Below are positions 1 through 64,000 of a stretch of DNA of 64,000 nt, piece after piece. Positions within the stretch are counted from its first letter, which is position 1. Each line of letters starts with the position of its first letter. The stretch is from Acidobacteriota bacterium (GTDB lineage: Bacteria > Acidobacteriota > Blastocatellia > Pyrinomonadales > Pyrinomonadaceae), in NCBI GenBank assembly GCA_025463135.1, contig JAOAPY010000045.1, forward strand, positions 1-64,000, given 5' to 3'. The position numbers were made by a program, and so were the translations under genes. Under the pieces are notes generated by a model. It made no database searches. It was given only the letters and a program-made list of their open reading frames with translations, and was not told the origin of the DNA.

Positions 1-3000
1 GTGTAGTTCGCTCGCGTGGGCGTCACCGTATACAACCGGCCCGTCTCCACATTCCCCAGGCGATAGCGGCCTTCGCTGTCCGTGATCGTCTTAATCACTC
101 GCGTCCCGCCCGTCACCGTCACCGTCGTTCCGCTTACCGCCTGGCCTGTGCTCGTCACTATCTGGCCGCTGATCCGCGCTCCGGCCGCCGTCGGCGCTCC
201 TACCGTGAACTGCCCGTTGAGGTCCGTGTCTCCCGGACTCCCTTCGTTAAAGGTAAAGTTCACCCAGGTCAAAGGCGTCTGCGCTCCGGCACTGCCCACC
301 ACGTTGAACTTCAGGTTCAGCAACGTGCCTTGCCCGCTCAGATCGCTGGTACCGAAAGCATTCAATATCAGATGTCCTGCAGTCGAAGTGTTTGGCGTTA
401 CCAGCCAGCCGCTGCTCAGTGTGCCCGTCGTGTCATACGGTGTCGACTGCGGCTGCAGCACACTCGGGTCAAAGCTGATGTCAAAGGCATAGGAACCAAT
501 GCCCTGTCCCGTGGTGTTTCCCACGTTGATGGGAATCGTGCTGGTTCCCGGTGGATCCTGCTTCACCGGCAACGACACGGTGATGTTCGTGCCGGATGGC
601 GCCGACACCTTGGCTGTCGCTTTCACGGACGTAGCCCGCGCCGAAGCCGGTCCTGTTGGTGGCGTCCAGTTGCCGGTCACGTCACCAACCAGGATGGCCT
701 GGAAATTCTGGCCCGTCTGATCCGCGCTCAGATTCGCAAAGCTCAAGCTGGCGGGCACGAACTTCCAACTGCCCGCGATACTGCCGGCTGTCGCGATCTG
801 AACCTGGTATCGTGCAATTCGCGAAGCGTCAAAGGCCGTTACCGTCCCATCGTTAGTGGCATCACCGGCTATCAGTTGATTGGCAGTGAAAGTCTCGAGG
901 TTCGCGGCATAACGAGCCACATGCGACGCGTCAGAGGCCGTGATACTGTCATCATGATCTTCACTCGGTTTCGAAGGTATTAGCGTATAGGTACCGTTAA
1001 TCGGCACGTTGAGAAGGTTGTAGTTTCCATCAGAGCCGCTAAGCGCGGTCTTTGGCGTTGCTCCGCCAGTCAACGTCAACATTGTGTCCTTGACGTTCTT
1101 GGCATTGTCGACGCCGTAGGCGACGTGCCCACTAATGGTCAAGAGTTGGCAGGCGCCGTTTCCGACTAAAGTGTAATCGCCGTCAACGGTGATGTCCGAC
1201 GCGTTATTCTGCGACCTCTGTCCCGGATCCGGCCTATTGATGAAGGTTCGTACATTCAAGCCGCTCATAGTCTGGCCCGCATGTACATTCTCGGCCTTGC
1301 TGTTCGACAGCTTGATGATGATCACTCCGTTTGTCAGATCGAAAGATCCGCTATCGGCGTCTCCGACCTTGACCGGAGTATTGGAGTTCGGGTTCGGCAC
1401 ATTATTTCCGGAAGTGTCAAGAGGCACACCGAACTTGCCGTATTCAAAACTCGGCACACCAGCGGCGTCGGTCCTCATCCCGACGTACCAACGATCAAAG
1501 TCTGCCTCAGGAGCGAAGCGATTCCAGATAATGAACCATTGGCTGTTTGGCGGCGGCGAAGTCAAGAGCGACGGCGCCATCTGCAACCTGAAAGTGAGCG
1601 CGCTGGTGTCAGTGCCGAACTCGCCGATGTAAAGTTTCTTGATATCCACGCTTCCGTCAGACGGAGTGTTTTGGCCGGAGTCGGAAGTGTCGTCCAGGAC
1701 TTGAACTCCCGGGGCGAGACAGGGATCCGAAGGCACGTCGGGAGGCGCCGGCGTGGGACTAAACTCATGACAAGTGGGTCCCTCACCCTGCGCATTGAGC
1801 GCGGATATCTTGTAATAGTAGGTGACTCCCGGCGCGGTGGCCGTGAAGTCGAAATAAGTCCGAACATTGCCGGGCGTTGCCAACAGGGTTTCACCACCCG
1901 GCGAGGTGCCGCGATAAATCTTGTAACCGGTGATTGATGCCCCGTTACCGTCGGGCGCCGACCACTTTGCGGTAACCCAGTTGTCGGCATTGCGGAAGAC
2001 GCTGTTTACGCGTGGCGCATTGGGCAGGGCCGGCTCAACCGGATCAAACTCATGGAATAACCGATTGCCTCCTGACTGGCGCACAATGGTGGCCAATGCC
2101 GAGTACGAATTCGGACCGCCATTCACACAGCTGCCGATACAGCCATCTGCATAGGCTACGAGCACCCGTCCTTCTCTGTCCGTATCTACTCCGATAAAGT
2201 CGAGCAGGTTGCGATCGTTTGGAGTTCGATTACAGGTGATGGTGCCTTGATCGCAAATCGAGCCGCGTTGCACAGGATCGTTCGGAGTGGCGTCGACAGT
2301 GGTCCAATCAAGACCGCCGTTCAAAGTAGTGGCGATATACAGATGCCACACGCCCTGGAATCCGGCGCCTGTATTGAAGTTTGTTTGAGCCACATAGTCC
2401 CCTGGCGCCGTCGTGCCGATGAAAGCCATCGCGGCGCGATCGCCATCACCCGCTGTGACTGCGGGATAGACCGCATTGCGGATGCCAAACGGTACGCCCA
2501 CGTCTGTGTTGTTGATCCAGGTCAACCCGCGATCGTGCGAGACCGCAACGTGCGGATGACCGTCACCATTCTGGTAGCCGAAGTACATGGTGTTGTCGGC
2601 GCCGATGCCAATGGATGGATCTTCCAATCCCTTCGCCTCGGTTGAACCGGTGACAATGCGCACCGTCCAGGTGACCCCGTTATCGGTAGATACAGCGACG
2701 CCCTGACCAGGTGTACAGCTCCAATTGGGAACATAGACCGTGCCGTCGGGCGCAACCTTGACGTGTCCGTGAATGCCTCCGCACTGGGTCGTATTCCATG
2801 CCGGCACGCCCGGTCCAAAGGTTAGTCCGCCATCGTCGCTGCGGGCACAGAAGGACGTTACGTCTTCCTGTGAACAGTAGTAAACGGCATTTGGATACAA
2901 CGGATGCGGCGGCGGCGCCGGATTGGAATTGGGATTATAAGGTCCAGCTCCGATGGTCTGGTGATCATAACCCGAAGGAATTCCGCCACCCTGACTCGGG

Positions 3001-6000
3001 GTCCAGTTTTCGCCATCATCGTCTGTGTAGGCAGACAAGCTGTCGGCTCCGGTGAGCTGTGACGAGAATGTGCGGAAGGGGTCGGGTAAAACGTGATTGT
3101 AACCATGATCCGTGAACAAAATAGGATCGAGACTGGTAGCTGCATTTGGTGCGCTCTTGTCCTCCCACAGGTTGTTGGCGGGCGATGGACAATCGTCAAA
3201 AGTCACTCGCAACGTTTGCACGTTGGACTCAAACATCGAAGTGCCACCATTGGCAATGTTTGAAAACATGCTGTTGTTGAAGAGCTGCTCGCTCTTCCAG
3301 TTAACACCTATTGAAGGCTCGCCAGCATCGGTTCCCAGGCCACCGGGCGCCGCGTAGTTGAAGTATCTGGGAACACCAGGCACTTCAGGAGTCGGTGACG
3401 GACTGGGTGTCGGCGTCGGTGTTGGCGCTACCAGCTGGTTCAATGTAATGGTGCCGCTGAATGCCACATCGGGTTGCACGTCGTAAGGCACGACGTAGAT
3501 CGTGTAAGTTCCCGACGTGGCGGTAAAGGTGGCTATTTCCGGATTGGTCGATCCGCCGCCCTGACCTACCTTGGTTCCGGTTTCGTCCGGCTTATAAACA
3601 TAAAGGTCATAGTCGCTGGTGGTGGCTCCCTGCGTTGTAAGCGAATTGCTGTTGGTCCAACCGATGTTAACGGTCGCCTGATAGAAGTTAGGATCGTTCG
3701 CCGGAATTGAAACTGTCAGATTGTAGAAATCACAGGTTCCGGATGCGCACGCCGGCGGAGTATTGCCCAACGGAGCTGTAGGATTAGAAACCGCAAACGG
3801 TCCGCCACAGTAACTTAGAGCGTTGCTCGCTGGTGAAATCGTCCCTGAATGGGGCGAAGCACATTCACTGCCCGCGGGGCCGCAGGGTGTCAACGGACCA
3901 ACGGCAACTGTGTATTGCGTGCCGCCTCTCGAGGTGTCCTGTTTATTGTTGCCCGACCCCTGGCCGCCCGCACCCGCACTGGTAAACGTACTGCCGCGCA
4001 AACCGGCAAGTATGGAACCGGCGCTGATCGGAGTATGGCCCGCAGTCATAGCTGCATTGAGCTTGCTAAGCGCGACCTTGACGGTGATCGTCTTGTTTGC
4101 CGGATCAAAGAAACCGCAGTCGGCCGTACCCTGATCCGTATAAGTTACGCCGCCGGAAAATGCTCTCGTGGCGGTGCCATAGACAAATGTTTGGGCCCCG
4201 CTGCCGTCGGTGGTGGCGCGCACGAAGAACTGATCGCCGCGGTCGGAAACACCGAAAGTGTACTGACCAGTCGGACTCAAGACAGAGTTCGGCACGTTGG
4301 CGGCAAAGGTCATGCGCCAATTGGAACTCACAGGAATTGCGGCCATGTCCGAGACCTTCATGGTGCTGACAAGCATTGGCGCGTTGTCATTGGCAGAGGT
4401 CGGCTCAGCCGAGTACTTGACGGAAAGTATGTCGAGCGGATCGTTCACAGGCGGCACAACCAGGCCTCCGGTTTGTGGATTGCCACCGGTGCGAACGTCC
4501 TGAGCGAAATCTGTGACCTGGGAACCGGGCAGGCCCCCGACACTGGCGGCCGTGGGAACGGGTTCCATGAGTGGGGCGGGTAGGCCGCCTCCTTCTGCGG
4601 GCGCCGGAATCGTTGCGCCGGTCGCTCCTGGTCCGCTTACTTGCCGCGTCACGTAAGTGTGACCGCTCAAGTCGTTATGATCGTCGCAGTATCCGATCAC
4701 CGCCGCACCGGTTGGATCGAAGGCGACCTGGAAATAATCAGCGAGGTTGCGATTTGGCGACTGGCCCGCCACCACTAATCCATTCTCGGAAATATTTGCT
4801 CCATGAATGATGTGATCTCCCGCTTCGGCCTGGCGGAAGACAGGATTGCTGGTAACACTTGCTCCCAACGCGTAGAAGAGATGCCAGTCAGCACTGTCAT
4901 CACCGGTAGAGTTCTTATCGCTGCCGTACCAGACAACGCCGATAGTTCCAGGGATCGGTCCCGTCGTCATCCACGGGAACACAGCCGTATGCGTTTCCGC
5001 TCCGTCGCTGACGCGAATCGCGGCACTCCAGTTGTTGCCCTTGTCGAGCGAGTACTTAACATAGACATTCGAATCATCAGAGTAGCAGGCATAGACGGTA
5101 CCGTCCGCTGCAACTTTGACGACGAAGAAGAGATGAGCATTCCCGGTTCCGGCGACGTTATGCACAGTGTAGTTGACTGGCGCCAGGCCGGCCGCGGGCG
5201 GAACACCGACGGCTACTACGCCGTTGCTGCCGCTGACATAGACAGTGCCGTCGTTCTGATCCACTGCGATGCTTCCGGCCTGACCTATGGTTCCGGCCGT
5301 CGTTGTTGGTCCATAAGTGAGACCGCCATCAGTCGATCTCTGAATTTGCGACACCGCCGGCTCGAGTGTGCGATAGAACAGATAGACAGTGTTGGAGCCT
5401 AAGAATTCCAGCCACTGACGATCATCGCCGGGAACGCCGCCCGTTACATTACCGGCAGGGTTCTGTGTAAACGTAGCGCCACGGTCGGTCGACCGCTGGG
5501 TCGAAATATTGCCCGCGACCAAACTCGTGTACGCGAGCATCGGTGGGGCGTTGGGATTCTCTGTTGCTTCGCTATTGAAGCCAACCGCAATGTCGACATC
5601 GCCGCCGCCATCGCCACCTACCGCTGTGTCTTGCATACCGCTGATGCTATCCGGCTGACCGCGGTATTGCGGATTGCGCATATAGGGATCGTAGTTCGGA
5701 TTAGGACTGCCGTTAACAGTTGGCCGCAGATCGAAGTACCAAAGATCGGTGCCTGCCGGAACACCGCGAATCGCAGCGACGTAGCAGTTCCCAAACTTAT
5801 CGCAACGCACACTCGGCTCAACATCCTGGCCGATGTACGGTGCTTTGGTTCCATAGTTAGGACTGAATCCCATCCCGCCCTTCAAGTAAGTCACATTGCC
5901 GGTGACCGGAGGCGGTCCCGGGGTGCAGCCGGGGTCTTGAGCGCGCACCGTGTAACTGCCACTGCTGGTTGAATCTTCGCCGGTAAACAGAGCTCCGCCT

Positions 6001-9000
6001 ACGTTCATTTGCGTCACAGCGTTGACCGCGGTCAGCACTGAGCCGCCCACTGGATTACCAACCTTGCTCGTTGCGAGGACGAGAGTGATCGTTCCATCGG
6101 TGGAATACGAACCGGAGTCAGGCGCTCCAACAATTGTGACCATATTGGTCGCAATGGTCCCGTAGTCGTAGGTGACGTTGGGCGTTGAGCTGCCGTCTGA
6201 CTTCATCGCGACATAATAGTTCGTGCCGCCAAACGTCCAGCGCACGTTCCAGATTTGGTTTGCCGGAATCGAGCCCAGGTCATGCACCTTCAGCTTGAAG
6301 ACGAGTCGTTGCGAGTTAATGTACCGATAGTCCTCGCCGGCCGATAGAGACTCAATATCCACCTGGATCGGATAAGCGGCGCCCTGATCGCCACCAGGAT
6401 CAGTCAAGACCTGTGACGGCGGGTTTAGACAAGTACCTGGTGTCGGTGACGGCGACGGTGTAGGCGAAGGCGTCGGACCACCGCCGGGAGCTACGTGAAT
6501 TATTACCTGAGCCTGATTGGTGCTTACATCGCTGCGGGAATCCGTGACTGTTAATCTCGCTGGGTAATCGCAATCACCTGGCCCGGGACAGCTGTAGGTG
6601 TGCATGAACAGCGGCGACACCTGACTGGCTGTCGGACTGCCGTCCCCAAAGTCCAGTGTGTAGTTCGTCAACGAGTCGCACGGATCAGGTTCGGTCGACG
6701 TCGATGCATTGAAGTTGACCATGAGCGGACTGGTGCCCGACATGGGCGCCGCTGTCATTCTCGCAATTGGTGGAATGCGCGGCTCGCAGGAGATATTTCC
6801 AACCGTTGTGTAATTTCCGCCGCTGGTTGTTTGTATGGTTTCCAGGAAGCCCGCGCCCACCCCAACAAAAAGAAATGTATTGCCGGTCACACTAGTCATA
6901 TGCGTGCCGGGATTACTTGCATCCCAATTGAAGGCAACGCCAGTAGCACCGGTCGGAGCAGTAAAGCTAAGAGGATCGGCAACATTAAGTTTGATAAGGA
7001 TCGTGCCATCTTTGCTGGAGCTTCCAGAGATCGCGGCACAGCCTCCAATCGGACTCAAATTGGTGCATTCCGGACTATCCAGAGTTCCGGTCGTGCCCGG
7101 ATCTCTGCGCCCGTAGGTGAATTCAGGATTTGCCGGGGATGCCGGACTCAGCGTGTCCATCGATACATAAACCTGTTGCGGATTTCCATTTGTATCGACG
7201 ACGTTTAATAGGACCTGCCACTCGCTATTAGCCGGCAGAACTGTTGATCCGGTGTTGCCGGGATCCAGAGTGTTTACCTTCATGCGGAAGGTGATCGATT
7301 TATCGTCACAAGTAGTAAAAGGCTCGCCTATGTTGACGCTCTGAATTGTTAATTCTCCCATCGTTGGGTCGGTGCCGACGTTCCCTGCATGGCCCGGACC
7401 GTCAACATTGAGATATGGATACGCGCAACTGGTTCCGTCACCTCCGGAACTGCCACTGACCGTCACTTCGCGGCAGAAGGTTCCCTCGCCGTTGCTGTTC
7501 ACTCCCGTGACGCGATAGTAGTAGGTATTCGCTGAACTAGCGGTTGTGTCCTGATAGCTTGTATTCAGCTCGCCCGAAACATTTGCCAGAAAAGTTTCCG
7601 AGCCGCTGGTGGCGCCGCGATAGACTTTGTAGCCCGTAATTGTTGAGCCACCGTTGTCAGGCTTCAGCCACTTGAGCAGAACTCCGCCGGTGTTTCTGGT
7701 GGCAGTTTGTAATTGTGGCGCCGCAGGTGGCGCAGGTTCGGTGGGATCAAAGGCCGTGAATAAACGACGGCCACCGGACTGACGGGCGATCGTTGCATGC
7801 GAACTGCTGGATTGTCCGCGATAGGTGTTGTCGCAATTGATGCAACCGTCAGCATAACCGAGGACGGCCCGACCTTCAGCATCCACGCTAAAATCGTTGA
7901 AGTCGAGTAGACCACGTTGGGCCGAACTGCAACTCAAGCCGCCCAGACAGATCTCTCCCGTCTGGACCGGATCGTTCGGAGTTGCATCTATCACGATGTA
8001 TGTATGACCACCGTCGTAAGTAGTCGCAACGTAAAGATGCCAGACGCCTTGAAAGGTGGGATCGGAAAATGCACCCGTTCCCGGAGTCGTCGTGCCGAGA
8101 AAGCCATACGCCGCTCGGTTATCGTCGCCCGCGACTACTACCGGGAAACAGGCGCTTTGTAATCCAAAGACAGAGCTGACATCGATGTCGTCGGCCCAAG
8201 TCGCACCCTGATCGGGCGAGTGCGCGATGTGCGCATGTCCATCACCGCTGATCCACCCTAAATAAACCGTGTTGCTTGCCTGGCCACCTGGCTTGCCAAC
8301 ATCATTCTGGCCAGTGCCCACCGACGGATCCTGACTGCCGGTGCTGGCGGGCACGTTGAATTCGTTCCACGTCATCCCGTTGTCCTTAGAGACTGCCGCC
8401 CCATTGGCTCCGCCGGCGCCACACGAAGAGTTGGGGACATAAACCGTTCCATCGCGGGCCACCTTAACGTGCCCGTGAATACCGCCCGTGCATTGTGCGG
8501 TGTTGAAAATCGGTATGCCTGGTCCAAAAGTCTGCCCGCCATCATCACTGCGTGAACACTGAGCCTCTACCGCTCCGTTCTGGGAACAGTAATAAATCGC
8601 ATTCGCATAGGAATGGCTGGGGGGCGTCGTACCACCTTGAGAACTGTAAGGGCCGCCTCCGAGGGTTTCGTGATCGGCGCCCTGGCCCGGGCCGCCGGTA
8701 GCGCCAGGTAAATAATTATTTCCATCATCATCTGAATATGACCCTGCGCTGTTGCCCTGTCCGCCTAACAGGTCAATGGTAAAAACGCGGCCGGGTGTTT
8801 GCGGCGGCGCTCCCGCCAGACCTAACTGTTGAGATGTGTAATGGTCAACGAAGCCGATAGGATCAGACAGAGCTGACTGCTGCGTGAAAGGAGCTGAAAC
8901 ATCATCCCACAGATTGACTGCCGGCGAGCAGCAATCGTCAAAATTAGAGCGGAATTCATTTGCCCCGGAAGTAAAAAATGTGACGCCACCGATATTCTTT

Positions 9001-9731
9001 TTGGTTGGCGGGGTTGTATCTCTAAGAGCGGGAACATTTGGATTCCAGTCGACACCGATTGAAGGCTCGCCGGCATTGTCGGCTACGCCCTGCGGCGCGG
9101 GATAGTTTTCATAACGCGGCGGCGCGCCTGCTCCCTGCGGAGTCGGAGGTGGAATCGGAATCACACTAATTGTTCCATTGAAGGTTTGTGCCGCACCGAC
9201 AGAGAGCACCACTATCACGTGGTATAAAGTGTTATTAGCCGGAATGGGAAGAATGATTGTCGAAGGATTGGCCGTCGAAGCGTTAGCCTGGATCAGATTG
9301 CCGCCAGAGTCCTCAACGAAGATATCGAAATCAGTTGAAGTCGAGGCCCACTGATGCTGGATTTGTATCTCGCTGGTGGCCGCTATGCTGGCGGCACTGA
9401 CCGTCAGCGTAAAGTCGCTGCAGCGATTCGTGCCAGTGCAATCCGGCTGACCGAGTGCGAGGTGTGTGGGGTTCGGAATGAGTAACATTCCGTCCGTGTA
9501 TTGCAACGGATGCGCACTGTCGTTGGCCGGCGTCAGGGTTCCATTGGCCGGCGTAGGAGTCGCGAAGCCCATTCGCGTGGCCACCAAGGTCGCTAGCAGG
9601 AAACTAACCAAAAGCAGAGAAACATAAAGAGTCTTGCGTGCGCGAAAACGTTTCGCGCGAGGCGTGGTCGCAGTGACTCTCAAACCAACATGGGTTAACG
9701 GCACGATGTTCTGCTGATGATGTCGCATCAT
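1..9731 (-). CDS. giant multidomain exported BNR-propeller protein (C-terminus beyond window)
   Basis: One frame stays open on the minus strand from an ATG at 9731 (AGGAG at 9737-9741, 5 nt spacing) past the left edge, giving at least 3,243 residues. Residues ~30-60 form a signal peptide after a long basic N-terminus. I then read: a PPC-like beta domain; BNR/sialidase-like propeller 1 (~200-665); FnIII (~665-755); a beta domain; PKD (~980-1080); a Pro-Ser-Thr linker; a divergent propeller 2 (~1275-1700); another PPC-like domain; propeller 3 (~2120-2560); FnIII; a dockerin-like pair of calcium-loop repeats (~2910-2970, with GDATNDGTVTAFDASRIAR); a cohesin-like domain (~3020-3175); and a CNA-B/carboxypeptidase-regulatory domain at the edge. 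The propellers share motifs such as GIHGHVKV and DATPNDPVQ with the next two genes. It is likely secreted or surface-attached. Glycan binding or hydrolysis is possible, but I see no catalytic residues I could assign. Confidence 0.85.
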   Translation of the reverse strand, partial: MMRHHQQNIVPLTHVGLRVTATTPRAKRFRARKTLYVSLLLVSFLLATLVATRMGFATPTPANGTLTPANDSAHPLQYTDGMLLIPNPTHLALGQPDCTGTNRCSDFTLTVSAASIAATSEIQIQHQWASTSTDFDIFVEDSGGNLIQANASTANPSTIILPIPANNTLYHVIVVLSVGAAQTFNGTISVIPIPPPTPQGAGAPPRYENYPAPQGVADNAGEPSIGVDWNPNVPALRDTTPPTKKNIGGVTFFTSGANEFRSNFDDCCSPAVNLWDDVSAPFTQQSALSDPIGFVDHYTSQQLGLAGAPPQTPGRVFTIDLLGGQGNSAGSYSDDDGNNYLPGATGGPGQGADHETLGGGPYSSQGGTTPPSHSYANAIYYCSQNGAVEAQCSRSDDGGQTFGPGIPIFNTAQCTGGIHGHVKVARDGTVYVPNSSCGAGGANGAAVSKDNGMTWNEFNVPASTGSQDPSVGTGQNDVGKPGGQASNTVYLGWISGDGHAHIAHSPDQGATWADDIDVSSVFGLQSACFPVVVAGDDNRAAYGFLGTTTPGTGAFSDPTFQGVWHLYVATTYDGGHTYIVIDATPNDPVQTGEICLGGLSCSSAQRGLLDFNDFSVDAEGRAVLGYADGCINCDNTYRGQSSSSHATIARQSGGRRLFTAFDPTEPAPPAAPQLQTATRNTGGVLLKWLKPDNGGSTITGYKVYRGATSGSETFLANVSGELNTSYQDTTASSANTYYYRVTGVNSNGEGTFCREVTVSGSSGGDGTSCAYPYLNVDGPGHAGNVGTDPTMGELTIQSVNIGEPFTTCDDKSITFRMKVNTLDPGNTGSTVLPANSEWQVLLNVVDTNGNPQQVYVSMDTLSPASPANPEFTYGRRDPGTTGTLDSPECTNLSPIGGCAAISGSSSKDGTILIKLNVADPLSFTAPTGATGVAFNWDASNPGTHMTSVTGNTFLFVGVGAGFLETIQTTSGGNYTTVGNISCEPRIPPIARMTAAPMSGTSPLMVNFNASTSTEPDPCDSLTNYTLDFGDGSPTASQVSPLFMHTYSCPGPGDCDYPARLTVTDSRSDVSTNQAQVIIHVAPGGGPTPSPTPSPSPTPGTCLNPPSQVLTDPGGDQGAAYPIQVDIESLSAGEDYRYINSQRLVFKLKVHDLGSIPANQIWNVRWTFGGTNYYVAMKSDGSSTPNVTYDYGTIATNMVTIVGAPDSGSYSTDGTITLVLATSKVGNPVGGSVLTAVNAVTQMNVGGALFTGEDSTSSGSYTVRAQDPGCTPGPPPVTGNVTYLKGGMGFSPNYGTKAPYIGQDVEPSVRCDKFGNCYVAAIRGVPAGTDLWYFDLRPTVNGSPNPNYDPYMRNPQYRGQPDSISGMQDTAVGGDGGGDVDIAVGFNSEATENPNAPPMLAYTSLVAGNISTQRSTDRGATFTQNPAGNVTGGVPGDDRQWLEFLGSNTVYLFYRTLEPAVSQIQRSTDGGLTYGPTTTAGTIGQAGSIAVDQNDGTVYVSGSNGVVAVGVPPAAGLAPVNYTVHNVAGTGNAHLFFVVKVAADGTVYACYSDDSNVYVKYSLDKGNNWSAAIRVSDGAETHTAVFPWMTTGPIPGTIGVVWYGSDKNSTGDDSADWHLFYALGASVTSNPVFRQAEAGDHIIHGANISENGLVVAGQSPNRNLADYFQVAFDPTGAAVIGYCDDHNDLSGHTYVTRQVSGPGATGATIPAPAEGGGLPAPLMEPVPTAASVGGLPGSQVTDFAQDVRTGGNPQTGGLVVPPVNDPLDILSVKYSAEPTSANDNAPMLVSTMKVSDMAAIPVSSNWRMTFAANVPNSVLSPTGQYTFGVSDRGDQFFVRATTDGSGAQTFVYGTATRAFSGGVTYTDQGTADCGFFDPANKTITVKVALSKLNAAMTAGHTPISAGSILAGLRGSTFTSAGAGGQGSGNNKQDTSRGGTQYTVAVGPLTPCGPAGSECASPHSGTISPASNALSYCGGPFAVSNPTAPLGNTPPACASGTCDFYNLTVSIPANDPNFYQATVNIGWTNSNSLTTQGATTSDYDLYVYKPDETGTKVGQGGGSTNPEIATFTATSGTYTIYVVPYDVQPDVAFSGTITLNQLVAPTPTPTPSPSPTPEVPGVPRYFNYAAPGGLGTDAGEPSIGVNWKSEQLFNNSMFSNIANGGTSMFESNVQTLRVTFDDCPSPANNLWEDKSAPNAATSLDPILFTDHGYNHVLPDPFRTFSSQLTGADSLSAYTDDDGENWTPSQGGGIPSGYDHQTIGAGPYNPNSNPAPPPHPLYPNAVYYCSQEDVTSFCARSDDGGLTFGPGVPAWNTTQCGGIHGHVKVAPDGTVYVPNWSCTPGQGVAVSTDNGVTWTVRIVTGSTEAKGLEDPSIGIGADNTMYFGYQNGDGHPHVAVSHDRGLTWINNTDVGVPFGIRNAVYPAVTAGDGDRAAMAFIGTTAPGDYVAQTNFNTGAGFQGVWHLYIATTLNGGLDWTTVDATPNDPVQRGSICDQGTITCNRTPNDRNLLDFIGVDTDREGRVLVAYADGCIGSCVNGGPNSYSALATIVRQSGGNRLFHEFDPVEPALPNAPRVNSVFRNADNWVTAKWSAPDGNGASITGYKIYRGTSPGGETLLATPGNVRTYFDFTATAPGVTYYYKISALNAQGEGPTCHEFSPTPAPPDVPSDPCLAPGVQVLDDTSDSGQNTPSDGSVDIKKLYIGEFGTDTSALTFRLQMAPSLLTSPPPNSQWFIIWNRFAPEADFDRWYVGMRTDAAGVPSFEYGKFGVPLDTSGNNVPNPNSNTPVKVGDADSGSFDLTNGVIIIKLSNSKAENVHAGQTMSGLNVRTFINRPDPGQRSQNNASDITVDGDYTLVGNGACQLLTISGHVAYGVDNAKNVKDTMLTLTGGATPKTALSGSDGNYNLLNVPINGTYTLIPSKPSEDHDDSITASDASHVARYAANLETFTANQLIAGDATNDGTVTAFDASRIARYQVQIATAGSIAGSWKFVPASLSFANLSADQTGQNFQAILVGDVTGNWTPPTGPASARATSVKATAKVSAPSGTNITVSLPVKQDPPGTSTIPINVGNTTGQGIGSYAFDISFDPSVLQPQSTPYDTTGTLSSGWLVTPNTSTAGHLILNAFGTSDLSGQGTLLNLKFNVVGSAGAQTPLTWVNFTFNEGSPGDTDLNGQFTVGAPTAAGARISGQIVTSTGQAVSGTTVTVTGGTRVIKTITDSEGRYRLGNVETGRLYTVTPTRANY

Positions 9732-9769
9732 TATTTCTCCTATTAGTCGGGACGTCTGGGACCGTTTCT

Positions 9770-9866
9770 GGGACCGCACGCCTGCGGCGTGCTGCAACTT
9801 GCGTTGCCCTTTCTCTATATGGACATAGCCGTTCCACCGGGCAGCACGCAGGAGGCGTGCGGTCCC
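9770..9866. repeat. inverted-repeat element, GGGACCGCACGC family, copy 1
   Basis: The left arm starts GGGACCGCACGC at 9770 and the right arm ends GCGTGCGGTCCC at 9866. Inside each arm is a shorter palindrome around GCACGC/GCGTGC. A near-identical element lies at 13260-13357, including the central GCGTTGCC and CATAGCCGTTCC stretches. The element ends 6 nt beyond the stop codon of the upstream gene (stop at 9873-9875) and lies in the leader of the giant gene. It looks like a REPIN (two REP palindromes facing each other). A second role in mRNA 3' ends is possible. Confidence 0.8.
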
Positions 9867-9872
9867 AGAGTC

Positions 9873-12800
9873 TTACGGCGAACCGTTGCATTCGGCGTTG
9901 CTGTGCGTGCGCGCCGCGCCGAACCGATCCTGGTACTCGGCCGAGGTAATAAACGCGCACACCATGCCGCGATAGTTGTTCGGATCCTGGGTCAAAATAT
10001 TCACCCAGAAGTTGTAGCCGGACGAGTCCGGCTCGCGTCGCAGGTACCCGAAGTACTGGGCCAGTACAAAGGCGCGGTTGTACTCGACGTTATTGAACTC
10101 GTCATACTCGGCCAGCTTGCGCAGGGTGCGCGCGCGACTGTCGTTTTGATCTGCGCCGGCGTTGTATTCCGCGATCAACTCATCGCGCCTTGACGCCAAC
10201 TCCACGCCCGAGTTGTCTCTCACCGTCTTAATCAAAGCGTCGACGTAGGTCGGGCCGTCGTAGGCCGAGCCATACTTATTGACGAACTCACCTCGCTGCA
10301 CAAACTCGAGACTGTACGTCACCTTTTCTGTATCCAGGTTGCCGCCGGCCAGCAGGCGGCTGCGGTCAGTCATGAATTCGACATAAGCTGGCCGCCGGCC
10401 CAGCGCGCCTTTGATCAGGCGATAGACGTAGAAACCCGTCTGTTGAAATTCCTGTTCGATAAAGAACGCGGCGCTTACTCCTATGCGCTGACGCCGTATG
10501 CAGGCATCGTCATTGCCGCACTGGGTGATCTTGTCGGTCCAGAAGGTCTGACCTGACGAATCGCCCTGGCGATTCAGGAAATCGTGGTAATGCTGACAGA
10601 CGAAAGTTGCGGCGTCGTCGATGACGTTCGTGGTGCCGGATGTCGAGGCATCGTTGTCAGTGATGTTGATCGTGACTGAACCGGCCGCACCTAACCCCGC
10701 GCCGCCGGTGGGGCTGGAAAGATTTAGCGTCAACGATTCCACACCCTCCGCAAAGCCGTCATCGGTGATCAGAATCTTGAATGTCTTGCTGGTATCTCCC
10801 GCATTGAAAATCAGCCGGCCCGCGGCCAGTTCGTAATCGCTTTTCTGTTTGGCGCTGCCATCCGTTGTTGTGTAATCCACTGTCGCAGCGCCGCTTGCAT
10901 CGCCTGAGCGGCTCACCGTGATGGTCGCCGCCGAACAACCTTCGGTTGCTGAACTGCTTGCAGCACTGAATTGAATGGTCGAGGTTGGCGCCACCCCTGC
11001 CAGTTGAAATTCATGACAGTACGTCCCCGGACCGGCCGCGTTAACGGCGGTCACGCGATAAAAGTAGGTGGTGGTAGTAACGACGGTCGGATCGTCGAAG
11101 GAAATCTTGTTTGCCAGCAGCAATATGTCGTAGGTGGGAACCGGATTGATGGTTGCCAAAAGGGTTTCGCCGCCACTACTGGTGCCCCGTTCTATGCGAT
11201 AGGCAGTAATGGGCAAGCCGCCGCTGTCCGGCTGCAGGAAAGTGAGATGGACTCCGCTCGCATCGCGTGTAGCACCGGTGACATTCGGCGCCTTTGGCGT
11301 AGCAGGCTCAACCGGGTCAAAGGCCGCAAACAGAGTGCGCCCTCCCGACTGGCGGGCTATCGATGCTTTACGCGCGTTGTCATTGTCGTAGCGATTGATC
11401 TTTCCATCAGGAGTGCCGCTTGGACCATTGCGATCCGTAGCCTGAATGCAGGGACCGGTCACGCAACCATCAGGATAAGCGACCTGCACGCGGCCCAGGC
11501 GATCCACGGTGGCATCCATGAAGTCCAGCAGATTGCGATCATTGGGTGTGCGTCCGCAGATGATCGTTCCCGAGTTACAGATGGAGCCTAACTGCACGGG
11601 ATCATTCGGCGTCGCATCGACAGTGACCCAGGTGGCGCCGCCGTCATAGGTGGTGGCGATATAGAGGTGCCAGATAGCTTGAAAGTCTGTCGGGTCCTGA
11701 TAGTAGCCACCTGTGTTGGTGCCCAGAAAAGCAAACGCTGCGCGGTTATCATCGCCGGCAACTACTTCGGGAAATGTCGAATTTTGTATTCCGAGCGCCG
11801 AGCCCACATCCTTGCTGGCTCCCCATACGATCTGGTGATTGACTTTGTGTCCCACCGCAATCGAGGGCGCGCCATTACTGTTCGCATAGCCGTAATAGAT
11901 CGTACCGTTCGCCCCAATACCGATCGAAGGGTCAACGATTCCGGGCGCCGGATTGCTGTCGGGCACAAGCTGAGGCGCGGACCAGGTGGCGCCGTTGTCT
12001 TCAGAAAAGACCAGCCCCTGTCTTGCCGTATCGTTGGCGCCCGGTCCATTCAGACTGCTCGAGCAATCACTGTTCGGGACATAGGCGGTGCCGTCGGGGG
12101 CAACCTTTACGTGGCCGTGAATGCCAAAGCAGCTAACCTGATAGATCGGCACTGCTGGTCCAAACGTCGCGCCGCCATCCAGGCTGATGGCGCACGACGC
12201 CGCATTAGTTCCATATTGCGAGCAGTAATAAAGACTGTTTGGATAAGCAGGGAAAGCCGGATTGCCGACCAGTGGCGGCGCGAGTGGTCCGCCTCCAAAG
12301 GTCTGATGATCGATTCCGGCGGGAACGCCGCAGCCCTGACTGGGTATCCAGGTGTCGCCATCATTAAAGGGAGATGCCGTGTCGGTGTAGGCAGCGCGGC
12401 TGCATCCCCCGGCTAACTGCGACACAAATGTGCGACCGGTGGAACGATCACTAAAAAGAATCGGGTCAAGCGTCGTGGTTGAAGTGTTCGGCGGCGTCTT
12501 GGTGGTCCACGTCGTCGCGGCCGGCGAGGGACAGTCATCGAACTCAACTCGTAGAGTGGTTGTGTTGGCTTGATAGATCGTACGGCCTTGCGGAAACTGC
12601 GCCGTCGCCAGGCCGATGCCCAGCGATGGTTCGCCGGCGCTGTTACCCAGCGTGCCGGGTCCCTGGTAGTTCTGATAGCGCGGCGCCAATCCTGTTCCTG
12701 ATGGCGCTGCCGCAACCTTCTGTTCCAACGTAATTTTTGTCGTCGTCGTGTCGCCCTGGGCAATCGTAGGAGCGATTCGAAGGAGATACTTTCCGGACAG

Positions 12801-13241
12801 AGCGGGGATGGTTGCCACGTCCGGATCCACCGCAAAAAAGTTCGCTGCTATCAGCGAACCCAGTGAGTTATCCGGATTCAACTTGTAGACGAAGATGTCG
12901 TATTGAGCGAGCGTAGCTTGATGCGCCCAGCTGACTTGTACCTTGACATAATTTGCCACCTCGAAACCCGAGGGCACGCTTACAGTCAAAGTGTAATCAT
13001 CGCAAGGTTGAGCGGCGCCGTTGCAGGTCGGTACGCCATCTACCTGATCGGTGGGATTCGAAATTGTGAAGGGACCGGACGTGTAACTCAATACAGAAGT
13101 GGCTTGCGAGAGCGTGCCGTTTGCGGGAGTCGCCGCCGTTCCGTTCCTGGTTACTATCATCGCTGCGATTGAGAAGCACGTTAGAAACGCGAGGATGATC
13201 TTTCTTCGCAGGCCTCGAGACTTAATCAAGCTTCTGATCAT
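9873..13241 (-). CDS. exported BNR-propeller protein with Calx-beta and DUF4214 domains
   Basis: This 1,122-residue protein is the second of three tandem paralogs. It has a signal peptide (~1-38), a PPC-like domain (~50-170), a BNR/sialidase-like propeller (~190-645, with GIHGHVKVAPDGT and repeated D-x-G-x-T-W motifs), an FnIII domain (~650-750), Calx-beta (~765-865) and a C-terminal DUF4214 region (~885-1122). ATG 13241 follows GGAGGG. DUF4214 is known from secreted, often surface-associated bacterial proteins. The C-terminal ~350 residues are close to those of the 13364-17329 paralog, while the giant neighbour has a dockerin/cohesin tail instead, so tails have been exchanged on a shared propeller core. 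The substrate is unknown. Confidence 0.85.
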   Translation of the reverse strand: MIRSLIKSRGLRRKIILAFLTCFSIAAMIVTRNGTAATPANGTLSQATSVLSYTSGPFTISNPTDQVDGVPTCNGAAQPCDDYTLTVSVPSGFEVANYVKVQVSWAHQATLAQYDIFVYKLNPDNSLGSLIAANFFAVDPDVATIPALSGKYLLRIAPTIAQGDTTTTKITLEQKVAAAPSGTGLAPRYQNYQGPGTLGNSAGEPSLGIGLATAQFPQGRTIYQANTTTLRVEFDDCPSPAATTWTTKTPPNTSTTTLDPILFSDRSTGRTFVSQLAGGCSRAAYTDTASPFNDGDTWIPSQGCGVPAGIDHQTFGGGPLAPPLVGNPAFPAYPNSLYYCSQYGTNAASCAISLDGGATFGPAVPIYQVSCFGIHGHVKVAPDGTAYVPNSDCSSSLNGPGANDTARQGLVFSEDNGATWSAPQLVPDSNPAPGIVDPSIGIGANGTIYYGYANSNGAPSIAVGHKVNHQIVWGASKDVGSALGIQNSTFPEVVAGDDNRAAFAFLGTNTGGYYQDPTDFQAIWHLYIATTYDGGATWVTVDATPNDPVQLGSICNSGTIICGRTPNDRNLLDFMDATVDRLGRVQVAYPDGCVTGPCIQATDRNGPSGTPDGKINRYDNDNARKASIARQSGGRTLFAAFDPVEPATPKAPNVTGATRDASGVHLTFLQPDSGGLPITAYRIERGTSSGGETLLATINPVPTYDILLLANKISFDDPTVVTTTTYFYRVTAVNAAGPGTYCHEFQLAGVAPTSTIQFSAASSSATEGCSAATITVSRSGDASGAATVDYTTTDGSAKQKSDYELAAGRLIFNAGDTSKTFKILITDDGFAEGVESLTLNLSSPTGGAGLGAAGSVTINITDNDASTSGTTNVIDDAATFVCQHYHDFLNRQGDSSGQTFWTDKITQCGNDDACIRRQRIGVSAAFFIEQEFQQTGFYVYRLIKGALGRRPAYVEFMTDRSRLLAGGNLDTEKVTYSLEFVQRGEFVNKYGSAYDGPTYVDALIKTVRDNSGVELASRRDELIAEYNAGADQNDSRARTLRKLAEYDEFNNVEYNRAFVLAQYFGYLRREPDSSGYNFWVNILTQDPNNYRGMVCAFITSAEYQDRFGAARTHSNAECNGSP

Positions 13242-13259
13242 AATGCCCTCCGTCTTCCT

Positions 13260-13357
13260 GGGACCGCACGCATCCTGCGTGCTTCAACGTGCGTTGCCTC
13301 TCTCCTTCAATAGTCATAGCCGTTCCCCGGGTCAGCACGCAGGATGCGTGCGGTCCC
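13260..13357. repeat. inverted-repeat element, GGGACCGCACGC family, copy 2
   Basis: The arms are GGGACCGCACGCATCCTGCG at 13260 and its complement ending at 13357, each with an internal small palindrome. It matches the element at 9770-9866 along most of its length. It ends 6 nt past the stop codon of the upstream gene (13364-13366) and its other end is 18 nt from the start of the next gene. A half copy (GACAGGATGCGTGC) is visible near 17731. Confidence 0.82.
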
Positions 13358-13363
13358 GGGAGT

Positions 13364-16300
13364 CTAAGGCGACCCGTTGCACTCTTGATTGTTGTGTGTA
13401 TGCGCGGTTCCGAACCGATCCTGATACTCGGCCGAGGTAATAAACGCGCACACCATGCCCCGATAGTTGCTCGGGTTCTGATTCAGAACGTTTAGCCAGA
13501 AGTTATTGCCGGATGTGTCCGGCTCGCGTCGCAGGTAACCAAAGTACTGCGCCAAAACAAACGCGCGGTTGTACTCAACATTCTTGAACTCGTCGTAATC
13601 GACCAACTTGCGTAAGGTGCGCGCACGACTATCGTCCTGATCCGAGCCGGCGTTGTATTCCGCAATCAACTCGCTGCGTTTCGCGATTAGATCTACTCCC
13701 GAGTTGTCCCTGACTGTTTGGATCAGGGCATCGACAAAGGACGCGGCGGTCGTTGCCGACGAATACTTACCGGTGAACTCGCCGCGTTGTACGAACTCGA
13801 GGCTATAGGCGACCTTTTCAGTATCGAGGTTGGCGCTGGCCAGCAGCCGGCTGCGATCCGTCATGAACTCGAGATAACTCGGCCGTCGCCCCAGCGCGCC
13901 TTTGAATATGCGATAGACGTAGAAGCCGGTCTGTTGGAACTCCTGCTCTATGAAGAAGGCCGCGCTGACGCCGATGCGCTGGCGTTGAATACAAGCTGCA
14001 TCGCTGCCGCATTGCGTGATCTTTTCAGTCCAGAAGGCCTGTCCTGACGAATCACCCTGGCGGTTCAGGAAGTCGTGATAGTGCTGACAGACGAACGTTG
14101 CAGGGTCGTCAATGACATTCGTTGTTGCAGACGTCGAAGTGTCGTTGTCGTTTATGTTGAAGGCGGCTGAGCTGTCAGGCCCCAGGAGTGCCCCGCCGGT
14201 CGGATTGGTAAGATTCAAAGTGAAGCTTTCGGTGCCTTCAGCATAGCCATCATCGGTGACCAGAATCTTAAATGTCTTTGAGGTATCGCCGGGATTGAAA
14301 ACCAGGCGACCCGCTGCCAATTCGTAATCGCTGCGTTGTTTGGCACTGCCGTCGGCGGACGTGTAATCGACTGTCGCCGTAGTCAGATTCGCCCCCGAGC
14401 GCACTACAGTGATAGTCGTCGCCGAACATCCTTCCGTCGCCGAGAAACTCGGCATGCTGAATTGAATCGTCGAGTTTGGAGGGGGCGTCGGACTCGGACT
14501 TGGAGTTGGACTCGGTGATGGTGTCGGGCTCGGACTTGGAGTCGGACTCGGTGATGGTGTTGGGGAAGGCGAGGGGGTGCCGCTCGGACAGACACCGTTG
14601 CCTGCCAGCTGATAACTGATCCCTGTGTAGGGATCCTGCGCGCCCACTGCATTTGTGGTGTCGATCGCCGAGTTTGATCGCAACGTCTGGTCGCCGTTAC
14701 CCGCGAAGGTGCGACCAATCAGCGTGCCGATAACATCTCCGGCTTTCACCCCCGCGATCTTGTTCGCCGAAAGAACGATGGTGATGACGCCTGTCGTTTG
14801 ATCGATCGATCCACTGTCGGCGGCCCCGATACGGTTCGGTAGCGAAGCATTGGCCGGCACTGATTCGATGGTTGTCACCGTGCCGTATTCAAACGCAGGC
14901 GCGCCGGCACTGTCGGTGTTCATTCCAACGTAGTAGGAACCGGTAAATGGTGTCGTATCGTCGGGGGGGATGGGATAGTTCCAGAGAATTCGCCACTGCC
15001 GATTGGGCATCAGCGCCGTGCCCGACGTGCCTAAGCTGGCTACCTTGAGCCTGAATGTTACTTTCTCGTTGCCGGCAATAACGTTATCAGCAAGACGGAC
15101 CTCGAGAACATCCAGGTCCGCATTCGCCGGTGCTGATTTTTGGTCTCCCGCCGGATCGATCACTTCCTGTAGTCCGTTGCACTGCGACTCGCCGATGGGC
15201 GCGGACTTTACTTCATAGCCGCCACAGGAACTGCCCAATGAATTCGTGGCGGTAACTTTGTAAAAGTAAGTTGTGTTTGCGTCGGCAGTAGTGTCGGTGT
15301 ACGTAACAGCCGTGCCGGCGTTAGCCAGAAACGTCTCGCCACCGCTCACCGTTCCTCTGAGCACCGCATAGTTGGTAATTGCCGATCCACCGGTGTCTGA
15401 TTCCGACCAGGTCAAACGAGCCATACCCCCGTCCCGGCCCACGGTTAGATAGGGAGCACCGGGAGGTGTGACGTCGGCTGGATCGGCGCCCGCAAATAAA
15501 CGGCGACCACCGGTCTGTCGCGCGATCGCCGCGACCTCGGTATAGGAGTTTCCCGTAGCGCCGTTCGGAGCCTGAACACAAGCGGCTCCGGTACAACCGT
15601 CGGCATAGCCGACCAGTACGCGACCCTGTTTGTCTAGATCTATGCCGATGAAGTCGAGCAGATTACGGTGTGGTGGCGAGCCGCCGCCGAGGTGAATGCC
15701 ATTGCGCTGCACCGGATCATTCGGTGTGGCGTCGGAAACCAACCAGGTGAGACCACCATCGTAAGTGGTAGCAATATATAAATGCCAAATTCCCGAAAAC
15801 GCTTTGTCGTCGGGCGCGCCCGCGGTCGTCGAACCAAGGAAAGCGTAAGCAGCACGATCATCATCGCCGGCGACGATGGCCGGAAAAGCGATGGCCTTGA
15901 TCCCGGCCAGTGCCCCGACGTCAAAGCTGTTCTTCCAGGTTGCGCCGCGAGTATCTGAGACCGAGACACCCGCCACGCTGTCACTGCTGCCGAATGCCGC
16001 GTAGAGCCGGCCGCCGCTAACTTTGTCGCCGCGTCCGATTGCCACCGCGGGATCGCTGCTTGAAGTATTGCTGCCGGGGATGTTGCGGATGGTCCAGCTA
16101 ACACCGTTGTCCTCGGAGACAACGACAGTGGTCAAGTTATTACAGCTGCGGTTGGGCACATACACAGTGCCGTCTGGTCCAACTTTGACGTGCCCATGAA
16201 TGCCGACACAGGTTGTATTGGTGCTGTAAATGGGCACCCCGGCGCCAAAGGTGAGTCCGCCATTATCGCTGCGCGCGCAAAAGGCGGTGGCCACATCCTG

Positions 16301-17329
16301 GGAACAATAATAAACGGCGTTGGGATAGGCAGTACCGACCAAAGGTGTATGGAATGGTCCACCGCCGATCGTCTGGTGGTCTACACCCGAAGGGATGCCG
16401 CCACCCTGACTTGGGATCCAGGTATCACCGTCATTGTCGGTGTAGGCGGTTAAGCTGTCCTGTCCTGAAAGCTCCGACGAAAACGTTCGCCCCACAGCGG
16501 GCGTCTGATGGTCATAGCCATGGTCGGTAAAGAGAATTGGATCGAGACTGTCGGCGTTATTTGGTGCGCTCTTGTCTTCCCAGACGGAAGTGGGAGAAGT
16601 CGGACAGGAATCATCGAATGTCACCCGAAAGGTCGTCAGGTAAGAAATGTACATTCCTTTTCCAGTAATCCAGTTCACTCCGATCGAAGGTTCACCGGCA
16701 TCGACACCTTTGCCAGTGGAAATTTGGTTTGGAGACGGATATAGATTCTGGAAGCGGGGCGCCACACCGGCGCCGCCCGTTGCCGGCGTCAAGCCGGGCA
16801 CAACAGCAGCAGTACCGTGATATTGATCCGAATTGGGAGCAACCACCGCATAAGCAACGTGCACCGTATACAAGCCCACGCCGCTGGAGTGCGGGTCGAG
16901 AAACGCAACTTCTTCGGTACCGGGCTGGCCCTGGTTCGATCCGTTGGCCGCTACCGGACCTGTCAGATCTCCTTTATGGATGTAGAGGTCGTAGTCATGA
17001 CTTTGCAGCGACCAGGCAACTTTCACCTGGACCAACTTGCCCAGCCATTCACTTTCCGTTCCGGAGATCGTCAGCGCAAAGCTATCGCAGTTTTTCGCGG
17101 GGCCACTATCCATGCATTGTCCTTCTCCGCCCGTAGCTCCCGTGCCCGTAACATCTCCATTCCAATTCACCGCAGCGCCCGCCGGTCCAATGCTTCCGGC
17201 GGGTGGTGTGGCGGCCCGCGCCCTAAGGAGCGGAACCACGCATGCCAGGACAGCGAGTCCTACGAAGACTGATAGTACTGACCAGCGGATGCCCGCGCTT
17301 TCTTCTCTTTGACTGCGACTTGAATACAT
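13364..17329 (-). CDS. exported BNR-propeller protein with FnIII, Pro-Thr-Ser linker, Calx-beta and DUF4214
   Basis: This 1,321-residue protein is the upstream member of the three-gene array. ATG 17329 follows an AGGGGG ribosome-binding site. A signal peptide/TM (~18-42) is followed by a PPC-like domain (~45-170), a BNR propeller (~185-640), FnIII (~640-730), a beta domain (~735-910) that resembles domains in the giant neighbour, a linker of repeated P-S-P-T units (~915-955), Calx-beta (~960-1065) and DUF4214 (~1085-1321). It contains both the extra beta domain of the giant protein and the Calx-beta/DUF4214 tail of the middle gene, so it looks like the fullest version. Calx-beta domains usually bind calcium. 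A surface or matrix protein is the likeliest role; no enzyme activity can be assigned. Confidence 0.85.
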   Translation of the reverse strand: MYSSRSQREESAGIRWSVLSVFVGLAVLACVVPLLRARAATPPAGSIGPAGAAVNWNGDVTGTGATGGEGQCMDSGPAKNCDSFALTISGTESEWLGKLVQVKVAWSLQSHDYDLYIHKGDLTGPVAANGSNQGQPGTEEVAFLDPHSSGVGLYTVHVAYAVVAPNSDQYHGTAAVVPGLTPATGGAGVAPRFQNLYPSPNQISTGKGVDAGEPSIGVNWITGKGMYISYLTTFRVTFDDSCPTSPTSVWEDKSAPNNADSLDPILFTDHGYDHQTPAVGRTFSSELSGQDSLTAYTDNDGDTWIPSQGGGIPSGVDHQTIGGGPFHTPLVGTAYPNAVYYCSQDVATAFCARSDNGGLTFGAGVPIYSTNTTCVGIHGHVKVGPDGTVYVPNRSCNNLTTVVVSEDNGVSWTIRNIPGSNTSSSDPAVAIGRGDKVSGGRLYAAFGSSDSVAGVSVSDTRGATWKNSFDVGALAGIKAIAFPAIVAGDDDRAAYAFLGSTTAGAPDDKAFSGIWHLYIATTYDGGLTWLVSDATPNDPVQRNGIHLGGGSPPHRNLLDFIGIDLDKQGRVLVGYADGCTGAACVQAPNGATGNSYTEVAAIARQTGGRRLFAGADPADVTPPGAPYLTVGRDGGMARLTWSESDTGGSAITNYAVLRGTVSGGETFLANAGTAVTYTDTTADANTTYFYKVTATNSLGSSCGGYEVKSAPIGESQCNGLQEVIDPAGDQKSAPANADLDVLEVRLADNVIAGNEKVTFRLKVASLGTSGTALMPNRQWRILWNYPIPPDDTTPFTGSYYVGMNTDSAGAPAFEYGTVTTIESVPANASLPNRIGAADSGSIDQTTGVITIVLSANKIAGVKAGDVIGTLIGRTFAGNGDQTLRSNSAIDTTNAVGAQDPYTGISYQLAGNGVCPSGTPSPSPTPSPSPTPSPSPTPSPSPTPSPSPTPPPNSTIQFSMPSFSATEGCSATTITVVRSGANLTTATVDYTSADGSAKQRSDYELAAGRLVFNPGDTSKTFKILVTDDGYAEGTESFTLNLTNPTGGALLGPDSSAAFNINDNDTSTSATTNVIDDPATFVCQHYHDFLNRQGDSSGQAFWTEKITQCGSDAACIQRQRIGVSAAFFIEQEFQQTGFYVYRIFKGALGRRPSYLEFMTDRSRLLASANLDTEKVAYSLEFVQRGEFTGKYSSATTAASFVDALIQTVRDNSGVDLIAKRSELIAEYNAGSDQDDSRARTLRKLVDYDEFKNVEYNRAFVLAQYFGYLRREPDTSGNNFWLNVLNQNPSNYRGMVCAFITSAEYQDRFGTAHTHNNQECNGSP

Positions 17330-17820
17330 CAGAACCCCCTTGGCTCTTGCTCAGGGAAACTCGTTCGTGCGGGAGAACTGCGGCACCGATCCGATTGAGT
17401 TGCGATCTGAGCTAAGGCTTCACGATGGAAACTAATCCCTGCCAGTTGAGAAAAACTTGAGTCCTTGATCAACGTTTGACGCGCTGACCTTTCACAAGCC
17501 AATCGCAACCGAATCGCAAGTAATGAAGGGGAAAAGAGGGGGATTACGGGGCAATAAGCATGGCTGCGCTACGGTCGGGCGCTCGCGCGCAAAAGTGATT
17601 CCGAAAATCAGGGGATGCCGTGGAGGCTTACCGCCTGGGATGGGGAGTGGGAGAAACCAGGGAGGCAGAAAATACCACCTGCCCCGCCCTGAGGTCAATA
17701 ATTAACTTTGATTAATGGAAGAGAGAGGCACGACAGGATGCGTGCTTGTTTGGGGCGTTGACACTCGCACCTGGCGTGTCTGCAGGCCGGCAACCTGCAG
17801 TACGAACGCCTGGGTCTGGG
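17330..17820. other. intergenic region, no gene seen
   Basis: 491 bp between the propeller array and the radical SAM gene. Both neighbours are on the minus strand, so the 17330-17500 side should hold the promoter of the array, but no convincing -35/-10 pair was found. A degenerate palindrome half (GACAGGATGCGTGC) and a GCAGGCCGGCAACCTGC hairpin lie at 17731-17810. The short ORFs on both strands (60-68 codons) lack ribosome-binding sites and recognisable composition. Confidence 0.5.
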
Positions 17821-19368
17821 TCACATCGTGTTTACAACCGGACTAGCTGCCGATTTTTTGCGCGATTCGCGATATTTGCCGACACCCTGCTTTACGAGTT
17901 TGAAAATCGGCTTGCGGTTTTCGGCGATCAATTTCGCCCAGGTACGTTTGTTCATCTGGGGAATGTAGATGCCGCGGAAAAACAAACGCATGACAAAATG
18001 CATGATGCGCGCGTCGAGTCCGCGACCCTGGAGGATGTCGATAACTTCTTCATTGCGTTTGGGGCTGTACGAAGTTCTCCAGGCCTTATCGAGTTCGATC
18101 TGGGCCTCGGGAATGGTCATCTTCAATGGCGTATGCGCCATGCGATAGAGATCGAAATTCAGCCAGTGCTTTGGCCGCGTCAGTCGCCCTTCTGCACCTA
18201 ACCTGGCGAACAATGGGGTACCAGGTAAAGGAGTGAGCGGGCCAAAGACGGGCATGCCCGGAGGCCAGCTCTCAATCTGTTCCATCGTCCGCTCGGCCAC
18301 ACCCGGCGTGTCGTTGTCCAGGCCGATGATGAAGGAAGTGATTGCATAGATGTTGCGTTGGGCGAGCCGATTGAGCACGGCCGCATATTCGTTCGGCTTG
18401 TTGAAGCTCTTATTCACATCGGCCAGGTTAGCGGGGTCGATGGACTCCATGCCGATGAAGATCCACTTGCCACCGGAAGCCGCAATCAAATCAACCAATT
18501 CTTCATCGCGCAGCAGGTTGGCGCTGATCTGAGCGGTCCAGGGCATCTCGGCGCCCGCGGCGATAATGTCGCGCAGCAACGACTTGGTACGCTTGATGTT
18601 GATGGCGAAATTGTCGTCGATGAAAAAGACTGCAACCTGACCGCGCTCTCTACGGGCGCGTGTCTTGAGCATCAGAAGTTCGTTGACAACACTCTCATTG
18701 GTACGAAAGCGAATTGAATCTCCGAAGAATCCCGTCACCGTGCAGAACTCGCAACCATAGGGACACCCGCGGCCCGACTCTACCGGCATCATGTTGAAAT
18801 ACTTCCAACCTGAACCGTGTGCCTCTGTAAATCGCTGAAGGATCTTTGGGATCAAATTGAACTGATCGAGGTCAATCGTATCCCAGGGAATGGTGGGATA
18901 GGGCTGCAGACTTGGTTTCCGCTCTTTGCCTGTTTCGTCAACGGGCTCGTATTTATCTCTTAGCCGGCCATGCGCTGCATCCTCAACAATGACAGGCCAG
19001 GTTTCATCTGCTTCCCCCAGGGCCACTGCATCTGCGTGGCGGGGCCCGCCGTCCAGTCCCAGCGCTTCGTCGGCCAACTCTGTAACATGGGGCCCACCCA
19101 TCACCACGGGAATTCCCGCAGCCCTTAGGGCGTCACCCATGCGATACGCCTTGGCAATCATTCGGGTCATTGCCCCGATGCCTACTAATCCGACTCCCTC
19201 TTCTTTTGCGAAGCGCACCAACTCGTTCTCGTCCATCGGCTTAGCGTTGCCGTCAACCAAAATCACTTCGTGCCCCGGAGGCGTGAGAGATTTCAGCAGA
19301 AACATCCAGAGATGGGGCATGAAATTGCGCGTGACCCCATTATCTGGGTTATAAAGTAGGATTTTCAT
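17821..19368 (-). CDS. B12-binding-fold radical SAM protein
   Basis: 515 residues. An N-terminal cobalamin-binding-like Rossmann domain (~1-140, with MGGPHVTELADEAL) is followed by a radical SAM domain. The [4Fe-4S] cysteines are C202, C206 and C209 (CPYGCEFC). The classical B12 base-off motif DxHxxG is not visible, so the first domain may bind cobalamin differently or not at all. The layout and length fit the BchE/HpnP/HpnR-like group that modifies hopanoids, tetrapyrroles or lipids. The Lys/Arg-rich C-terminus (~470-515) is typical of that group. It stands alone with no pathway neighbour, so the substrate is unassigned. Confidence 0.85.
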   Translation of the reverse strand: MKILLYNPDNGVTRNFMPHLWMFLLKSLTPPGHEVILVDGNAKPMDENELVRFAKEEGVGLVGIGAMTRMIAKAYRMGDALRAAGIPVVMGGPHVTELADEALGLDGGPRHADAVALGEADETWPVIVEDAAHGRLRDKYEPVDETGKERKPSLQPYPTIPWDTIDLDQFNLIPKILQRFTEAHGSGWKYFNMMPVESGRGCPYGCEFCTVTGFFGDSIRFRTNESVVNELLMLKTRARRERGQVAVFFIDDNFAINIKRTKSLLRDIIAAGAEMPWTAQISANLLRDEELVDLIAASGGKWIFIGMESIDPANLADVNKSFNKPNEYAAVLNRLAQRNIYAITSFIIGLDNDTPGVAERTMEQIESWPPGMPVFGPLTPLPGTPLFARLGAEGRLTRPKHWLNFDLYRMAHTPLKMTIPEAQIELDKAWRTSYSPKRNEEVIDILQGRGLDARIMHFVMRLFFRGIYIPQMNKRTWAKLIAENRKPIFKLVKQGVGKYRESRKKSAASPVVNTM

Positions 19369-19653
19369 AGTTCTGAAATCTCCGAGTATAGTTATGGGCG
19401 ACGATTTTATTGTGAAACGCTCTGAAGCCTATTTGGAGCCGCTAAAAATGAGCTTCGGATCGGAACAGGCGGGTCGAAAACAACGACGCGATCCAGATCT
19501 CAAGCGAGCCGTGCGAGTGCGAACTATAACACAGAAGGTCGAACGGGGATAGCGCGAGCCGGTTCGGCTTTAACGTTTTTGTCTGTTGTATACCTTCAAT
19601 TTGTTGATTTTTGTTCGCAACTTCGTAGCCCAACTGATATTAGGATCCAGAGC

Positions 19654-20052
19654 ATGAACAAACAAACCGCTTACGGTACGGCTTTAGTCCTCGGTCATGC
19701 ACTGGTGGCGACAGTTCATGGATTGGCCCACCAACGACTGGCCATCGAGCTAACAGTCGCGCAGGAACTTTTCATTCTGATAATAATCACCCTCGCGCCC
19801 CTGGCGTCAATGTTTCTGTTATGGACGCGACTGCGGCGAGTCGGCGGTGCAATCCTACTGCTGTCAATGCTGGGTTCGCTGGTTTTTGGGGCGGTCAATC
19901 ACTTTATGATCACCAGCCCTGATCACGTGCAGCACCTGGCCCAGGGGACATGGCGATTACCATTCCAAATAACGGCCGTCCTGCTGGCCGTTACGGAAAT
20001 CATCGGGTGCTGGATTGGCGCCGGCATCTGGCTTATGAAGGCGAGCCGATAA
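19654..20052 (+). CDS. small integral membrane protein
   Basis: 132 residues from ATG 19654, which has AGGA about 9 nt upstream. A longer in-frame start at 19579 would add 25 residues with no membrane or signal character. Four hydrophobic segments are visible (~6-26, ~38-60, ~66-86, ~104-128), with a conserved-looking HGLAHQRL at the end of the first. The family was not recognised. It is the only plus-strand gene in this part of the window and is probably monocistronic. Confidence 0.7.
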   Translation: MNKQTAYGTALVLGHALVATVHGLAHQRLAIELTVAQELFILIIITLAPLASMFLLWTRLRRVGGAILLLSMLGSLVFGAVNHFMITSPDHVQHLAQGTWRLPFQITAVLLAVTEIIGCWIGAGIWLMKASR

Positions 20053-20118
20053 AAAACAGGCAAGGTGTTTGAGAGTATCTGATGACTCATCTCTTAATAT
20101 CAGAAGTCGAGTGTGCAT

Positions 20119-20268
20119 CGGACAAGTTAGGAAGGGGACCCTGTCCCCGCCTCGAGTTGCAAGACGATCAAGTAACGAGAACATGCTTTGCCGGGGTAAT
20201 GCCATAACTTCTTCATGAACATGGCCCACCTTGAAGCGAGTCAGGGACCCCTTCCTGACCGGTCCGAC
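20119..20268. repeat. REPIN-like element, GGAAGGGGACC family, copy 1
   Basis: The left arm has CGGACAAG then GGAAGGGGACCCTGTCCCC; the right arm has GGGACCCCTTCCTGACCGG then TCCGAC, so it is an inverted pair about 110 bp apart. The inner GGGGACCCTGTCCCC is itself palindromic. Copies are at 28125-28230 and 40466-40635. It lies between two converging genes. Confidence 0.78.
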
Positions 20269-20343
20269 GCGCACTATACCGAACCTTTAAAAAGCCGCTG
20301 TTGTGCAAGTCTTTGGGCCGTCTCTCAATCCCCGGGAATGAAA

Positions 20344-21165
20344 CTAAACCGCTTCATCAGCCTTCGGCCGCGATAGCTTGCCCACGACCTTGGCCACCAA
20401 CCTTCTTGGAAAAAATCGCTGAGCGACATTCGCAAACTTGTTGACGAGGCCGGGAATTAACATTCCACCGCCGTCGTCAAGCATCTTCAAAGTTTGAGCA
20501 ACGACATCTTCGGGCGCTTGTTCGCCGCCGGGAAATTTTTTCCGCTGCGCATCCCGCGGCTGTTCACCCCGCGGAGCAGCTTTCAGCCGGCCGGGACAGA
20601 CGGTCACAACTTTCACGCCATGACGCCCCACTTCGCGTTCCAAAGCGATTGAAAAGATCGTGAGAAACGATTTGGTGGCGGAATAGAGTGTGGCGTAAGG
20701 AATTGCCTGCAAGCCGGCCATTGACGAAATATTGATAATGCCCCCGCTGCGTTTCTCGATCATTCCAGGCAACAGCAAGTATGTCAGTTCCACCACCGAC
20801 GTGTTGTGCAATTGAATCATCTCGAGCTGACGATTCAAGTCCAGCTTGCGAAATTCTCCCTGTACCCCAAACCCGGCGTTATTGACCAGCAAATCAATTC
20901 TCAGATTGCGTTGCAGCAGACGTTGCACGAGACGTTGTCCGGCCCCTGGGGCCGCCAAATCCCAGGGCTGAGTCTCAGCCAGAATTCCATAGTTCGCTTT
21001 CAAGTCAGCGGCAAGAGTTGCAAGTTTGTCTTCGGATCTGGCAACCAGGACAAGGTTATGTTTGCGCGCGGCGAGCGCCTGGGCAAAGACTTTGCCGAGG
21101 CCCGTTGAGGCGCCCGTGACGAGAGCATAGCGAACGGATTTATCGTCAGCAGCGTCGGATTTCAT
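20344..21165 (-). CDS. short-chain dehydrogenase/reductase (SDR)
   Basis: 273 residues of the classical SDR fold. The NAD(P) motif is TGASTGLG at ~17-24, NNAGFG is near residue 94, the catalytic Ser lies in INISSMAG and the Tyr/Lys pair is YSATK. The basic residue after the first strand (VARS) suggests NADP(H). It resembles the YqjQ/DltE-like 'SDR family oxidoreductase' group with broad substrates. It lies 140 bp downstream of the sulfur-carrier fusion gene on the same strand, separated by a palindromic element, so co-transcription is possible but not required. Confidence 0.85.
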   Translation of the reverse strand: MKSDAADDKSVRYALVTGASTGLGKVFAQALAARKHNLVLVARSEDKLATLAADLKANYGILAETQPWDLAAPGAGQRLVQRLLQRNLRIDLLVNNAGFGVQGEFRKLDLNRQLEMIQLHNTSVVELTYLLLPGMIEKRSGGIINISSMAGLQAIPYATLYSATKSFLTIFSIALEREVGRHGVKVVTVCPGRLKAAPRGEQPRDAQRKKFPGGEQAPEDVVAQTLKMLDDGGGMLIPGLVNKFANVAQRFFPRRLVAKVVGKLSRPKADEAV

Positions 21166-21187
21166 GCTGCGGGAGTTTAGCAGAACC

Positions 21188-21300
21188 GTCCGACAAACTT
21201 CAGTTTGTCGATGACTTGCAAACAGACTTCTTCGGATGAACGACGAACGTCCGAACAGGGTGTCTATGGATTGAAAACGACAAACTGAAGTTCGTCGGAC
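21188..21300. repeat. REPIN-like element, GTCCGACAAACTTCAGTTTG family, copy 1
   Basis: Each arm is a palindrome of the form GTCCGACAAACTTCAG(T)TTGTCG, and two arms face each other (21188-21210 and 21278-21300). It ends 4 nt beyond the TAG of the fusion gene (21305-21307). The same family recurs at 23270, 24594, 36571, 37972, 42625 and 56248. Confidence 0.88.
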
Positions 21301-21304
21301 TTAG

Positions 21305-22756
21305 CTAATACTTCGGCACGGACGGATCCACTTCATTGGACCAGGCTGTAATCCCGCCCTTCAGATTTACCAGGTTGCCGGCAAACCCGGCTTGCTGCAA
21401 AGCTTCTATCGCTTTCGCGCTGCGCACACCGCCTTTGCAATGCATGATCGTTTCCCGCGCCGGATCGATCTCGTTCATGCGCGCCACAACCTGCCCGAGC
21501 GGGATTAAGGTGGTGCCGGGCAATCGCGCGATCTCGTACTCGTGCGGTTCGCGCACATCGATCACCTGAATATCATCACCGCGATCAAGCCGGCGTTTGA
21601 GTTCACTGGCCGTGATCTCAATGAGTTTTGGAGGCTCTGGTTGCTGGTTCGGAGACAGCCCGCAGAACTCTTCATAATCGATCAGCTCTTTGATAGTGGC
21701 GTGCTCACCGCACACCGGACAGTTTGGATCTTTGCGCAGCTTCAGCTCGCGAAACTTCATTTGCCAGGCATCAAACAACAACAGGCGGTTCACCAGTGTG
21801 TCTGGTGCGCCCAAAATGATCTTAATTGTTTCATTCGCCTGGATGGCGCCGACAATTCCCGGCAGGACACCCAACACTCCGCCCTCGGCGCACGACGGTA
21901 CCAGGCCGGGCGGCGGCGGTTCGGGATAGAGACAGCGATAGCACGCTCCGCGCTCAGCCCAAAACACACTCGCCTGTCCTTCAAAGCGAAATATAGAGCC
22001 GTACACATTTGGTTTGCCGCTGAGCACGCAGGCATCGTTGACCAAATAGCGCGTGGGAAAATTGTCCGTGCCATCAACAACAATGTCGTAGTTCCTGATT
22101 AACGCCAGCGCGTTGTCGCTGCTCAAGCGCGTTTCGTGCGTTTCGATATCGATGTGCGGATTGATATCGCTCAACCGATCACGCGCCGAATCAATCTTGC
22201 GCCTGCCGATGTCTTTCGTACCGTGAATTATTTGCCGCTGCAGATTCGAAGCGTCGACCACATCAAAATCAACAATGCCCAGACGCCCCACGCCTGCCGC
22301 TGCCAGGTACATTCCCAACGGTGCACCCAGACCACCCGTGCCGATCATCAGCACGCTCGCGGCTTTCAAACGCTGCTGACCCTTTAGTCCCACCTCCGGC
22401 ATGATCAGGTGCCGGCTATAACGCGCGATCTCTTCATTGGAAAGAGCGGGCAGGGCGGCCACGACTTCGGCTTCCGTGGTGGAACCTCCGGCTATTGAAG
22501 GAACAATCATCAGCGTGTCGCCTTGTTTGAGCGGAGTATCAGGGCCGGACTGATGGCGGATATCTTCGTCATTGACATATACGTTGACGAAGCTGCGCAA
22601 GGTGTTCTGGTCCGAATAAAGGTGGCGTCGCAATTCGCTGTATTCCGCCGTCAATTGATCAAGCGCCTCGCCGGCCGTCGTTGCTTCGACCTCGACGCGC
22701 GACTGGCCGCCGGTAAATTGGCGCAGTGCCGTGGGAACCGCGATGGTAATAGACAT
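21305..22756 (-). CDS. MoaD/ThiS sulfur carrier - ThiF/MoeB E1 - rhodanese fusion
   Basis: 483 residues from ATG 22756 (AAAGGAAAG upstream); an in-frame start at 22837 would add 27 unlikely residues. Residues 1-91 are a beta-grasp sulfur carrier ending SIAGG (G90-G91), but the chain continues. Residues ~105-360 are a ThiF/MoeB adenylyltransferase with GTGGLG at 139-144, zinc pairs C272/C275 and C346/C349 and candidate catalytic C289. Residues ~375-480 are a rhodanese with C440 in HCKGGVRS. In known systems the E1 adenylates the carrier's free C-terminal Gly-Gly and rhodanese supplies sulfur. Here the Gly-Gly is internal, so either a protease must cut after G91 or the domain only interacts in cis. 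The JAMM peptidase encoded 78 bp upstream is the obvious candidate. With cysM in the same unit, a CysO/MoeZ-type role in cysteine synthesis is the best fit; molybdopterin or thiamin work is less likely. Confidence 0.9.
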   Translation of the reverse strand: MSITIAVPTALRQFTGGQSRVEVEATTAGEALDQLTAEYSELRRHLYSDQNTLRSFVNVYVNDEDIRHQSGPDTPLKQGDTLMIVPSIAGGSTTEAEVVAALPALSNEEIARYSRHLIMPEVGLKGQQRLKAASVLMIGTGGLGAPLGMYLAAAGVGRLGIVDFDVVDASNLQRQIIHGTKDIGRRKIDSARDRLSDINPHIDIETHETRLSSDNALALIRNYDIVVDGTDNFPTRYLVNDACVLSGKPNVYGSIFRFEGQASVFWAERGACYRCLYPEPPPPGLVPSCAEGGVLGVLPGIVGAIQANETIKIILGAPDTLVNRLLLFDAWQMKFRELKLRKDPNCPVCGEHATIKELIDYEEFCGLSPNQQPEPPKLIEITASELKRRLDRGDDIQVIDVREPHEYEIARLPGTTLIPLGQVVARMNEIDPARETIMHCKGGVRSAKAIEALQQAGFAGNLVNLKGGITAWSNEVDPSVPKY

Positions 22757-22833
22757 GATTACTTTCCTTTCAAAGATGTGCGTTGTCACTTTCAGAGCAA
22801 GTGTATTCATAGCGTCGTGAGTACTTAACTGCC

Positions 22834-23262
22834 TCAACTCTTTCGGATTATTTCTTCCTCATTGAACCGCGACCGATCCGCTTCCATCTCCCACGAACGA
22901 AAGTCTTCCTGCTTACCGTCTCGTACCGCCACTACAATGTACGAGTAGGCAGGCCAGGCATGCTCGAGATCGTATTGTGACGGCACCGCGGGATGATCAG
23001 GATGCGAGTGGTAAAAGCCGACTATGTCAAGATTTCTTTTAAGCGCATATTGCTCACCTTGGAGCAATTCTTCGGGACGAATCAGAAAACGGTTGCGCTT
23101 AGCCGCTTCTTCACGCGCGTTCGATATCGGATATGTTTCAATAACCACTTTACCGTCGTGCTCGGAAAAGCGACCAATCAGCAGGCCGCAGCACTCATAA
23201 GGATAATCCCGCTCGCCGTGCGCGGCGATTTCTTCCTGATGATTTGCGCTGAGTTGAATCAT
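22834..23262 (-). CDS. M67 (JAMM/MPN+) metallopeptidase, Mec-like
   Basis: 142 residues from ATG 23262; a TTG start at 23277 would begin inside the adjacent palindromic element. It has a complete JAMM zinc site: E23, then H85-S-H87-P with S95 and D98 (H-x-H-x7-S-x2-D). In Mycobacterium, Mec of this family releases cysteine from the CysO-cysteine conjugate made by CysM. Being between cysM and a carrier-E1-rhodanese fusion supports that role here. It may also cut the carrier free of the fusion after its Gly-Gly, a deubiquitinase-like step known for some JAB proteins, but that part is inference. Confidence 0.88.
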   Translation of the reverse strand: MIQLSANHQEEIAAHGERDYPYECCGLLIGRFSEHDGKVVIETYPISNAREEAAKRNRFLIRPEELLQGEQYALKRNLDIVGFYHSHPDHPAVPSQYDLEHAWPAYSYIVVAVRDGKQEDFRSWEMEADRSRFNEEEIIRKS

Positions 23263-23269
23263 CTTATCG

Positions 23270-23378
23270 TTCGACAAACTTCAGTTTGTCGTCTGTTGCA
23301 CAGGCTGCCAACCAGCCGCGTAAAACTACAGGCTGGCAGCCTGTAGTACAGTTGACGACAAACTGAAGTTTGTCGAAC
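23270..23378. repeat. REPIN-like element, GTCCGACAAACTTCAGTTTG family, copy 2, with nested hairpin
   Basis: The outer arms are TTCGACAAACTTCAGTTTGT at the left and its complement at the right. The interior holds a second palindrome, ACAGGCTGCCAACCAGCC facing GGCTGGCAGCCTGT. It fills nearly the whole gap between cysM (stop 23382-23384, 3 nt away) and the JAMM gene (ATG 23262). It could affect relative expression of the two genes within the operon. Confidence 0.87.
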
Positions 23379-23381
23379 TCG

Positions 23382-24308
23382 CTAATCCGCATAGCGCTCG
23401 CCGCCATCGCACAAGATCGTGACGACCAGCGAATCACTCGACAGTGTTCGCGCCAATCGCAGCGCCGCAAAAACATTCGCTCCTGAACTGGGACCAACCA
23501 GCAGACCTTCATCTCGAGCCAGGCGCCGAACCATTTCCTGAGCGTCTTCGGTGGCGACCTCTACCTGCTGGTCTGCCAGCGACGGATCGTAGATCCCCGG
23601 CACCATCGCGGTGGCCATGTGTTTCAATCCCTCGAGCCCATGTAAAGGCGATTCCGGCTGCATCGAGATGGCCTGAATGGCCGGCTTCATTTCTTTCAGC
23701 CTGCGCGTCGTTCCCACGAAGGTGCCTGAAGTTCCCAGGCCCGCAAGAAAGTGGGTGATGCGCCCCGCGGTTTGCTCCCAGATCTCGGGCGCAGTGCGTT
23801 CGTAATGAGCGCGCCAGTTAGCTTCGTTGTTGTATTGATCGGGATAGAAGTACTTGCTGTGGTTGTCCTGGAACAGTCCGCGAGCAATCAATTGCGCGCC
23901 GTCGGTGGACAAGAGCGGATCAGTCTCGATGATCTCGACACCAAAACTGCGCAGGATGTGCTTGCGCTGCCGGCTCGCATTTTGTGGCAGGCAAATGGTA
24001 ACCGGATAGCCGCGCGCGGCCCCCACCATCGCGTAGGCGATTCCGGTATTACCGCTGGTCGCATCAAGGATTGTCATACCGGGTCGCAGTTTCCCGTTCC
24101 GCTCACCCGCCAGAATCATCGCCAGCGCCGCCCGATCTTTGACGGAACCCCCGGGATTCAGATGCTCGGCCTTGGCGTAAACGGAAACGCCGGCGGCAAG
24201 ATCGCCGGCCACTCGACGCAGACGAATCAAGGGCGTGTGGCCAATGGCTGCTTCAACAGAATCAAAACGATCAAGCTTGAGCGGAAACTCCAGGACACTG
24301 GCGACCAT
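23382..24308 (-). CDS. cysM: cysteine synthase, CysM-type PLP enzyme
   Basis: 308 residues. The PLP lysine is K57 in PGGSVKDRA; TSGNTG at 84-89 and GTSGT near 192-196 bind substrate and the PLP phosphate. The central HGLEGLKHM region differs from CysK. The protein stops at GGERYAD, a little short of some CysM enzymes, and the palindromic element begins 3 nt after the stop. ATG 24308 has GAGG about 10 nt upstream. It makes cysteine from an activated serine and either sulfide or a thiocarboxylated carrier protein. The next two genes (JAMM peptidase and carrier-E1-rhodanese fusion) favour the carrier route, as for mycobacterial CysM. A Cys-codon-rich leader and terminator precede it. Confidence 0.9.
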   Translation of the reverse strand: MVASVLEFPLKLDRFDSVEAAIGHTPLIRLRRVAGDLAAGVSVYAKAEHLNPGGSVKDRAALAMILAGERNGKLRPGMTILDATSGNTGIAYAMVGAARGYPVTICLPQNASRQRKHILRSFGVEIIETDPLLSTDGAQLIARGLFQDNHSKYFYPDQYNNEANWRAHYERTAPEIWEQTAGRITHFLAGLGTSGTFVGTTRRLKEMKPAIQAISMQPESPLHGLEGLKHMATAMVPGIYDPSLADQQVEVATEDAQEMVRRLARDEGLLVGPSSGANVFAALRLARTLSSDSLVVTILCDGGERYAD

Positions 24309-24324
24309 AGTTCTTTTGCCTCGA

Positions 24325-24376
24325 CAATAAAATAAGAAGCCGGCCGCGAACCCTGGTTGGGTACTCGCGACCGGCT
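24325..24376 (-). terminator. intrinsic terminator / attenuator in front of cysM
   Basis: On the minus strand AGCCGGTCGCGA pairs with TCGCGGCCGGCT (12 pairs including one G-U), extended by CCC/GGG near the loop, and is followed by a T-rich tract TCTTATTTTATT. It lies between the leader ORF (stop 24399) and the cysM ATG (24308). An identical octamer GGTCGCGA occurs inside the leader ORF (24442-24449) and can pair with the terminator's 3' arm (24342-24349), giving a plausible antiterminator. Confidence 0.88.
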
Positions 24377-24398
24377 CTCGAAAACTTGCTGCGTTTGG

Positions 24399-24500
24399 CT
24401 AAGAAGAAACTTGCTCTTCACTCCCGCGGAAGCTTTCCCGATCGCGACCTGGACAACAGGCGCAATAGGTGCAACAGCAGCAGTGGTAAGCGTAATTCAT
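24399..24500 (-). CDS. poly-cysteine leader peptide (33 aa), attenuator ORF
   Basis: ATG 24500 to TAG 24399. The peptide starts MNYAYH, then CCCCTYCACC at residues 7-16, so seven of ten consecutive codons are Cys (TGC TGC TGT TGC, TGC, TGT TGT). The C-terminal half is hydrophilic and unremarkable. A near-consensus promoter puts transcription start ~15 nt upstream, leaving little room for a Shine-Dalgarno; none is visible, so translation may be nearly leaderless. The terminator 22 nt beyond the stop and cysM downstream make this a classical leader-peptide arrangement. Ribosome stalling at Cys codons under cysteine shortage would leave the leader octamer at 24442-24449 free to form the antiterminator. 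Poly-Cys leader ORFs acting as cysteine-responsive attenuators are known in mycobacteria. A small metal-binding peptide is the alternative. Confidence 0.88.
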   Translation of the reverse strand: MNYAYHCCCCTYCACCPGRDRESFRGSEEQVSS

Positions 24501-24521
24501 AGCTTGAAACTTGTGCGATTG

Positions 24522-24551
24522 ACTATAGGCAACGCGCAATTACGATGTCAA
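24522..24551 (-). promoter_or_regulatory. sigma70-type promoter of the cysM operon leader
   Basis: On the minus strand TTGACA (24551-24546), an 18-nt spacer and TATAGT (24527-24522). The predicted start is near 24515, about 15 nt before the leader ATG. It is the best promoter match noticed in the window. Confidence 0.82.
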
Positions 24552-24570
24552 GCCCCTGAGCCATGACGGT

Positions 24571-24648
24571 AGTGGGTCAGTTTCGCAGCAAATGTCCGAC
24601 AAACTTTAGTTTGTCGCAGCGTTACGACAAGCTAAAGCTCATCGGACT
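24571..24648. repeat. composite palindrome: GGTAGTGGGTCAG half-element plus GTCCGACAAACT copy 3
   Basis: GTAGTGGGTCAGTTTCGCAG leads into GTCCGACAAACTTTAGTTTG (24594 onward) and its facing arm ending CATCGGAC at 24648. The same combination appears in larger form at 36529-36727, so this looks like one half of that composite. It lies upstream of the cysM promoter. Confidence 0.75.
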
Positions 24649-24677
24649 TAGTTGATGACAATTAGCAGTTACAGCAC

Positions 24678-24782
24678 CGGGAGCCGGTAGCGACCGGATC
24701 CTGGATTCAATCTGCGTCGGAGTCCCAACGAGAACAAAACTCCTGGAAACTCGTCTCGGGAGAAGGATCCGGTCGTTACCGC
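24678..24782. repeat. inverted repeat, GGTAGCGACCGGATCC family, copy 1
   Basis: The left arm GGTAGCGACCGGATCCTGG faces GGATCCGGTCGTTACCGC, 105 bp overall. A related element is at 30190-30318 and a half copy (GGATCGGGTCGCTACCGC) is near 48237. It begins 32 nt beyond the stop of the TonB-receptor gene. Confidence 0.8.
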
Positions 24783-24814
24783 AGACCCTAAAAAGACCGG
24801 TCACGGGAACAAAT

Positions 24815-27800
24815 CTAAAAATCAAATTTGATCGCCAGTTGCACCTGTCTCGGCGTAGTGATTGAGCGCGGCAGGCCGAAGGCCGCGGACGCCGCCGGTC
24901 GCGCCAAGGTCAAAGTGTTCGTCGCGGTCACCGCCGTGAATCCGGTGTACTGGTTAATATTCACAAACGAGAAGTAGCCGCCGCCCGGCGCCAAACCGAC
25001 ATTCGCCCGGTTCCAAATATTGAACGCTTCTGCTATCAAGCGCAGCTTCATAGTTTCACCCAGGCGAATCGTGCGGGTAATTCGCGTATCGCTTTGATAG
25101 GTGGCCGGCGAACGAAAGCTATTGCGCTTGAACCCGGGAACACGGTCATCGCGCGAATTGCCGTCGCGGTTTAGGTCGGCGCCGATCTGGGCCGAATAGG
25201 CCAGGCCGGATTGCATCTGAGTGATGCTTGATAAAGTGTAATCATTGAACAGTATTCGCAGCAGCTTGTTACTGGATTTCACTCGGCCCACTTCAAAGAC
25301 CGAACTAAGCACCAGGCGATGTCGTTGATCGGCATCTGCATAACCCCACTCGTCACGCAGATCGAACGGGTTCTGAGCAACCTTGGAATCATCACCGCCT
25401 CCCGGCACGACCGACGTTTGATCAGGCTTGTCATCTTCAGCTTTTGAGAAGGTGTAGGACATCAGGAACTGCGAGCCGCTGCCTTCAAGGAAAGGTATCA
25501 AGTGCGAGGGCGAGAAACGTCTCCGGCCCTGGATCGCCAATCCGTTATAGCGCGAACTCGCTGAGTCCTCGAACAGGTTGATACGGTTGAATCTGGTGAA
25601 TGGCCGAACCGGCGCGCTGGCCGCAAAAGTCGCCCCGGGAAACCGCTGTATCACAAACGTTTGTCCGGTGACGCTGTCGACAGCGTTGGTCGCCACTGGC
25701 GCAAAGAGATTGATATCGCGCGTGCGTGAAAGGTGCACACCGCGGAAGTACAGATAGGTTACGGAAAGGGTGATGTTCTTCACCAGCTCGCGTTCAACGC
25801 CTATCCTCCCCTGTTGCACATAAGGCTGCTGATAGTCTTTTGCGAACAGAAAAATGTTCGGGATGTTGGCGCCGCCGGTCGGCGCCGTAGTGAAAACATT
25901 TGGATAGGTGGGACAGGGATTGGGCACCACCGTGCACGACAGGGTCACACCCAAAATGTTGATGCCATTGTTTGAATGGGCCGTGCCTAACATGATCGCA
26001 GTTGTTCGCCCATAGAAGATTCCATAACCTCCGCGGATCACTGTCTTCTCATTCGGCGCATAACTAAACCCCGCTCGTGGTCCAAAGTTGTTGCCATCGT
26101 TCGGCTGCCGGCTCGTATCCAACCCCGCCGCCAGCAAAGCCGCGTCGGTATTCTGAACCGGTGGTCGCGCCATGATCTGCTTGTCGTAACGCAAGCCCAG
26201 ATTGAAAGTCAGTTTCGGCGTCAGCTTGAAATCGTCCTGAACAAAGACGGCAAAATCTCTGCTGTTGGGATGCGTTGTTGCTCCGGTAGTGCCGGCGCCG
26301 GCAAAGCTCTGTGAAAAGGCGGTAGGCGTGTTCTTCAGAAAGCCTTCGTAACCGCTGACGGCCACGCCGCTGATCGGGCTAAAGGTGTACTGTCCGGAAA
26401 AGAAGCCGGGAAAGAAATTAAAGATCTTGTCGTTGTTGACATCGATCCCGGTTTTGAAATTGTGCCGGCCGTGAATGATCGAAAGGTTATCGACGAACTG
26501 CCAGCGCTTGATGGTGGTCTCGCGCGGGCTGAAATTGTTGCGGCCAATCAACAGAAACCCCGAGCCGGTGTTGATCTGGGCTTCCGGCTGCGTGCTGTTT
26601 GCCTGTCCCGGTTCGCGGTCCCTGGCAACCTGAAAACGAAACTCATTGGTGACGTTACTCTTCAAAGTTGAGACGAGCGATCCAGAAAACGTAGTGGTCT
26701 TGGCAAGGCTATCGCCGGAATGTTCCTGGGTACCCAGGGTACCGCTGAACTCGTTGTTCTTGCCGGTGAAGTTTTGCTGATTAAGCCTCAGCGACAACTG
26801 GTTATTCTTGTTGAGCGCGATATCGGTCTTCACCATAAAGACGTCCTGATTGCGATTGATCTGATAAGTATTCAGCTTCGGCAGCAGGAGCGTTTGAATG
26901 GCAGCGGGTTGCGTGAAAAAGTTTGGCGGATCGAGGAAGTTCGGCAGCTTCTGTCGCTGGCCGTCATAGGTGAAAAAGAAGAACGCCTTATTCTGTTTGA
27001 TTGGACCACCGAGCCGCCCGCCAAATTGATGGATCTGCAAAGGAGGACGCTTGTTGGGCAGGCGGCGCTGGAACTGCGAAGCCTTTAGCTGCGGCGTTTG
27101 GGCGTTCAGCGATTCATCGCGAAAGAATTCAAAGCCGCCGCCGTGAAAAGAGTTTGTGCCCGACTTGGTCACGACATTGATGACGGCGCCGCCGGCGCGG
27201 CCAAACTCCGCCGAAAATCCGTTCTGATTAACCTGGAATTCCTGTACCGACTCTTCCGAAAACTGATAGGGAGGACGCGTCCCCGTGCGACCAAACGACT
27301 GGCCGAAGAACGTGTTGTTATTGTCCGCTCCGTCCACCTGCAAACTGTTGAGCGTGCCCTTCTGTCCGCCCACTGAAAGGTCGCCTTCGCGATTTTGATC
27401 GCGAATAACTCCCGGAGTGAGCGTGGCAAAATCAAGATAGTTGCGTCCATTAACGGGAAGGTTCTCGATCGCGCGGGAGTTAATCGTCGTCGATACCGAT
27501 GTCACCGAGGTTTCGATGGCTGGCGCTTCACTGCTGACCGTGACCGTGCCGGTCGCACCACCGACGGTCAGGTTCAAGTCGAGTGGGGTCCGGCCACCGA
27601 CATGGACATTGACGTTCTTGATTTCGCTCTGGGCGAAGCCATTCGCGTTAGCGCGCACGGTGTAATTTCCCGGTGGCAGCAGAATGAGACTGAAGCCGCC
27701 TTCGTCATTGGTGGTGGTTGTTTTTTCGAGGCCGGTATCCTGATTGACGGCGACGATCGTCGCGCCTGGAATCGCGGCCCCTTTAGGATCAAGTACGCGG

Positions 27801-27904
27801 CCTTCGATATTCCCGGTTGTTGCCTGGGATTGGGCCATCACCGCCGTGAAGATCAAAAGACAGGTAAGCAGAACGAATGCCTTGAACAGGGTATTGTTTT
27901 TCAT
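24815..27904 (-). CDS. Oar-like TonB-dependent receptor with N-terminal carboxypeptidase-regulatory domain
   Basis: 1,029 residues. Residues 1-28 are a signal peptide ending around AQSQA. Residues ~30-115 form a CarboxypepD_reg-like beta-sandwich (GNIEGRVLDPKGAAIPGAT). A plug domain follows (~115-245, with LQVDGADNNNTFFGQSFGR) and then a long beta-barrel ending in ...QLAIKFDF, a terminal aromatic as expected for the BAM signal. ATG 27904 follows GAGGAAG. Such proteins are greatly expanded in Acidobacteriota and are thought to import large ligands such as oligosaccharides or peptides through the outer membrane. No substrate-specific partner is adjacent. It is transcribed separately from the cys operon, which has its own promoter. 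Confidence 0.88.
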   Translation of the reverse strand: MKNNTLFKAFVLLTCLLIFTAVMAQSQATTGNIEGRVLDPKGAAIPGATIVAVNQDTGLEKTTTTNDEGGFSLILLPPGNYTVRANANGFAQSEIKNVNVHVGGRTPLDLNLTVGGATGTVTVSSEAPAIETSVTSVSTTINSRAIENLPVNGRNYLDFATLTPGVIRDQNREGDLSVGGQKGTLNSLQVDGADNNNTFFGQSFGRTGTRPPYQFSEESVQEFQVNQNGFSAEFGRAGGAVINVVTKSGTNSFHGGGFEFFRDESLNAQTPQLKASQFQRRLPNKRPPLQIHQFGGRLGGPIKQNKAFFFFTYDGQRQKLPNFLDPPNFFTQPAAIQTLLLPKLNTYQINRNQDVFMVKTDIALNKNNQLSLRLNQQNFTGKNNEFSGTLGTQEHSGDSLAKTTTFSGSLVSTLKSNVTNEFRFQVARDREPGQANSTQPEAQINTGSGFLLIGRNNFSPRETTIKRWQFVDNLSIIHGRHNFKTGIDVNNDKIFNFFPGFFSGQYTFSPISGVAVSGYEGFLKNTPTAFSQSFAGAGTTGATTHPNSRDFAVFVQDDFKLTPKLTFNLGLRYDKQIMARPPVQNTDAALLAAGLDTSRQPNDGNNFGPRAGFSYAPNEKTVIRGGYGIFYGRTTAIMLGTAHSNNGINILGVTLSCTVVPNPCPTYPNVFTTAPTGGANIPNIFLFAKDYQQPYVQQGRIGVERELVKNITLSVTYLYFRGVHLSRTRDINLFAPVATNAVDSVTGQTFVIQRFPGATFAASAPVRPFTRFNRINLFEDSASSRYNGLAIQGRRRFSPSHLIPFLEGSGSQFLMSYTFSKAEDDKPDQTSVVPGGGDDSKVAQNPFDLRDEWGYADADQRHRLVLSSVFEVGRVKSSNKLLRILFNDYTLSSITQMQSGLAYSAQIGADLNRDGNSRDDRVPGFKRNSFRSPATYQSDTRITRTIRLGETMKLRLIAEAFNIWNRANVGLAPGGGYFSFVNINQYTGFTAVTATNTLTLARPAASAAFGLPRSITTPRQVQLAIKFDF

Positions 27905-28124
27905 TTCTTCCTCTCGTTTTTGAGAAGTTTCTACGGACCGTTTCAGTGCTTCAGAAACGCTTGCGTGATTGCAAATTGAGTATTATCGAGAACCCGGAAA
28001 TCTTAGTGCATCGGTGAGAACGAAAGCAAGAATTAGAAAAGAAAAGATCGAGAGGGAAATAAGTCGCTCGGTTTGAGAAGTCGTGGGGAGATTTCAATGC
28101 ATAGAACGAGAAGTCAAGTGGGCA
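27905..28124. other. 5' region of the TonB receptor gene, no gene seen
   Basis: 220 bp containing the ribosome-binding site of the receptor gene close to its start and otherwise no recognisable gene or structured RNA. Promoter elements could not be chosen with confidence. Confidence 0.4.
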
Positions 28125-28230
28125 TTGGACAAGTCAGGAAGGGGACCCTGTCCCCGCTCGAGTTTTGGTAGCTTCAAGAAAAGAAAGAGTATCAATGCTG
28201 GGGCTATGGGTTCCCTTCCTGGCTGTCCGA
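28125..28230. repeat. REPIN-like element, GGAAGGGGACC family, copy 2
   Basis: GGACAAGTCAGGAAGGGGAC at the left faces GGGTTCCCTTCCTGGCTGTC at the right. It shares the leading GTCAAGTGGGCATTGGACAAG-like context with copy 1 at 20119. It lies 72 nt beyond the stop of the glycosyltransferase gene. Confidence 0.75.
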
Positions 28231-28301
28231 TGGTTACTTGATCTATTGATTCGAAGCTTGACTGATCGGTTAGCGGCTGAGAATTGATCCGCAATGTTGA
28301 C

Positions 28302-29966
28302 TTACCGATTCGCGGCTGAGAAGGAGAAAACGCGCTTGCCTCCGGCCGTTTGCATTAAACTCATCGCCCCCATATAGCCAAAGCCAAACAAGAAAAGTGT
28401 GAGAAAAGGGATCGTGCCCCACATATGCAAACGTGCCGCGTACACAATTGCCAGTAGAAAATAGAGAGCAAAGCTCAGCTCCAACAGCGGCAGCCAGCCT
28501 CGCTTGCGCCGGTATTTCTTTTTCTTCCAGGTTTCGTCGCTGGCTTCCTCAACCCGGTACTTGGGGGTGCGCACGAAATCAGACTTCACGCCGAACAGCG
28601 CTTCGAGCACGGCGCGCGCATTTGAAAAAGCGAGCCCAATCCCCAGCGCCATCACCAGCGGCAAGTGCAGTAATCGCGGCGTGCGTTTTTCATCGAGATA
28701 CCAGACCGCAGTTCCATAAAAGAGGACTACCGAAATTGTAGAGAAGAACAACAGCGGCAGATCCAGAACCATCAGGTGATACAAAGGCTGATTGTAACGC
28801 ACCAGCAAGAGTGGGAACTGCAGGAAGCTCGCCACGATCATCAACGGATAGCTGATGTTTCCGGTGAGACGAAAAAACATTTCCAGCCTGAGGCGAGCCG
28901 GCAAGGGCGCATTCCAAATTCGCGGATAGAGCTTGATGCCCACTTGCATCACACCCTTGGCCCAGCGGCGCTGCTGCGCCTTGAAGGCATTAATCTCAAC
29001 CGGGATTTCCGCGGGCGCTTCTTCATCGAGCAGATAGATAAATTTCCAGCCCATTAGCTGCGCGCGAAAACTAAGATCGGTATCTTCGGTGAGTGTGTCA
29101 TGTTGCCAGCCGCCGCTCATGTCGATGGCCGTGCGCCGCCAGATGCCGGCGGTGCCGTTGAAATTGAAGAAACCGCCGGTGCGATTGCGCGTCGTCTGCT
29201 CGACCACGAAATGCCCATCCAACATGATCGTCTGCAAGCGCGTCAGCAAGTTGTATTTGCCATTGATATGGGACCAGCGCATTTGCGCGCAGCCCACCAG
29301 CGGGTCCTTGAAAAAATCGACCAGCTTGCGCAGGCAATCGGGCCTGGGCACAAAGTCCGCATCGAAGATGGCGAGCAGTTCGCCCTTCGCCGTGGTAGTG
29401 CCATGAGCAAGCGCGCCCGCTTTGAACCCTATACGCTCCTTTCGATGTACGTAATGAATATCAAAGCCCTCTTGCGCGTACTTCGCCACTGTGGCTTCGG
29501 CTATCTTCACGGTCTCATCGGTTGAATCGTCAAGCACCTGGATCTCGAACCGATCGCGCGGGTAATCAATCTCAGTGATGGCCTTCACCAGACGCTCGAC
29601 CACGTACATCTCATTAAATAGAGGGAGCTGCACGGTGATGTGCGGCAATTCGTCCTCGGCAAAGTGTCCGCTGGGTGTCGGTACAATGTGGCGATAGCGC
29701 CAGAACTCGATCACCTGCTTGACACGATAGAGCCCGTAGACAGAGAGGACGAATAAAATCGTGAAGTATAAGACCAGCACGGTCCAATCGAAACTGTCGA
29801 GTCGATAGAGCGGGCTGATGTTGTTTTGAGTCTTGGTGACGACGGCGCAATAGTTCTGAAACTGTCGAGGGATTGTAACGCTGGGGTCACACACATCGCC
29901 GGTAAACACCGGTAGCTTATATCCGGTAAACACCGCGGGATCATCTGCCTCGAGGGAAAGAAACAT
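28302..29966 (-). CDS. membrane glycosyltransferase family 2 (cellulose-synthase-like)
   Basis: 554 residues. A TM segment (~61-84) precedes a GT2 domain with the catalytic pattern D146-D147 (VLDDS), D202-x-D204 (FDADF), TED near 294-296 and QQRRW at 331-335 (the QxxRW motif of processive synthases). Four or so TM helices follow (~370-540). A basic stretch, KKKKYRRKRG, sits on a cytoplasmic loop near 485-495. This layout fits processive beta-glycan synthases of the CslA/BcsA type, but there is no PilZ domain and no BcsB neighbour, so the polymer is unknown. ATG 29966 has GAGGA upstream. The codons just before the stop (TTCTCAGCCGC...) are imperfectly repeated 31 nt downstream. Confidence 0.87.
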   Translation of the reverse strand: MFLSLEADDPAVFTGYKLPVFTGDVCDPSVTIPRQFQNYCAVVTKTQNNISPLYRLDSFDWTVLVLYFTILFVLSVYGLYRVKQVIEFWRYRHIVPTPSGHFAEDELPHITVQLPLFNEMYVVERLVKAITEIDYPRDRFEIQVLDDSTDETVKIAEATVAKYAQEGFDIHYVHRKERIGFKAGALAHGTTTAKGELLAIFDADFVPRPDCLRKLVDFFKDPLVGCAQMRWSHINGKYNLLTRLQTIMLDGHFVVEQTTRNRTGGFFNFNGTAGIWRRTAIDMSGGWQHDTLTEDTDLSFRAQLMGWKFIYLLDEEAPAEIPVEINAFKAQQRRWAKGVMQVGIKLYPRIWNAPLPARLRLEMFFRLTGNISYPLMIVASFLQFPLLLVRYNQPLYHLMVLDLPLLFFSTISVVLFYGTAVWYLDEKRTPRLLHLPLVMALGIGLAFSNARAVLEALFGVKSDFVRTPKYRVEEASDETWKKKKYRRKRGWLPLLELSFALYFLLAIVYAARLHMWGTIPFLTLFLFGFGYMGAMSLMQTAGGKRVFSFSAANR

Positions 29967-29988
29967 TATGGCTAATCCTCAAACTTAA

Positions 29989-30018
29989 AAGCGCCGTGTG
30001 GGTTCATCGCACGGCGCG
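29989..30018 (-). terminator. terminator-like hairpin in the glycosyltransferase leader
   Basis: On the minus strand GCGCCGTG pairs with CACGGCGC around an 11-nt loop, followed by TTTTAAGTTT. It lies 23 nt before the glycosyltransferase ATG, so it could end readthrough from upstream or act as an attenuator. No regulatory domain was recognised upstream of it. Confidence 0.6.
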
Positions 30019-30189
30019 AAAATCGGCTAATTAGTCTGGCCTCATGAATAGCAGGGCATCTTCCATCGAGCAAACTCTCGAATGGGCCTCGATTCTACCC
30101 TACGCTCGGCTTGTGGCCCAACGAAGACCGCGGAATGGTGCCGGTTGAGGATGATTTAGTTGGGCATATGCGATGTGAGACTGACGTAC

Positions 30190-30318
30190 AGAACCGGAAG
30201 CGGCAGCGACCGGATCCCAGAGTCACTCTAATTCCTACGCTCTCTCATCTCTCTTGATGATTGAGAAAACCGGATTGCAAGTTCAATGAAGGATCCGGTC
30301 GCTACCGCTTCGGCTCCG
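30190..30318. repeat. inverted repeat, GGTAGCGACCGGATCC family, copy 2
   Basis: GAACCGGAAGCGGCAGCGAC at the left faces GTCGCTACCGCTTCGGCTCC at the right, with CGGATCC/GGATCCG at the inner ends. It lies between the DUF2085 gene and the glycosyltransferase promoter region. The rest of 30019-30466 shows no gene. Confidence 0.8.
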
Positions 30319-30466
30319 TATTTTGAGTTTTTACCACCTTCAATCGTATTTGCTTATTTCGCCAGTGGCTCTGTGGCGCAGTTGCTTATCGATTCCCCAA
30401 AGCACAGATGCCGAAATGAGAAATGAAAAATCACCAATGAAGAATGGTTCGGTTCGCCAAAGGAGG

Positions 30467-31009
30467 CTAGGATTTAATCTCAACGGCCTTCCGGGTGAAC
30501 AACTGGCGCAATTCTTTTAGGCTGAGGTCAACCAATCCCGGCATGACATAAAACACCGACACCGATCCGAGCAGCGCCCCCGTCAGGAACCGAGATAGAT
30601 GTGTGTTCTCCCAGAGGCCAAAGAACCCCAGCAAAAAATCGATCGCCAACGGCACCGCGGCCAGAAACAACCAGCGTCGCGGCGGCGTGTCGATACTCTG
30701 CAACGAACGCAACAGGGGATAACCAAGCGTGCCCACGGTGAAGCCCGCATAAATCCCCGTGCATCGCGCACACACGGCAAATTGATGACCCGCGATGAAG
30801 AACGAGCGCTCAGGAATCTGATGACACAGACGACTGAAAACTTCATAGACGGCGAACGCGAACCCGCTGTGCCCACAGGCCTGAGCCAGCGGCGCGCCTA
30901 TGATCATTCCCATGATTACCAATGAGACGCCGGCCACGCCGGCCCAGATCAGGAGCGGGCGGCGATCGGGAGAAGTTTGGCGGATATAGTCGGTCGGCGA
31001 TGATGGCAT
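30467..31009 (-). CDS. DUF2085 membrane protein
   Basis: 180 residues. The DUF2085 signature is clear: CHQIPERSFFIAGHQFAVC, then ARCTGIYAG (~67-96), with paired cysteines C64/C83/C86 suggesting metal or redox chemistry. Four to five TM segments are visible (~20-42, ~92-108, ~117-135, ~140-165). The function of the family is unknown. It is followed downstream by a repeat-rich gap and preceded by glpX on the same strand. Confidence 0.82.
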   Translation of the reverse strand: MPSSPTDYIRQTSPDRRPLLIWAGVAGVSLVIMGMIIGAPLAQACGHSGFAFAVYEVFSRLCHQIPERSFFIAGHQFAVCARCTGIYAGFTVGTLGYPLLRSLQSIDTPPRRWLFLAAVPLAIDFLLGFFGLWENTHLSRFLTGALLGSVSVFYVMPGLVDLSLKELRQLFTRKAVEIKS

Positions 31010-31017
31010 TAGAACTG

Positions 31018-31132
31018 ATCTTTGGTCTTTGACCTTTGGTCTTTGGCTTTGCTTTCAGAAGGCCAACTTCGGCCGCAAGCGCGTAGTTACGCAAAATCTC
31101 AAAGGCCTAAGACCCAGGACCAAAGAACTTCT
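31018..31132. repeat. low-complexity inverted repeat (TTTGGTCTTTG type)
   Basis: GGTCTTTGACCTTTGGTCTT is repeated in tandem heptad-like units at the left and faces GACCCAGGACCAAAGAAC at the right. It fills the gap between glpX and the DUF2085 gene and ends close to the glpX stop. It resembles the heptad repeat in mfd in style, not in sequence. Confidence 0.6.
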
Positions 31133-31138
31133 GCTTTA

Positions 31139-32188
31139 TCAAAACCTGATAACGGTATCCGGGCCGCCTTCAATGTGCAGCGTGTCCACAAACCGGATGT
31201 GTTTGGATTCGGTAGTCATGACCAGCGAATGAGTTCGCTTGCCGGCGCCAAAAAATCTGACGCCCTTCAACAGCGCGCCGTCGGTTACACCCGTGGCGGC
31301 AAAAATGATCTTCTTGCCGGGAGCGAGATCGTCGGTGTCATAGATCTTGTTCGGATCTTTGATGCCCATTGATTGCAGCCTGTCGAGCACGACCTCCGCG
31401 GGTGGGACCTTACTTTTATCCACGCCCAGCCGGTCCGGATCGTAAACCAGGCGCGCCTGGATCTCGCCATTCAAACACTTCATGGCAGCGGCGGTAATCA
31501 CGCCTTCCGGGGCGCCACCAATGCCCATCAGCGCGTGAATATTCGTGCCCGCAACCGCTGCGGAAATACCGGCCGACAAATCGCCGTCGCCGATCAGCCG
31601 AATACGCGCGCCTGCTTCTCGGACTTCATCGATTAATTTTTTATGACGCTTGCGTTCCAGCACGATCACTGTCAGGTCTTCGACGTCGCGGCCCAGCCGG
31701 CGGGCGATATTCTTGAGGTTGTCTTTCACTGGCGCATCGATATCGACGACGCCGCGCGACGATGGTCCCACCACAATCTTGTCCATGTAGATATCCGGAG
31801 CGTTCAGCAGGCCGTTGCGTTCGGCCGCGGCCAGGACGGCGATCGCATTGTTCGCTCCCAGAGCACAGAGGTTGGTCCCTTCCAGCGGATCGACGGCGAT
31901 ATCGACTTCCGGACACAACTGGGCTACGTCATCGCTGACGCCAAAGCCGCCACCCACCTCTTCGCCGATGTAAAGCATGGGGGCTTCATCGCGCTCGCCT
32001 TCGCCAATCACGATGCGACCGCGCATGGGCACGGTGTCCATCACTTCGCGCATTGCTTCCACGGCGACGTGATCGGAATACTTGCGATCACCCTGGCCCA
32101 TAGTTCGCGCCGCCGCAATTGCCGCCGCTTCACACACGCGTAGGAAGTCCAGAGACAGTTCTCGCTCTGTCTTTAATTCATGAACCAT
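31139..32188 (-). CDS. glpX: class II fructose-1,6-bisphosphatase (GlpX)
   Basis: 349 residues from ATG 32188, which has AGGAG 8 nt upstream; the longer frame from 32233 adds 15 residues without a ribosome-binding site. Motifs of the GlpX family are present: [20 protein letters not shown] near the N-terminus, [11 protein letters not shown], the metal-binding [10 protein letters not shown] and [12 protein letters not shown]. It hydrolyses fructose 1,6-bisphosphate in gluconeogenesis, and in some bacteria also sedoheptulose bisphosphate. Length and motifs are normal. It may be transcribed with the DUF2085 gene downstream, although a repeat element separates them. Confidence 0.93.
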
Positions 32189-32305
32189 TTTGGCTCTCCT
32201 GTTTCCCGAATTAGTGGCTGCGACTTCAGACAAGCAGGCACCGGTCGCAGACGAATGAAATGCGCAGCAATACTAACAGAGCGGCCCTGGAATTTGTAGC
32301 TGGTC

Positions 32306-32412
32306 GGATGTGGCGCGAGCGTCTCGTTCGTGGCTGGCTTGCGAACGAAAATCTTGAAATTAACGGGCCTCTGACCCTCAACCCACGCGCAAGATGCGCG
32401 TGCCACATCTAA
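32306..32412. repeat. inverted repeat, GATGTGGC...GCCACATC
   Basis: GGATGTGGCGCGAGCGTC near 32306 faces GATGCGCGTGCCACATC ending near 32411. The inner GCGCAAGATGCGC is a short palindrome similar in style to the GCACGC elements at 9770 and 13260. It lies in the 536-bp divergent gap between glpX and the methyltransferase gene. Confidence 0.6.
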
Positions 32413-32558
32413 TCGGCGATCCATGGGCGATGCCCACGGCTATTCAATTTCAAACCTTCGGCGTGAACGAGCATATTCGCTCGAACTGCAAAACATCTGC
32501 TATTCAAAGTACCTGGAAGGCGCCGTGGATTCGCACTATAAGCACGAGAGGTTTTCCC

Positions 32559-32622
32559 AAGAAGGTGCAAAGCACGCAAAGAAATATTTTAAAGTCTTTG
32601 CGTGCTTTGCACCTTTGCGGGA
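32559..32622. repeat. near-perfect inverted repeat of 24-nt arms
   Basis: GAAGGTGCAAAGCACGCAAAG at the left faces CTTTGCGTGCTTTGCACCTT at the right with a short AT-rich centre (AAATATTTTAAAG). It would form a long hairpin on either strand about 100 bp upstream of the methyltransferase gene. It may be an operator-like site or another mobile palindrome. Confidence 0.75.
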
Positions 32623-32724
32623 TAGTGCTTACATCATTGGAGTTGACATATCCCACCGCAGTGTCGTAAACAGACAACACCGTAACGCCCGACAAAAAAT
32701 TATCGCTGAGTTCAGGAGGTCCTT

Positions 32725-33801
32725 ATGTCTGCTGTTATTCCTGCTACACCGATCAACGAAGACAAGATGCACAAATTTCTGGGCCAGGTTGTAACAGACC
32801 TGGGCGCCTCTCTTAGTTCATCGCTTGCCTACATTGGACAGAAGCTGGGTCTTTACAAAGCCCTGGCCGCAGGTGGGCCACAAACCTCCGCGGAGCTGGC
32901 TGAGAAAACTTCGACCAACGAACGATATGTGCGCGAATGGCTGATCAATCAAGCCTCGAGCGGCTATGTAGATTATGACGCAGCCGGCGGGCGTTACTCG
33001 ATGGGACCGGAGCAGGCCATGGCGCTCACGGATGAAACCAGTCCTTTTTACGTCGGCGGTGGTTTCCACGTGGTCAAGGCCATGAATAGCGCGGTGGGAA
33101 AGATCGAGGAATATTTTCGCCACGGCGGTGGCATGCTCTGGGGCGAGCATGATCCGGATCTGTTTGTCGGCACTGAGCGGTTCTTTCGTCCGGGTTACAC
33201 TGCGCACTTGATTGGATCGTGGATTCCGGCGCTGAAAGGTATCGAAGAAAAACTCAAAGCGGGCGGCAAAGTCGCCGATATCGGCTGCGGCCATGGCTCA
33301 TCCACAATCATCATGGCCAAGGCGTATCCGAACTCTCGTTTCTGGGGCTTTGATAATCATCCCGGCTCGATTGAGACGGCAAAAGAAAGAGCCAGAGACG
33401 CGGGTGTCTCCGATCGAGTTACTTTTGCGACTGCCAACGCCAACGATATTCCAGACGAAGGTTACGACATGGTGGCATTCTTTGATTGCCTGCACGACAT
33501 GGGCGATCCCGTCGGCGCTTGCAAGCGCGCGGCTGAGGTATTGGCGGCTGACGGCAGTGCTTTGATCGTCGAACCGATGGCGGGCAATACAGTCGAGGAA
33601 AACTTCAATATCATCGGCCGCACTTTCTCTGGCGCGTCCACACTTTGCTGCACGTCGAATTCGTTGGCCCTGGATGGACCAGCGCTGGGAGCGGTGGCGC
33701 CCGAGTCGGCAATTCGAGACGTGGTCCTGGCCGGCGGGTTTACTGAATTTCGACGCGCAACCGAAACGCCCTTCAATCGTATCTTCGAAGCGCGGCGTTA
33801 G
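32725..33801 (+). CDS. SAM-dependent methyltransferase with N-terminal winged helix (Rv2258c-like)
   Basis: 358 residues; ATG 32725 has a strong AGGAGG. Residues ~10-100 form a winged-helix dimerisation domain as in O-methyltransferases (LYKALAAGGPQTSAELAEK; TNERYVREWL). The SAM site is VADIGCGHGSS near 182-192, with the acidic second strand (FWGFDN) and FFDCLHDMGDP beyond. The arrangement resembles mycobacterial Rv2258c and plant-type small-molecule O-methyltransferases. No pathway neighbours point to a substrate. It is probably monocistronic. Confidence 0.87.
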   Translation: MSAVIPATPINEDKMHKFLGQVVTDLGASLSSSLAYIGQKLGLYKALAAGGPQTSAELAEKTSTNERYVREWLINQASSGYVDYDAAGGRYSMGPEQAMALTDETSPFYVGGGFHVVKAMNSAVGKIEEYFRHGGGMLWGEHDPDLFVGTERFFRPGYTAHLIGSWIPALKGIEEKLKAGGKVADIGCGHGSSTIIMAKAYPNSRFWGFDNHPGSIETAKERARDAGVSDRVTFATANANDIPDEGYDMVAFFDCLHDMGDPVGACKRAAEVLAADGSALIVEPMAGNTVEENFNIIGRTFSGASTLCCTSNSLALDGPALGAVAPESAIRDVVLAGGFTEFRRATETPFNRIFEARR

Positions 33802-33963
33802 GGTGCGCAACGCACTTGCAACCATAACATACTATCGTGGCAGCCTTCCGCAGAGGATCGTAAAATAAAGTTGGTTTTTCAGGCTCCTCCGCGAGCATCC
33901 AAGCGATGCGTCCGAAATCAGCCAACACTCCAAATGGTCTGAGCATAGAAAGGAGGTCCCGGG

Positions 33964-34707
33964 ATGAGAAGTCCGCAGAAATGGATAGTTCTGCTGCTCC
34001 TGATAGTGGCAATTGCTTTATCGGCAATTGCCGCGCTGCGTTCCCAAGCACAGAACGCTACTGAAAAACAGAGGATTGATAAAACCCTCTGGCCTCTTGT
34101 GGATCATTCAAGCCCCGAACCATCTGACGCTCAAGCGCGACTGAATAGGAGTGCGAAAAGCAAGAATCATGATAAATCCGATTGGCGGGTGGACCCCACA
34201 GATCCTGCTGATACTACAACGAGAGTAGATGGCGTTGATCTAACGCTACCCGATATGCCACTGGCTCAGAGCAAGACTGTGGTCATAGGTGACGTACTAA
34301 ACGCTCAGGCATATTTATCGAATGACAAGACCGGCGTTTACTCTGAGTTTACAATTAAGGTTGATGAAATAATCACGAATAGGGACGTCCTGAGTATTTC
34401 GCCAGGTTGTGTAATCGAAGCTGATCGCCAAGGCGGGAGAGTTAGGTTTGCATCAGGACGGATTCATTGGTACAGCATCGCCAAAGAGAACATGCCGGGC
34501 GTTGGCGCGCGATACGTCTTCTTCCTTACGCGCGACGATGCTTTAGAAGACTTCCATATTGTAACCGCCTATGAGCTGAAGGCCGGAAAAGTTTACGCTC
34601 TTGATGAACTTTCGCAATTTGGTAAGCATGACGGCGAAGAAGAGGCGGCCTTCCTTATGAGACTCCGTAAGCTTGCGGTTACTTCCTTGCAACGAACCCA
34701 ACAATGA
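33964..34707 (+). CDS. exported hypothetical protein
   Basis: 247 residues; ATG 33964 follows AAGGAGG. A signal anchor (~7-29, LLLLIVAIALSAIAAL) is followed by a hydrophilic stretch and a compact predicted beta domain (~95-235; VVIGDVLNAQAYLSND...). The family was not recognised. It is followed after 7 nt by a metalloprotease gene with which it is probably co-transcribed. Codon use looks more AT-rich than the housekeeping genes on both sides, hinting that the pair arrived by transfer. Confidence 0.7.
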   Translation: MRSPQKWIVLLLLIVAIALSAIAALRSQAQNATEKQRIDKTLWPLVDHSSPEPSDAQARLNRSAKSKNHDKSDWRVDPTDPADTTTRVDGVDLTLPDMPLAQSKTVVIGDVLNAQAYLSNDKTGVYSEFTIKVDEIITNRDVLSISPGCVIEADRQGGRVRFASGRIHWYSIAKENMPGVGARYVFFLTRDDALEDFHIVTAYELKAGKVYALDELSQFGKHDGEEEAAFLMRLRKLAVTSLQRTQQ

Positions 34708-34714
34708 GGGCCTC

Positions 34715-35254
34715 ATGAAAAGGATCCTCGCATTGGAAATCCCGCATTTGATAGTATTGCTCTTCATAACACTGTGGATTGGAATCTGGCTTGATCCGAG
34801 TATCCTCGTAATAGCGCAAGCTCCTTGTTCCACGCCTCCAATGCTCGCACGAACCAACGGAGCACATTGGCCACACAATCAGAATGTTGCGGTTCTAATT
34901 AATGAGAATGACTTTTCAACTCAGGAGCTTGGGGCCATTGAAGATGCATTTAATAACTGGCAGAATTCAAATGGACCGAACGGGAATAATTCAGGTGTAA
35001 CCTTCACCTATGCATCGGTCACATCACCTCCGACGGGTGCAAATCAAATAAATACACACTACGTTCATAGGCCGGCGCCCGGCTCGCAACTCACCGGAGG
35101 GGCCTCTTCAAGTATCGGCAGTGTAACGACTCCCACCGGCGAACATATAACAACAAATGCCAGTACTGCTATTGGTACCAATGAATCAAACCTGGATAAC
35201 ATAACATCGATTATGGCGCACGAGATTGGACATCCTTTTGGACTGGATGCTTAG
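34715..35254 (+). pseudogene. exported metzincin-like zinc metalloprotease, truncated after the zinc site
   Basis: 179 residues from ATG 34715 (7 nt after the preceding stop). It has a signal anchor (~10-35), a matrixin-like N-terminal region (ALINEN-like strand, AIEDAFNNWQ), and ends MAHEIGHPFGLDA-stop. HEIGHxFGLD is the zinc motif HExxHxxGxxD, but family members continue with a Met-turn and C-terminal helix that are missing here. The stop codon overlaps the stop of the convergent acyl-CoA dehydrogenase gene, so the 3' part has probably been lost at a recombination junction. A functional minimal enzyme is unlikely without the Met-turn. Confidence 0.72.
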
Positions 35255-36459
35255 TTTGAGGGCTTCCAAGGCGGGAGCGTCTTGCGCGCGGGCTTTTCTT
35301 TCTTGAGACCAAGCGCCCAGTCGGCTTGCATCAATGTGTGAATGTCGCGGGTGCCCTCGTAGATGATCGCGGCTTTGCAATTGCGCAGATAACGTTCGAC
35401 GGGATAGTCGTTGGAGTAACCGTTCGCGCCGTGAACTTCGATGGCCATCGAAGCGGCTTTCTCACTGCGCACGGTCGCTTGCCATTTCGCCAAACTCGTG
35501 GCGCGGCCATTGGGCTTGCCTTCATTCTTCAGCCAGCCGGCGCGCAGCCACAGTAGGTGGCTCATTTGGTAATCAGCTTCCATGTCGGCGATTTTTTGTT
35601 TTACGAGTTGGTGGTTCGCGATCTTTGTGCCAAAGGTCTCGCGCTCGTTCGCATAAGCGATCGATGCATCACGCGACGCGCGAATCAAGCCGGTGGCGCC
35701 TGAGGCAACGGTGTAACGGCCCTGCTCGAGCGCGAACATCGCGATCTTGAAGCCCTCGCCTTCTTCACCAACCAGGTTTTCATTCGGCACGTGCGCATCC
35801 TGCAGGCTGAAGTAGCCGGTGTTGCCGGCGCGAATCCCCAGCTTGCCGTGAATGGTGCCCGATGAAAACCCCTTCATGGTGCGTTCAACGATAAAGCATG
35901 ACATCCCGGTGTGATCGCGTTGCCGCCGTTTCTCTTCGTCAGTCCAACAAAAGAAAAGAAAATTGTCAGCGGTGTCAGCAAGACTGATCCACATCTTTTC
36001 GCCGTTCAAGATCCATTCGTCGCCTTCACGGCGAGCAGTCGAGCGCGAACCCACGACATCCGAACCTGCGCCCGGCTCGGTCAAGCCATAGGTAGAGAGC
36101 TTTTCGCCTTTCGCTTGCGGCACCAGATATTTTTGTTTTTGCTCTTCAGTGCCCCAGGTATAGAGGGTCAGCGAATTCAAACCCACGTGAACCGACATTG
36201 CTACGCGCAGAAAGGTATCGACGGCTTCCAACTCTTCACAAACCAGACCGAGCGAAATGTAGTCAAAGCCAGCGCCGCCATATTCTTCGGGAATGCAAAC
36301 ACCCAACAGGTTCAGCATGGCCATCTTTTCAAAAACCGCGCGCTCGAAATGCTGCTTCTCGTCCCATTCTTTGATGTAGGGGGCGACTTCATTTTGCGCA
36401 AACTCGCGCACGGTTTGCACAATGGCATTATGGTCATCAGTTAATTCGAAATCGATCAT
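35251..36459 (-). CDS. acyl-CoA dehydrogenase
   Basis: 402 residues with the normal three-domain layout. FAD contacts are visible at YGLTEPGAGSD (~128-138) and in the W-I-S strand (KMWISLADTADNF). The C-terminal helical domain contains QVHGANGYS-like (EVHGANGYSNDYPVER) and the likely catalytic base Glu in YEGTRDIHTL (~370-379). It oxidises acyl-CoA to enoyl-CoA and passes electrons to ETF. Chain-length preference cannot be told; the YEGT position of the Glu is that of short-chain and branched-chain enzymes. It is monocistronic, and its stop codon abuts the truncated protease gene. Confidence 0.92.
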   Translation of the reverse strand: MIDFELTDDHNAIVQTVREFAQNEVAPYIKEWDEKQHFERAVFEKMAMLNLLGVCIPEEYGGAGFDYISLGLVCEELEAVDTFLRVAMSVHVGLNSLTLYTWGTEEQKQKYLVPQAKGEKLSTYGLTEPGAGSDVVGSRSTARREGDEWILNGEKMWISLADTADNFLFFCWTDEEKRRQRDHTGMSCFIVERTMKGFSSGTIHGKLGIRAGNTGYFSLQDAHVPNENLVGEEGEGFKIAMFALEQGRYTVASGATGLIRASRDASIAYANERETFGTKIANHQLVKQKIADMEADYQMSHLLWLRAGWLKNEGKPNGRATSLAKWQATVRSEKAASMAIEVHGANGYSNDYPVERYLRNCKAAIIYEGTRDIHTLMQADWALGLKKEKPARKTLPPWKPSN

Positions 36460-36528
36460 GAGTTGCTCTCTTTTTTTGAAATGTTCAGGGTGTGAATTGA
36501 CCGGACATCTTACTCGATTAGGGCAGAG

Positions 36529-36727
36529 CTGTCAGTACCACCTGCGTCAGCGGTAGTGGGTCAGTTTGATGTCCGATGAGCTTTAGCTTGTCGTAACGCC
36601 GCGACAAACTAAAGTTTGTCGGACATTTGCTGCGAAACTGACCCACCACCTGCGTCAGCGGGTGGGTCCTTCTTTTGTGACTGTTGCCGCCGATGACCCA
36701 CCCGCCTGGCGCAGGTGGTACTGACAG
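36529..36727. repeat. nested composite palindrome: CAGTACCACCTGCG family with a GTCCGACAAACT copy inside
   Basis: The outer arms are CTGTCAGTACCACCTGCGTC (36529) and GCAGGTGGTACTGACAG (to 36727). Inside, GTCCGATGAGC...GTTTGTCGGAC (36571-36624) is a complete element of another family, flanked by GTGGGTCAG/CTGACCCAC. The outer family recurs at 48377-48511 and as a half at 45199-45222. Nesting shows that one element inserted into, or moved with, another. Confidence 0.87.
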
Positions 36728-36748
36728 GAGAGCGGCCTTTGCTATACT
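36721..36748 (+). promoter_or_regulatory. aguB promoter partly made of a repeat element; leaderless mRNA likely
   Basis: CTGACA (36721-36726), a 16-nt spacer and TATACT (36743-36748). The next base expected as transcript start is at or beside ATG 36756. The -35 hexamer is the last part of the right arm of the 36529-36727 palindrome. Confidence 0.65.
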
Positions 36749-36755
36749 GCGCGGC

Positions 36756-37651
<896 letters not shown>

Positions 37652-37655
<4 letters not shown>

Positions 37656-38782
37656 CTTCGCCCACTCCTGCTGAACTCGGCTACCGCATGCCCGCGGAAT
37701 GGCGCCGCCATAGCGCGACCTGGCTTTCATGGCCCAAGGACCCCGAGACGTGGCCCGAGCGCGTGCCGCAAGTGCAGGAGATTTTCCTGCAGATGATCGC
37801 GGCGCTGGTTCCACATGAAGTCGTCAATCTGCTGGTTGACGATGAAGAGACGGAGGAAGCAGTACGCGACCAATGTAACTTTGAAGGAGCGGGGAACATT
37901 CGCTTCCACCAGTTGCCCTCAGTTGATTCGTGGATTCGCGATTACGGGCCAAACTTTCTCCTGCGTGAAGTGTCCGACAAACTGAAGTTTGTCGCTGACT
38001 CGCGGGAGGAACTAGTAGAGGAAGTCGACGCCAAACTGAAGTTTGTCGGACATGGTCTCGCATATAACGACTGGATCTTCAATGCCTGGGGCAATAAGTA
38101 CGAAGCACTCAAGAAGGATGACGAAATTCCGCGGCAGTTGGAATCGATCTTGAATGCTCCGCGTTTTGCACCGGGCATCGTCATGGAGGGCGGCTCAATT
38201 GAAGTCAACGGCGCCGGTGTGGTATTAACCACCGAACAGTGCCTGCTAAATCCGAATCGCAACCCGCAGCTCAGTCGAGGCCAAATCGAACAGTACCTGA
38301 GAGACTATCTGAGTGTGCGGAAAATCTTGTGGCTCGGCGAAGGAATCGTTGGAGACGACACTGACGGTCACATCGACGACATCGCTCGCTTTGTCTCACC
38401 GACAAAAATCGTTTGCGCGGTTGAAGACGATCCGGCCGATGCGAACCATGAAATCCTCGAGGACAGTCTGCGGCGCTTGCGACAGATGACGGACGTTAAT
38501 GGCCATCCTTTCGATATTGTGACCTTGCCCATGCCGGGAGTGGTCGGCGGTACCAGCACGGATAAGCGCAACCTCGATCGTCTTCCCGCGAGTTACGCCA
38601 ACTTCTATATCGCTAACGGCGTAGTCCTCGCGCCCATCTTCGGTCATGCGAATGACCAGCGCGCTCTCGACGTGCTGCGCGAACTTTTTCCCGAGCGGCG
38701 GGTAGTGGGAATCAACTGCGAACCGCTGGTCTGGGGTATGGGAACGATCCACTGCGTGACCCAACAACAACCGGAAGTTTAG
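37652..38782 (+). CDS. aguA: agmatine deiminase with an in-frame palindrome insertion
   Basis: 376 residues. Family motifs: MPAEWRRHSATWLSWP at the N-terminus, WIRDYGPNF, NAWGNKYE, EGGSIEVNGAG, DTDGHIDDIARF and a C-terminal nucleophile C368 in IHCVTQQQP. It converts agmatine to N-carbamoylputrescine, the substrate of AguB encoded just upstream (ATGA overlap). Between RDYGPNFLL and NDWIFNAWG the protein carries about 27 extra residues (~107-133, starting VSDKLKFVADSREELVEE and ending AKLKFVG) that are the translation of a complete REPIN-like palindrome at 37972-38051. The insert keeps frame and sits before a conserved strand, probably as a surface loop, so the enzyme may still be active. Confidence 0.92.
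37972..38051. repeat. GTCCGACAAACT palindromic element inside aguA
   Basis: The left arm GTCCGACAAACTGAAGTTTG and the facing right arm CAAACTGAAGTTTGTCGGAC belong to the same family as the intergenic copies. The inner 30 bp are unrelated to those copies. The whole element is translated without a stop. Confidence 0.9.
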
Positions 38783-39022
38783 CCGCGGATGAACGCGGAT
38801 AAGCGCGGATCAAGATCCGAAAAGGATTAACAACTCTTGTTATGCGTTTTGTCTTAATCCGCGTCTATCCGCGCTCATCCGCGGCCAAAATCTGCTTTGC
38901 TGCGGCGGCAGCTTCCTCGAGCGAAGTAACTCGCCGGTAGATACGGATCATAACCGCAAGAGGAATCAAACTCTTGTTGAACTTCTCTTAATCCGCGTCT
39001 ATCCGCGTTCATCCGCGGCCAA
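38782..39022. repeat. CCGCGGATGAACGCGGATAA inverted element with duplicated right arm
   Basis: GCCGCGGATGAACGCGGATA starts at the last base of the aguA stop. Complementary arms TATCCGCG(C/T)TCATCCGCGGC occur twice, at ~38865-38884 and ~39000-39019. The element fills the gap between the convergent genes aguA and cca and supplies the last codons and stop of cca. Confidence 0.82.
38854..38935 (-). pseudogene. duplicated 3' end of cca plus repeat arm
   Basis: 82 bp that match 38989-39070 with only two differences seen by eye. The copied part includes the final ~18 codons of cca (encoding ...AAAAKQILAADERG) and the palindrome arm. It is an untranslated relic lying downstream of the intact gene, offset by 135 bp. 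Confidence 0.85.
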
Positions 39023-40399
39023 AATCTGCTTTGCTGCGGCGGCAGCTTCCTCGATCGAAGTAACTCGCCCGTCCAACTGCATTTCATAAACAGCGCGGGT
39101 GATCTCTCCCATCTTTGGTCCCGGTTCGAGACCCATTTCCAGCAGGTGACGGCCCATCAGCAAGGGGGCGGGCGGGCGCTGCTCAACTTCCAATTCCTTC
39201 GCTTTGGCGATGAACCATTCCTGGGCTTCGGCGTCATACCACTTTTCGCGCGGCACCCAATCGGCATTGCGGCCCAGCGAATCAGCCTTGGCCACTCGGT
39301 ATAACAGATCGATCTCGCAGCGGCGTGCCAGCCGTCGAAACGCGCCATCGCCGACCTCTTCACGTTTGTTGTAAAACTCGCCCGGCTTCAGGTGTTCTCG
39401 GACGAGGGCGATCACCTGCGCACGCACGTCATACCCATCCAGCGTCTGAATATTCAACCGCTCGAGGAAGGATTGCGTAGGAGCGACACCACCCTCCTCG
39501 TGACCGCGTGATCGCCAGCGACCTTCGAGGAATTCAGTGGTCGAGGGCTTGCCGAAATCGTGAGCGAGTGAAGCCAGCATAACTGTCACCCGCCGCGCGT
39601 AAGGCAGTTCATTGATCAGCTCGCGCGCGCGATCCACCACCAGGCGCGTGTGAACAAACACGTCGCCTTCAGGATGCCAAATGGGATCCTGCGGTACATC
39701 TCTCAACGCGTCGATCTCCGGAAACAATTTAGAGAGCACCCCCAGCGCATGCAGCCAGCCCAAACCAATCGAAGGACGCTGTGCGCGCAAGAGAAGCTTT
39801 TCCACCTCACCCCAAATTCTTTCTGCCGGTAAGTCGGAAAGATCAATCGTTCGACACAGTTCCACCGTCTCAGGCTCAATGCGAAACTCGAACCGCGCGG
39901 CGAATTGTGCGGCCCGCAACACGCGCAGGCTGTCCTCTGCAAACGTATCGACGGAAACTGCGCGCAAGACTCCGCGTTCAAGATCTGCCTGGCCACCGAA
40001 AGGATCTGTGATTTTTGCTGTGAGCGGATCCTGCAGAATCGCATTAATCGTAAAGTCGCGACGGCGCGTTGCCTCTTCAATGGTCATCATCGGGTCCCAT
40101 TCTATGAGAAAGGCGCGATGGCCCCGACCTAACTTGCGTTCTCGACGCGGCATAGAGATGTCGATGTCAGGACCGAGTTTGTAGACAGTGAACGCTTCGC
40201 CGACGACGTTAACTGAGCCAAAGTGGTCAAGCAGCAAGCGCAGTTGATTGGGTTCAATGTTGTAGACTTCCAGATCCCAGTCCTTCGGCTCGCGACCCAT
40301 CAGCCCATCGCGCACACTACCACCTACGAGCAGCGCGCGTCCGTCCTTGCTTTGAATCGCAAGGGCCAGGTCGATGATTTTTTTTGGGATTGGGAACAC
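38999..40399 (-). CDS. cca: CCA tRNA nucleotidyltransferase / poly(A) polymerase family with HD domain
   Basis: 466 residues from a GTG at 40399. The class II nucleotidyltransferase signature is intact: GGSVRD at 26-31, D40-x-D42 and RRDFTINAI near 113-121. An HD-type region (LASLAHDFGKP, ~276-286) and a C-terminal substrate-binding region follow. It adds or repairs CCA at tRNA 3' ends; without a search, a poly(A) polymerase role cannot be excluded. The final five residues and the TAG are encoded by a palindromic element, and the 3' end is duplicated just downstream. Confidence 0.88.
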   Translation of the reverse strand: MFPIPKKIIDLALAIQSKDGRALLVGGSVRDGLMGREPKDWDLEVYNIEPNQLRLLLDHFGSVNVVGEAFTVYKLGPDIDISMPRRERKLGRGHRAFLIEWDPMMTIEEATRRRDFTINAILQDPLTAKITDPFGGQADLERGVLRAVSVDTFAEDSLRVLRAAQFAARFEFRIEPETVELCRTIDLSDLPAERIWGEVEKLLLRAQRPSIGLGWLHALGVLSKLFPEIDALRDVPQDPIWHPEGDVFVHTRLVVDRARELINELPYARRVTVMLASLAHDFGKPSTTEFLEGRWRSRGHEEGGVAPTQSFLERLNIQTLDGYDVRAQVIALVREHLKPGEFYNKREEVGDGAFRRLARRCEIDLLYRVAKADSLGRNADWVPREKWYDAEAQEWFIAKAKELEVEQRPPAPLLMGRHLLEMGLEPGPKMGEITRAVYEMQLDGRVTSIEEAAAAAKQILAADERG

Positions 40400-40465
40400 T
40401 AAGCCAATGTCGAGGCTTCAAGATTCAAAGTCAAGAGCGTGGTGAGAGTCAACGCGGGCCAAGGC

Positions 40466-40635
40466 AGTGAGGAAGGGGACCCTGTCCCCGCCCAAGTTTG
40501 GTTGAGATTCAATTGCAGATGGTCAAAGTCTTTAGAGGGGTGCAGAGTTGGAAGATGCACTCTATCCTGAATTAGCGGGGACAGGGCGGCCGGGCAGCCG
40601 TGCTGGGGTGCTAGTGTCCCCTTCCTGACTTGTGA
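40466..40635. repeat. REPIN-like element, GGAAGGGGACC family, copy 3
   Basis: GAGGAAGGGGACCCTGTCCC at the left faces GTGTCCCCTTCCTGACTTG at the right. An internal arm GCGGGGACAGGG near 40578 adds a further alternative pairing. It occupies most of the 290-bp gap between cca and the acidic hypothetical gene. Confidence 0.78.
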
Positions 40636-40689
40636 GACAAGTACGCTGTCTATTTCTTGAAGCAAGGTTCGTGTTGAGAATCGACCTGT

Positions 40690-41097
40690 CTATTCTTCGA
40701 AATCGTCAAGGTCCTCTTCATCGAAGTCTTCATCATTTTCATCATCGACACCTTCGACGATTACCTGCAGACCGCGTGTGGAGGGAATGCAGCTGAGGAT
40801 TTGCGCGCGTTCGATCTTTGTCAGGTCCGAACCGTTCGTATGCCAAAGCTTGACCCAGAAGGTGCGGGACTCACCGTGAATCGCAAACGTCGCGCCGTCA
40901 AGCATCACCGGTACCGGTTCCGCGATGGTGCCGGCGCGCAAGGCCGCCAGCAGTTCCGGAATGTAAGGTTTGATTTTATCGAACTGGGCGAGTACGGCGC
41001 CGTCCTCGATCTCCGCGGGCGGCAACTCAACCGGATCCGCCGATTCCAGCAGCAGCCGCGTTTCAGTCTGGACGTTGCGTTTCTTAACGATGGGCAT
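40690..41097 (-). CDS. hypothetical protein with acidic C-terminal tail
   Basis: 135 residues from ATG 41097; the longer frame to 41163 would be translated palindrome. The N-terminal half starts MPIVKKRNVQTETRLL, the middle resembles a small beta domain (VMLDGATFAIHGESRTFWVKLW), and the last 18 residues are almost all Asp and Glu. The family was not recognised. It lies 81 bp downstream of glyQS, with a palindrome filling the gap. The acidic tail could bind a basic protein, ribosome or metal. Confidence 0.68.
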   Translation of the reverse strand: MPIVKKRNVQTETRLLLESADPVELPPAEIEDGAVLAQFDKIKPYIPELLAALRAGTIAEPVPVMLDGATFAIHGESRTFWVKLWHTNGSDLTKIERAQILSCIPSTRGLQVIVEGVDDENDEDFDEEDLDDFEE

Positions 41098-41103
41098 CGA
41101 TGT

Positions 41104-41178
41104 TGTAGGGGCGGACCTGCGTGTCCACCCAAGGTTGCCTTCATGGGACGCGGGCGGACACACAGGTCCGCCCCTACA
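41104..41178. repeat. inverted repeat TGTAGGGGCGGACCTG...CAGGTCCGCCCCTACA
   Basis: Arms of ~21 nt are almost perfect (TGTAGGGGCGGACCTGCGTG facing CACAGGTCCGCCCCTACA). Only 33 bp separate them. The right end touches the stop codon of glyQS with no gap. Confidence 0.88.
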
Positions 41179-42600
41179 TTATGATGCGAGCCGTTTCTGC
41201 AGATGCTCGGGCAATTCCGCAACCTTCACGCGTTCCTGTTCCCAGGTGTCACGATCGCGCACGGTGACGGCTTCGTCTTCCAATGACTGATGATCGACCG
41301 TGACGCAGAAGGGCGTTCCGATTTCGTCCTGGCGCGCGTACAACTTTCCAATACCGCCCGTATCGTCGTATACCGCGCGCAGCACCGGTTGCAGCGAACG
41401 CTTGATCGCCCGCGCCATGCCGACAATCTCGGGTTTATTCTTGGCGAGCGGGAGGATCGCGGCCTTGATTGGCGCCATCGAAGGATGCAATTTCAGAATC
41501 ACGCGCTTCTCACCCTTATCATTTATCTTCTCTGAGTACGCATCCATCAAGAGGGCGAGCACGGTGCGATTGACGCCGGCGGCCGGCTCGATCACGTAAG
41601 GATAAAAGCGTTCCTTCGTGGCTTCATCAAAGTACGACAGGTCCTCGGTTGAATCAGGATTCAAGCGCTTCCCTTCTGCATCTTCCGGTTTCTTTGAATG
41701 CGTACGCAGATCAAAGTCAGTTCGATTTGCGATACCCATCAATTCGTCCCACTGCTTTTCCCGGTCTTCGCGCTCGGGAAAGAAACGATACTGAATGTCA
41801 ACGGTGCGCTTGGCATAGTGGGCCAGTTCTTCTTTCGGCTGCTCGTAGAGTCGCAGGTTGTCAGCCGACACTCCCAGCGTCGTGAACCATTGATGGCAGG
41901 CATCAATCCATTCCTGATGAGCGCGCTCATCGTCACCCGGGCGCACGAAATATTCCATCTCCATCTGCTCAAACTCGCGCGTGCGAAAGATGAAGTTGCC
42001 GGGGGTTACTTCGTTGCGGAACGACTTGCCCATCTGCGCAATGCCGAAAGGCAACTTGCGGCGGCTGGTCGTCAGCACGTTGAGAAAATTGATAAAGATT
42101 CCCTGTGCGGTTTCCGGGCGGAGATAAACGAGCGCGTTAGGATCTTCTTCCGCCGCCGCTCCGAGTCTCGTTTTCAGCATGGTGTTAAAAGCACGAGGAG
42201 CGGTCCAATCACTCGCACCACACGAAGGACACTTGACGTCCGTTGTCATGAAGACTGGACGCCCCTCGTCAGTCTGCGAAACTCTGACAAAATGGTGATC
42301 GGCTCTGACTCGACTCTGACATTTGCGGCAGTCCGCGAGCCAGTCGTTAAACGTATCTTCGTGCCCACTGTGTTTCCACACCAGACGATTAAGAATGATC
42401 GACGAATCGAGACCTTCGATGTCGTCCCGCTCATAGACCATCCAGCGCCACCAGGCCTGCTTTACGTTGTTGTAAAGCTCGATGCCCATTGGCCCGTAAT
42501 CCCAGGCACTGCCCAGCCCGCCATAGATATCAGAAGACGGATAAACAAATCCACGCCGTTTGGAAAGGGAAACTATTGTCTCGATATTTGGTGCCGCCAC
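41179..42600 (-). CDS. glyQS: glycyl-tRNA synthetase, alpha2 type
   Basis: 473 residues from GTG 42600 (GAGGG upstream). It is the class II single-chain enzyme: motif 2 as FRNEVTPGNFIFRTREFEQM (~190-209), motif 3 in GVNRTVLALL (~340), a zinc-ribbon-like pair CRKCQSR and CPSCGASDW in the insertion, and an anticodon-binding domain at the C-terminus (LEDEAVTVRDRDTWEQERV). It charges tRNA-Gly. The length is normal. No T-box was seen upstream; that region is occupied by a palindromic element. Confidence 0.95.
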   Translation of the reverse strand: MAAPNIETIVSLSKRRGFVYPSSDIYGGLGSAWDYGPMGIELYNNVKQAWWRWMVYERDDIEGLDSSIILNRLVWKHSGHEDTFNDWLADCRKCQSRVRADHHFVRVSQTDEGRPVFMTTDVKCPSCGASDWTAPRAFNTMLKTRLGAAAEEDPNALVYLRPETAQGIFINFLNVLTTSRRKLPFGIAQMGKSFRNEVTPGNFIFRTREFEQMEMEYFVRPGDDERAHQEWIDACHQWFTTLGVSADNLRLYEQPKEELAHYAKRTVDIQYRFFPEREDREKQWDELMGIANRTDFDLRTHSKKPEDAEGKRLNPDSTEDLSYFDEATKERFYPYVIEPAAGVNRTVLALLMDAYSEKINDKGEKRVILKLHPSMAPIKAAILPLAKNKPEIVGMARAIKRSLQPVLRAVYDDTGGIGKLYARQDEIGTPFCVTVDHQSLEDEAVTVRDRDTWEQERVKVAELPEHLQKRLAS

Positions 42601-42624
42601 GCTGCCCTCGTTATGAATGAATTT

Positions 42625-42749
42625 GTCCGACCAACTTCAGTTTGTCGTCGTCGCATTGGCACAGGCTGCGGTCTGTGATCGGTCGGTGTATGGCGGAATC
42701 ACAGACTTGAAGTTTGCGCCACTCAGCGACAAACTGAAGTTTGTCGGAC
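42625..42749. repeat. GTCCGACAAACT family element, copy 6, with nested hairpin
   Basis: GTCCGACCAACTTCAGTTTG at the left and its partner ending TTTGTCGGAC at 42749. The interior includes ACAGGCTGCGGTCTGTG and ATCACAGACTTGAAG arms, giving a second hairpin. It occupies the glyQS leader. Confidence 0.85.
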
Positions 42750-42851
42750 AAGTGAGTCTAGCAGCGAAAACTTGGAATTGAAAAGTAGGGAGAGGTTGCA
42801 GGTTGGGTGCTGAAGACCAATCCACTAAAGAAGCAACTGGTTTCGTCTCAT

Positions 42852-42915
42852 TCTCACCCGGTTTCAACCGGGTGAGAGTGAAAAAAAGCAAAACACCTCG
42901 GCGAACCGAGGTGTT
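42852..42915 (-). terminator. intrinsic terminator of the small membrane protein gene
   Basis: On the minus strand AACACCTCGG-TTCG-CCGAGGTGTT (stem at 42892-42901 and 42906-42915) with a UUCG-type tetraloop, followed by TTGCTTTTTTT. A second inverted repeat, TCTCACCCGG facing CCGGGTGAGA (42852-42877), lies directly beyond. This is the strongest terminator in the window apart from the cysM attenuator. Confidence 0.88.
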
Positions 42916-42960
42916 AATGCGAAATCAAGTGCGTCAGAGGCGATTGGATCCGGAACAAAC

Positions 42961-43113
42961 TTATTGCGGCAGTCTGCTCGGGAGAGTCTTCCCCGGCAAC
43001 AGGGCGAGCGTTTGTTTAAAAAGATGCGTCACGTAGTACACCAGCATGAACACGGGCAGCAGCAAGATGGGCTGTTCCTGCATTGCATTTACTATCATTC
43101 GTTCTGCACTCAT
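42961..43113 (-). CDS. 50-residue membrane peptide
   Basis: ATG 43113 with a strong GGGAGG 8-10 nt upstream, TAA at 42961-42963. The sequence has a polar N-terminus (MSAERMIVNAMQEQ), one TM helix (~16-29, ILLLPVFMLVYYV) and a short basic/proline tail. A strong terminator follows 45 bp downstream, so it looks like a real small gene at the end of the PEGA/PEP-CTERM unit or on its own. The family was not recognised. Confidence 0.72.
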   Translation of the reverse strand: MSAERMIVNAMQEQPILLLPVFMLVYYVTHLFKQTLALLPGKTLPSRLPQ

Positions 43114-43149
43114 GGTATTTCCTCCCTTAAATCCTTGTTAAGTAGGAAC

Positions 43150-43180
43150 AGGCGGCAAAGGCTTTGGGTCTCTGCCGCCT
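43150..43180 (-). terminator. hairpin downstream of the PEGA-domain gene
   Basis: AGGCGGCA (43150-43157) pairs with TGCCGCCT (43173-43180). The T-tract on the minus strand is weak (TTCCTACTT), so it may be a partial terminator or a processing site between this gene and the small membrane peptide gene. Confidence 0.5.
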
Positions 43181-43203
43181 GCTGCTGATTTAGAGCCGAC
43201 GGC

Positions 43204-44256
43204 TTAACGGCGTCCCTTCTTCCTCGTGGCCGGTTTATCCGGAGCCGGTCTGGCCTCGCCTGCCTGGACAGTCGGCGTAGCCTGTGGCGGCGTAGCACCC
43301 TGGGGCACTATCCACAATTCCACACAGTCTTCCTCGCGGTAGCCGCCGTTCATAGTTACGAGTCGAGCCGGATCAACTCCACGCTTGGCGACCAGATATT
43401 CCTTGGCCCGCGCCAGGAGTCGTTCTGCCTGTCCGCTGCGGCTGGTCCGCCCGGCATAGGCAATGATGTAAGACGTGGTCGAAGGCTCGTTCTGCAATTC
43501 GATCCCGAGGTTGTCGAGACGCGCTTTCTGATCATCGAAAGAACAAGTGCAGCACACGTCGAATTCCCTCGAGGGATTCTCGCGTGGCGGCGGTGGCTGC
43601 GAAATCATCGTCGAAGCCTGGGTCACCTGCCTGCAGGCCGCATCTCCGGAACCATCGTCCACTACCAGTACGGCAGTGACTTTCCTGCCGCCAAGTCCGG
43701 TAGAGTCCACCGTGAGAGTGGGTGTGCCGTTGCCATTGACGATCTTGGCGCCATTAGGGCTGACGGTCCAGGTGTAATTGAGTGCCGACGTCCCACTATA
43801 GGAAACGTCCGCGGTAAACGTAATCAGGTCTCCCTCGGACACCGTGGGCGGCGCCGAAACGATTACGGGATAGGGGCAAGGAGACTTGGTTACCACCACA
43901 GGTGGCCGGTAATTCAAATCAACGCAGGTCCTGCGTCTGGCAGCTACGCTGATGTCCCGTGACCAGCGTTCGCCGCTGGGCAAAGTAACGACTACCGTGT
44001 GAATGCCGGGCTCGAGTGTGTATTCCATGTAATCGGCGGTGGTCTGCCCTTCGGGCTTACCATCGATCGATAGGGGAAATCCGGCCGGGGTGGTCCGGAT
44101 CTTAATCGTGCCGGCGTTCGATTTCTTTTTCTTGTTCTTCGCGTACGCGGTTGACGTCGGATGAACCAGGCAGAAGGCAATCGCAATCAACAGTGCGAAG
44201 GCGAGCTTTCCATAGTTCAGACCGTTTCCGCTCGCGGTCAGGCGTGCTCTTATCAT
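43204..44256 (-). CDS. exported PEGA-domain / OmpA-like protein
   Basis: 350 residues. An uncleaved or cleaved signal (~16-38) is followed by a basic KNKKKKS patch, a PEGA-type domain (~47-110; TTPAGFPLSIDGKPEGQT), a PKD-like region (~128-215), and an OmpA-like C-terminal domain (~232-318; FDDQKARLDNLGIELQNEPS..., ending in the ELWIVP strand). Cysteines at CCTC (~233-236) are unusual for an OmpA domain. The C-terminus is Pro/Lys-rich. OmpA-like domains usually hold peptidoglycan. It starts 4 nt after the PEP-CTERM gene's stop and is probably translated with it. Confidence 0.75.
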   Translation of the reverse strand: MIRARLTASGNGLNYGKLAFALLIAIAFCLVHPTSTAYAKNKKKKSNAGTIKIRTTPAGFPLSIDGKPEGQTTADYMEYTLEPGIHTVVVTLPSGERWSRDISVAARRRTCVDLNYRPPVVVTKSPCPYPVIVSAPPTVSEGDLITFTADVSYSGTSALNYTWTVSPNGAKIVNGNGTPTLTVDSTGLGGRKVTAVLVVDDGSGDAACRQVTQASTMISQPPPPRENPSREFDVCCTCSFDDQKARLDNLGIELQNEPSTTSYIIAYAGRTSRSGQAERLLARAKEYLVAKRGVDPARLVTMNGGYREEDCVELWIVPQGATPPQATPTVQAGEARPAPDKPATRKKGRR

Positions 44257-44260
44257 TATC

Positions 44261-44914
44261 TTAAGCCTCCTCCGTGGATGCGATCTCTTTTTCCAGTTTG
44301 CCGCGCGCGTAACGTCTACGCAGGCCGGCGCCGACCGCCGCTAATCCCGAACCGAGCAGCAAGAGAGACGCGGGCTCAGGCACCACATTGCAATTCTCGC
44401 AAGGCGGTGTGGGCGTCGGGGTTGGGCTCGGGCAAGTGTCACAGTCGTGATGGTGAATAAAGAAAAACGGAATGGCAGCCAGGAACAAAAGCGGCCATTT
44501 GGGAATGTGATGTTCGATGCCGGGGATTTCACCACAGTCGCAGATCGAACCCTCGAGGTCACCCTGGCTGATCACGTCAATGGTCGGCTTGTCGTCGGAA
44601 TTCAACGAGATGCCGGACAGAAGCGAATCAGACGAAGTCGGCGCTGTCCCCAGCGCGCTGGTATCAACTACGTCGACCGAGGAGGGCTGACTGGAAGTTG
44701 CTCCCGAGCTGGTAGAGACCTTCGTCGACACAGCGTCGGAAACCAGCGAGTTGGTTTGCGAGACGTCGCGAAGACGAAGCTCAGGTGCGCGGTTGTTAAT
44801 ACCGATCACCTGGACAACCTGGCTGATGGGAATTGGCCCAGCCTGTACTGTGGTGCTCGCCACCAGTAGTAAACTGAGCATCGTAGTAGCGGGGCTCAAG
44901 AATCGTTTTCTCAT
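44261..44914 (-). CDS. exported PEP-CTERM protein
   Basis: 217 residues; ATG 44914 with GAGGAGG upstream. A signal peptide (~1-25, ends VQAGP) precedes a Ser/Thr/Asp-rich region, a hydrophobic stretch (~140-152, WPLLFLAAIPFFFI), a Cys/Pro-rich linker (CPSPTPTPTPPCENC) and the C-terminal anchor VPEPASLLLLGSGLAAVGAG followed by RRRYAR. PEP-CTERM tails are cut by an exosortase (EpsH) encoded elsewhere. Unusually, ~14 charged residues follow the Arg cluster and a second hydrophobic segment precedes it. It is followed by the PEGA/OmpA-like gene. Confidence 0.8.
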   Translation of the reverse strand: MRKRFLSPATTMLSLLLVASTTVQAGPIPISQVVQVIGINNRAPELRLRDVSQTNSLVSDAVSTKVSTSSGATSSQPSSVDVVDTSALGTAPTSSDSLLSGISLNSDDKPTIDVISQGDLEGSICDCGEIPGIEHHIPKWPLLFLAAIPFFFIHHHDCDTCPSPTPTPTPPCENCNVVPEPASLLLLGSGLAAVGAGLRRRYARGKLEKEIASTEEA

Positions 44915-45134
44915 TGTTGAGAACTTCCTCCTCGTTCTTTCCCGTTATGAAACAGGGCCGGGAAAGGTTGCAGAATTGGTTTGGACCACTTAAATCTGAG
45001 AATTTCAATAAAGGCAGTTTTGGACTCGTTGTGGCTTGTCCGTGTGAAAACCTCATCTGGCTTTCCCTGCTTGATAGGAACACGGCCAATCGCTGAGGGA
45101 TTCCAGTTTCGGAGAGGGGTTGAGGGGTTAAATA
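44915..45134. other. leader region of the PEP-CTERM gene, no gene seen
   Basis: No gene or recognisable RNA between the PEP-CTERM start and the pnp terminator. It must hold the promoter for the PEP-CTERM/PEGA unit, but no clear -35/-10 pair was picked. Confidence 0.4.
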
Positions 45135-45173
45135 GAATTGAAAAGGAGGCTTGCGACTGACGCAAACCTCCTT
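45135..45173 (-). terminator. intrinsic terminator of pnp
   Basis: On the minus strand GGAGGTTTGCG-TCAGT-CGCAAGCCTCC followed by TTTTCAATTC. It lies about 65 bp beyond the pnp stop; a half palindrome of the CAGTACCACCTG family (CCACCTGCTAACTCAGGTGG, 45199-45218) lies between. Confidence 0.8.
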
Positions 45174-45236
45174 AATTATCGGCTGGATTGACTTCCGGCC
45201 ACCTGCTAACTCAGGTGGTACTGAAAGTATGGCTGT

Positions 45237-47375
45237 TTAGTCGTGGTCGCCGGCGCTGGCAGCGTCGGTTTGCTTCTGCTCATCGCGCAGTACAGCTTTA
45301 CGTGAGAGCTTGATCTTATTGCCCTCTTTGCCGATGCACTTCACCAGGATTTGCTGGCCCTCTTTCAGTTCGTCGCGCACATCCTTGACGCGGCGGTCCG
45401 CGATCTCGGAAATATGCAACAGGCCGTCAGTGCCCGGAAATACTTCGACAAAGGCCCCAAAGTCGACAATTCGCGACACCGTGCCCAGGTAGGTCTGGCC
45501 CACCTCGGCTTCGGCCGTAAGACCGCGAATCTTGTTAATGGCCGCCTCGGTCGCTTCGCCGCTGGAACTGGCAATAGAGATGGTGCCATCGTCTGAGACG
45601 TCGATTTTCGCCCCGGTCTCTTCAACAATGGACCGAATCATCTTGCCACCGGGTCCAATCACGTCGCGAATCTTGTCGGGATTGATCTTGATCTGAACGA
45701 TGCGCGGAGCATGTTCGGAGATCGTTGTGCGAGGTTCCGCCAGGGTCTTTTCCATTGCACTCAGAATATAGAGCCGGCCCTTCTTGGCTTGTTCCAAAGC
45801 CTCAGCAAGGATCTGAGCGTTGATGCCGGCGATCTTTATGTCCATCTGCAAGGCGGTAATTCCCTCGTGCGTACCGGTGACTTTAAAGTCCATATCGCCG
45901 TAGTGGTCTTCAGCGCCGGCGATGTCAGTCAGGATGGCATACTTGTTACCTTCCATAACCAGGCCCATGGCTACGCCGGCCACAGGGGCCTTCAAGGGAA
46001 CGCCGGCATCCATCAATGACAACGTGCCGCCGCAAACGCTGGCCATTGATGACGAGCCGTTCGATTCGGTGATGTCGGAAACGATGCGTAACGTGTAAGG
46101 AAAGTCGGCGTCATCAGGCAGAACCGCTTCCAACGCGCGACGCGCCAAGGCGCCGTGCCCGATCTCGCGACGGCTCGAAGAGCCAAAGCGCCCGACTTCA
46201 CCTACTGAGTAATGCGGGAAGTTGTAGTGTAGCAGGAAGCGTCGTTTGACTTCGCCCTTCTCCAAATCGTCTATGTATTGCTCGTCTTCCTTGGTGCCCA
46301 GGGTCGTGGTGACGATGGCCTGCGTTTCACCGCGAGTAAAAAGAGCGGAGCCATGAACGCGCGGCAACCAGCCGACTTCGCACGAAATCGGGCGAATCTC
46401 TGAAAAACGGCGCCCATCGGGTCGTCGACGCTGGTTCAGAATATCGTCGCGGAAGATGGTCTCTTTCAGATGATCGAAGAGGACTTTTGCCGCGCGTCGC
46501 TGTTCCGGCAAGTCCTCGGGATAAGATTCAACGACTTCTTTTTTGAGCGCGTCCACCGCGGCATAACTGTCGCGTTTTTCCTGTGTAGTAGTGTCGAGCG
46601 CGGCCCGCAGTCGATCCGCGTAGTTCCGCTGGATCTCGCCGAGCATTTCCTCGTTAAGTACCGGCGCGACAACTTCTCGCTTCTGGATGTCCAAAGCCTT
46701 GTACAACTCTTTCTGCCAGCGGCAAAGACGATTGATTTCTTTGTGGGCAAGCATCAGGGCCTCAACCATGATCTCTTCGGAAACCTGCTGGGCCCCCGCT
46801 TCGACCATCACGATCGCCTCTTCCGTGCCGGCGACGATCAGGTTCAGGCGCGATTCGCGTACTTCGTCGTAAGTGGGGTTCACGATGTAGCGCCCGTCGA
46901 TCAAACCAATGCGAACGCCGCCAATCGGATTCATAAAAGGAATGTCTGAAAGATAGAGCGCGCAGGAAGCGCCCGTGATCGCCACGACATCGGGGTTATT
47001 GTCGGGATCGGCTGAAATAACTGAGGCGATCACCTGTGTCTCGTTGCGATACCCTTCGGCAAACAACGGTCTGCAAGGGCGATCTATCAGGCGACTGGTT
47101 AAGACTTCCTTCTCATTCGGCCGTCCTTCACGACGAAAGTAATTTCCAGGGATGCGTCCCGCTGCATAGTTTGACTCGCGATATTCAACAGTCAGGGGGA
47201 AGAAATCGATGCCTTCGCGAGGTGAACCGGCGCCTACCGCCGCACAAAGCACCATCGTGTCACCATAACGAATGACTACCGAGCCATCCGCTTGCTTGGC
47301 GATCTTGCCGGTTTCAACCGTCAATTCTCTGTCACCAAGCTTGATTGATTCTTTCAAATATTTCTTAACTGCCAT
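45237..47375 (-). CDS. pnp: polyribonucleotide nucleotidyltransferase (PNPase)
   Basis: 712 residues, normal for the family. Two RNase PH-like domains (~1-220 and ~320-545, with FLLHYNFPHYSVGE and GRREIGHGALARRAL-type motifs) are separated by the all-alpha linker. A KH domain (~560-615, DKIRDVIGPGGKMIRSI) and an S1 domain (~630-700) follow. It degrades RNA 3'-5' by phosphorolysis in the degradosome. rpsO lies directly upstream, the conserved rpsO-pnp order. ATG 47375 follows GGAGAGAG. Confidence 0.95.
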   Translation of the reverse strand: MAVKKYLKESIKLGDRELTVETGKIAKQADGSVVIRYGDTMVLCAAVGAGSPREGIDFFPLTVEYRESNYAAGRIPGNYFRREGRPNEKEVLTSRLIDRPCRPLFAEGYRNETQVIASVISADPDNNPDVVAITGASCALYLSDIPFMNPIGGVRIGLIDGRYIVNPTYDEVRESRLNLIVAGTEEAIVMVEAGAQQVSEEIMVEALMLAHKEINRLCRWQKELYKALDIQKREVVAPVLNEEMLGEIQRNYADRLRAALDTTTQEKRDSYAAVDALKKEVVESYPEDLPEQRRAAKVLFDHLKETIFRDDILNQRRRPDGRRFSEIRPISCEVGWLPRVHGSALFTRGETQAIVTTTLGTKEDEQYIDDLEKGEVKRRFLLHYNFPHYSVGEVGRFGSSSRREIGHGALARRALEAVLPDDADFPYTLRIVSDITESNGSSSMASVCGGTLSLMDAGVPLKAPVAGVAMGLVMEGNKYAILTDIAGAEDHYGDMDFKVTGTHEGITALQMDIKIAGINAQILAEALEQAKKGRLYILSAMEKTLAEPRTTISEHAPRIVQIKINPDKIRDVIGPGGKMIRSIVEETGAKIDVSDDGTISIASSSGEATEAAINKIRGLTAEAEVGQTYLGTVSRIVDFGAFVEVFPGTDGLLHISEIADRRVKDVRDELKEGQQILVKCIGKEGNKIKLSRKAVLRDEQKQTDAASAGDHD

Positions 47376-47510
47376 TTTGTTTTCTCTCTCCTTCGTTACG
47401 ATAAACGCTTGCGAACAGGCGCGCGAGACGTCTCATCCGCTCGCTTTAAAAAATTGGGCTCCGGTGCAACCACGTTCACGTGATGGTGGGTCGAAAGCCG
47501 TTAAAGTGAT

Positions 47511-47554
47511 AAAGGCGGCACAAGCCTCGTTGCCGTGAAGCTTATGCCGCCTTT
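47511..47554 (-). terminator. hairpin between rpsO and pnp
   Basis: AAAGGCGGCACAAGC (47511-47525) pairs with GCTTATGCCGCCTTT (47540-47554) with one mismatch; the minus-strand tail ATCACTTTAA is a weak T-tract. In many bacteria this gap holds an RNase III site or leaky terminator that sets the pnp level, which is plausible here. Confidence 0.65.
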
Positions 47555-47695
47555 GATTTGCTGAAGGCCATTCGCGTCAGCTTGCTTTCCGGATGCTGCC
47601 GTCACGTTCGGCACCTTGTGCAAGCTCTTCGATAGACGCGCGCTTTGTGAAACTGAGACTCGAAGATCTCTCGTTTTGCGTGTTTTACAGGGATC

Positions 47696-47965
47696 CTAGC
47701 GACGCAGACCCAACCGACCCACAACCGTGTGATATCGCTCGATGTCTATACGCTTTAAATAGTCCAATAAGCTCCTGCGCTGAGAGACCATCTTTAGCAA
47801 CCCGCGCCGCGAATGATTGTCTTTCTTGTGGGTTTTGAAGTGTTCTGTCAGGTCATTGATGCGCTTACTGAGCAAAGCGACCTGCACCTCTGGTGATCCT
47901 GTATCCGCCTCATGCGTGCGGAAGTCGGTTACGATTTGCTCTTTTGCTTCTTTCGCTAACGCCAT
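47696..47965 (-). CDS. rpsO: 30S ribosomal protein S15
   Basis: 89 residues, standard length. Family motifs are visible: [38 protein letters not shown] and LLDYLKRID near the C-terminus. S15 binds 16S rRNA and organises the 30S platform. ATG 47965 has GGAGG about 17 nt upstream and GGAAAG closer. It precedes pnp, as in most bacteria. Confidence 0.97.
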
Positions 47966-48310
47966 TGCTTTCCGATGATCCTCCTCAGACAGCAGTAACT
48001 CCGTCTCTCACGGTAACCGCTAAAGTTAAAGTACGGTGCAATTTAACACGCGGTTTGCGCAAGTGTCCAGCGAGCGTGAGGTGGGGCGTAGGGCTTAGGG
48101 TGTGGGGTGTAGGGAGAGGAGAAATTTTCAAGATCCGTTACGACAGCGGGTTATCCTCGGGTGGCATTTTCCTTCAATCATCATGATTACTACATCATGA
48201 TTCCCAAGATTTTTTACCGACGCATGCTTGAGTGAAGGATCGGGTCGCTACCGCTCCAGGTTCTTAAACGTTTGCCCACATTTGTAAGCGTCTTACTAAA
48301 TCAAACTGCA
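47966..48310. other. rpsO upstream region, no gene seen
   Basis: Holds the rpsO leader and, around 48230-48262, a half palindrome GGATCGGGTCGCTACCGC of the GGTAGCGACCGGATCC family. A possible promoter (TTGCAC then TTTAACTTTAG on the minus strand near 48020-48045) is weak. Confidence 0.4.
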
Positions 48311-48582
48311 CCACTACACCCCAATCCTGGTAGTGCTCCATTAAGGTGTTGCTAAAAAAGGGGACGGTTCGAAGGCAATGAGGTCAGTACCACCTGCGGT
48401 AGCGGGTGGGTCTGCTCCTGAACAAGATCGCTGGGCAAACCAGATCCTCTCGGCGTTATTGCTGCTCCAACGACAACCCACCCGCTACCGCAGGTGGTAC
48501 TGACCTCATTGCCTCGCAGTAACTCGCCGGGCAGTCCTTTCTTCTCAGCAACACGCTAACGGAGCACTACATCCCAATCCTT
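48311..48582. repeat. nested composite palindrome with CAGTACCACCTGCG core
   Basis: The outer arms contain TAGTGCTCCATTAAGGTGTT (48331 onward) facing AACACGCTAACGGAGCACTA (to ~48570), extended by CCCAATCC. The inner pair is GAGGTCAGTACCACCTGCGG (48380) facing CCGCAGGTGGTACTGACCTC (48508). So a complete element of the 36529 family sits inside a larger, different palindrome, upstream of ndh. Confidence 0.87.
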
Positions 48583-48656
48583 GGCCCCTACCCCCTTCTC
48601 CCCACGTTTGCTAACATCGGGGCAATCATAATTTTCCAAAATCGAGGCGGCGCATT

Positions 48657-49886
48657 GTGAAAAAGAAGATTGTTATTGTGGGCGGAGGCTTTGGCGGGGT
48701 CTTTACGGCTCTGGACCTGCCGGATTCGTACGACATCACCCTGGTCAGCGACAGCGATCATTTCCTGTTCAAACCGCTGCTCTATGAGTATTTGAGCGGA
48801 GAAGTCGAGGCCTGGCATATCGCGCCACGCTACGACGAATTGCTCGATGAGCGGATAACGATCCTCACTTCGCCCGTTGCCGGCATAAATTTTTCATCTC
48901 GCGCAGTATCACTGACCGATGGCGAGTCACTTCCCTATGACGCCCTCGTTCTGGCGCCCGGCGCAACCACGAACTTCGCCGGGGTGCCCGGCGCGGCCCA
49001 GTTTGCCCTTCCCTTTCGAGCGCTCGCCGATGCGGACCGGCTGCGGCGACGCATGGTCGAGGCCCTCGACAGTGTTCCGCCTGATCTGCCGCACCAGGAC
49101 GTGCGCAAAGCGCTCACATTTGTGATCGTCGGCGGCGGCGCCAGCGGTGTTGAACTCTCGACGAAGATGGCTGATCTTTTGAACGATGCCTTTGCGCGAC
49201 GGGCGCTGCAAGGTGAGCCACGCGTGCTGGTGATCGAAATGGGGGACCGGCTGGTACCAGGCATGGGCCATCAGATCCGCGAATTTGTTGAAGGAGCACT
49301 GCATCAATCGCATGTTGAGGTCCACACGCAAACTCGCGTAGTACGCGTGACTGAGAAATCAGTCACCATTGAACACGATGAAACAGAGACTGAGATTCCC
49401 GCCGCAGGCGTCGTTTGGGTAGGGGGCGTCCAGGTTAATCCTCTGATCAAAGAACTGAAGCTGGAGAAAAACGTGCGCGGACTGATTAGCGTGCAGCCAA
49501 CCCTGCAGACTATCTCTTACGAAAACGTTTTTGCCCTGGGCGACATAGCCTTTGTTCCGGACGCGACGCCGACACTCGCAGGCACGGCCCAGCTCGCCCT
49601 ACAAGAGGCTCGCCTGGCTGCCCAAAACGTGAAAGCGCTGCTTAGCGGAGATCACCTTCAGACCAAACACTTTGAAGAGCTCGGGGAAGCCGTAAGTCTG
49701 GGAACAGAACGCGCCGCTGTACTCGCGGGGGGAAAAGCGTTCGGCGGCCACCTTGCCCGGCAAGCGCGCTTTGCGATGTACACCTCGCGCCTGCCGACGT
49801 GGCAGCACCGCCTGCGCGTCGGCGCGAGCTGGTTCTTTGAAGGAACTACGCCGCGACCTTTGCTGCCGCTGGGTCTTAATCGCTGA
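48657..49886 (+). CDS. type II NADH dehydrogenase-like FAD oxidoreductase
   Basis: 409 residues from GTG 48657 (GAGGCGG upstream). Two Rossmann dinucleotide motifs are present: VGGGFGG (~7-13) for FAD and VGGGASGVE (~158-166) for NAD(P)H. The ALGDIAF motif near 300 and the C-terminal hydrophobic membrane-anchoring part (~355-400) match NDH-2. It passes electrons from NADH to quinone without proton pumping. An SQR or ferredoxin reductase relative cannot be fully excluded, but the redox-active Cys pair of those families is absent. The M23 gene starts 11 bp downstream, probably co-transcribed. Confidence 0.87.
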   Translation: MKKKIVIVGGGFGGVFTALDLPDSYDITLVSDSDHFLFKPLLYEYLSGEVEAWHIAPRYDELLDERITILTSPVAGINFSSRAVSLTDGESLPYDALVLAPGATTNFAGVPGAAQFALPFRALADADRLRRRMVEALDSVPPDLPHQDVRKALTFVIVGGGASGVELSTKMADLLNDAFARRALQGEPRVLVIEMGDRLVPGMGHQIREFVEGALHQSHVEVHTQTRVVRVTEKSVTIEHDETETEIPAAGVVWVGGVQVNPLIKELKLEKNVRGLISVQPTLQTISYENVFALGDIAFVPDATPTLAGTAQLALQEARLAAQNVKALLSGDHLQTKHFEELGEAVSLGTERAAVLAGGKAFGGHLARQARFAMYTSRLPTWQHRLRVGASWFFEGTTPRPLLPLGLNR

Positions 49887-49896
49887 GGCACTCTAA

Positions 49897-50610
49897 ATGA
49901 GATGGGCCAGACATCCACGTACTCGATTCCTGTTGGCCTTCCTGGGAATTGTTGTCGCGGTGGCCACGCTGGTCGCGCGGCTGACACGTGTATCCAGAGG
50001 TCGAAGACCGACCATGATTAACTTAGCCAGTTCCAGTCCCTCGCCACCGTCTCCATCATCACCGCCAACGGCATCGGTGCAAAGCATTTCTCCCACCGTA
50101 CCTTTAGCAGCGGCCTCTCCGACGTCGACGCCAACTGCAGGGCCTGCTCGAAACCAAAGCCCCGCTTCAGACATATCCGGTCCGGTAAATCTGATTGTTC
50201 CAGTTGCGGGAGTGCGGCCTGATCAGTTGCGCGACACATTTGCCGATGCTCGTTCGGAAGGCCGCGTACACGACGCAATCGATATCCCCGCCGCCCAGGG
50301 AACCGCAGTCCTTGCTGCCGCCGACGGCACCATCGCCAAACTGTTTCACAGCGATCGAGGCGGCACCACCATCTATCAACTCAGCACGGACAGCAAATTC
50401 TTCTATTACTATGCGCACCTTGACCGCTATGCCGAAGGCCTGGCAGAAGGTCAGTTCGTCAAGCAGGGAACGACGATCGCATATGTAGGCGATACGGGAA
50501 ATGCGGGAGCGGGAAACTATCACCTGCACTTTTCGATTGCTCAGGCTGCGGATCCAAAGCGTTACTGGGAAGGCGTGAACATTAATCCCTATCCGCTGCT
50601 GCGTAGATGA
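49897..50610 (+). CDS. M23 family metallopeptidase
   Basis: 237 residues. A TM anchor (~11-28) and a long Pro/Ser/Thr/Ala linker (~45-105) lead to a LytM domain (~120-237). Zinc-site motifs are present: HDAIDIPA (H-x3-D), a central strand with YAHLDRY, and HLHF near the end. These enzymes cut peptidoglycan cross-links. The gene lies near two L,D-transpeptidase genes (51105 and 53795), so this stretch has several envelope functions. Catalytic motifs look complete, so it is probably active and not a mere activator. Confidence 0.88.
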   Translation: MRWARHPRTRFLLAFLGIVVAVATLVARLTRVSRGRRPTMINLASSSPSPPSPSSPPTASVQSISPTVPLAAASPTSTPTAGPARNQSPASDISGPVNLIVPVAGVRPDQLRDTFADARSEGRVHDAIDIPAAQGTAVLAAADGTIAKLFHSDRGGTTIYQLSTDSKFFYYYAHLDRYAEGLAEGQFVKQGTTIAYVGDTGNAGAGNYHLHFSIAQAADPKRYWEGVNINPYPLLRR

Positions 50611-51104
50611 ATGCAAGAGAGAATCGAGCGCGCGAAGTAGTGTCAGCTCAAACTCCACACGTGAGCTGTTTGACCATTGCTACGGCTTCGCCGCCTCTAT
50701 GCTCTCCCGAGACGTACTTGATTATCCTGGAGGCTGAGCCCCGGATTCTTTAAAGGGCCAGTGCGTCGGGGCAGAGCCAGCCCCTCATATCAGGCGGCGA
50801 AGCCGTGCGACATGTTTCAAAACATAGGGCAGGTTCATTAATTTCAGTGTGGTCGTTAAGTGAACAATCGCTGTTCGTGTACAGTGCAGGGGGAACAGAT
50901 CTTTTGTGGCGTGTCGTTGCTATAGTGGGCCCTTCCAGGAAGTGGGCTGTGGGAATGCCTGTTGCAAGGCGACGAGCGGGACCAAACAATGAATCACGAT
51001 ACTATCCGTCCCAGATTTTTAGAAATTGGGCTCGAACGTCCCGCACCATAGGGCACAAGTGCCCTTCTAAACGAGGGGCCGGAGTAACGTCCGAGGAGTA
51101 TTGA
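50611..51104. other. intergenic region with an inverted repeat
   Basis: ACGGCTTCGCCGCCT (50682-50696) faces AGGCGGCGAAGCCGT (50792-50806), with GGCTGAGCCCCGG and GGGGCAGAGCC as inner arms. The rest has no convincing gene; the 99-codon ORF at 50805-51104 has no ribosome-binding site or recognisable domain. The promoter of the transpeptidase gene should be at its right end. Confidence 0.6.
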
Positions 51105-52559
51105 ATGAAGAGACCTTTAGTTTTTGTGCTTTGCGTTCTGACCTCTTTGTGGGCCGTTGGCTGCCAGGACCAAACGACAAATCAATCGAGCCAGAACGCC
51201 ACGGCAGCACCTTCACCAACGGCAGGGATTTCACCGGCAGCGACCCCTGCCGGCGAACAATTGGCCGCCGCGCAGCCATTGACGCTGCCGGTCCTCGATG
51301 CGTTTTTCGCCGACCAGTCATTTTCCGGTCTGCTGAAAACACGTCTGCAGCTTACCGACGATCAAATTGCCCGGCTCAAAGAAGTCGCCCACTCTGAAAC
51401 GGCCAAACTGCGTGAAAGCGAAGGACAGGTTGAAGGCGCAACCGCGGCGGCCCGCACTACCGCGGAGCAAAAGATCAGCGCTCTGATCGGCGCCGAAAAA
51501 GCCTCGCAGCTCGCCGCCCTGGTTCGTGAAAAGTGGAACGAAACCGCGGACAAGGCGCCGGCAGAGAAAACTGTTGCTGTCACCACGAATCCATCCAACG
51601 CCGCGGAATTTACCGCGCGCGCTCCCAACACGGTACCGACGGACACACGCATAATCGTGAACGCTCCGGCCTTCCGCATGGATGTCTTTGAAGGCGGCAG
51701 ATTGATTAAGTCCTACAAGATCGGCATCGGCTATCCGCAGTTCCCTTTGCCGACCGCCTTACGAAAAGCGAGCGCGATCATTTTCAATCCCACCTGGACG
51801 CCGCCCGACGAACCCTGGGTCGCCAGGATGAAGGACGTAACGGTCGGCGAGCAGGTTGAAGCCGGCAGCGCGCTGAATCCACTGGGGCCGATCAAGATTC
51901 CCATCGGGCTTCCCTCTTTGATTCACGGCGGCAAGTCACCCGCCAAACTGGGAACGTTTGCCTCGCATGGCTGCGTTGGATTGACAACGCCTCAGGTGCG
52001 GGACTTTGCCAAAGTGCTGGGCCAAGTCGGCGGCGCGCCTTTGACTGATGCGGATCTGGCACGGTACGCGCGCAACAAGACTCAAACCAGGCAAGTAAAG
52101 CTTAGCCATGATGTGCCGGTTGAGCTGCGGTACGAAACGATCGTGGTTGAGGACGGCAAGCTGCACATCTATCGAGACGTTTACGATCAGGACTCCAACA
52201 CAGAAGAAGATCTGCGCGCGGTGCTCACTGTCTACGGAGTTAAGTTTGAAGATCTGACGGAAGAAGAGCGGGCGCAGGCGTTAACAGCCCTGGACCAACT
52301 GGCCGGCAGATCCACCAAAAAAGTTGCGCGGCCGAGGACTCAACCAAGTCCCTCGCCTTCCTCTTCGTCCACTCCGGTGAGCGCCGCAGCCGGCAAGAAA
52401 ACTGCGACTGTGAAAAAGCCGGCACCGAGCAGGAAGAATCAAAAAGAAATTGTTATCGAGATCGCTGCGCTCAGCGGCAAGGGCTATCCAACGCCAGTGG
52501 AGTTGGATACAGGCGCCGGCCGGAAGGTAAAAGCGGCAGTCCCCGCAGCGCCTAAGTGA
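51105..52559 (+). CDS. L,D-transpeptidase lipoprotein (YkuD domain)
   Basis: 484 residues; GAGGAG precedes ATG 51105. The signal peptide ends in a lipobox, with lipidated Cys C21 (LWAVGCQ). A Lys/Glu-rich helical region (~90-150) precedes the YkuD domain (~180-330) with the catalytic motif SHGCVGL (Cys ~289) and its His partner in IHGGK. A Pro/Ser/Lys-rich C-terminal tail (~410-484) follows. L,D-transpeptidases form 3-3 cross-links or attach proteins to meso-diaminopimelate. The IPIGLPSLIHG context and tail resemble ErfK/YbiS-like enzymes. It is probably outer-membrane or periplasmically anchored. Confidence 0.9.
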   Translation: MKRPLVFVLCVLTSLWAVGCQDQTTNQSSQNATAAPSPTAGISPAATPAGEQLAAAQPLTLPVLDAFFADQSFSGLLKTRLQLTDDQIARLKEVAHSETAKLRESEGQVEGATAAARTTAEQKISALIGAEKASQLAALVREKWNETADKAPAEKTVAVTTNPSNAAEFTARAPNTVPTDTRIIVNAPAFRMDVFEGGRLIKSYKIGIGYPQFPLPTALRKASAIIFNPTWTPPDEPWVARMKDVTVGEQVEAGSALNPLGPIKIPIGLPSLIHGGKSPAKLGTFASHGCVGLTTPQVRDFAKVLGQVGGAPLTDADLARYARNKTQTRQVKLSHDVPVELRYETIVVEDGKLHIYRDVYDQDSNTEEDLRAVLTVYGVKFEDLTEEERAQALTALDQLAGRSTKKVARPRTQPSPSPSSSSTPVSAAAGKKTATVKKPAPSRKNQKEIVIEIAALSGKGYPTPVELDTGAGRKVKAAVPAAPK

Positions 52560-52724
52560 GTTCCTCGCTGAGTTGGTGTTGTGATTTTGTGCTCTTGTAG
52601 GAATTCAATTTCCATTCCATCGCCCAAAACAGCGAACCATTCTTCTTACGGGCTTGATGTGGTTGCGAAAAACCCGACTGAAGTCGGTACTCTGAGCGCC
52701 TGAGTCCGCATCTTGCTACGACCA

Positions 52725-53798
52725 TTAAGTTTGAACAGCCACGCTCGCCGCTTCGCATGAATCCAGCTCCGGCGCTTCGACAATCTCTGTTGCCGCGCCT
52801 TCGCCAAAATACGGGCGCCCAGCCTCGATCGCTTCGAAGTATTCCGAGATGCGCCCCAGAATCTCATCAACTGAATGTGAGTGATAGACGGCAGTGCGGA
52901 ACAACGCGCCACCCTGAAGACCGCGGGTAAATTGTCCGGCGAGCTGTTTCATGCGATTGATGGCCGGCGCCTCAGGCATGTCGGCGCGCAGCAGGTCAAA
53001 ATATTCAAGCAGGAGCTGGCGCTTGTCCTCGAGCGTAGGCTGAAAAACCTCCCGGCCCTGCATCGTGTCCTCTATCTGCCGAAAGATCCACGGATTGGCC
53101 ATGGCCCCGCGACCAATCAACACACCATCGCAACCCGTCTCAGCAAAGCGCGCCAACGCCCCTTCGATGGTGGTCACGTCGCCGCTGCCGGAGACGGGCA
53201 CCTTCACTACTTCTTTTATTTGCCGCACCAGATCCCAATTCGCCAAACCGCGATAGCCCTGCTCTTTGGTGCGTCCGTGCAAAGCAATGTGTTCGGCGCC
53301 ACAATCTTCCGCGAGTTTCGCCGTTTCGACCGCATTGATCGTGTGGTCGAAAAATCCCGCGCGGATCTTAACAGTTAGGGGAATCGTGATCGTCTTCTTG
53401 ATTTCCCTGAGGATTGTTTCCAGTCGCGGATGATCTTTTAATAAGCCCGAGCCGCCGCCATGCTTCACGACCTTGGGCGCGGGACAGCCGCAGTTTACGT
53501 CCAACATATCCGCTCCGACTTCTTCCGCCATCTCGGCCGCCATGCGCATCCGTTCGGGCCGACCCCCAAAAATTTGCGCGGCAAACGGTCGCTCGTCCGG
53601 ATAGAAACGCATCTGGCGTTTCGACTTTGGGTTGCTGCGCGTCAACCCTTCGACGGAGATAAACTCCGAAACCGTCAGGCCCACACCACCCAGACCCTTG
53701 ATCAGACGCCGAAAAGACACATCCGTCACGCCCGCCATCGGTGAAAGGATCAACGGGGGATTGATTTCAATGTCGCGAATTTTGAACGACCTGCTCAT
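52725..53798 (-). CDS. dusB: tRNA dihydrouridine synthase (DusB-like)
   Basis: 357 residues. FMN and catalytic motifs: SPMAGVTDVSFRRL near the N-terminus, the catalytic Cys in DVNCGCPAPKVVKHG and KIRAG. The C-terminal domain is usual for Dus enzymes. It reduces uridines in tRNA D-loops. Its start overlaps the stop of the upstream L,D-transpeptidase gene (ATGA), so they are translationally coupled; this link is not functional in any obvious way. Confidence 0.92.
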   Translation of the reverse strand: MSRSFKIRDIEINPPLILSPMAGVTDVSFRRLIKGLGGVGLTVSEFISVEGLTRSNPKSKRQMRFYPDERPFAAQIFGGRPERMRMAAEMAEEVGADMLDVNCGCPAPKVVKHGGGSGLLKDHPRLETILREIKKTITIPLTVKIRAGFFDHTINAVETAKLAEDCGAEHIALHGRTKEQGYRGLANWDLVRQIKEVVKVPVSGSGDVTTIEGALARFAETGCDGVLIGRGAMANPWIFRQIEDTMQGREVFQPTLEDKRQLLLEYFDLLRADMPEAPAINRMKQLAGQFTRGLQGGALFRTAVYHSHSVDEILGRISEYFEAIEAGRPYFGEGAATEIVEAPELDSCEAASVAVQT

Positions 53799-54442
53799 GG
53801 TTTGATATTGACGGGGGTGCCGATTTCGACGGCGTCGTACAACTCCTTGATGTCCTCATTCTCTAACGCCACGCAACCCCATGTCCAATCCGTCCGCGCG
53901 CCGTTGCCATGGATGAATATGTCACCGCCGAGCCTGGTGTGTTGCGGTGGCGTCTTCTTTTGTTTGAGGGCCGCGACAATCTGGTCGTATTGCATCCGGC
54001 TGATCAAGCGATCGCGCAACCCTCGTTGGGCGTGCGTCAGGTTCGGATAACTAACACCCAGAGACAGATAGAAAGCACTCTTCGCATTCCTGGTGAAGAT
54101 ATAAAAGTCGCCCTCGGGCGTGCGGTGGTCGCCTTGTCGTTCTTTATCGCCTACGGGACTCAACCCGAGTCCGATGCGATAAGTGCGGACCACTTGATCG
54201 TTCGAAAAGAGTCGCAGTTTGCGCTCGCCTTTTCTGACTTCAATGCGCGGATTCTTCAGCGGCAGTTTGAGCGGGGGGCCGGCAGGGATCCTCTCAGAAT
54301 TGGTAGGCGGAGTTGTATCTTTTTCGCGAGTGGCAGAAGCCGCGCCCGGAACAGTCAGTGGTCGGGCAGAGCCGCGGCAGCCCGTCAATAAAACCGAGAG
54401 CGCCAGCACGACCAGAAGAGTATAGAAAAGTCGCTCGATCAT
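53795..54442 (-). CDS. L,D-transpeptidase family lipoprotein
   Basis: 215 residues from ATG 54442; the longer frame to 54517 would begin inside a palindromic element. A signal peptide with lipobox LLTGC (~18-22) is followed by a YkuD-type domain (~70-215) with HGNGARTDWTWGCVAL, whose Cys is the nucleophile. The presence of GLSPVGDKERQGDHRTPEG places it near YafK. YafK-type enzymes detach lipoprotein from peptidoglycan; that exact activity is not certain here. dusB follows with a four-base overlap. Confidence 0.85.
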   Translation of the reverse strand: MIERLFYTLLVVLALSVLLTGCRGSARPLTVPGAASATREKDTTPPTNSERIPAGPPLKLPLKNPRIEVRKGERKLRLFSNDQVVRTYRIGLGLSPVGDKERQGDHRTPEGDFYIFTRNAKSAFYLSLGVSYPNLTHAQRGLRDRLISRMQYDQIVAALKQKKTPPQHTRLGGDIFIHGNGARTDWTWGCVALENEDIKELYDAVEIGTPVNIKP

Positions 54443-54460
54443 GAATATTCGATCATCGGT

Positions 54461-54669
54461 ATTAACGCCAAAAGCGTTCGCTAATTCCAACCCAGGGTTA
54501 CACCCTGCGTAAGGCAACTATTAAGTGCCTTTCAACCCTAAAAGGGTTGGCCAAATACTTTCCATCAACTTCAAATAACGTCCAACGCGCTCACCAACAC
54601 TTCCAGTGTTGTGCTTCCGGCCGACACGGTTAACCCTGGGCTGGAATTGGTAAAAGCCTTCGGCGTTAA
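54461..54669. repeat. three-hairpin inverted element with 40-nt arms
   Basis: The outer arms, ATTAACGCC...CCCAGGGTTA (54461-54500) and TAACCCTGGG...GGCGTTAAT (54630-54669), are imperfect complements over 40 nt. Inside are short hairpins CAACCCTAAAAGGGTTG (54533-54549) and CAACACTTCCAGTGTTG (54595-54611). It occupies the divergent gap between the transpeptidase and TPR genes and could be read as 5' end of either. Confidence 0.82.
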
Positions 54670-54719
54670 TGCGCGACATACTGACAACCCTCGCCAAATG
54701 TTTATAATCCACACGCACT

Positions 54720-55220
54720 ATGCAACGGAAGCTTATTCAAGTGATCGGCATTGTCTGGACCGCGCTCTACGCGAGTGCCATCATTTGGCTCTACGCCACC
54801 GAACCGCGATCGCTGAAAGAAGTCGCTGCCAATACCCAGGTCGCCGCAGGCCTTTACGAGATCAACCAGGAAAAGTTTAATAACGGTCTGGCGCTGTTTC
54901 GTCGCGATCAATTTCGCGCCGCGCGCGACGAGTGGGCCGGAGCCGACGCGGCACAAAAGGACCCGCGCGTCCAGTTCTATATTGCCTATGCTTTCTATCG
55001 AGAGGGGTGGGGCCGCACCTACTATGACGACGCGCTTTTCAAACAGGGGCTCGCGGCTGTCGGCCGCGCCATTAACCTGGCCCCTAACGGTTCGTTAACC
55101 GTCGACGATCCCGACCTGCAATTGCATACGGCGGCGGAACTGAAGGTGGAACTGGAGCAGGGCACGGAAAAAAGCTGGAGCGATCTGAACCCGCTCAAAG
55201 TGTTTCGCCAACGCAAATGA
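54720..55220 (+). CDS. membrane-anchored TPR-like protein
   Basis: 166 residues. An N-terminal TM helix (~7-26) is followed by helical repeats (~42-130, with GLALFRRDQFRAARDEW and QFYIAYAFYREGWG) resembling two TPR units. The C-terminus is acidic then basic. The function is unknown. The stop overlaps the ATG of the next membrane-protein gene by four bases, so the two proteins are probably partners. Confidence 0.72.
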   Translation: MQRKLIQVIGIVWTALYASAIIWLYATEPRSLKEVAANTQVAAGLYEINQEKFNNGLALFRRDQFRAARDEWAGADAAQKDPRVQFYIAYAFYREGWGRTYYDDALFKQGLAAVGRAINLAPNGSLTVDDPDLQLHTAAELKVELEQGTEKSWSDLNPLKVFRQRK

Positions 55221-55951
55221 AGCACCAGGACTATACGGACCGAAACCGGCAACTGCTGCACTTCGTCGTGCTTCCCACTGTCCTGCTCACCGTGGCTTTC
55301 CTCGGTGGTTTGCGCGTCGATGCGCACACGAAACAATTTATTTTTCTGCCGCCGCCGCTCGTAACACTCGTGCTGGCCGCTCTATTGAGTTCGCTGTTTG
55401 TGCGGGCCAGGGCGATCGATTTGCAGCGCTGGCTGGCAATCGAACAACCGATGGTTACGAACGTCGCCCACTTGCTTACGCTGCTGACACTGTTTTTCGC
55501 ATCGGCCCAGGCATTCAACTCAGTCCTGCCCGAAAGCGGCTTGCTGCACTGGATGTTCTCATTCTTCTTCCTCTGGACGCTTTGGACCAACCAGTTTTCA
55601 GCATTTGATGCCCGGCGGTTGCTGCGGAGCTTGACCGTCCTTTTCGGCACCGCGTTCATGCTCAAGCATCTGCTGGTCTCCGGCCTGTACGCTTCAGAGG
55701 GTGGTTGGTTAAGCCGGCTGACTGCGACCTTGCTACAGGGTATTGCGGTCAGCTCTCCAGGATTTGCGCCAGCCACCGGTTACATCTCATTTCTGGCGCT
55801 CGCGCTTTATGTGGGCGCACTCGTGATGATGTCCCCCGTGCCCCTTCCGCCGGCCCCGATTGCCGGGCAGGATTTGATCAGAGACGGTGAAGAATCGGGG
55901 AAACTGTTAGAGCCGGCGGTCCCTCTCGAAAAACGAAACTCGTCAGACTGA
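55217..55951 (+). CDS. hypothetical multi-pass membrane protein
   Basis: 244 residues with about six hydrophobic segments (~13-33, ~45-62, ~78-96, ~108-124, ~140-160, ~185-205) and a polar C-terminus. The family was not recognised. It is translationally coupled to the TPR gene and ends in a short overlap with the convergent S4-domain gene. Confidence 0.7.
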   Translation: MKHQDYTDRNRQLLHFVVLPTVLLTVAFLGGLRVDAHTKQFIFLPPPLVTLVLAALLSSLFVRARAIDLQRWLAIEQPMVTNVAHLLTLLTLFFASAQAFNSVLPESGLLHWMFSFFFLWTLWTNQFSAFDARRLLRSLTVLFGTAFMLKHLLVSGLYASEGGWLSRLTATLLQGIAVSSPGFAPATGYISFLALALYVGALVMMSPVPLPPAPIAGQDLIRDGEESGKLLEPAVPLEKRNSSD

Positions 55952-56230
55952 AAGACTCACGGTCGAATCGTCCAACTCTTCATCCTTAATTGTTGTGTAG
56001 AGAGTAGCTGCCTCGGTCTTTGCGACCGAGCGCGCGGTGGGAACACTGGTCACGCACACGATCCGCAAACGATTTCTGATCCGCAGACTAATCTCGTCCG
56101 CGGGTTTCACGCTGTGCGCCGATTTCGCGGGTTTGCCGTTGATGGACACCAGACCCGCGTCGCACAGTTTCTGAGCAAGTGAACGACCCGGGCAAAGACG
56201 ACTGAGTTTGAGGAAGAGATCGAGGCGCAT
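55943..56230 (-). CDS. S4-domain RNA-binding protein (Hsp15-like)
   Basis: 95 residues from ATG 56230; a longer frame to 56314 would be the translation of the adjacent palindrome. The S4 fold is readable: MRLDLFLKLSRLCPGRSLAQKL, GLVSINGKPAKSAHSVKPADEISL. The C-terminus is extended and acidic. Such small S4 proteins bind rRNA or stalled 50S-tRNA complexes. The ribosome-binding site is weak at this start. It lies downstream of the isomerase gene across a palindromic element. Confidence 0.75.
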   Translation of the reverse strand: MRLDLFLKLSRLCPGRSLAQKLCDAGLVSINGKPAKSAHSVKPADEISLRIRNRLRIVCVTSVPTARSVAKTEAATLYTTIKDEELDDSTVSLSV

Positions 56231-56247
56231 TTGCGGCTGATAAAGAC

Positions 56248-56331
56248 GTCCGACAAAATTCAGTTTGTGGATATGTGCGGGATTTGATGTCACCTCTGGG
56301 GCGCACAGCGACAAACTGAAGTTTGTCGGAC
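56248..56331. repeat. GTCCGACAAACT family element, copy 7
   Basis: GTCCGACAAAATTCAGTTTG at the left, and GACAAACTGAAGTTTGTCGG ending at 56330 on the right. It ends 3 nt beyond the isomerase stop (56335-56337) and could be translated as an N-terminal extension of the S4 protein from an upstream start. Confidence 0.87.
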
Positions 56332-56334
56332 CGA

Positions 56335-57480
56335 CTACGGCTTGGGAAAGATTTTCAGAAACTTGCCTTTGCCTTTCTTGGCAGGCTTGGCTTCCGAAGC
56401 ACCAGTGCTGGTAACAATCGCTTCGGGCTTGAGCTTCAACACCGCCGCCACGCCTTCACGGTATTTTTCAGAGACACTGATATAGGATTCGTTGCGCAGT
56501 TTTTGCAAGTAGTCCTCGCGGGCCTTCGGTGCTTTCTCCGTAGTCATCGCCTCGCGAACCTGATTCTCAGCAAACACAGACGCATCACTGCCCGCCGTCC
56601 GCGCATCCACGCGAAAGATTTGATAACCATCGTTGGTTCGCAAAGGCTCGCTGATGCCGCCCGACGGAACCTTCTTGATTGCACCGGCCACATCTTCGCG
56701 CAGGTTTGGTATTTCAAAGACGCCTACCTGCCCCTGGGTCTTGAGAGCGGTGCGTTCGCCGGCCTGCTCGCGTTCGGAATTCGCCACGGCCAGCGCCTTA
56801 AAGTCACCGCCCGCGCGCAGTTGGGCCACGAGCTTTTCCGCCAACGCCTTTACGTCGGCCTCATTCTTTCCGGCCAGACTCAAATATATCTCAGAGAGAG
56901 TTATGGTCTCAGCCTTCTTAAACTTGTCCTTGTGAGCATCAAAGTAAGTATGCAGCTCACCCATGGTCGGCGAGAAGTAAAGCTTTGAATCCACTTCCTC
57001 CTGAAGCACCGCTTGCTTCATGATTTCCGCGCGCATGGTGGCGCGCGTGGCCACCGGATCGATGCCGGACTCGCGCATTGCCCGCTCCATCTCCACGATG
57101 GTTTTGAAACCCTGCTCCTTCATCACATCGACCATACGGCGGTTGACCTCGTCCTCAACCTTCTGACTCATCTCCAGCTCTTTGCCTTTTTGCAATAACA
57201 ATTGTTCATTGATGAGTGTTGCAATCAAGTCGTCGCGATGTTTCGCGACTTCTTCGGTAGCTTGTTGCTCGGTCATGCGACCATCTTGTTTGAGGGCGTC
57301 AATCCGTTCCTTCATTTCGCGCTTGAGTTGTGAAAGCGTAATGACATCGTCGTTGACCTGGGCGATAACTTCGTCAACAACCTGCAGCTCGCCTTCCTGG
57401 GCCAGGGCAAGTGAGGGAACCAGCATAATGATGAAGGCAAGGGCCGTCAGGCCCGCCAGGCGTGTAATTCTAAAATTCAC
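56335..57480 (-). CDS. periplasmic peptidyl-prolyl isomerase (SurA-like)
   Basis: 381 residues from GTG 57480, with AGGAG upstream. Signal peptide ~1-28 (ALAQEG). A SurA-type N-terminal chaperone domain (~33-180, VDEVIAQVNDDVITLSQLKRE) precedes one parvulin domain (~185-305, with GGDFKALA and KVPSGGISEPL). A short basic tail follows. It likely helps outer-membrane proteins fold. It lies downstream of mfd on the same strand. Confidence 0.88.
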   Translation of the reverse strand: MNFRITRLAGLTALAFIIMLVPSLALAQEGELQVVDEVIAQVNDDVITLSQLKREMKERIDALKQDGRMTEQQATEEVAKHRDDLIATLINEQLLLQKGKELEMSQKVEDEVNRRMVDVMKEQGFKTIVEMERAMRESGIDPVATRATMRAEIMKQAVLQEEVDSKLYFSPTMGELHTYFDAHKDKFKKAETITLSEIYLSLAGKNEADVKALAEKLVAQLRAGGDFKALAVANSEREQAGERTALKTQGQVGVFEIPNLREDVAGAIKKVPSGGISEPLRTNDGYQIFRVDARTAGSDASVFAENQVREAMTTEKAPKAREDYLQKLRNESYISVSEKYREGVAAVLKLKPEAIVTSTGASEAKPAKKGKGKFLKIFPKP

Positions 57481-57632
57481 TTAAATACTCCTATGGGGAT
57501 CAAAGACACTGCGATCCGGGAATCCACAAAAATCGTACTTCTTAAATTCGCACTGTCGCTTCGGATTCGTGGATTCATTTTGGGGAAGTTAAAACAGCCA
57601 ATACGCAGTTGGCACTTAAGAAGCTGTTGATT

Positions 57633-60600
57633 CTAATCTGTCACTCTGATTTCCAGCAACACGGCGCGCGCGATCTCCAACAAGCCCTCTTCGTCGTCTT
57701 CATCGAGGATGACCCGTAAAACCCCACTGGGAGAGAAACTTGCGCCTCGGCGCCAATTGAGAAAAATAGCCAGCCTTTCCGGCGCTACATTCGCTTTTTC
57801 AGCCAGTTTGATCGCGATTCCGTCTGCCGTCTTGTCAATAGAAATAACGCGAATTTGCTCTGCCAGCCGTCGCAAACCGGCATATTCAAACAGCCGTTCC
57901 ACCGATACCGGCAAGCGACCATAACGATCCTCTGTCTCGGTTTTAATGCCGGCCAGGGTCTCTTCGTCCCGGGCCGAGGACACTCGTTTATAGGTGCGCA
58001 ACCGCTGTCCCATGTCCTGGATATAATCATCCGAAATCGCGACATCGACACCGAGATTGATCGAAACCGAGGTTTCGTCTTCAATCGCCTCACCGCGCAA
58101 CTCAGCGACTGTACGTTCGAGCATCTGCGTGTAAAGATCGAAACCCAGCGCGTCCATGTGACCCGATTGCTGGCCCCCCAGGAAATTTCCTGCCCCGCGC
58201 AATTCCAGATCGAGGGCGGCGATTCTGAATCCGGCGCCCAGGTCTGAGAACTCGCGGATTGCCGCCAGGCGTCGCCGGGCTATCGGAGAAAGCTCTTGCT
58301 CGTTCGGTATCAAAAGGTAAGCGTAGGCGCGGCGATTTGAACGACCTACTCGCCCACGTAGTTGATAAAGCTGAGAAAGACCGTAGTTATCAGCGCGATT
58401 TATGATGATTGTGTTCGCACGGGGGATGTCTATGCCGTTCTCGATGATCGTGGTCGCTACCAGCACATCGTACTTATAGTCAATGAAATCGAGCATCACG
58501 CGCTCCATTTCTTTTTCGTTCATCTGGCCATGGCCCACCACCAGCCGCGCCTGCGGCACCAGACGCTGCACCAGGGCGGCAATCGTCTCAATGGTTTCAA
58601 CGCGATTGTGAATGAAAAAGACCTGGCCGCCGCGCGCGAGTTCCAACTCGATGGCGGACTTAACCACATTATCGGAAAACTGTACCACCTGTGTTTGAAT
58701 CGCCAGACGGTTGCGCGGCGGAGTTTCGATAAGCGACATGTCGCGCAGACCCGTCAGCGACATGTTGAGCGTCCGGGGAATGGGCGTAGCGGAAAGCGTC
58801 AACACGTCGACACGTTTCTTCAAATGTTTGAGCCGCTCTTTGTGCGCCACGCCAAAGCGCTGTTCTTCATCTACAACCACCAGACCCAGATCTTTGAAGC
58901 GCACATCTTTTGAAAGCAACCGGTGCGTCCCGATAACCACATCAATGTCCCCTGCTTCAACGCGTTTGGAGATTTCTTTCTGTTCCTTTGGGGAGCGAAA
59001 GCGGGAGAGCAATTCAACCTTGACGGGAAACGGAACAAAGCGTTTTCGAAAAGTATCAAAGTGCTGATAGGCGAGCACCGTGGTCGGTGTGAGCACGGCT
59101 GTTTGCTTGCCTTCCATCACCGCTTTGAAAGCAGCGCGCATTGCCACTTCGGTTTTTCCGTAGCCGACATCGCCGCAAAGCAAGCGGTCCATGGGCACGG
59201 CTTCTTCCATGTCGTGTTTTACATCTTCAATCGCGGTCTCTTGATCAGGTGTCAGCACATATTCAAATCCGTCTTCGAACTCGCGTTGCCAGGGCGTGTC
59301 ACCGGCAAAAGCGAACCCGCCCACCAGCTTGCGTTCGGCATACAGGCGCAGCAGTTCGTCGGCCATGTCGCGCATTGCACGCTTGGCTTTGGCTTTTGTT
59401 TTCTGCCAGCCCAGCCCGCCCAGGCGATCGAGGTTGGGCTGATGGCCTTCGGCGCTCGAATAGCGCTGGACCAGATCGAGTCGCTCGACGGGAACGTAAA
59501 GTTTCGCTTCCTCGGCATAAAACAGCAGCATGAACTCGCCGCGCGTCGCGCCCAAATCGAGTACCTGCAAACCGCCAAACCGGCCAATGCCGTGGTCCAC
59601 GTGCACGACGAAGTCACCGACTTTCAGATCGCGAAAGTCCGAAAGAAACGCTGCTGTCTTCAGCTTGCGCCTTCTGCCTTCTGCTTTCTGCCTTCTGCCT
59701 TCCGTCCCTGCCCCGCGGTGTTCCACTGCTGCTTCCGTGGCTTCGTCAAACAGATCACCTTCGATATGGACCACCAACGCGGCAGAGGGCATTTCAAATC
59801 CGCCCGTCAAACGTCCGACGGTAACGATGACCGGATCAGATGGACCTGAATCCGTGGTCTCTTCGACCAGGGCCAGGCGCGCATGAACGTTGTACTCGGC
59901 AAGAATTTCGGAAACTCGCTCGGCCACGCCCAGGCTGGGCATCACAAAGAGTGTTGTGCCGCCTCTTTCCCTGGTCTTCAGTGTTGCTTCGGCGAGATCA
60001 GCCAGACGCCCGTGATAGCGCATGACTGATTGCGACTTCCACTCAATCTCCGGAGCGCTGTTGACTGTGGGGAAAAGGAAGAGTGGCCGGCGCTGGCCCT
60101 TTGTCCTTCCCAACTGGACCTGCGGCGCCTCAGCCTCGAGCGCGATTGCCTGGTCGGTTTGCGCCGCCGCGCGACCCAGGGTCCGGAGTTCGAGACGCAC
60201 ATTCGCATCCAGCTTCGCGCGCAAATCTTCCACCGTCAGATAGAGCTCTTCCGGAGCGAGTCCGATGTCGTCGGCGGCATCTGTCTGAGCAAAGCGGTCC
60301 GCGAGCGTTTGATAGACATCAGACAGATGCCCTTCAATACCTCCTGGCTCATCGATGACGAACACCGTGTCTTTCAAATAATCAAAAACTGATGAGTTCC
60401 TTTCGATCACCAGCGGCAATAACCATTCCCAGCCGGCAAACGATTCTCCCTCATCGGCAAACACCGTGCGGTCCGTCAGGGCGCGCGTGTAGCGAGCGTC
60501 GGCCCAACGTTCGCGGGCGAATTCAGCCCACAAACGAAAGTCGCCGCTGTTGACTGACAGCTCACGCATAGGCGCGATCTCAGCCACCGTCAGCTGCGTC

Positions 60601-61298
60601 AGAGAAAGTTGCGTCTCAGGATCGAATTCGCGAATTGACTCAACCGCATCGCCAAAAAATTCGATGCGCACCGGGGCCAAGTGGCCGGGAGACCAGACAT
60701 CAAGAATGCCGCCGCGCATGGAAAACTCACCGACCGCGCCCACCGGATCTTCGCGCATATAGCCTGAGGCGATTAATTTTTCGACGAGCTCTTCAGGCGA
60801 ATGATCTTCATCGCGCCCGAGCACGGAGCCACTTTGCGCCAGCGCCGTCGGCGCGACTGTTTTCCGCGCCAGCGCCCGGGCCGTCAGCAAGACAAAGTCC
60901 GGGGGCTCGCGGGTTATCTGCCACAGGGTCAGGGCCCGCTGTTCGAGAGTCTCGGCGTGAGGCGACGAACCGGCGTAGGGATCACTCTCGGAGGCGGGCA
61001 GCAGCAGGACGTTTTTGTCACACCTTGTCTTGCCATGCAGCGCGCAATACCAAAACCGCAGGTCACGTTCCCAGGCCTCCAGATCGTGATTCGATTGGGC
61101 GACGATGGTGAATGACTTTCCCGTATCACGCTGCAAGGTTGCCAGGGCGAGCGCGCGCGCTGGTTCGGAAACCAGACCACTGATGGAGATCACACGAGTA
61201 CCACGGCGTATTTCCGCGACCAGTTGATCGTGCGCACCTTCGGCCACGCGTCGCAGCGCGCTTTGCAGGATCGGAGTTGATTCGAGGGCACTACTCAT
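57633..61298 (-). CDS. mfd: transcription-repair coupling factor
   Basis: 1,221 residues with the full Mfd order: UvrB-homology (~1-330), D3/linker, RNA-polymerase-interacting domain (~555-630, DFVVHVDHGIGRFGGLQ), translocase with Walker A GDVGYGKTE (~700-708), DEEQRFGV and HNRVETI, then the C-terminal TRCF domain (~1060-1180). It removes stalled RNA polymerase and recruits UvrA. At ~524-540 a basic insertion GTEGRRQKAEGRRRKLK is encoded by a 7-bp tandem repeat (59671-59703). The insert lies at the boundary before the polymerase-interacting domain, where extra length may be tolerated. Confidence 0.95.
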   Translation of the reverse strand: MSSALESTPILQSALRRVAEGAHDQLVAEIRRGTRVISISGLVSEPARALALATLQRDTGKSFTIVAQSNHDLEAWERDLRFWYCALHGKTRCDKNVLLLPASESDPYAGSSPHAETLEQRALTLWQITREPPDFVLLTARALARKTVAPTALAQSGSVLGRDEDHSPEELVEKLIASGYMREDPVGAVGEFSMRGGILDVWSPGHLAPVRIEFFGDAVESIREFDPETQLSLTQLTVAEIAPMRELSVNSGDFRLWAEFARERWADARYTRALTDRTVFADEGESFAGWEWLLPLVIERNSSVFDYLKDTVFVIDEPGGIEGHLSDVYQTLADRFAQTDAADDIGLAPEELYLTVEDLRAKLDANVRLELRTLGRAAAQTDQAIALEAEAPQVQLGRTKGQRRPLFLFPTVNSAPEIEWKSQSVMRYHGRLADLAEATLKTRERGGTTLFVMPSLGVAERVSEILAEYNVHARLALVEETTDSGPSDPVIVTVGRLTGGFEMPSAALVVHIEGDLFDEATEAAVEHRGAGTEGRRQKAEGRRRKLKTAAFLSDFRDLKVGDFVVHVDHGIGRFGGLQVLDLGATRGEFMLLFYAEEAKLYVPVERLDLVQRYSSAEGHQPNLDRLGGLGWQKTKAKAKRAMRDMADELLRLYAERKLVGGFAFAGDTPWQREFEDGFEYVLTPDQETAIEDVKHDMEEAVPMDRLLCGDVGYGKTEVAMRAAFKAVMEGKQTAVLTPTTVLAYQHFDTFRKRFVPFPVKVELLSRFRSPKEQKEISKRVEAGDIDVVIGTHRLLSKDVRFKDLGLVVVDEEQRFGVAHKERLKHLKKRVDVLTLSATPIPRTLNMSLTGLRDMSLIETPPRNRLAIQTQVVQFSDNVVKSAIELELARGGQVFFIHNRVETIETIAALVQRLVPQARLVVGHGQMNEKEMERVMLDFIDYKYDVLVATTIIENGIDIPRANTIIINRADNYGLSQLYQLRGRVGRSNRRAYAYLLIPNEQELSPIARRRLAAIREFSDLGAGFRIAALDLELRGAGNFLGGQQSGHMDALGFDLYTQMLERTVAELRGEAIEDETSVSINLGVDVAISDDYIQDMGQRLRTYKRVSSARDEETLAGIKTETEDRYGRLPVSVERLFEYAGLRRLAEQIRVISIDKTADGIAIKLAEKANVAPERLAIFLNWRRGASFSPSGVLRVILDEDDEEGLLEIARAVLLEIRVTD
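59671..59703 (-). repeat. in-frame heptad tandem repeat within mfd
   Basis: About four and a half copies of CTTCTGC (one TTTCTGC variant) on the plus strand. Read in the gene's frame they give R/Q/K/A/E/G-type residues. 7-bp repeats of this exact type are widespread in intergenic DNA of cyanobacteria and some other bacteria. Confidence 0.85.
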
Positions 61299-61717
61299 GA
61301 GTGGAAACAGTCTGCGGCGCGAGGTTCGTCCACGAACCCCCCGCTCAATATAATTAAGTCAGGAAAAGAATAGCGGAACCAGCGCGAGGTGTCGATTGGG
61401 GGTACATGCATTCGGCAGTGCTTTATTAGGAATAACATTCTCTAACGGAGCCACTACCGTACATTCGTACATTCAAGATCCGGTACATTCAAGATCCTTG
61501 ACAGGTCGCGAATCCGAAGGTTAAGGTCGCCCTATAGGATTTGGTTACCTAACAAGAGTCCTGCTCTCACAAAGACTTCACTCATGTTACCTAACCTCGA
61601 CTGTCGTGAGCGGCGCGGGTCCCTAAGAGGCTCAACTTAGTGACTCATTCAGCAACGAGCCGTGCTGAATCGACAGAAGCCACCGACCAATGCGACGACA
61701 TTGCTTACGGAGGTGTC
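61299..61717. other. divergent gap between mfd and an exported protein gene
   Basis: No gene found. A tandem GTACATTC(A/G) motif is repeated around 61460-61495 (ACCGTACATTCGTACATTC then GGTACATTCAAGATCC). Both promoters must lie here, but none is clear. Confidence 0.45.
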
Positions 61718-62242
61718 TTGAAAACGCGTAGTCAGAAACTCTTGATTATTTTGTGCGGTGTAGTGGTTGGGGTCGTGGTCTTTGCCATAACCTCCATCGC
61801 GAGACGCCGTTCAGAGCAGAACACTCCGGCTCAAAAACGAGAAACGGTGACCTCTGTGCCGCAAATAGTTACGTGCGTAAAAAGACTTACCATTGTGAAA
61901 GCAGAGTTGCTGCAGTCGGGAACGCCGGACGCAGCTCTCGTGGTTGAGTTGAAGAATGAGGCAGAGGTGGGCATCACTGCTATTGTACTGTCAACTACTC
62001 GCGACCGAGAAACATACGAGATCACAAGGAGCGCATCGTTTAGCGAGGATGGAAACCCAAAAACTGTCATCGAACCGCACAGCTCCGGAAAAATGACGAT
62101 GGCCCTCCCCTTCCCTCAGGCCAGCATTCAGATCGGTGGGGTTTTATACTCAGATGGCACCGAAGAGGGTTGTAAATCATCCCTAAAGACTCTCCATGGG
62201 ATGATGAAGGATGAGTTGAAACGTAAACAGGCAGGCCAGTAG
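61718..62242 (+). CDS. membrane-anchored hypothetical protein
   Basis: 174 residues from a TTG at 61718, which has GGAGG 4-8 nt upstream; a GTG at 61640 would give a longer form of 200 residues without a ribosome-binding site. A basic N-terminus (KTRSQK) and TM helix (~8-27) precede a beta-rich extracytoplasmic domain (~50-165). A conserved-looking GVLYSDGTEEGC occurs near the end. The family was not recognised. Composition is more AT-rich than mfd. It is followed 15 bp later by the calcium-binding protein gene, so they are likely co-transcribed. Confidence 0.7.
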   Translation: MKTRSQKLLIILCGVVVGVVVFAITSIARRRSEQNTPAQKRETVTSVPQIVTCVKRLTIVKAELLQSGTPDAALVVELKNEAEVGITAIVLSTTRDRETYEITRSASFSEDGNPKTVIEPHSSGKMTMALPFPQASIQIGGVLYSDGTEEGCKSSLKTLHGMMKDELKRKQAGQ

Positions 62243-62257
62243 AGAGCACTCCCCCTC

Positions 62258-63373
62258 ATGAGAAAACTTCTAATCACACTGGCATTACTGACGATGAGCG
62301 CCTTCTTGACTTTTAAAGTCCTAGGGGCCTGCGGAACCTACATTCAACCCGAAAGCAGCGATACCTTTAGTGGAACACAATGCGTCACAAGCTTCTCCAA
62401 AACCGCTCACTGGCACCTCTTCTTTATCGATGGCCATGAGACCCATGACCTCCAAGTTACCGAGCCTGGTCATTGTTATGGGGGTCTTTACGCCTGCTAT
62501 CCTGGCTTTGATGCGCCTTATTGGGTGGAAACATCGGTGGGCAAATGGAATCAACGAACTCATGAACCGGATATTAATCTCTCTACCACTCAATGTGTCT
62601 ACGATTCATCGTCCACTACAAATCATTACTACACCTATAACTGCTTAGCCCAATGCGGAGGGCAAACAGACTACACCAATTACTCATCCGGATGTATCGG
62701 GAGTCTTACCAATAACGGCGGTACCTGCGGCAAACCTCAATGGTTCCAAAACAAGTGTTTGGATGGCGGCGAATCTTATAGCGAAGAGTTTTGTCGCTGT
62801 GAGGCAACTTCCCCTATTGTGATAGATATTAATGGGGATGGGGTTTCGTTAACTGATGCTGCCGGCGGCGTGAGTTTCGATCTCAATGGCGATGGAAACC
62901 GTGAACAACTTGCATGGACTTCAGCGTCGTCGGACGATGTCTTCCTGTCGCTTGATACTAACGGCAATGGAATAATCGACGACGGTACTGAATTATTCGG
63001 GAATTTCACCCCTCAACCCGCACCACCAGAGGGCCTTGAGCATAACGGCTTCATAGCCTTAGCTGAGTTTGATAAACCTGAAAATGGCGGCAATGAGGAC
63101 GGAATCATTGATGGGCACGATAAGATCTTCTCCTCTCTGAGGTTGTGGCGAGACAGCAACCATAATGGTATTTCTGAAAGGACAGAGCTTCATACGCTGT
63201 CTGAAATGGGCTTGAAAAGCCTGGATCTTACTTACAAAGCATCAAAGCGCATGGATCAATTTGGGAATCGCTTTCGTTATCGGGCCAAGGTAAAGGACAT
63301 TAACGGATCGCAAGTTGGGAGATGGGCCTGGGATGTAATCTTGAAAGTGAGTCCGACATCTGAAAGTCCCTGA
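62258..63373 (+). CDS. exported Cys-rich protein with calcium-binding repeats
   Basis: 371 residues. Signal peptide ~1-24. The N-terminal half is Cys- and aromatic-rich (at least 12 Cys, ~25-180), probably disulfide-bonded. The C-terminal half has EF-hand/dockerin-like loops: DINGDGVSL (~187), DLNGDGNRE (~208), DTNGNGIID (~233), DGIIDGHD (~280) and DSNHNGISE (~298). Such D-x-(D/N)-x-D-G loops bind calcium. It is separate in sequence from the propeller proteins at the left of the window, but dockerin-like loops recur here. The function is unknown. Base composition is lower in GC than the housekeeping genes. Confidence 0.78.
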   Translation: MRKLLITLALLTMSAFLTFKVLGACGTYIQPESSDTFSGTQCVTSFSKTAHWHLFFIDGHETHDLQVTEPGHCYGGLYACYPGFDAPYWVETSVGKWNQRTHEPDINLSTTQCVYDSSSTTNHYYTYNCLAQCGGQTDYTNYSSGCIGSLTNNGGTCGKPQWFQNKCLDGGESYSEEFCRCEATSPIVIDINGDGVSLTDAAGGVSFDLNGDGNREQLAWTSASSDDVFLSLDTNGNGIIDDGTELFGNFTPQPAPPEGLEHNGFIALAEFDKPENGGNEDGIIDGHDKIFSSLRLWRDSNHNGISERTELHTLSEMGLKSLDLTYKASKRMDQFGNRFRYRAKVKDINGSQVGRWAWDVILKVSPTSESP

Positions 63374-63533
63374 GCGGCCATCCATACCTTCCATGTCCAG
63401 CGCAAGAAAGTGTCCCTGGCATCCTAAAAGGAAACACTCCTTGAAAGGCGATCAGCAGCTTAATCGCAAATATTTGAACTTTGCGTAGGCCGGGCGCCGG
63501 GCACTTCTCGTCTGAATCACCGTAACCCGATTC

Positions 63534-64000
63534 TCATCCTACCTCTGCAGACTGGTGTGAACCAGATGAAGCACCAGGAGTCTTCTTCTTCCACGTATGG
63601 GCCAGGTGGAATAAACCGTGGATGGGTTTGCCCTTGCCGATATTTATAACGGCCACATGCTTGTGATCGATGTGCTCGCTGAAATCCGCATCGCGGCGCT
63701 TGACGCTGGCTTCAACATTAAAAGCCGCCACTTCCAATCCCATCTCCGCACAGAAGAATTCGATGGTGCCCCGGCCCGGCTCAAGATTGAGTCGTGCCCC
63801 GTCAGTGCTCGTTGAAAAGTGGCAATGGAGATTGCCAAAGACCGAGTAAAAATATACTTCGATGGCGACATCCTGGAGCGGCGCGTAGGCGACGTATTCC
63901 ACTTCCACCCTGACGGGATCGCCGGCGGGGAACATGGTCGTCTTGATGCCGGCGGAATTCAGAAGCGAGACCGAAACTATTTCCGCTTCGCGCGAATCTG
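63534..64000 (-). CDS. Wzt-type C-terminal domain of an ABC transporter ATPase (N-terminus beyond window)
   Basis: The frame is open to the right edge and ends at 63534; 155 residues are visible. The piece starts ...SREAEIVSVSLLNSAGIKTT and continues with FPAGDPVRVEVEYVAY, EVYFYSVFGNLHCHFST and RGTIEFFCAEMGLE, the pattern of the Wzt C-terminal carbohydrate-binding sandwich that follows the ATPase in O-antigen and teichoic-acid exporters. The Lys/Thr-rich tail is not typical. The ATPase part and partner Wzm would be expected to the right. Confidence 0.78.
   Translation of the reverse strand, partial: DSREAEIVSVSLLNSAGIKTTMFPAGDPVRVEVEYVAYAPLQDVAIEVYFYSVFGNLHCHFSTSTDGARLNLEPGRGTIEFFCAEMGLEVAAFNVEASVKRRDADFSEHIDHKHVAVINIGKGKPIHGLFHLAHTWKKKTPGASSGSHQSAEVG

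Follow-up and report, generated by a model that had tools for sequence, protein, structure and literature searches.

A probable trp-type attenuator with cysteine control codons upstream of cysM in an Acidobacteriota bacterium

Upstream of cysM in this soil bacterium lies a short reading frame crowded with cysteine codons and followed by a terminator, which raises the question of whether translation of the frame decides transcription of the gene and, if so, by what kind of switch. The locus was examined within the window (the whole stretch of 64,000 nucleotides), and the features described here are on its minus strand. A sequence-only reading had proposed a near-consensus promoter, a 33-codon open reading frame (ORF) with seven Cys in ten codons and a GC-rich terminator with a T-rich tail 16 nt 5' of cysM, and all three were confirmed; its assignment of the DNA to Acidobacteriota also held, the nearest named relatives being Pyrinomonadaceae or Blastocatellia. 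The sigma70-type promoter TTGACA-N18-TATAGT (24522–24551) matches the consensus at 11 of 12 positions, with hexamers at 24551–24546 and 24527–24522 separated by an 18-nt spacer, and transcription is predicted to start at about 24515. Just 5' of the promoter lies a partly palindromic 80-bp interspersed repeat (24568–24647) with more than 60 matches in the same genome. The leader ORF (24399–24500) runs from an ATG at 24500 to a TAG at 24399 and encodes the 33-residue peptide MNYAYHCCCCTYCACCPGRDRESFRGSEEQVSS, in which the Cys residues that would serve as control codons occupy positions 7–10, 13, 15 and 16. The ORF list also has a longer frame opening with TTG (24539), but this one begins 5' of the −10 box, which makes the ATG at 24500 likely to be the true start. 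The ORF lacks a clear Shine-Dalgarno sequence, and its peptide gave no match in NCBIfam or Pfam. In groups A, B and J, most leaders have the same promoter hexamers (11/12, spacer 17–18) 5' of their ORF. In two related leaders (L025 and L029) the ORF starts 9–10 nt past the −10 hexamer, so that these transcripts may be leaderless.

The intrinsic terminator (24324–24377, −30.7 kcal/mol) consists of a hairpin at 24377–24337 and the U-rich tail CTTATTTTATTGT. Its arms GCCGGTCGCGA (24375–24365) and TCGCGGCCGGC (24349–24339) form 11 bp including one G-U pair, with an inner ACCC/GGGT extension; a simple terminator scan missed the hairpin because the scan's loop limit is 8 nt. The leader ORF ends 90 nt upstream of the cysM ATG at 24308. 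Folding of the whole leader gave −79.2 kcal/mol (z = −3.9 against shuffles), and four pairing regions could be assigned. Region 1 (24457–24469), inside the Cys codons, pairs in the minimum-energy fold with partners within 24451–24437, forming a 1:2 protector hairpin with region 2 that the sequence-only reading did not mention and that was seen in some relatives only, many being without it. Region 2, TCGCGATCGG (24447–24438), lies 5 nt past the last Cys codon and 23 nt past the CCCC run; it can form a 10-bp helix, in the classical 2:3 topology, with region 3, CCGGTCGCGA (24374–24365), which also belongs to the terminator 5' arm. Region 4 (24339–24349) is the terminator 3' arm. When region 2 was shuffled in the window leader alone, the 2:3 helix had p = 0.006.

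Which of the two terminator arms is taken by the antiterminator was a point on which the sequence-only reading had to be revised. It had noted the octamer GGTCGCGA at 24449–24442 and again at 24372–24365, with TCGCGGCC at 24349–24342, all of which are present, and had taken pairing of the octamer with the 3' arm as the antiterminator. That pairing exists in the window (8 bp) but is not the conserved one, and it was rejected as the antiterminator: of 40 leaders, 37 have their best region 2 helix with the 5' arm and two with the 3' arm. TCGCGA being its own reverse complement, the 5' arm can pair instead with TCGCGATCGG, which overlaps the octamer. Octamer pairing with the 3' arm would also need displacement of a local hairpin already formed, whereas the 2:3 helix can form while the 3' arm is still to be made, the 5' arm coming first.

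With these regions the leader is very probably a trp-type ribosome-mediated transcription attenuator that would sense charged tRNA-Cys and control cysM and, probably, the next two genes. In the trp, his and phe leader attenuators of Proteobacteria (such as E. coli trpL and pheL), control codons in a leader ORF are combined with mutually exclusive 1:2, 2:3 and 3:4 helices and a terminator with a U-tract. The present leader has clustered codons for the amino acid that the regulated gene's product makes, an intrinsic terminator between the leader ORF and the first gene (also in relatives), and an antiterminator that takes the terminator 5' arm and whose 5' strand lies just past the control codons. 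It differs from the Proteobacteria attenuators in amino acid and gene, and in its weakly conserved 1:2 hairpin. We infer that transcription start, ribosome stalling, termination and read-through would follow one another in the cell as follows. RNA polymerase would make the leader with a ribosome trailing on the 33-codon ORF. With ample Cys-tRNA the ribosome would pass the Cys codons and cover region 2 during synthesis of region 3, leaving region 3 to pair with region 4, so that the terminator would form and transcription stop near 24326. With scarce Cys-tRNA it would stall at the first Cys codons (24482–24471), about 23 nt 5' of region 2, and the free region 2 would pair with region 3 over 10 bp ahead of the synthesis of region 4, so that no terminator would form and cysM would be transcribed. 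If the ORF were not translated, region 2 would be hidden in the 1:2 hairpin and termination would once more be favoured.

The gene under this putative control (cysM, 23382–24308) encodes a PLP-dependent enzyme that scores with cysteine synthases. Two genes that are probably co-transcribed with it encode a JAB/Mec-like metalloprotease (22834–23277; PF14464) and a ThiS(CysO-like)-MoeB/ThiF-rhodanese fusion (21305–22837; PF02597, PF00899, PF00581). Such genes are the parts of the CysO-type cysteine pathway known from Mycobacterium tuberculosis, and the pair behind cysM (21305–23277) points to an apparent pathway of this type in which a single protein combines the carrier with the activating enzyme. 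In the bacterium's own genome (6.48 Mb, 56 contigs) neither PAPS reductase (PF01507) nor sulfite/nitrite reductase (PF01077) had a match, and the corresponding way of assimilating sulfate therefore seems to be missing; a leader placed before the apparent CysO-type pathway may therefore govern the organism's sulfur intake. Poly-Cys runs elsewhere in this genome were mostly overlapping runs in other frames, with no leader demonstrated among them.

The conservation of the leader was assessed with cysM homologues from 145 related genomes and the named contigs, duplicates being removed and the 400 nt upstream being scored for sense ORFs no longer than 60 codons in which four or more Cys fall within ten codons. 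Such an ORF preceded cysM at 33 of 144 loci, compared with 1/144 on the reverse strand and 10/1440 in dinucleotide shuffles, and in Pyrinomonadaceae at 21 of 43 scored cysM orthologues. About half of the orthologues in the family have no clear Cys run, that of Pyrinomonas methylaliphatogenes among them. The Cys-rich stretch persists in the eight nearest leaders, with Cys codons switching between TGC and TGT and gaps comprising whole codons, which is the mark of a translated frame. Terminators of unrelated sequence follow the ORF in the well-formed groups, and the design turns up again in other families and in Rhodothermota, where the arms have unrelated sequences. Roseithermus sacchariphilus (L159), a sequenced isolate, is among the relatives with such a leader. 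The anatomy of the window leader is thus far above chance. Relatives had been expected to keep both the Cys run and the paired stems; this was borne out for the Cys run and for the 2:3 helix with the 5' arm, and not for the pairing of the octamer with the 3' arm. In genus g3, three leaders before cysM (L033, L040 and L045) carry Tyr/Trp runs and few Cys (MYYYYYWCACTFAFP...) and look like hybrids between Tyr/Phe and Cys leaders.

In the nearest group, strong conservation of the arms leaves little compensatory change to be seen. Between groups they differ, as shown by GCGACCG/CGGTCGC in group B, TCCGGCGGTGG/CCACTGCCGGA in family f7 and CTGATAGTGGG/CCCACTATCAG in family f4, and region 2 and arm partners were exchanged between groups in a swap test comparing permuted with own matches. 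Permuted partners did as well as or better than the own ones in none of 20000 permutations with 14 groups, in 14 of 20000 with nine stricter groups and, by duplex energy, in 1 of 10000. When the bare terminator arm was used for swapping, the result for group C was weaker, since the antiterminator of that group extends upstream of the stem. Taken singly, 19 of 40 leaders had a 2:3 helix with p ≤ 0.05 against shuffles and 21 had p > 0.05, so that the claim for this helix rests on the whole set. In a simple folding model from which arm 4 was still absent, arm 3 paired upstream with a mean probability of 0.63 when the ribosome was stalled at the Cys codons and 0.31 when it stood at the stop codon; a shuffled region 2 still gave 0.53 in the stalled simulation, against about 0.64 for the own sequence, so the model by itself is weak evidence. 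That the terminator is constitutive or the Cys ORF a chance occurrence, with no regulation, would agree with the many relatives that lack the leader, but the excess over shuffles and reverse strand, the swap test and the recurrence of such leaders before sulfite reductase genes make this a very improbable account.

Poly-Cys leader ORFs before cysteine genes are also known from actinobacteria, where Cys leaders without terminators were described in Mycobacterium, Propionibacterium acnes and Bifidobacterium (PMC1262725), and a passage in PMC13236596 cites the mycobacterial cysteine genes as subject to translation attenuation (Canestrari et al. 2020). The Cys ORF of the window could in the same way govern how cysM is translated, through coupling or by hiding its ribosome site, with the hairpin incidental. 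Some relatives have an arrangement that looks like this design: in family f6 (L067, L073 and L076; also L078) the Cys ORF abuts or overlaps the cysM start and no terminator is present, which brings L067, L073 and L076 closer to the mycobacterial polycysteine uORFs. Those uORFs have no conserved terminators, their control is described as translational or possibly Rho-dependent, and the design entails an ORF coupled to the start of the next gene. In the window, by contrast, a strong terminator with its U-tract lies in the 90 nt between ORF and cysM, the ribosome site of cysM is downstream of the terminator stem and outside it, and in most leaders region 2 pairs with the terminator arm. A translational switch is therefore unlikely for this locus, and transcription attenuation is preferred.

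The closest precedent for a Cys attenuator with a terminator is uORFC-8-2, predicted before cysS in Rhodobacterales, for which ribosome-mediated attenuation by charged tRNA-Cys was proposed (PMC8632094). Both leaders have a short ORF with tandem Cys codons, a hairpin containing those codons and an intrinsic terminator. They differ in that uORFC-8-2 has two Cys codons and precedes a cysteinyl-tRNA synthetase gene in Alphaproteobacteria, whereas the present leader has seven, precedes cysM in Acidobacteriota and has relatives before sulfite reductase genes too. A cmscan against Rfam (E ≤ 5) returned weak, unrelated matches only, with no family above threshold, riboswitches and T-boxes included. 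No earlier Cys attenuator for cysM, for sulfite reductase or for Acidobacteriota was found in the openly accessible literature, predictions in subscription journals being possible; the statement that none is described for the phylum thus agrees with the searchable papers, with the qualification that one with a terminator was predicted elsewhere. The switch type is known, and it is for the sensed amino acid, the gene and the phylum that no earlier description was found. Almost no Acidobacteria attenuators have assigned functions (PMC2965389), and for one of them the window leader would provide a proposed function, the signal that it senses and a switch open to testing, with support from several families. 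Cysteine biosynthesis genes would thereby join the trp-type repertoire.

The leaders before other genes bear on what the ribosome reads. Sulfite reductase genes of bacteria in the same class are likewise preceded by Cys leaders (MCCCCPAKSKGNRLPAS..., MCCCCKAKAKWNWSP... and MCMC-type in family f7), and most of these have a terminator behind them with a 5' arm that pairs with the post-Cys segment, as for CCGGTAGCGGGCCTC with GAGGCCCGCTATCGG; one sulfite reductase leader (G019) has the Cys run and terminator with no clear antiterminator. Cys-rich leaders, most with terminators, were noted before sulfite/nitrite reductase genes in Blastocatellia (L342, L351, L357–L360, L348, L350, L352 and L355). 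One other candidate, the "poly-Cys leader" of L331, was discarded as an out-of-frame reading of a coding gene, and a quick scan of cysS and cysE of relatives gave no clear Cys leaders and of PAPS reductase none. A covariance model built from eight cysM leaders, when searched for further Pyrinomonadaceae leaders, matched Phe/Tyr-rich leaders before type II chorismate mutase, including one with a terminator in the bacterium's own genome (L327 996–1175; G000:C31:127695–127874; MTITTHTLFYFAFTYRFFFNGESGPAKCGREVRKT). Relatives of this leader were seen at L304, L305, L310, L311, L317, L320, L324 and L328–L330. The model also matched a Tyr-run leader before an aromatic amino acid hydroxylase gene (L314 1501–1672, minus strand) and a leader with three Trp before trpD (L321 1501–1677, minus strand).

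In every case the control codons of these sister leaders (Cys, Phe, Tyr or Trp) correspond to the pathway, a pattern that favours readout of charged tRNA over a metal-binding peptide. Short Cys-rich leader peptides responding to copper are known, Cys runs can bind metals, and the anatomy downstream would look identical if the peptide were a metal or thiol/redox sensor that arrested its own ribosome. However, between groups only Cys density is kept, with spacing, neighbouring residues and C-terminus varying, as expected of codon counting and not of a binding site or arrest peptide, and the targets are cysteine and sulfite-assimilation genes. A sensor peptide is accordingly judged improbable, slightly more so than translational control, and readout of Cys-tRNA remains the preferred reading. 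The sister leaders form a natural set differing in the sensed amino acid. The covariance cross-hits have modest E-values, between about 1e-7 and 1e-2, and common descent is therefore likely for some of the leaders only. It is a tentative suggestion, held with less than even confidence, that Acidobacteriota have a cysteine regulon (cysM and sulfite reductase) on many trp-type attenuators, and that the Cys, Phe, Tyr and Trp attenuators of Pyrinomonadaceae are related and were retuned by replacement of control codons on a shared RNA scaffold. If so, hybrid-looking leaders before cysM in genus g3, such as MTPKYYYYWCACMGASPYGG, would be intermediates.
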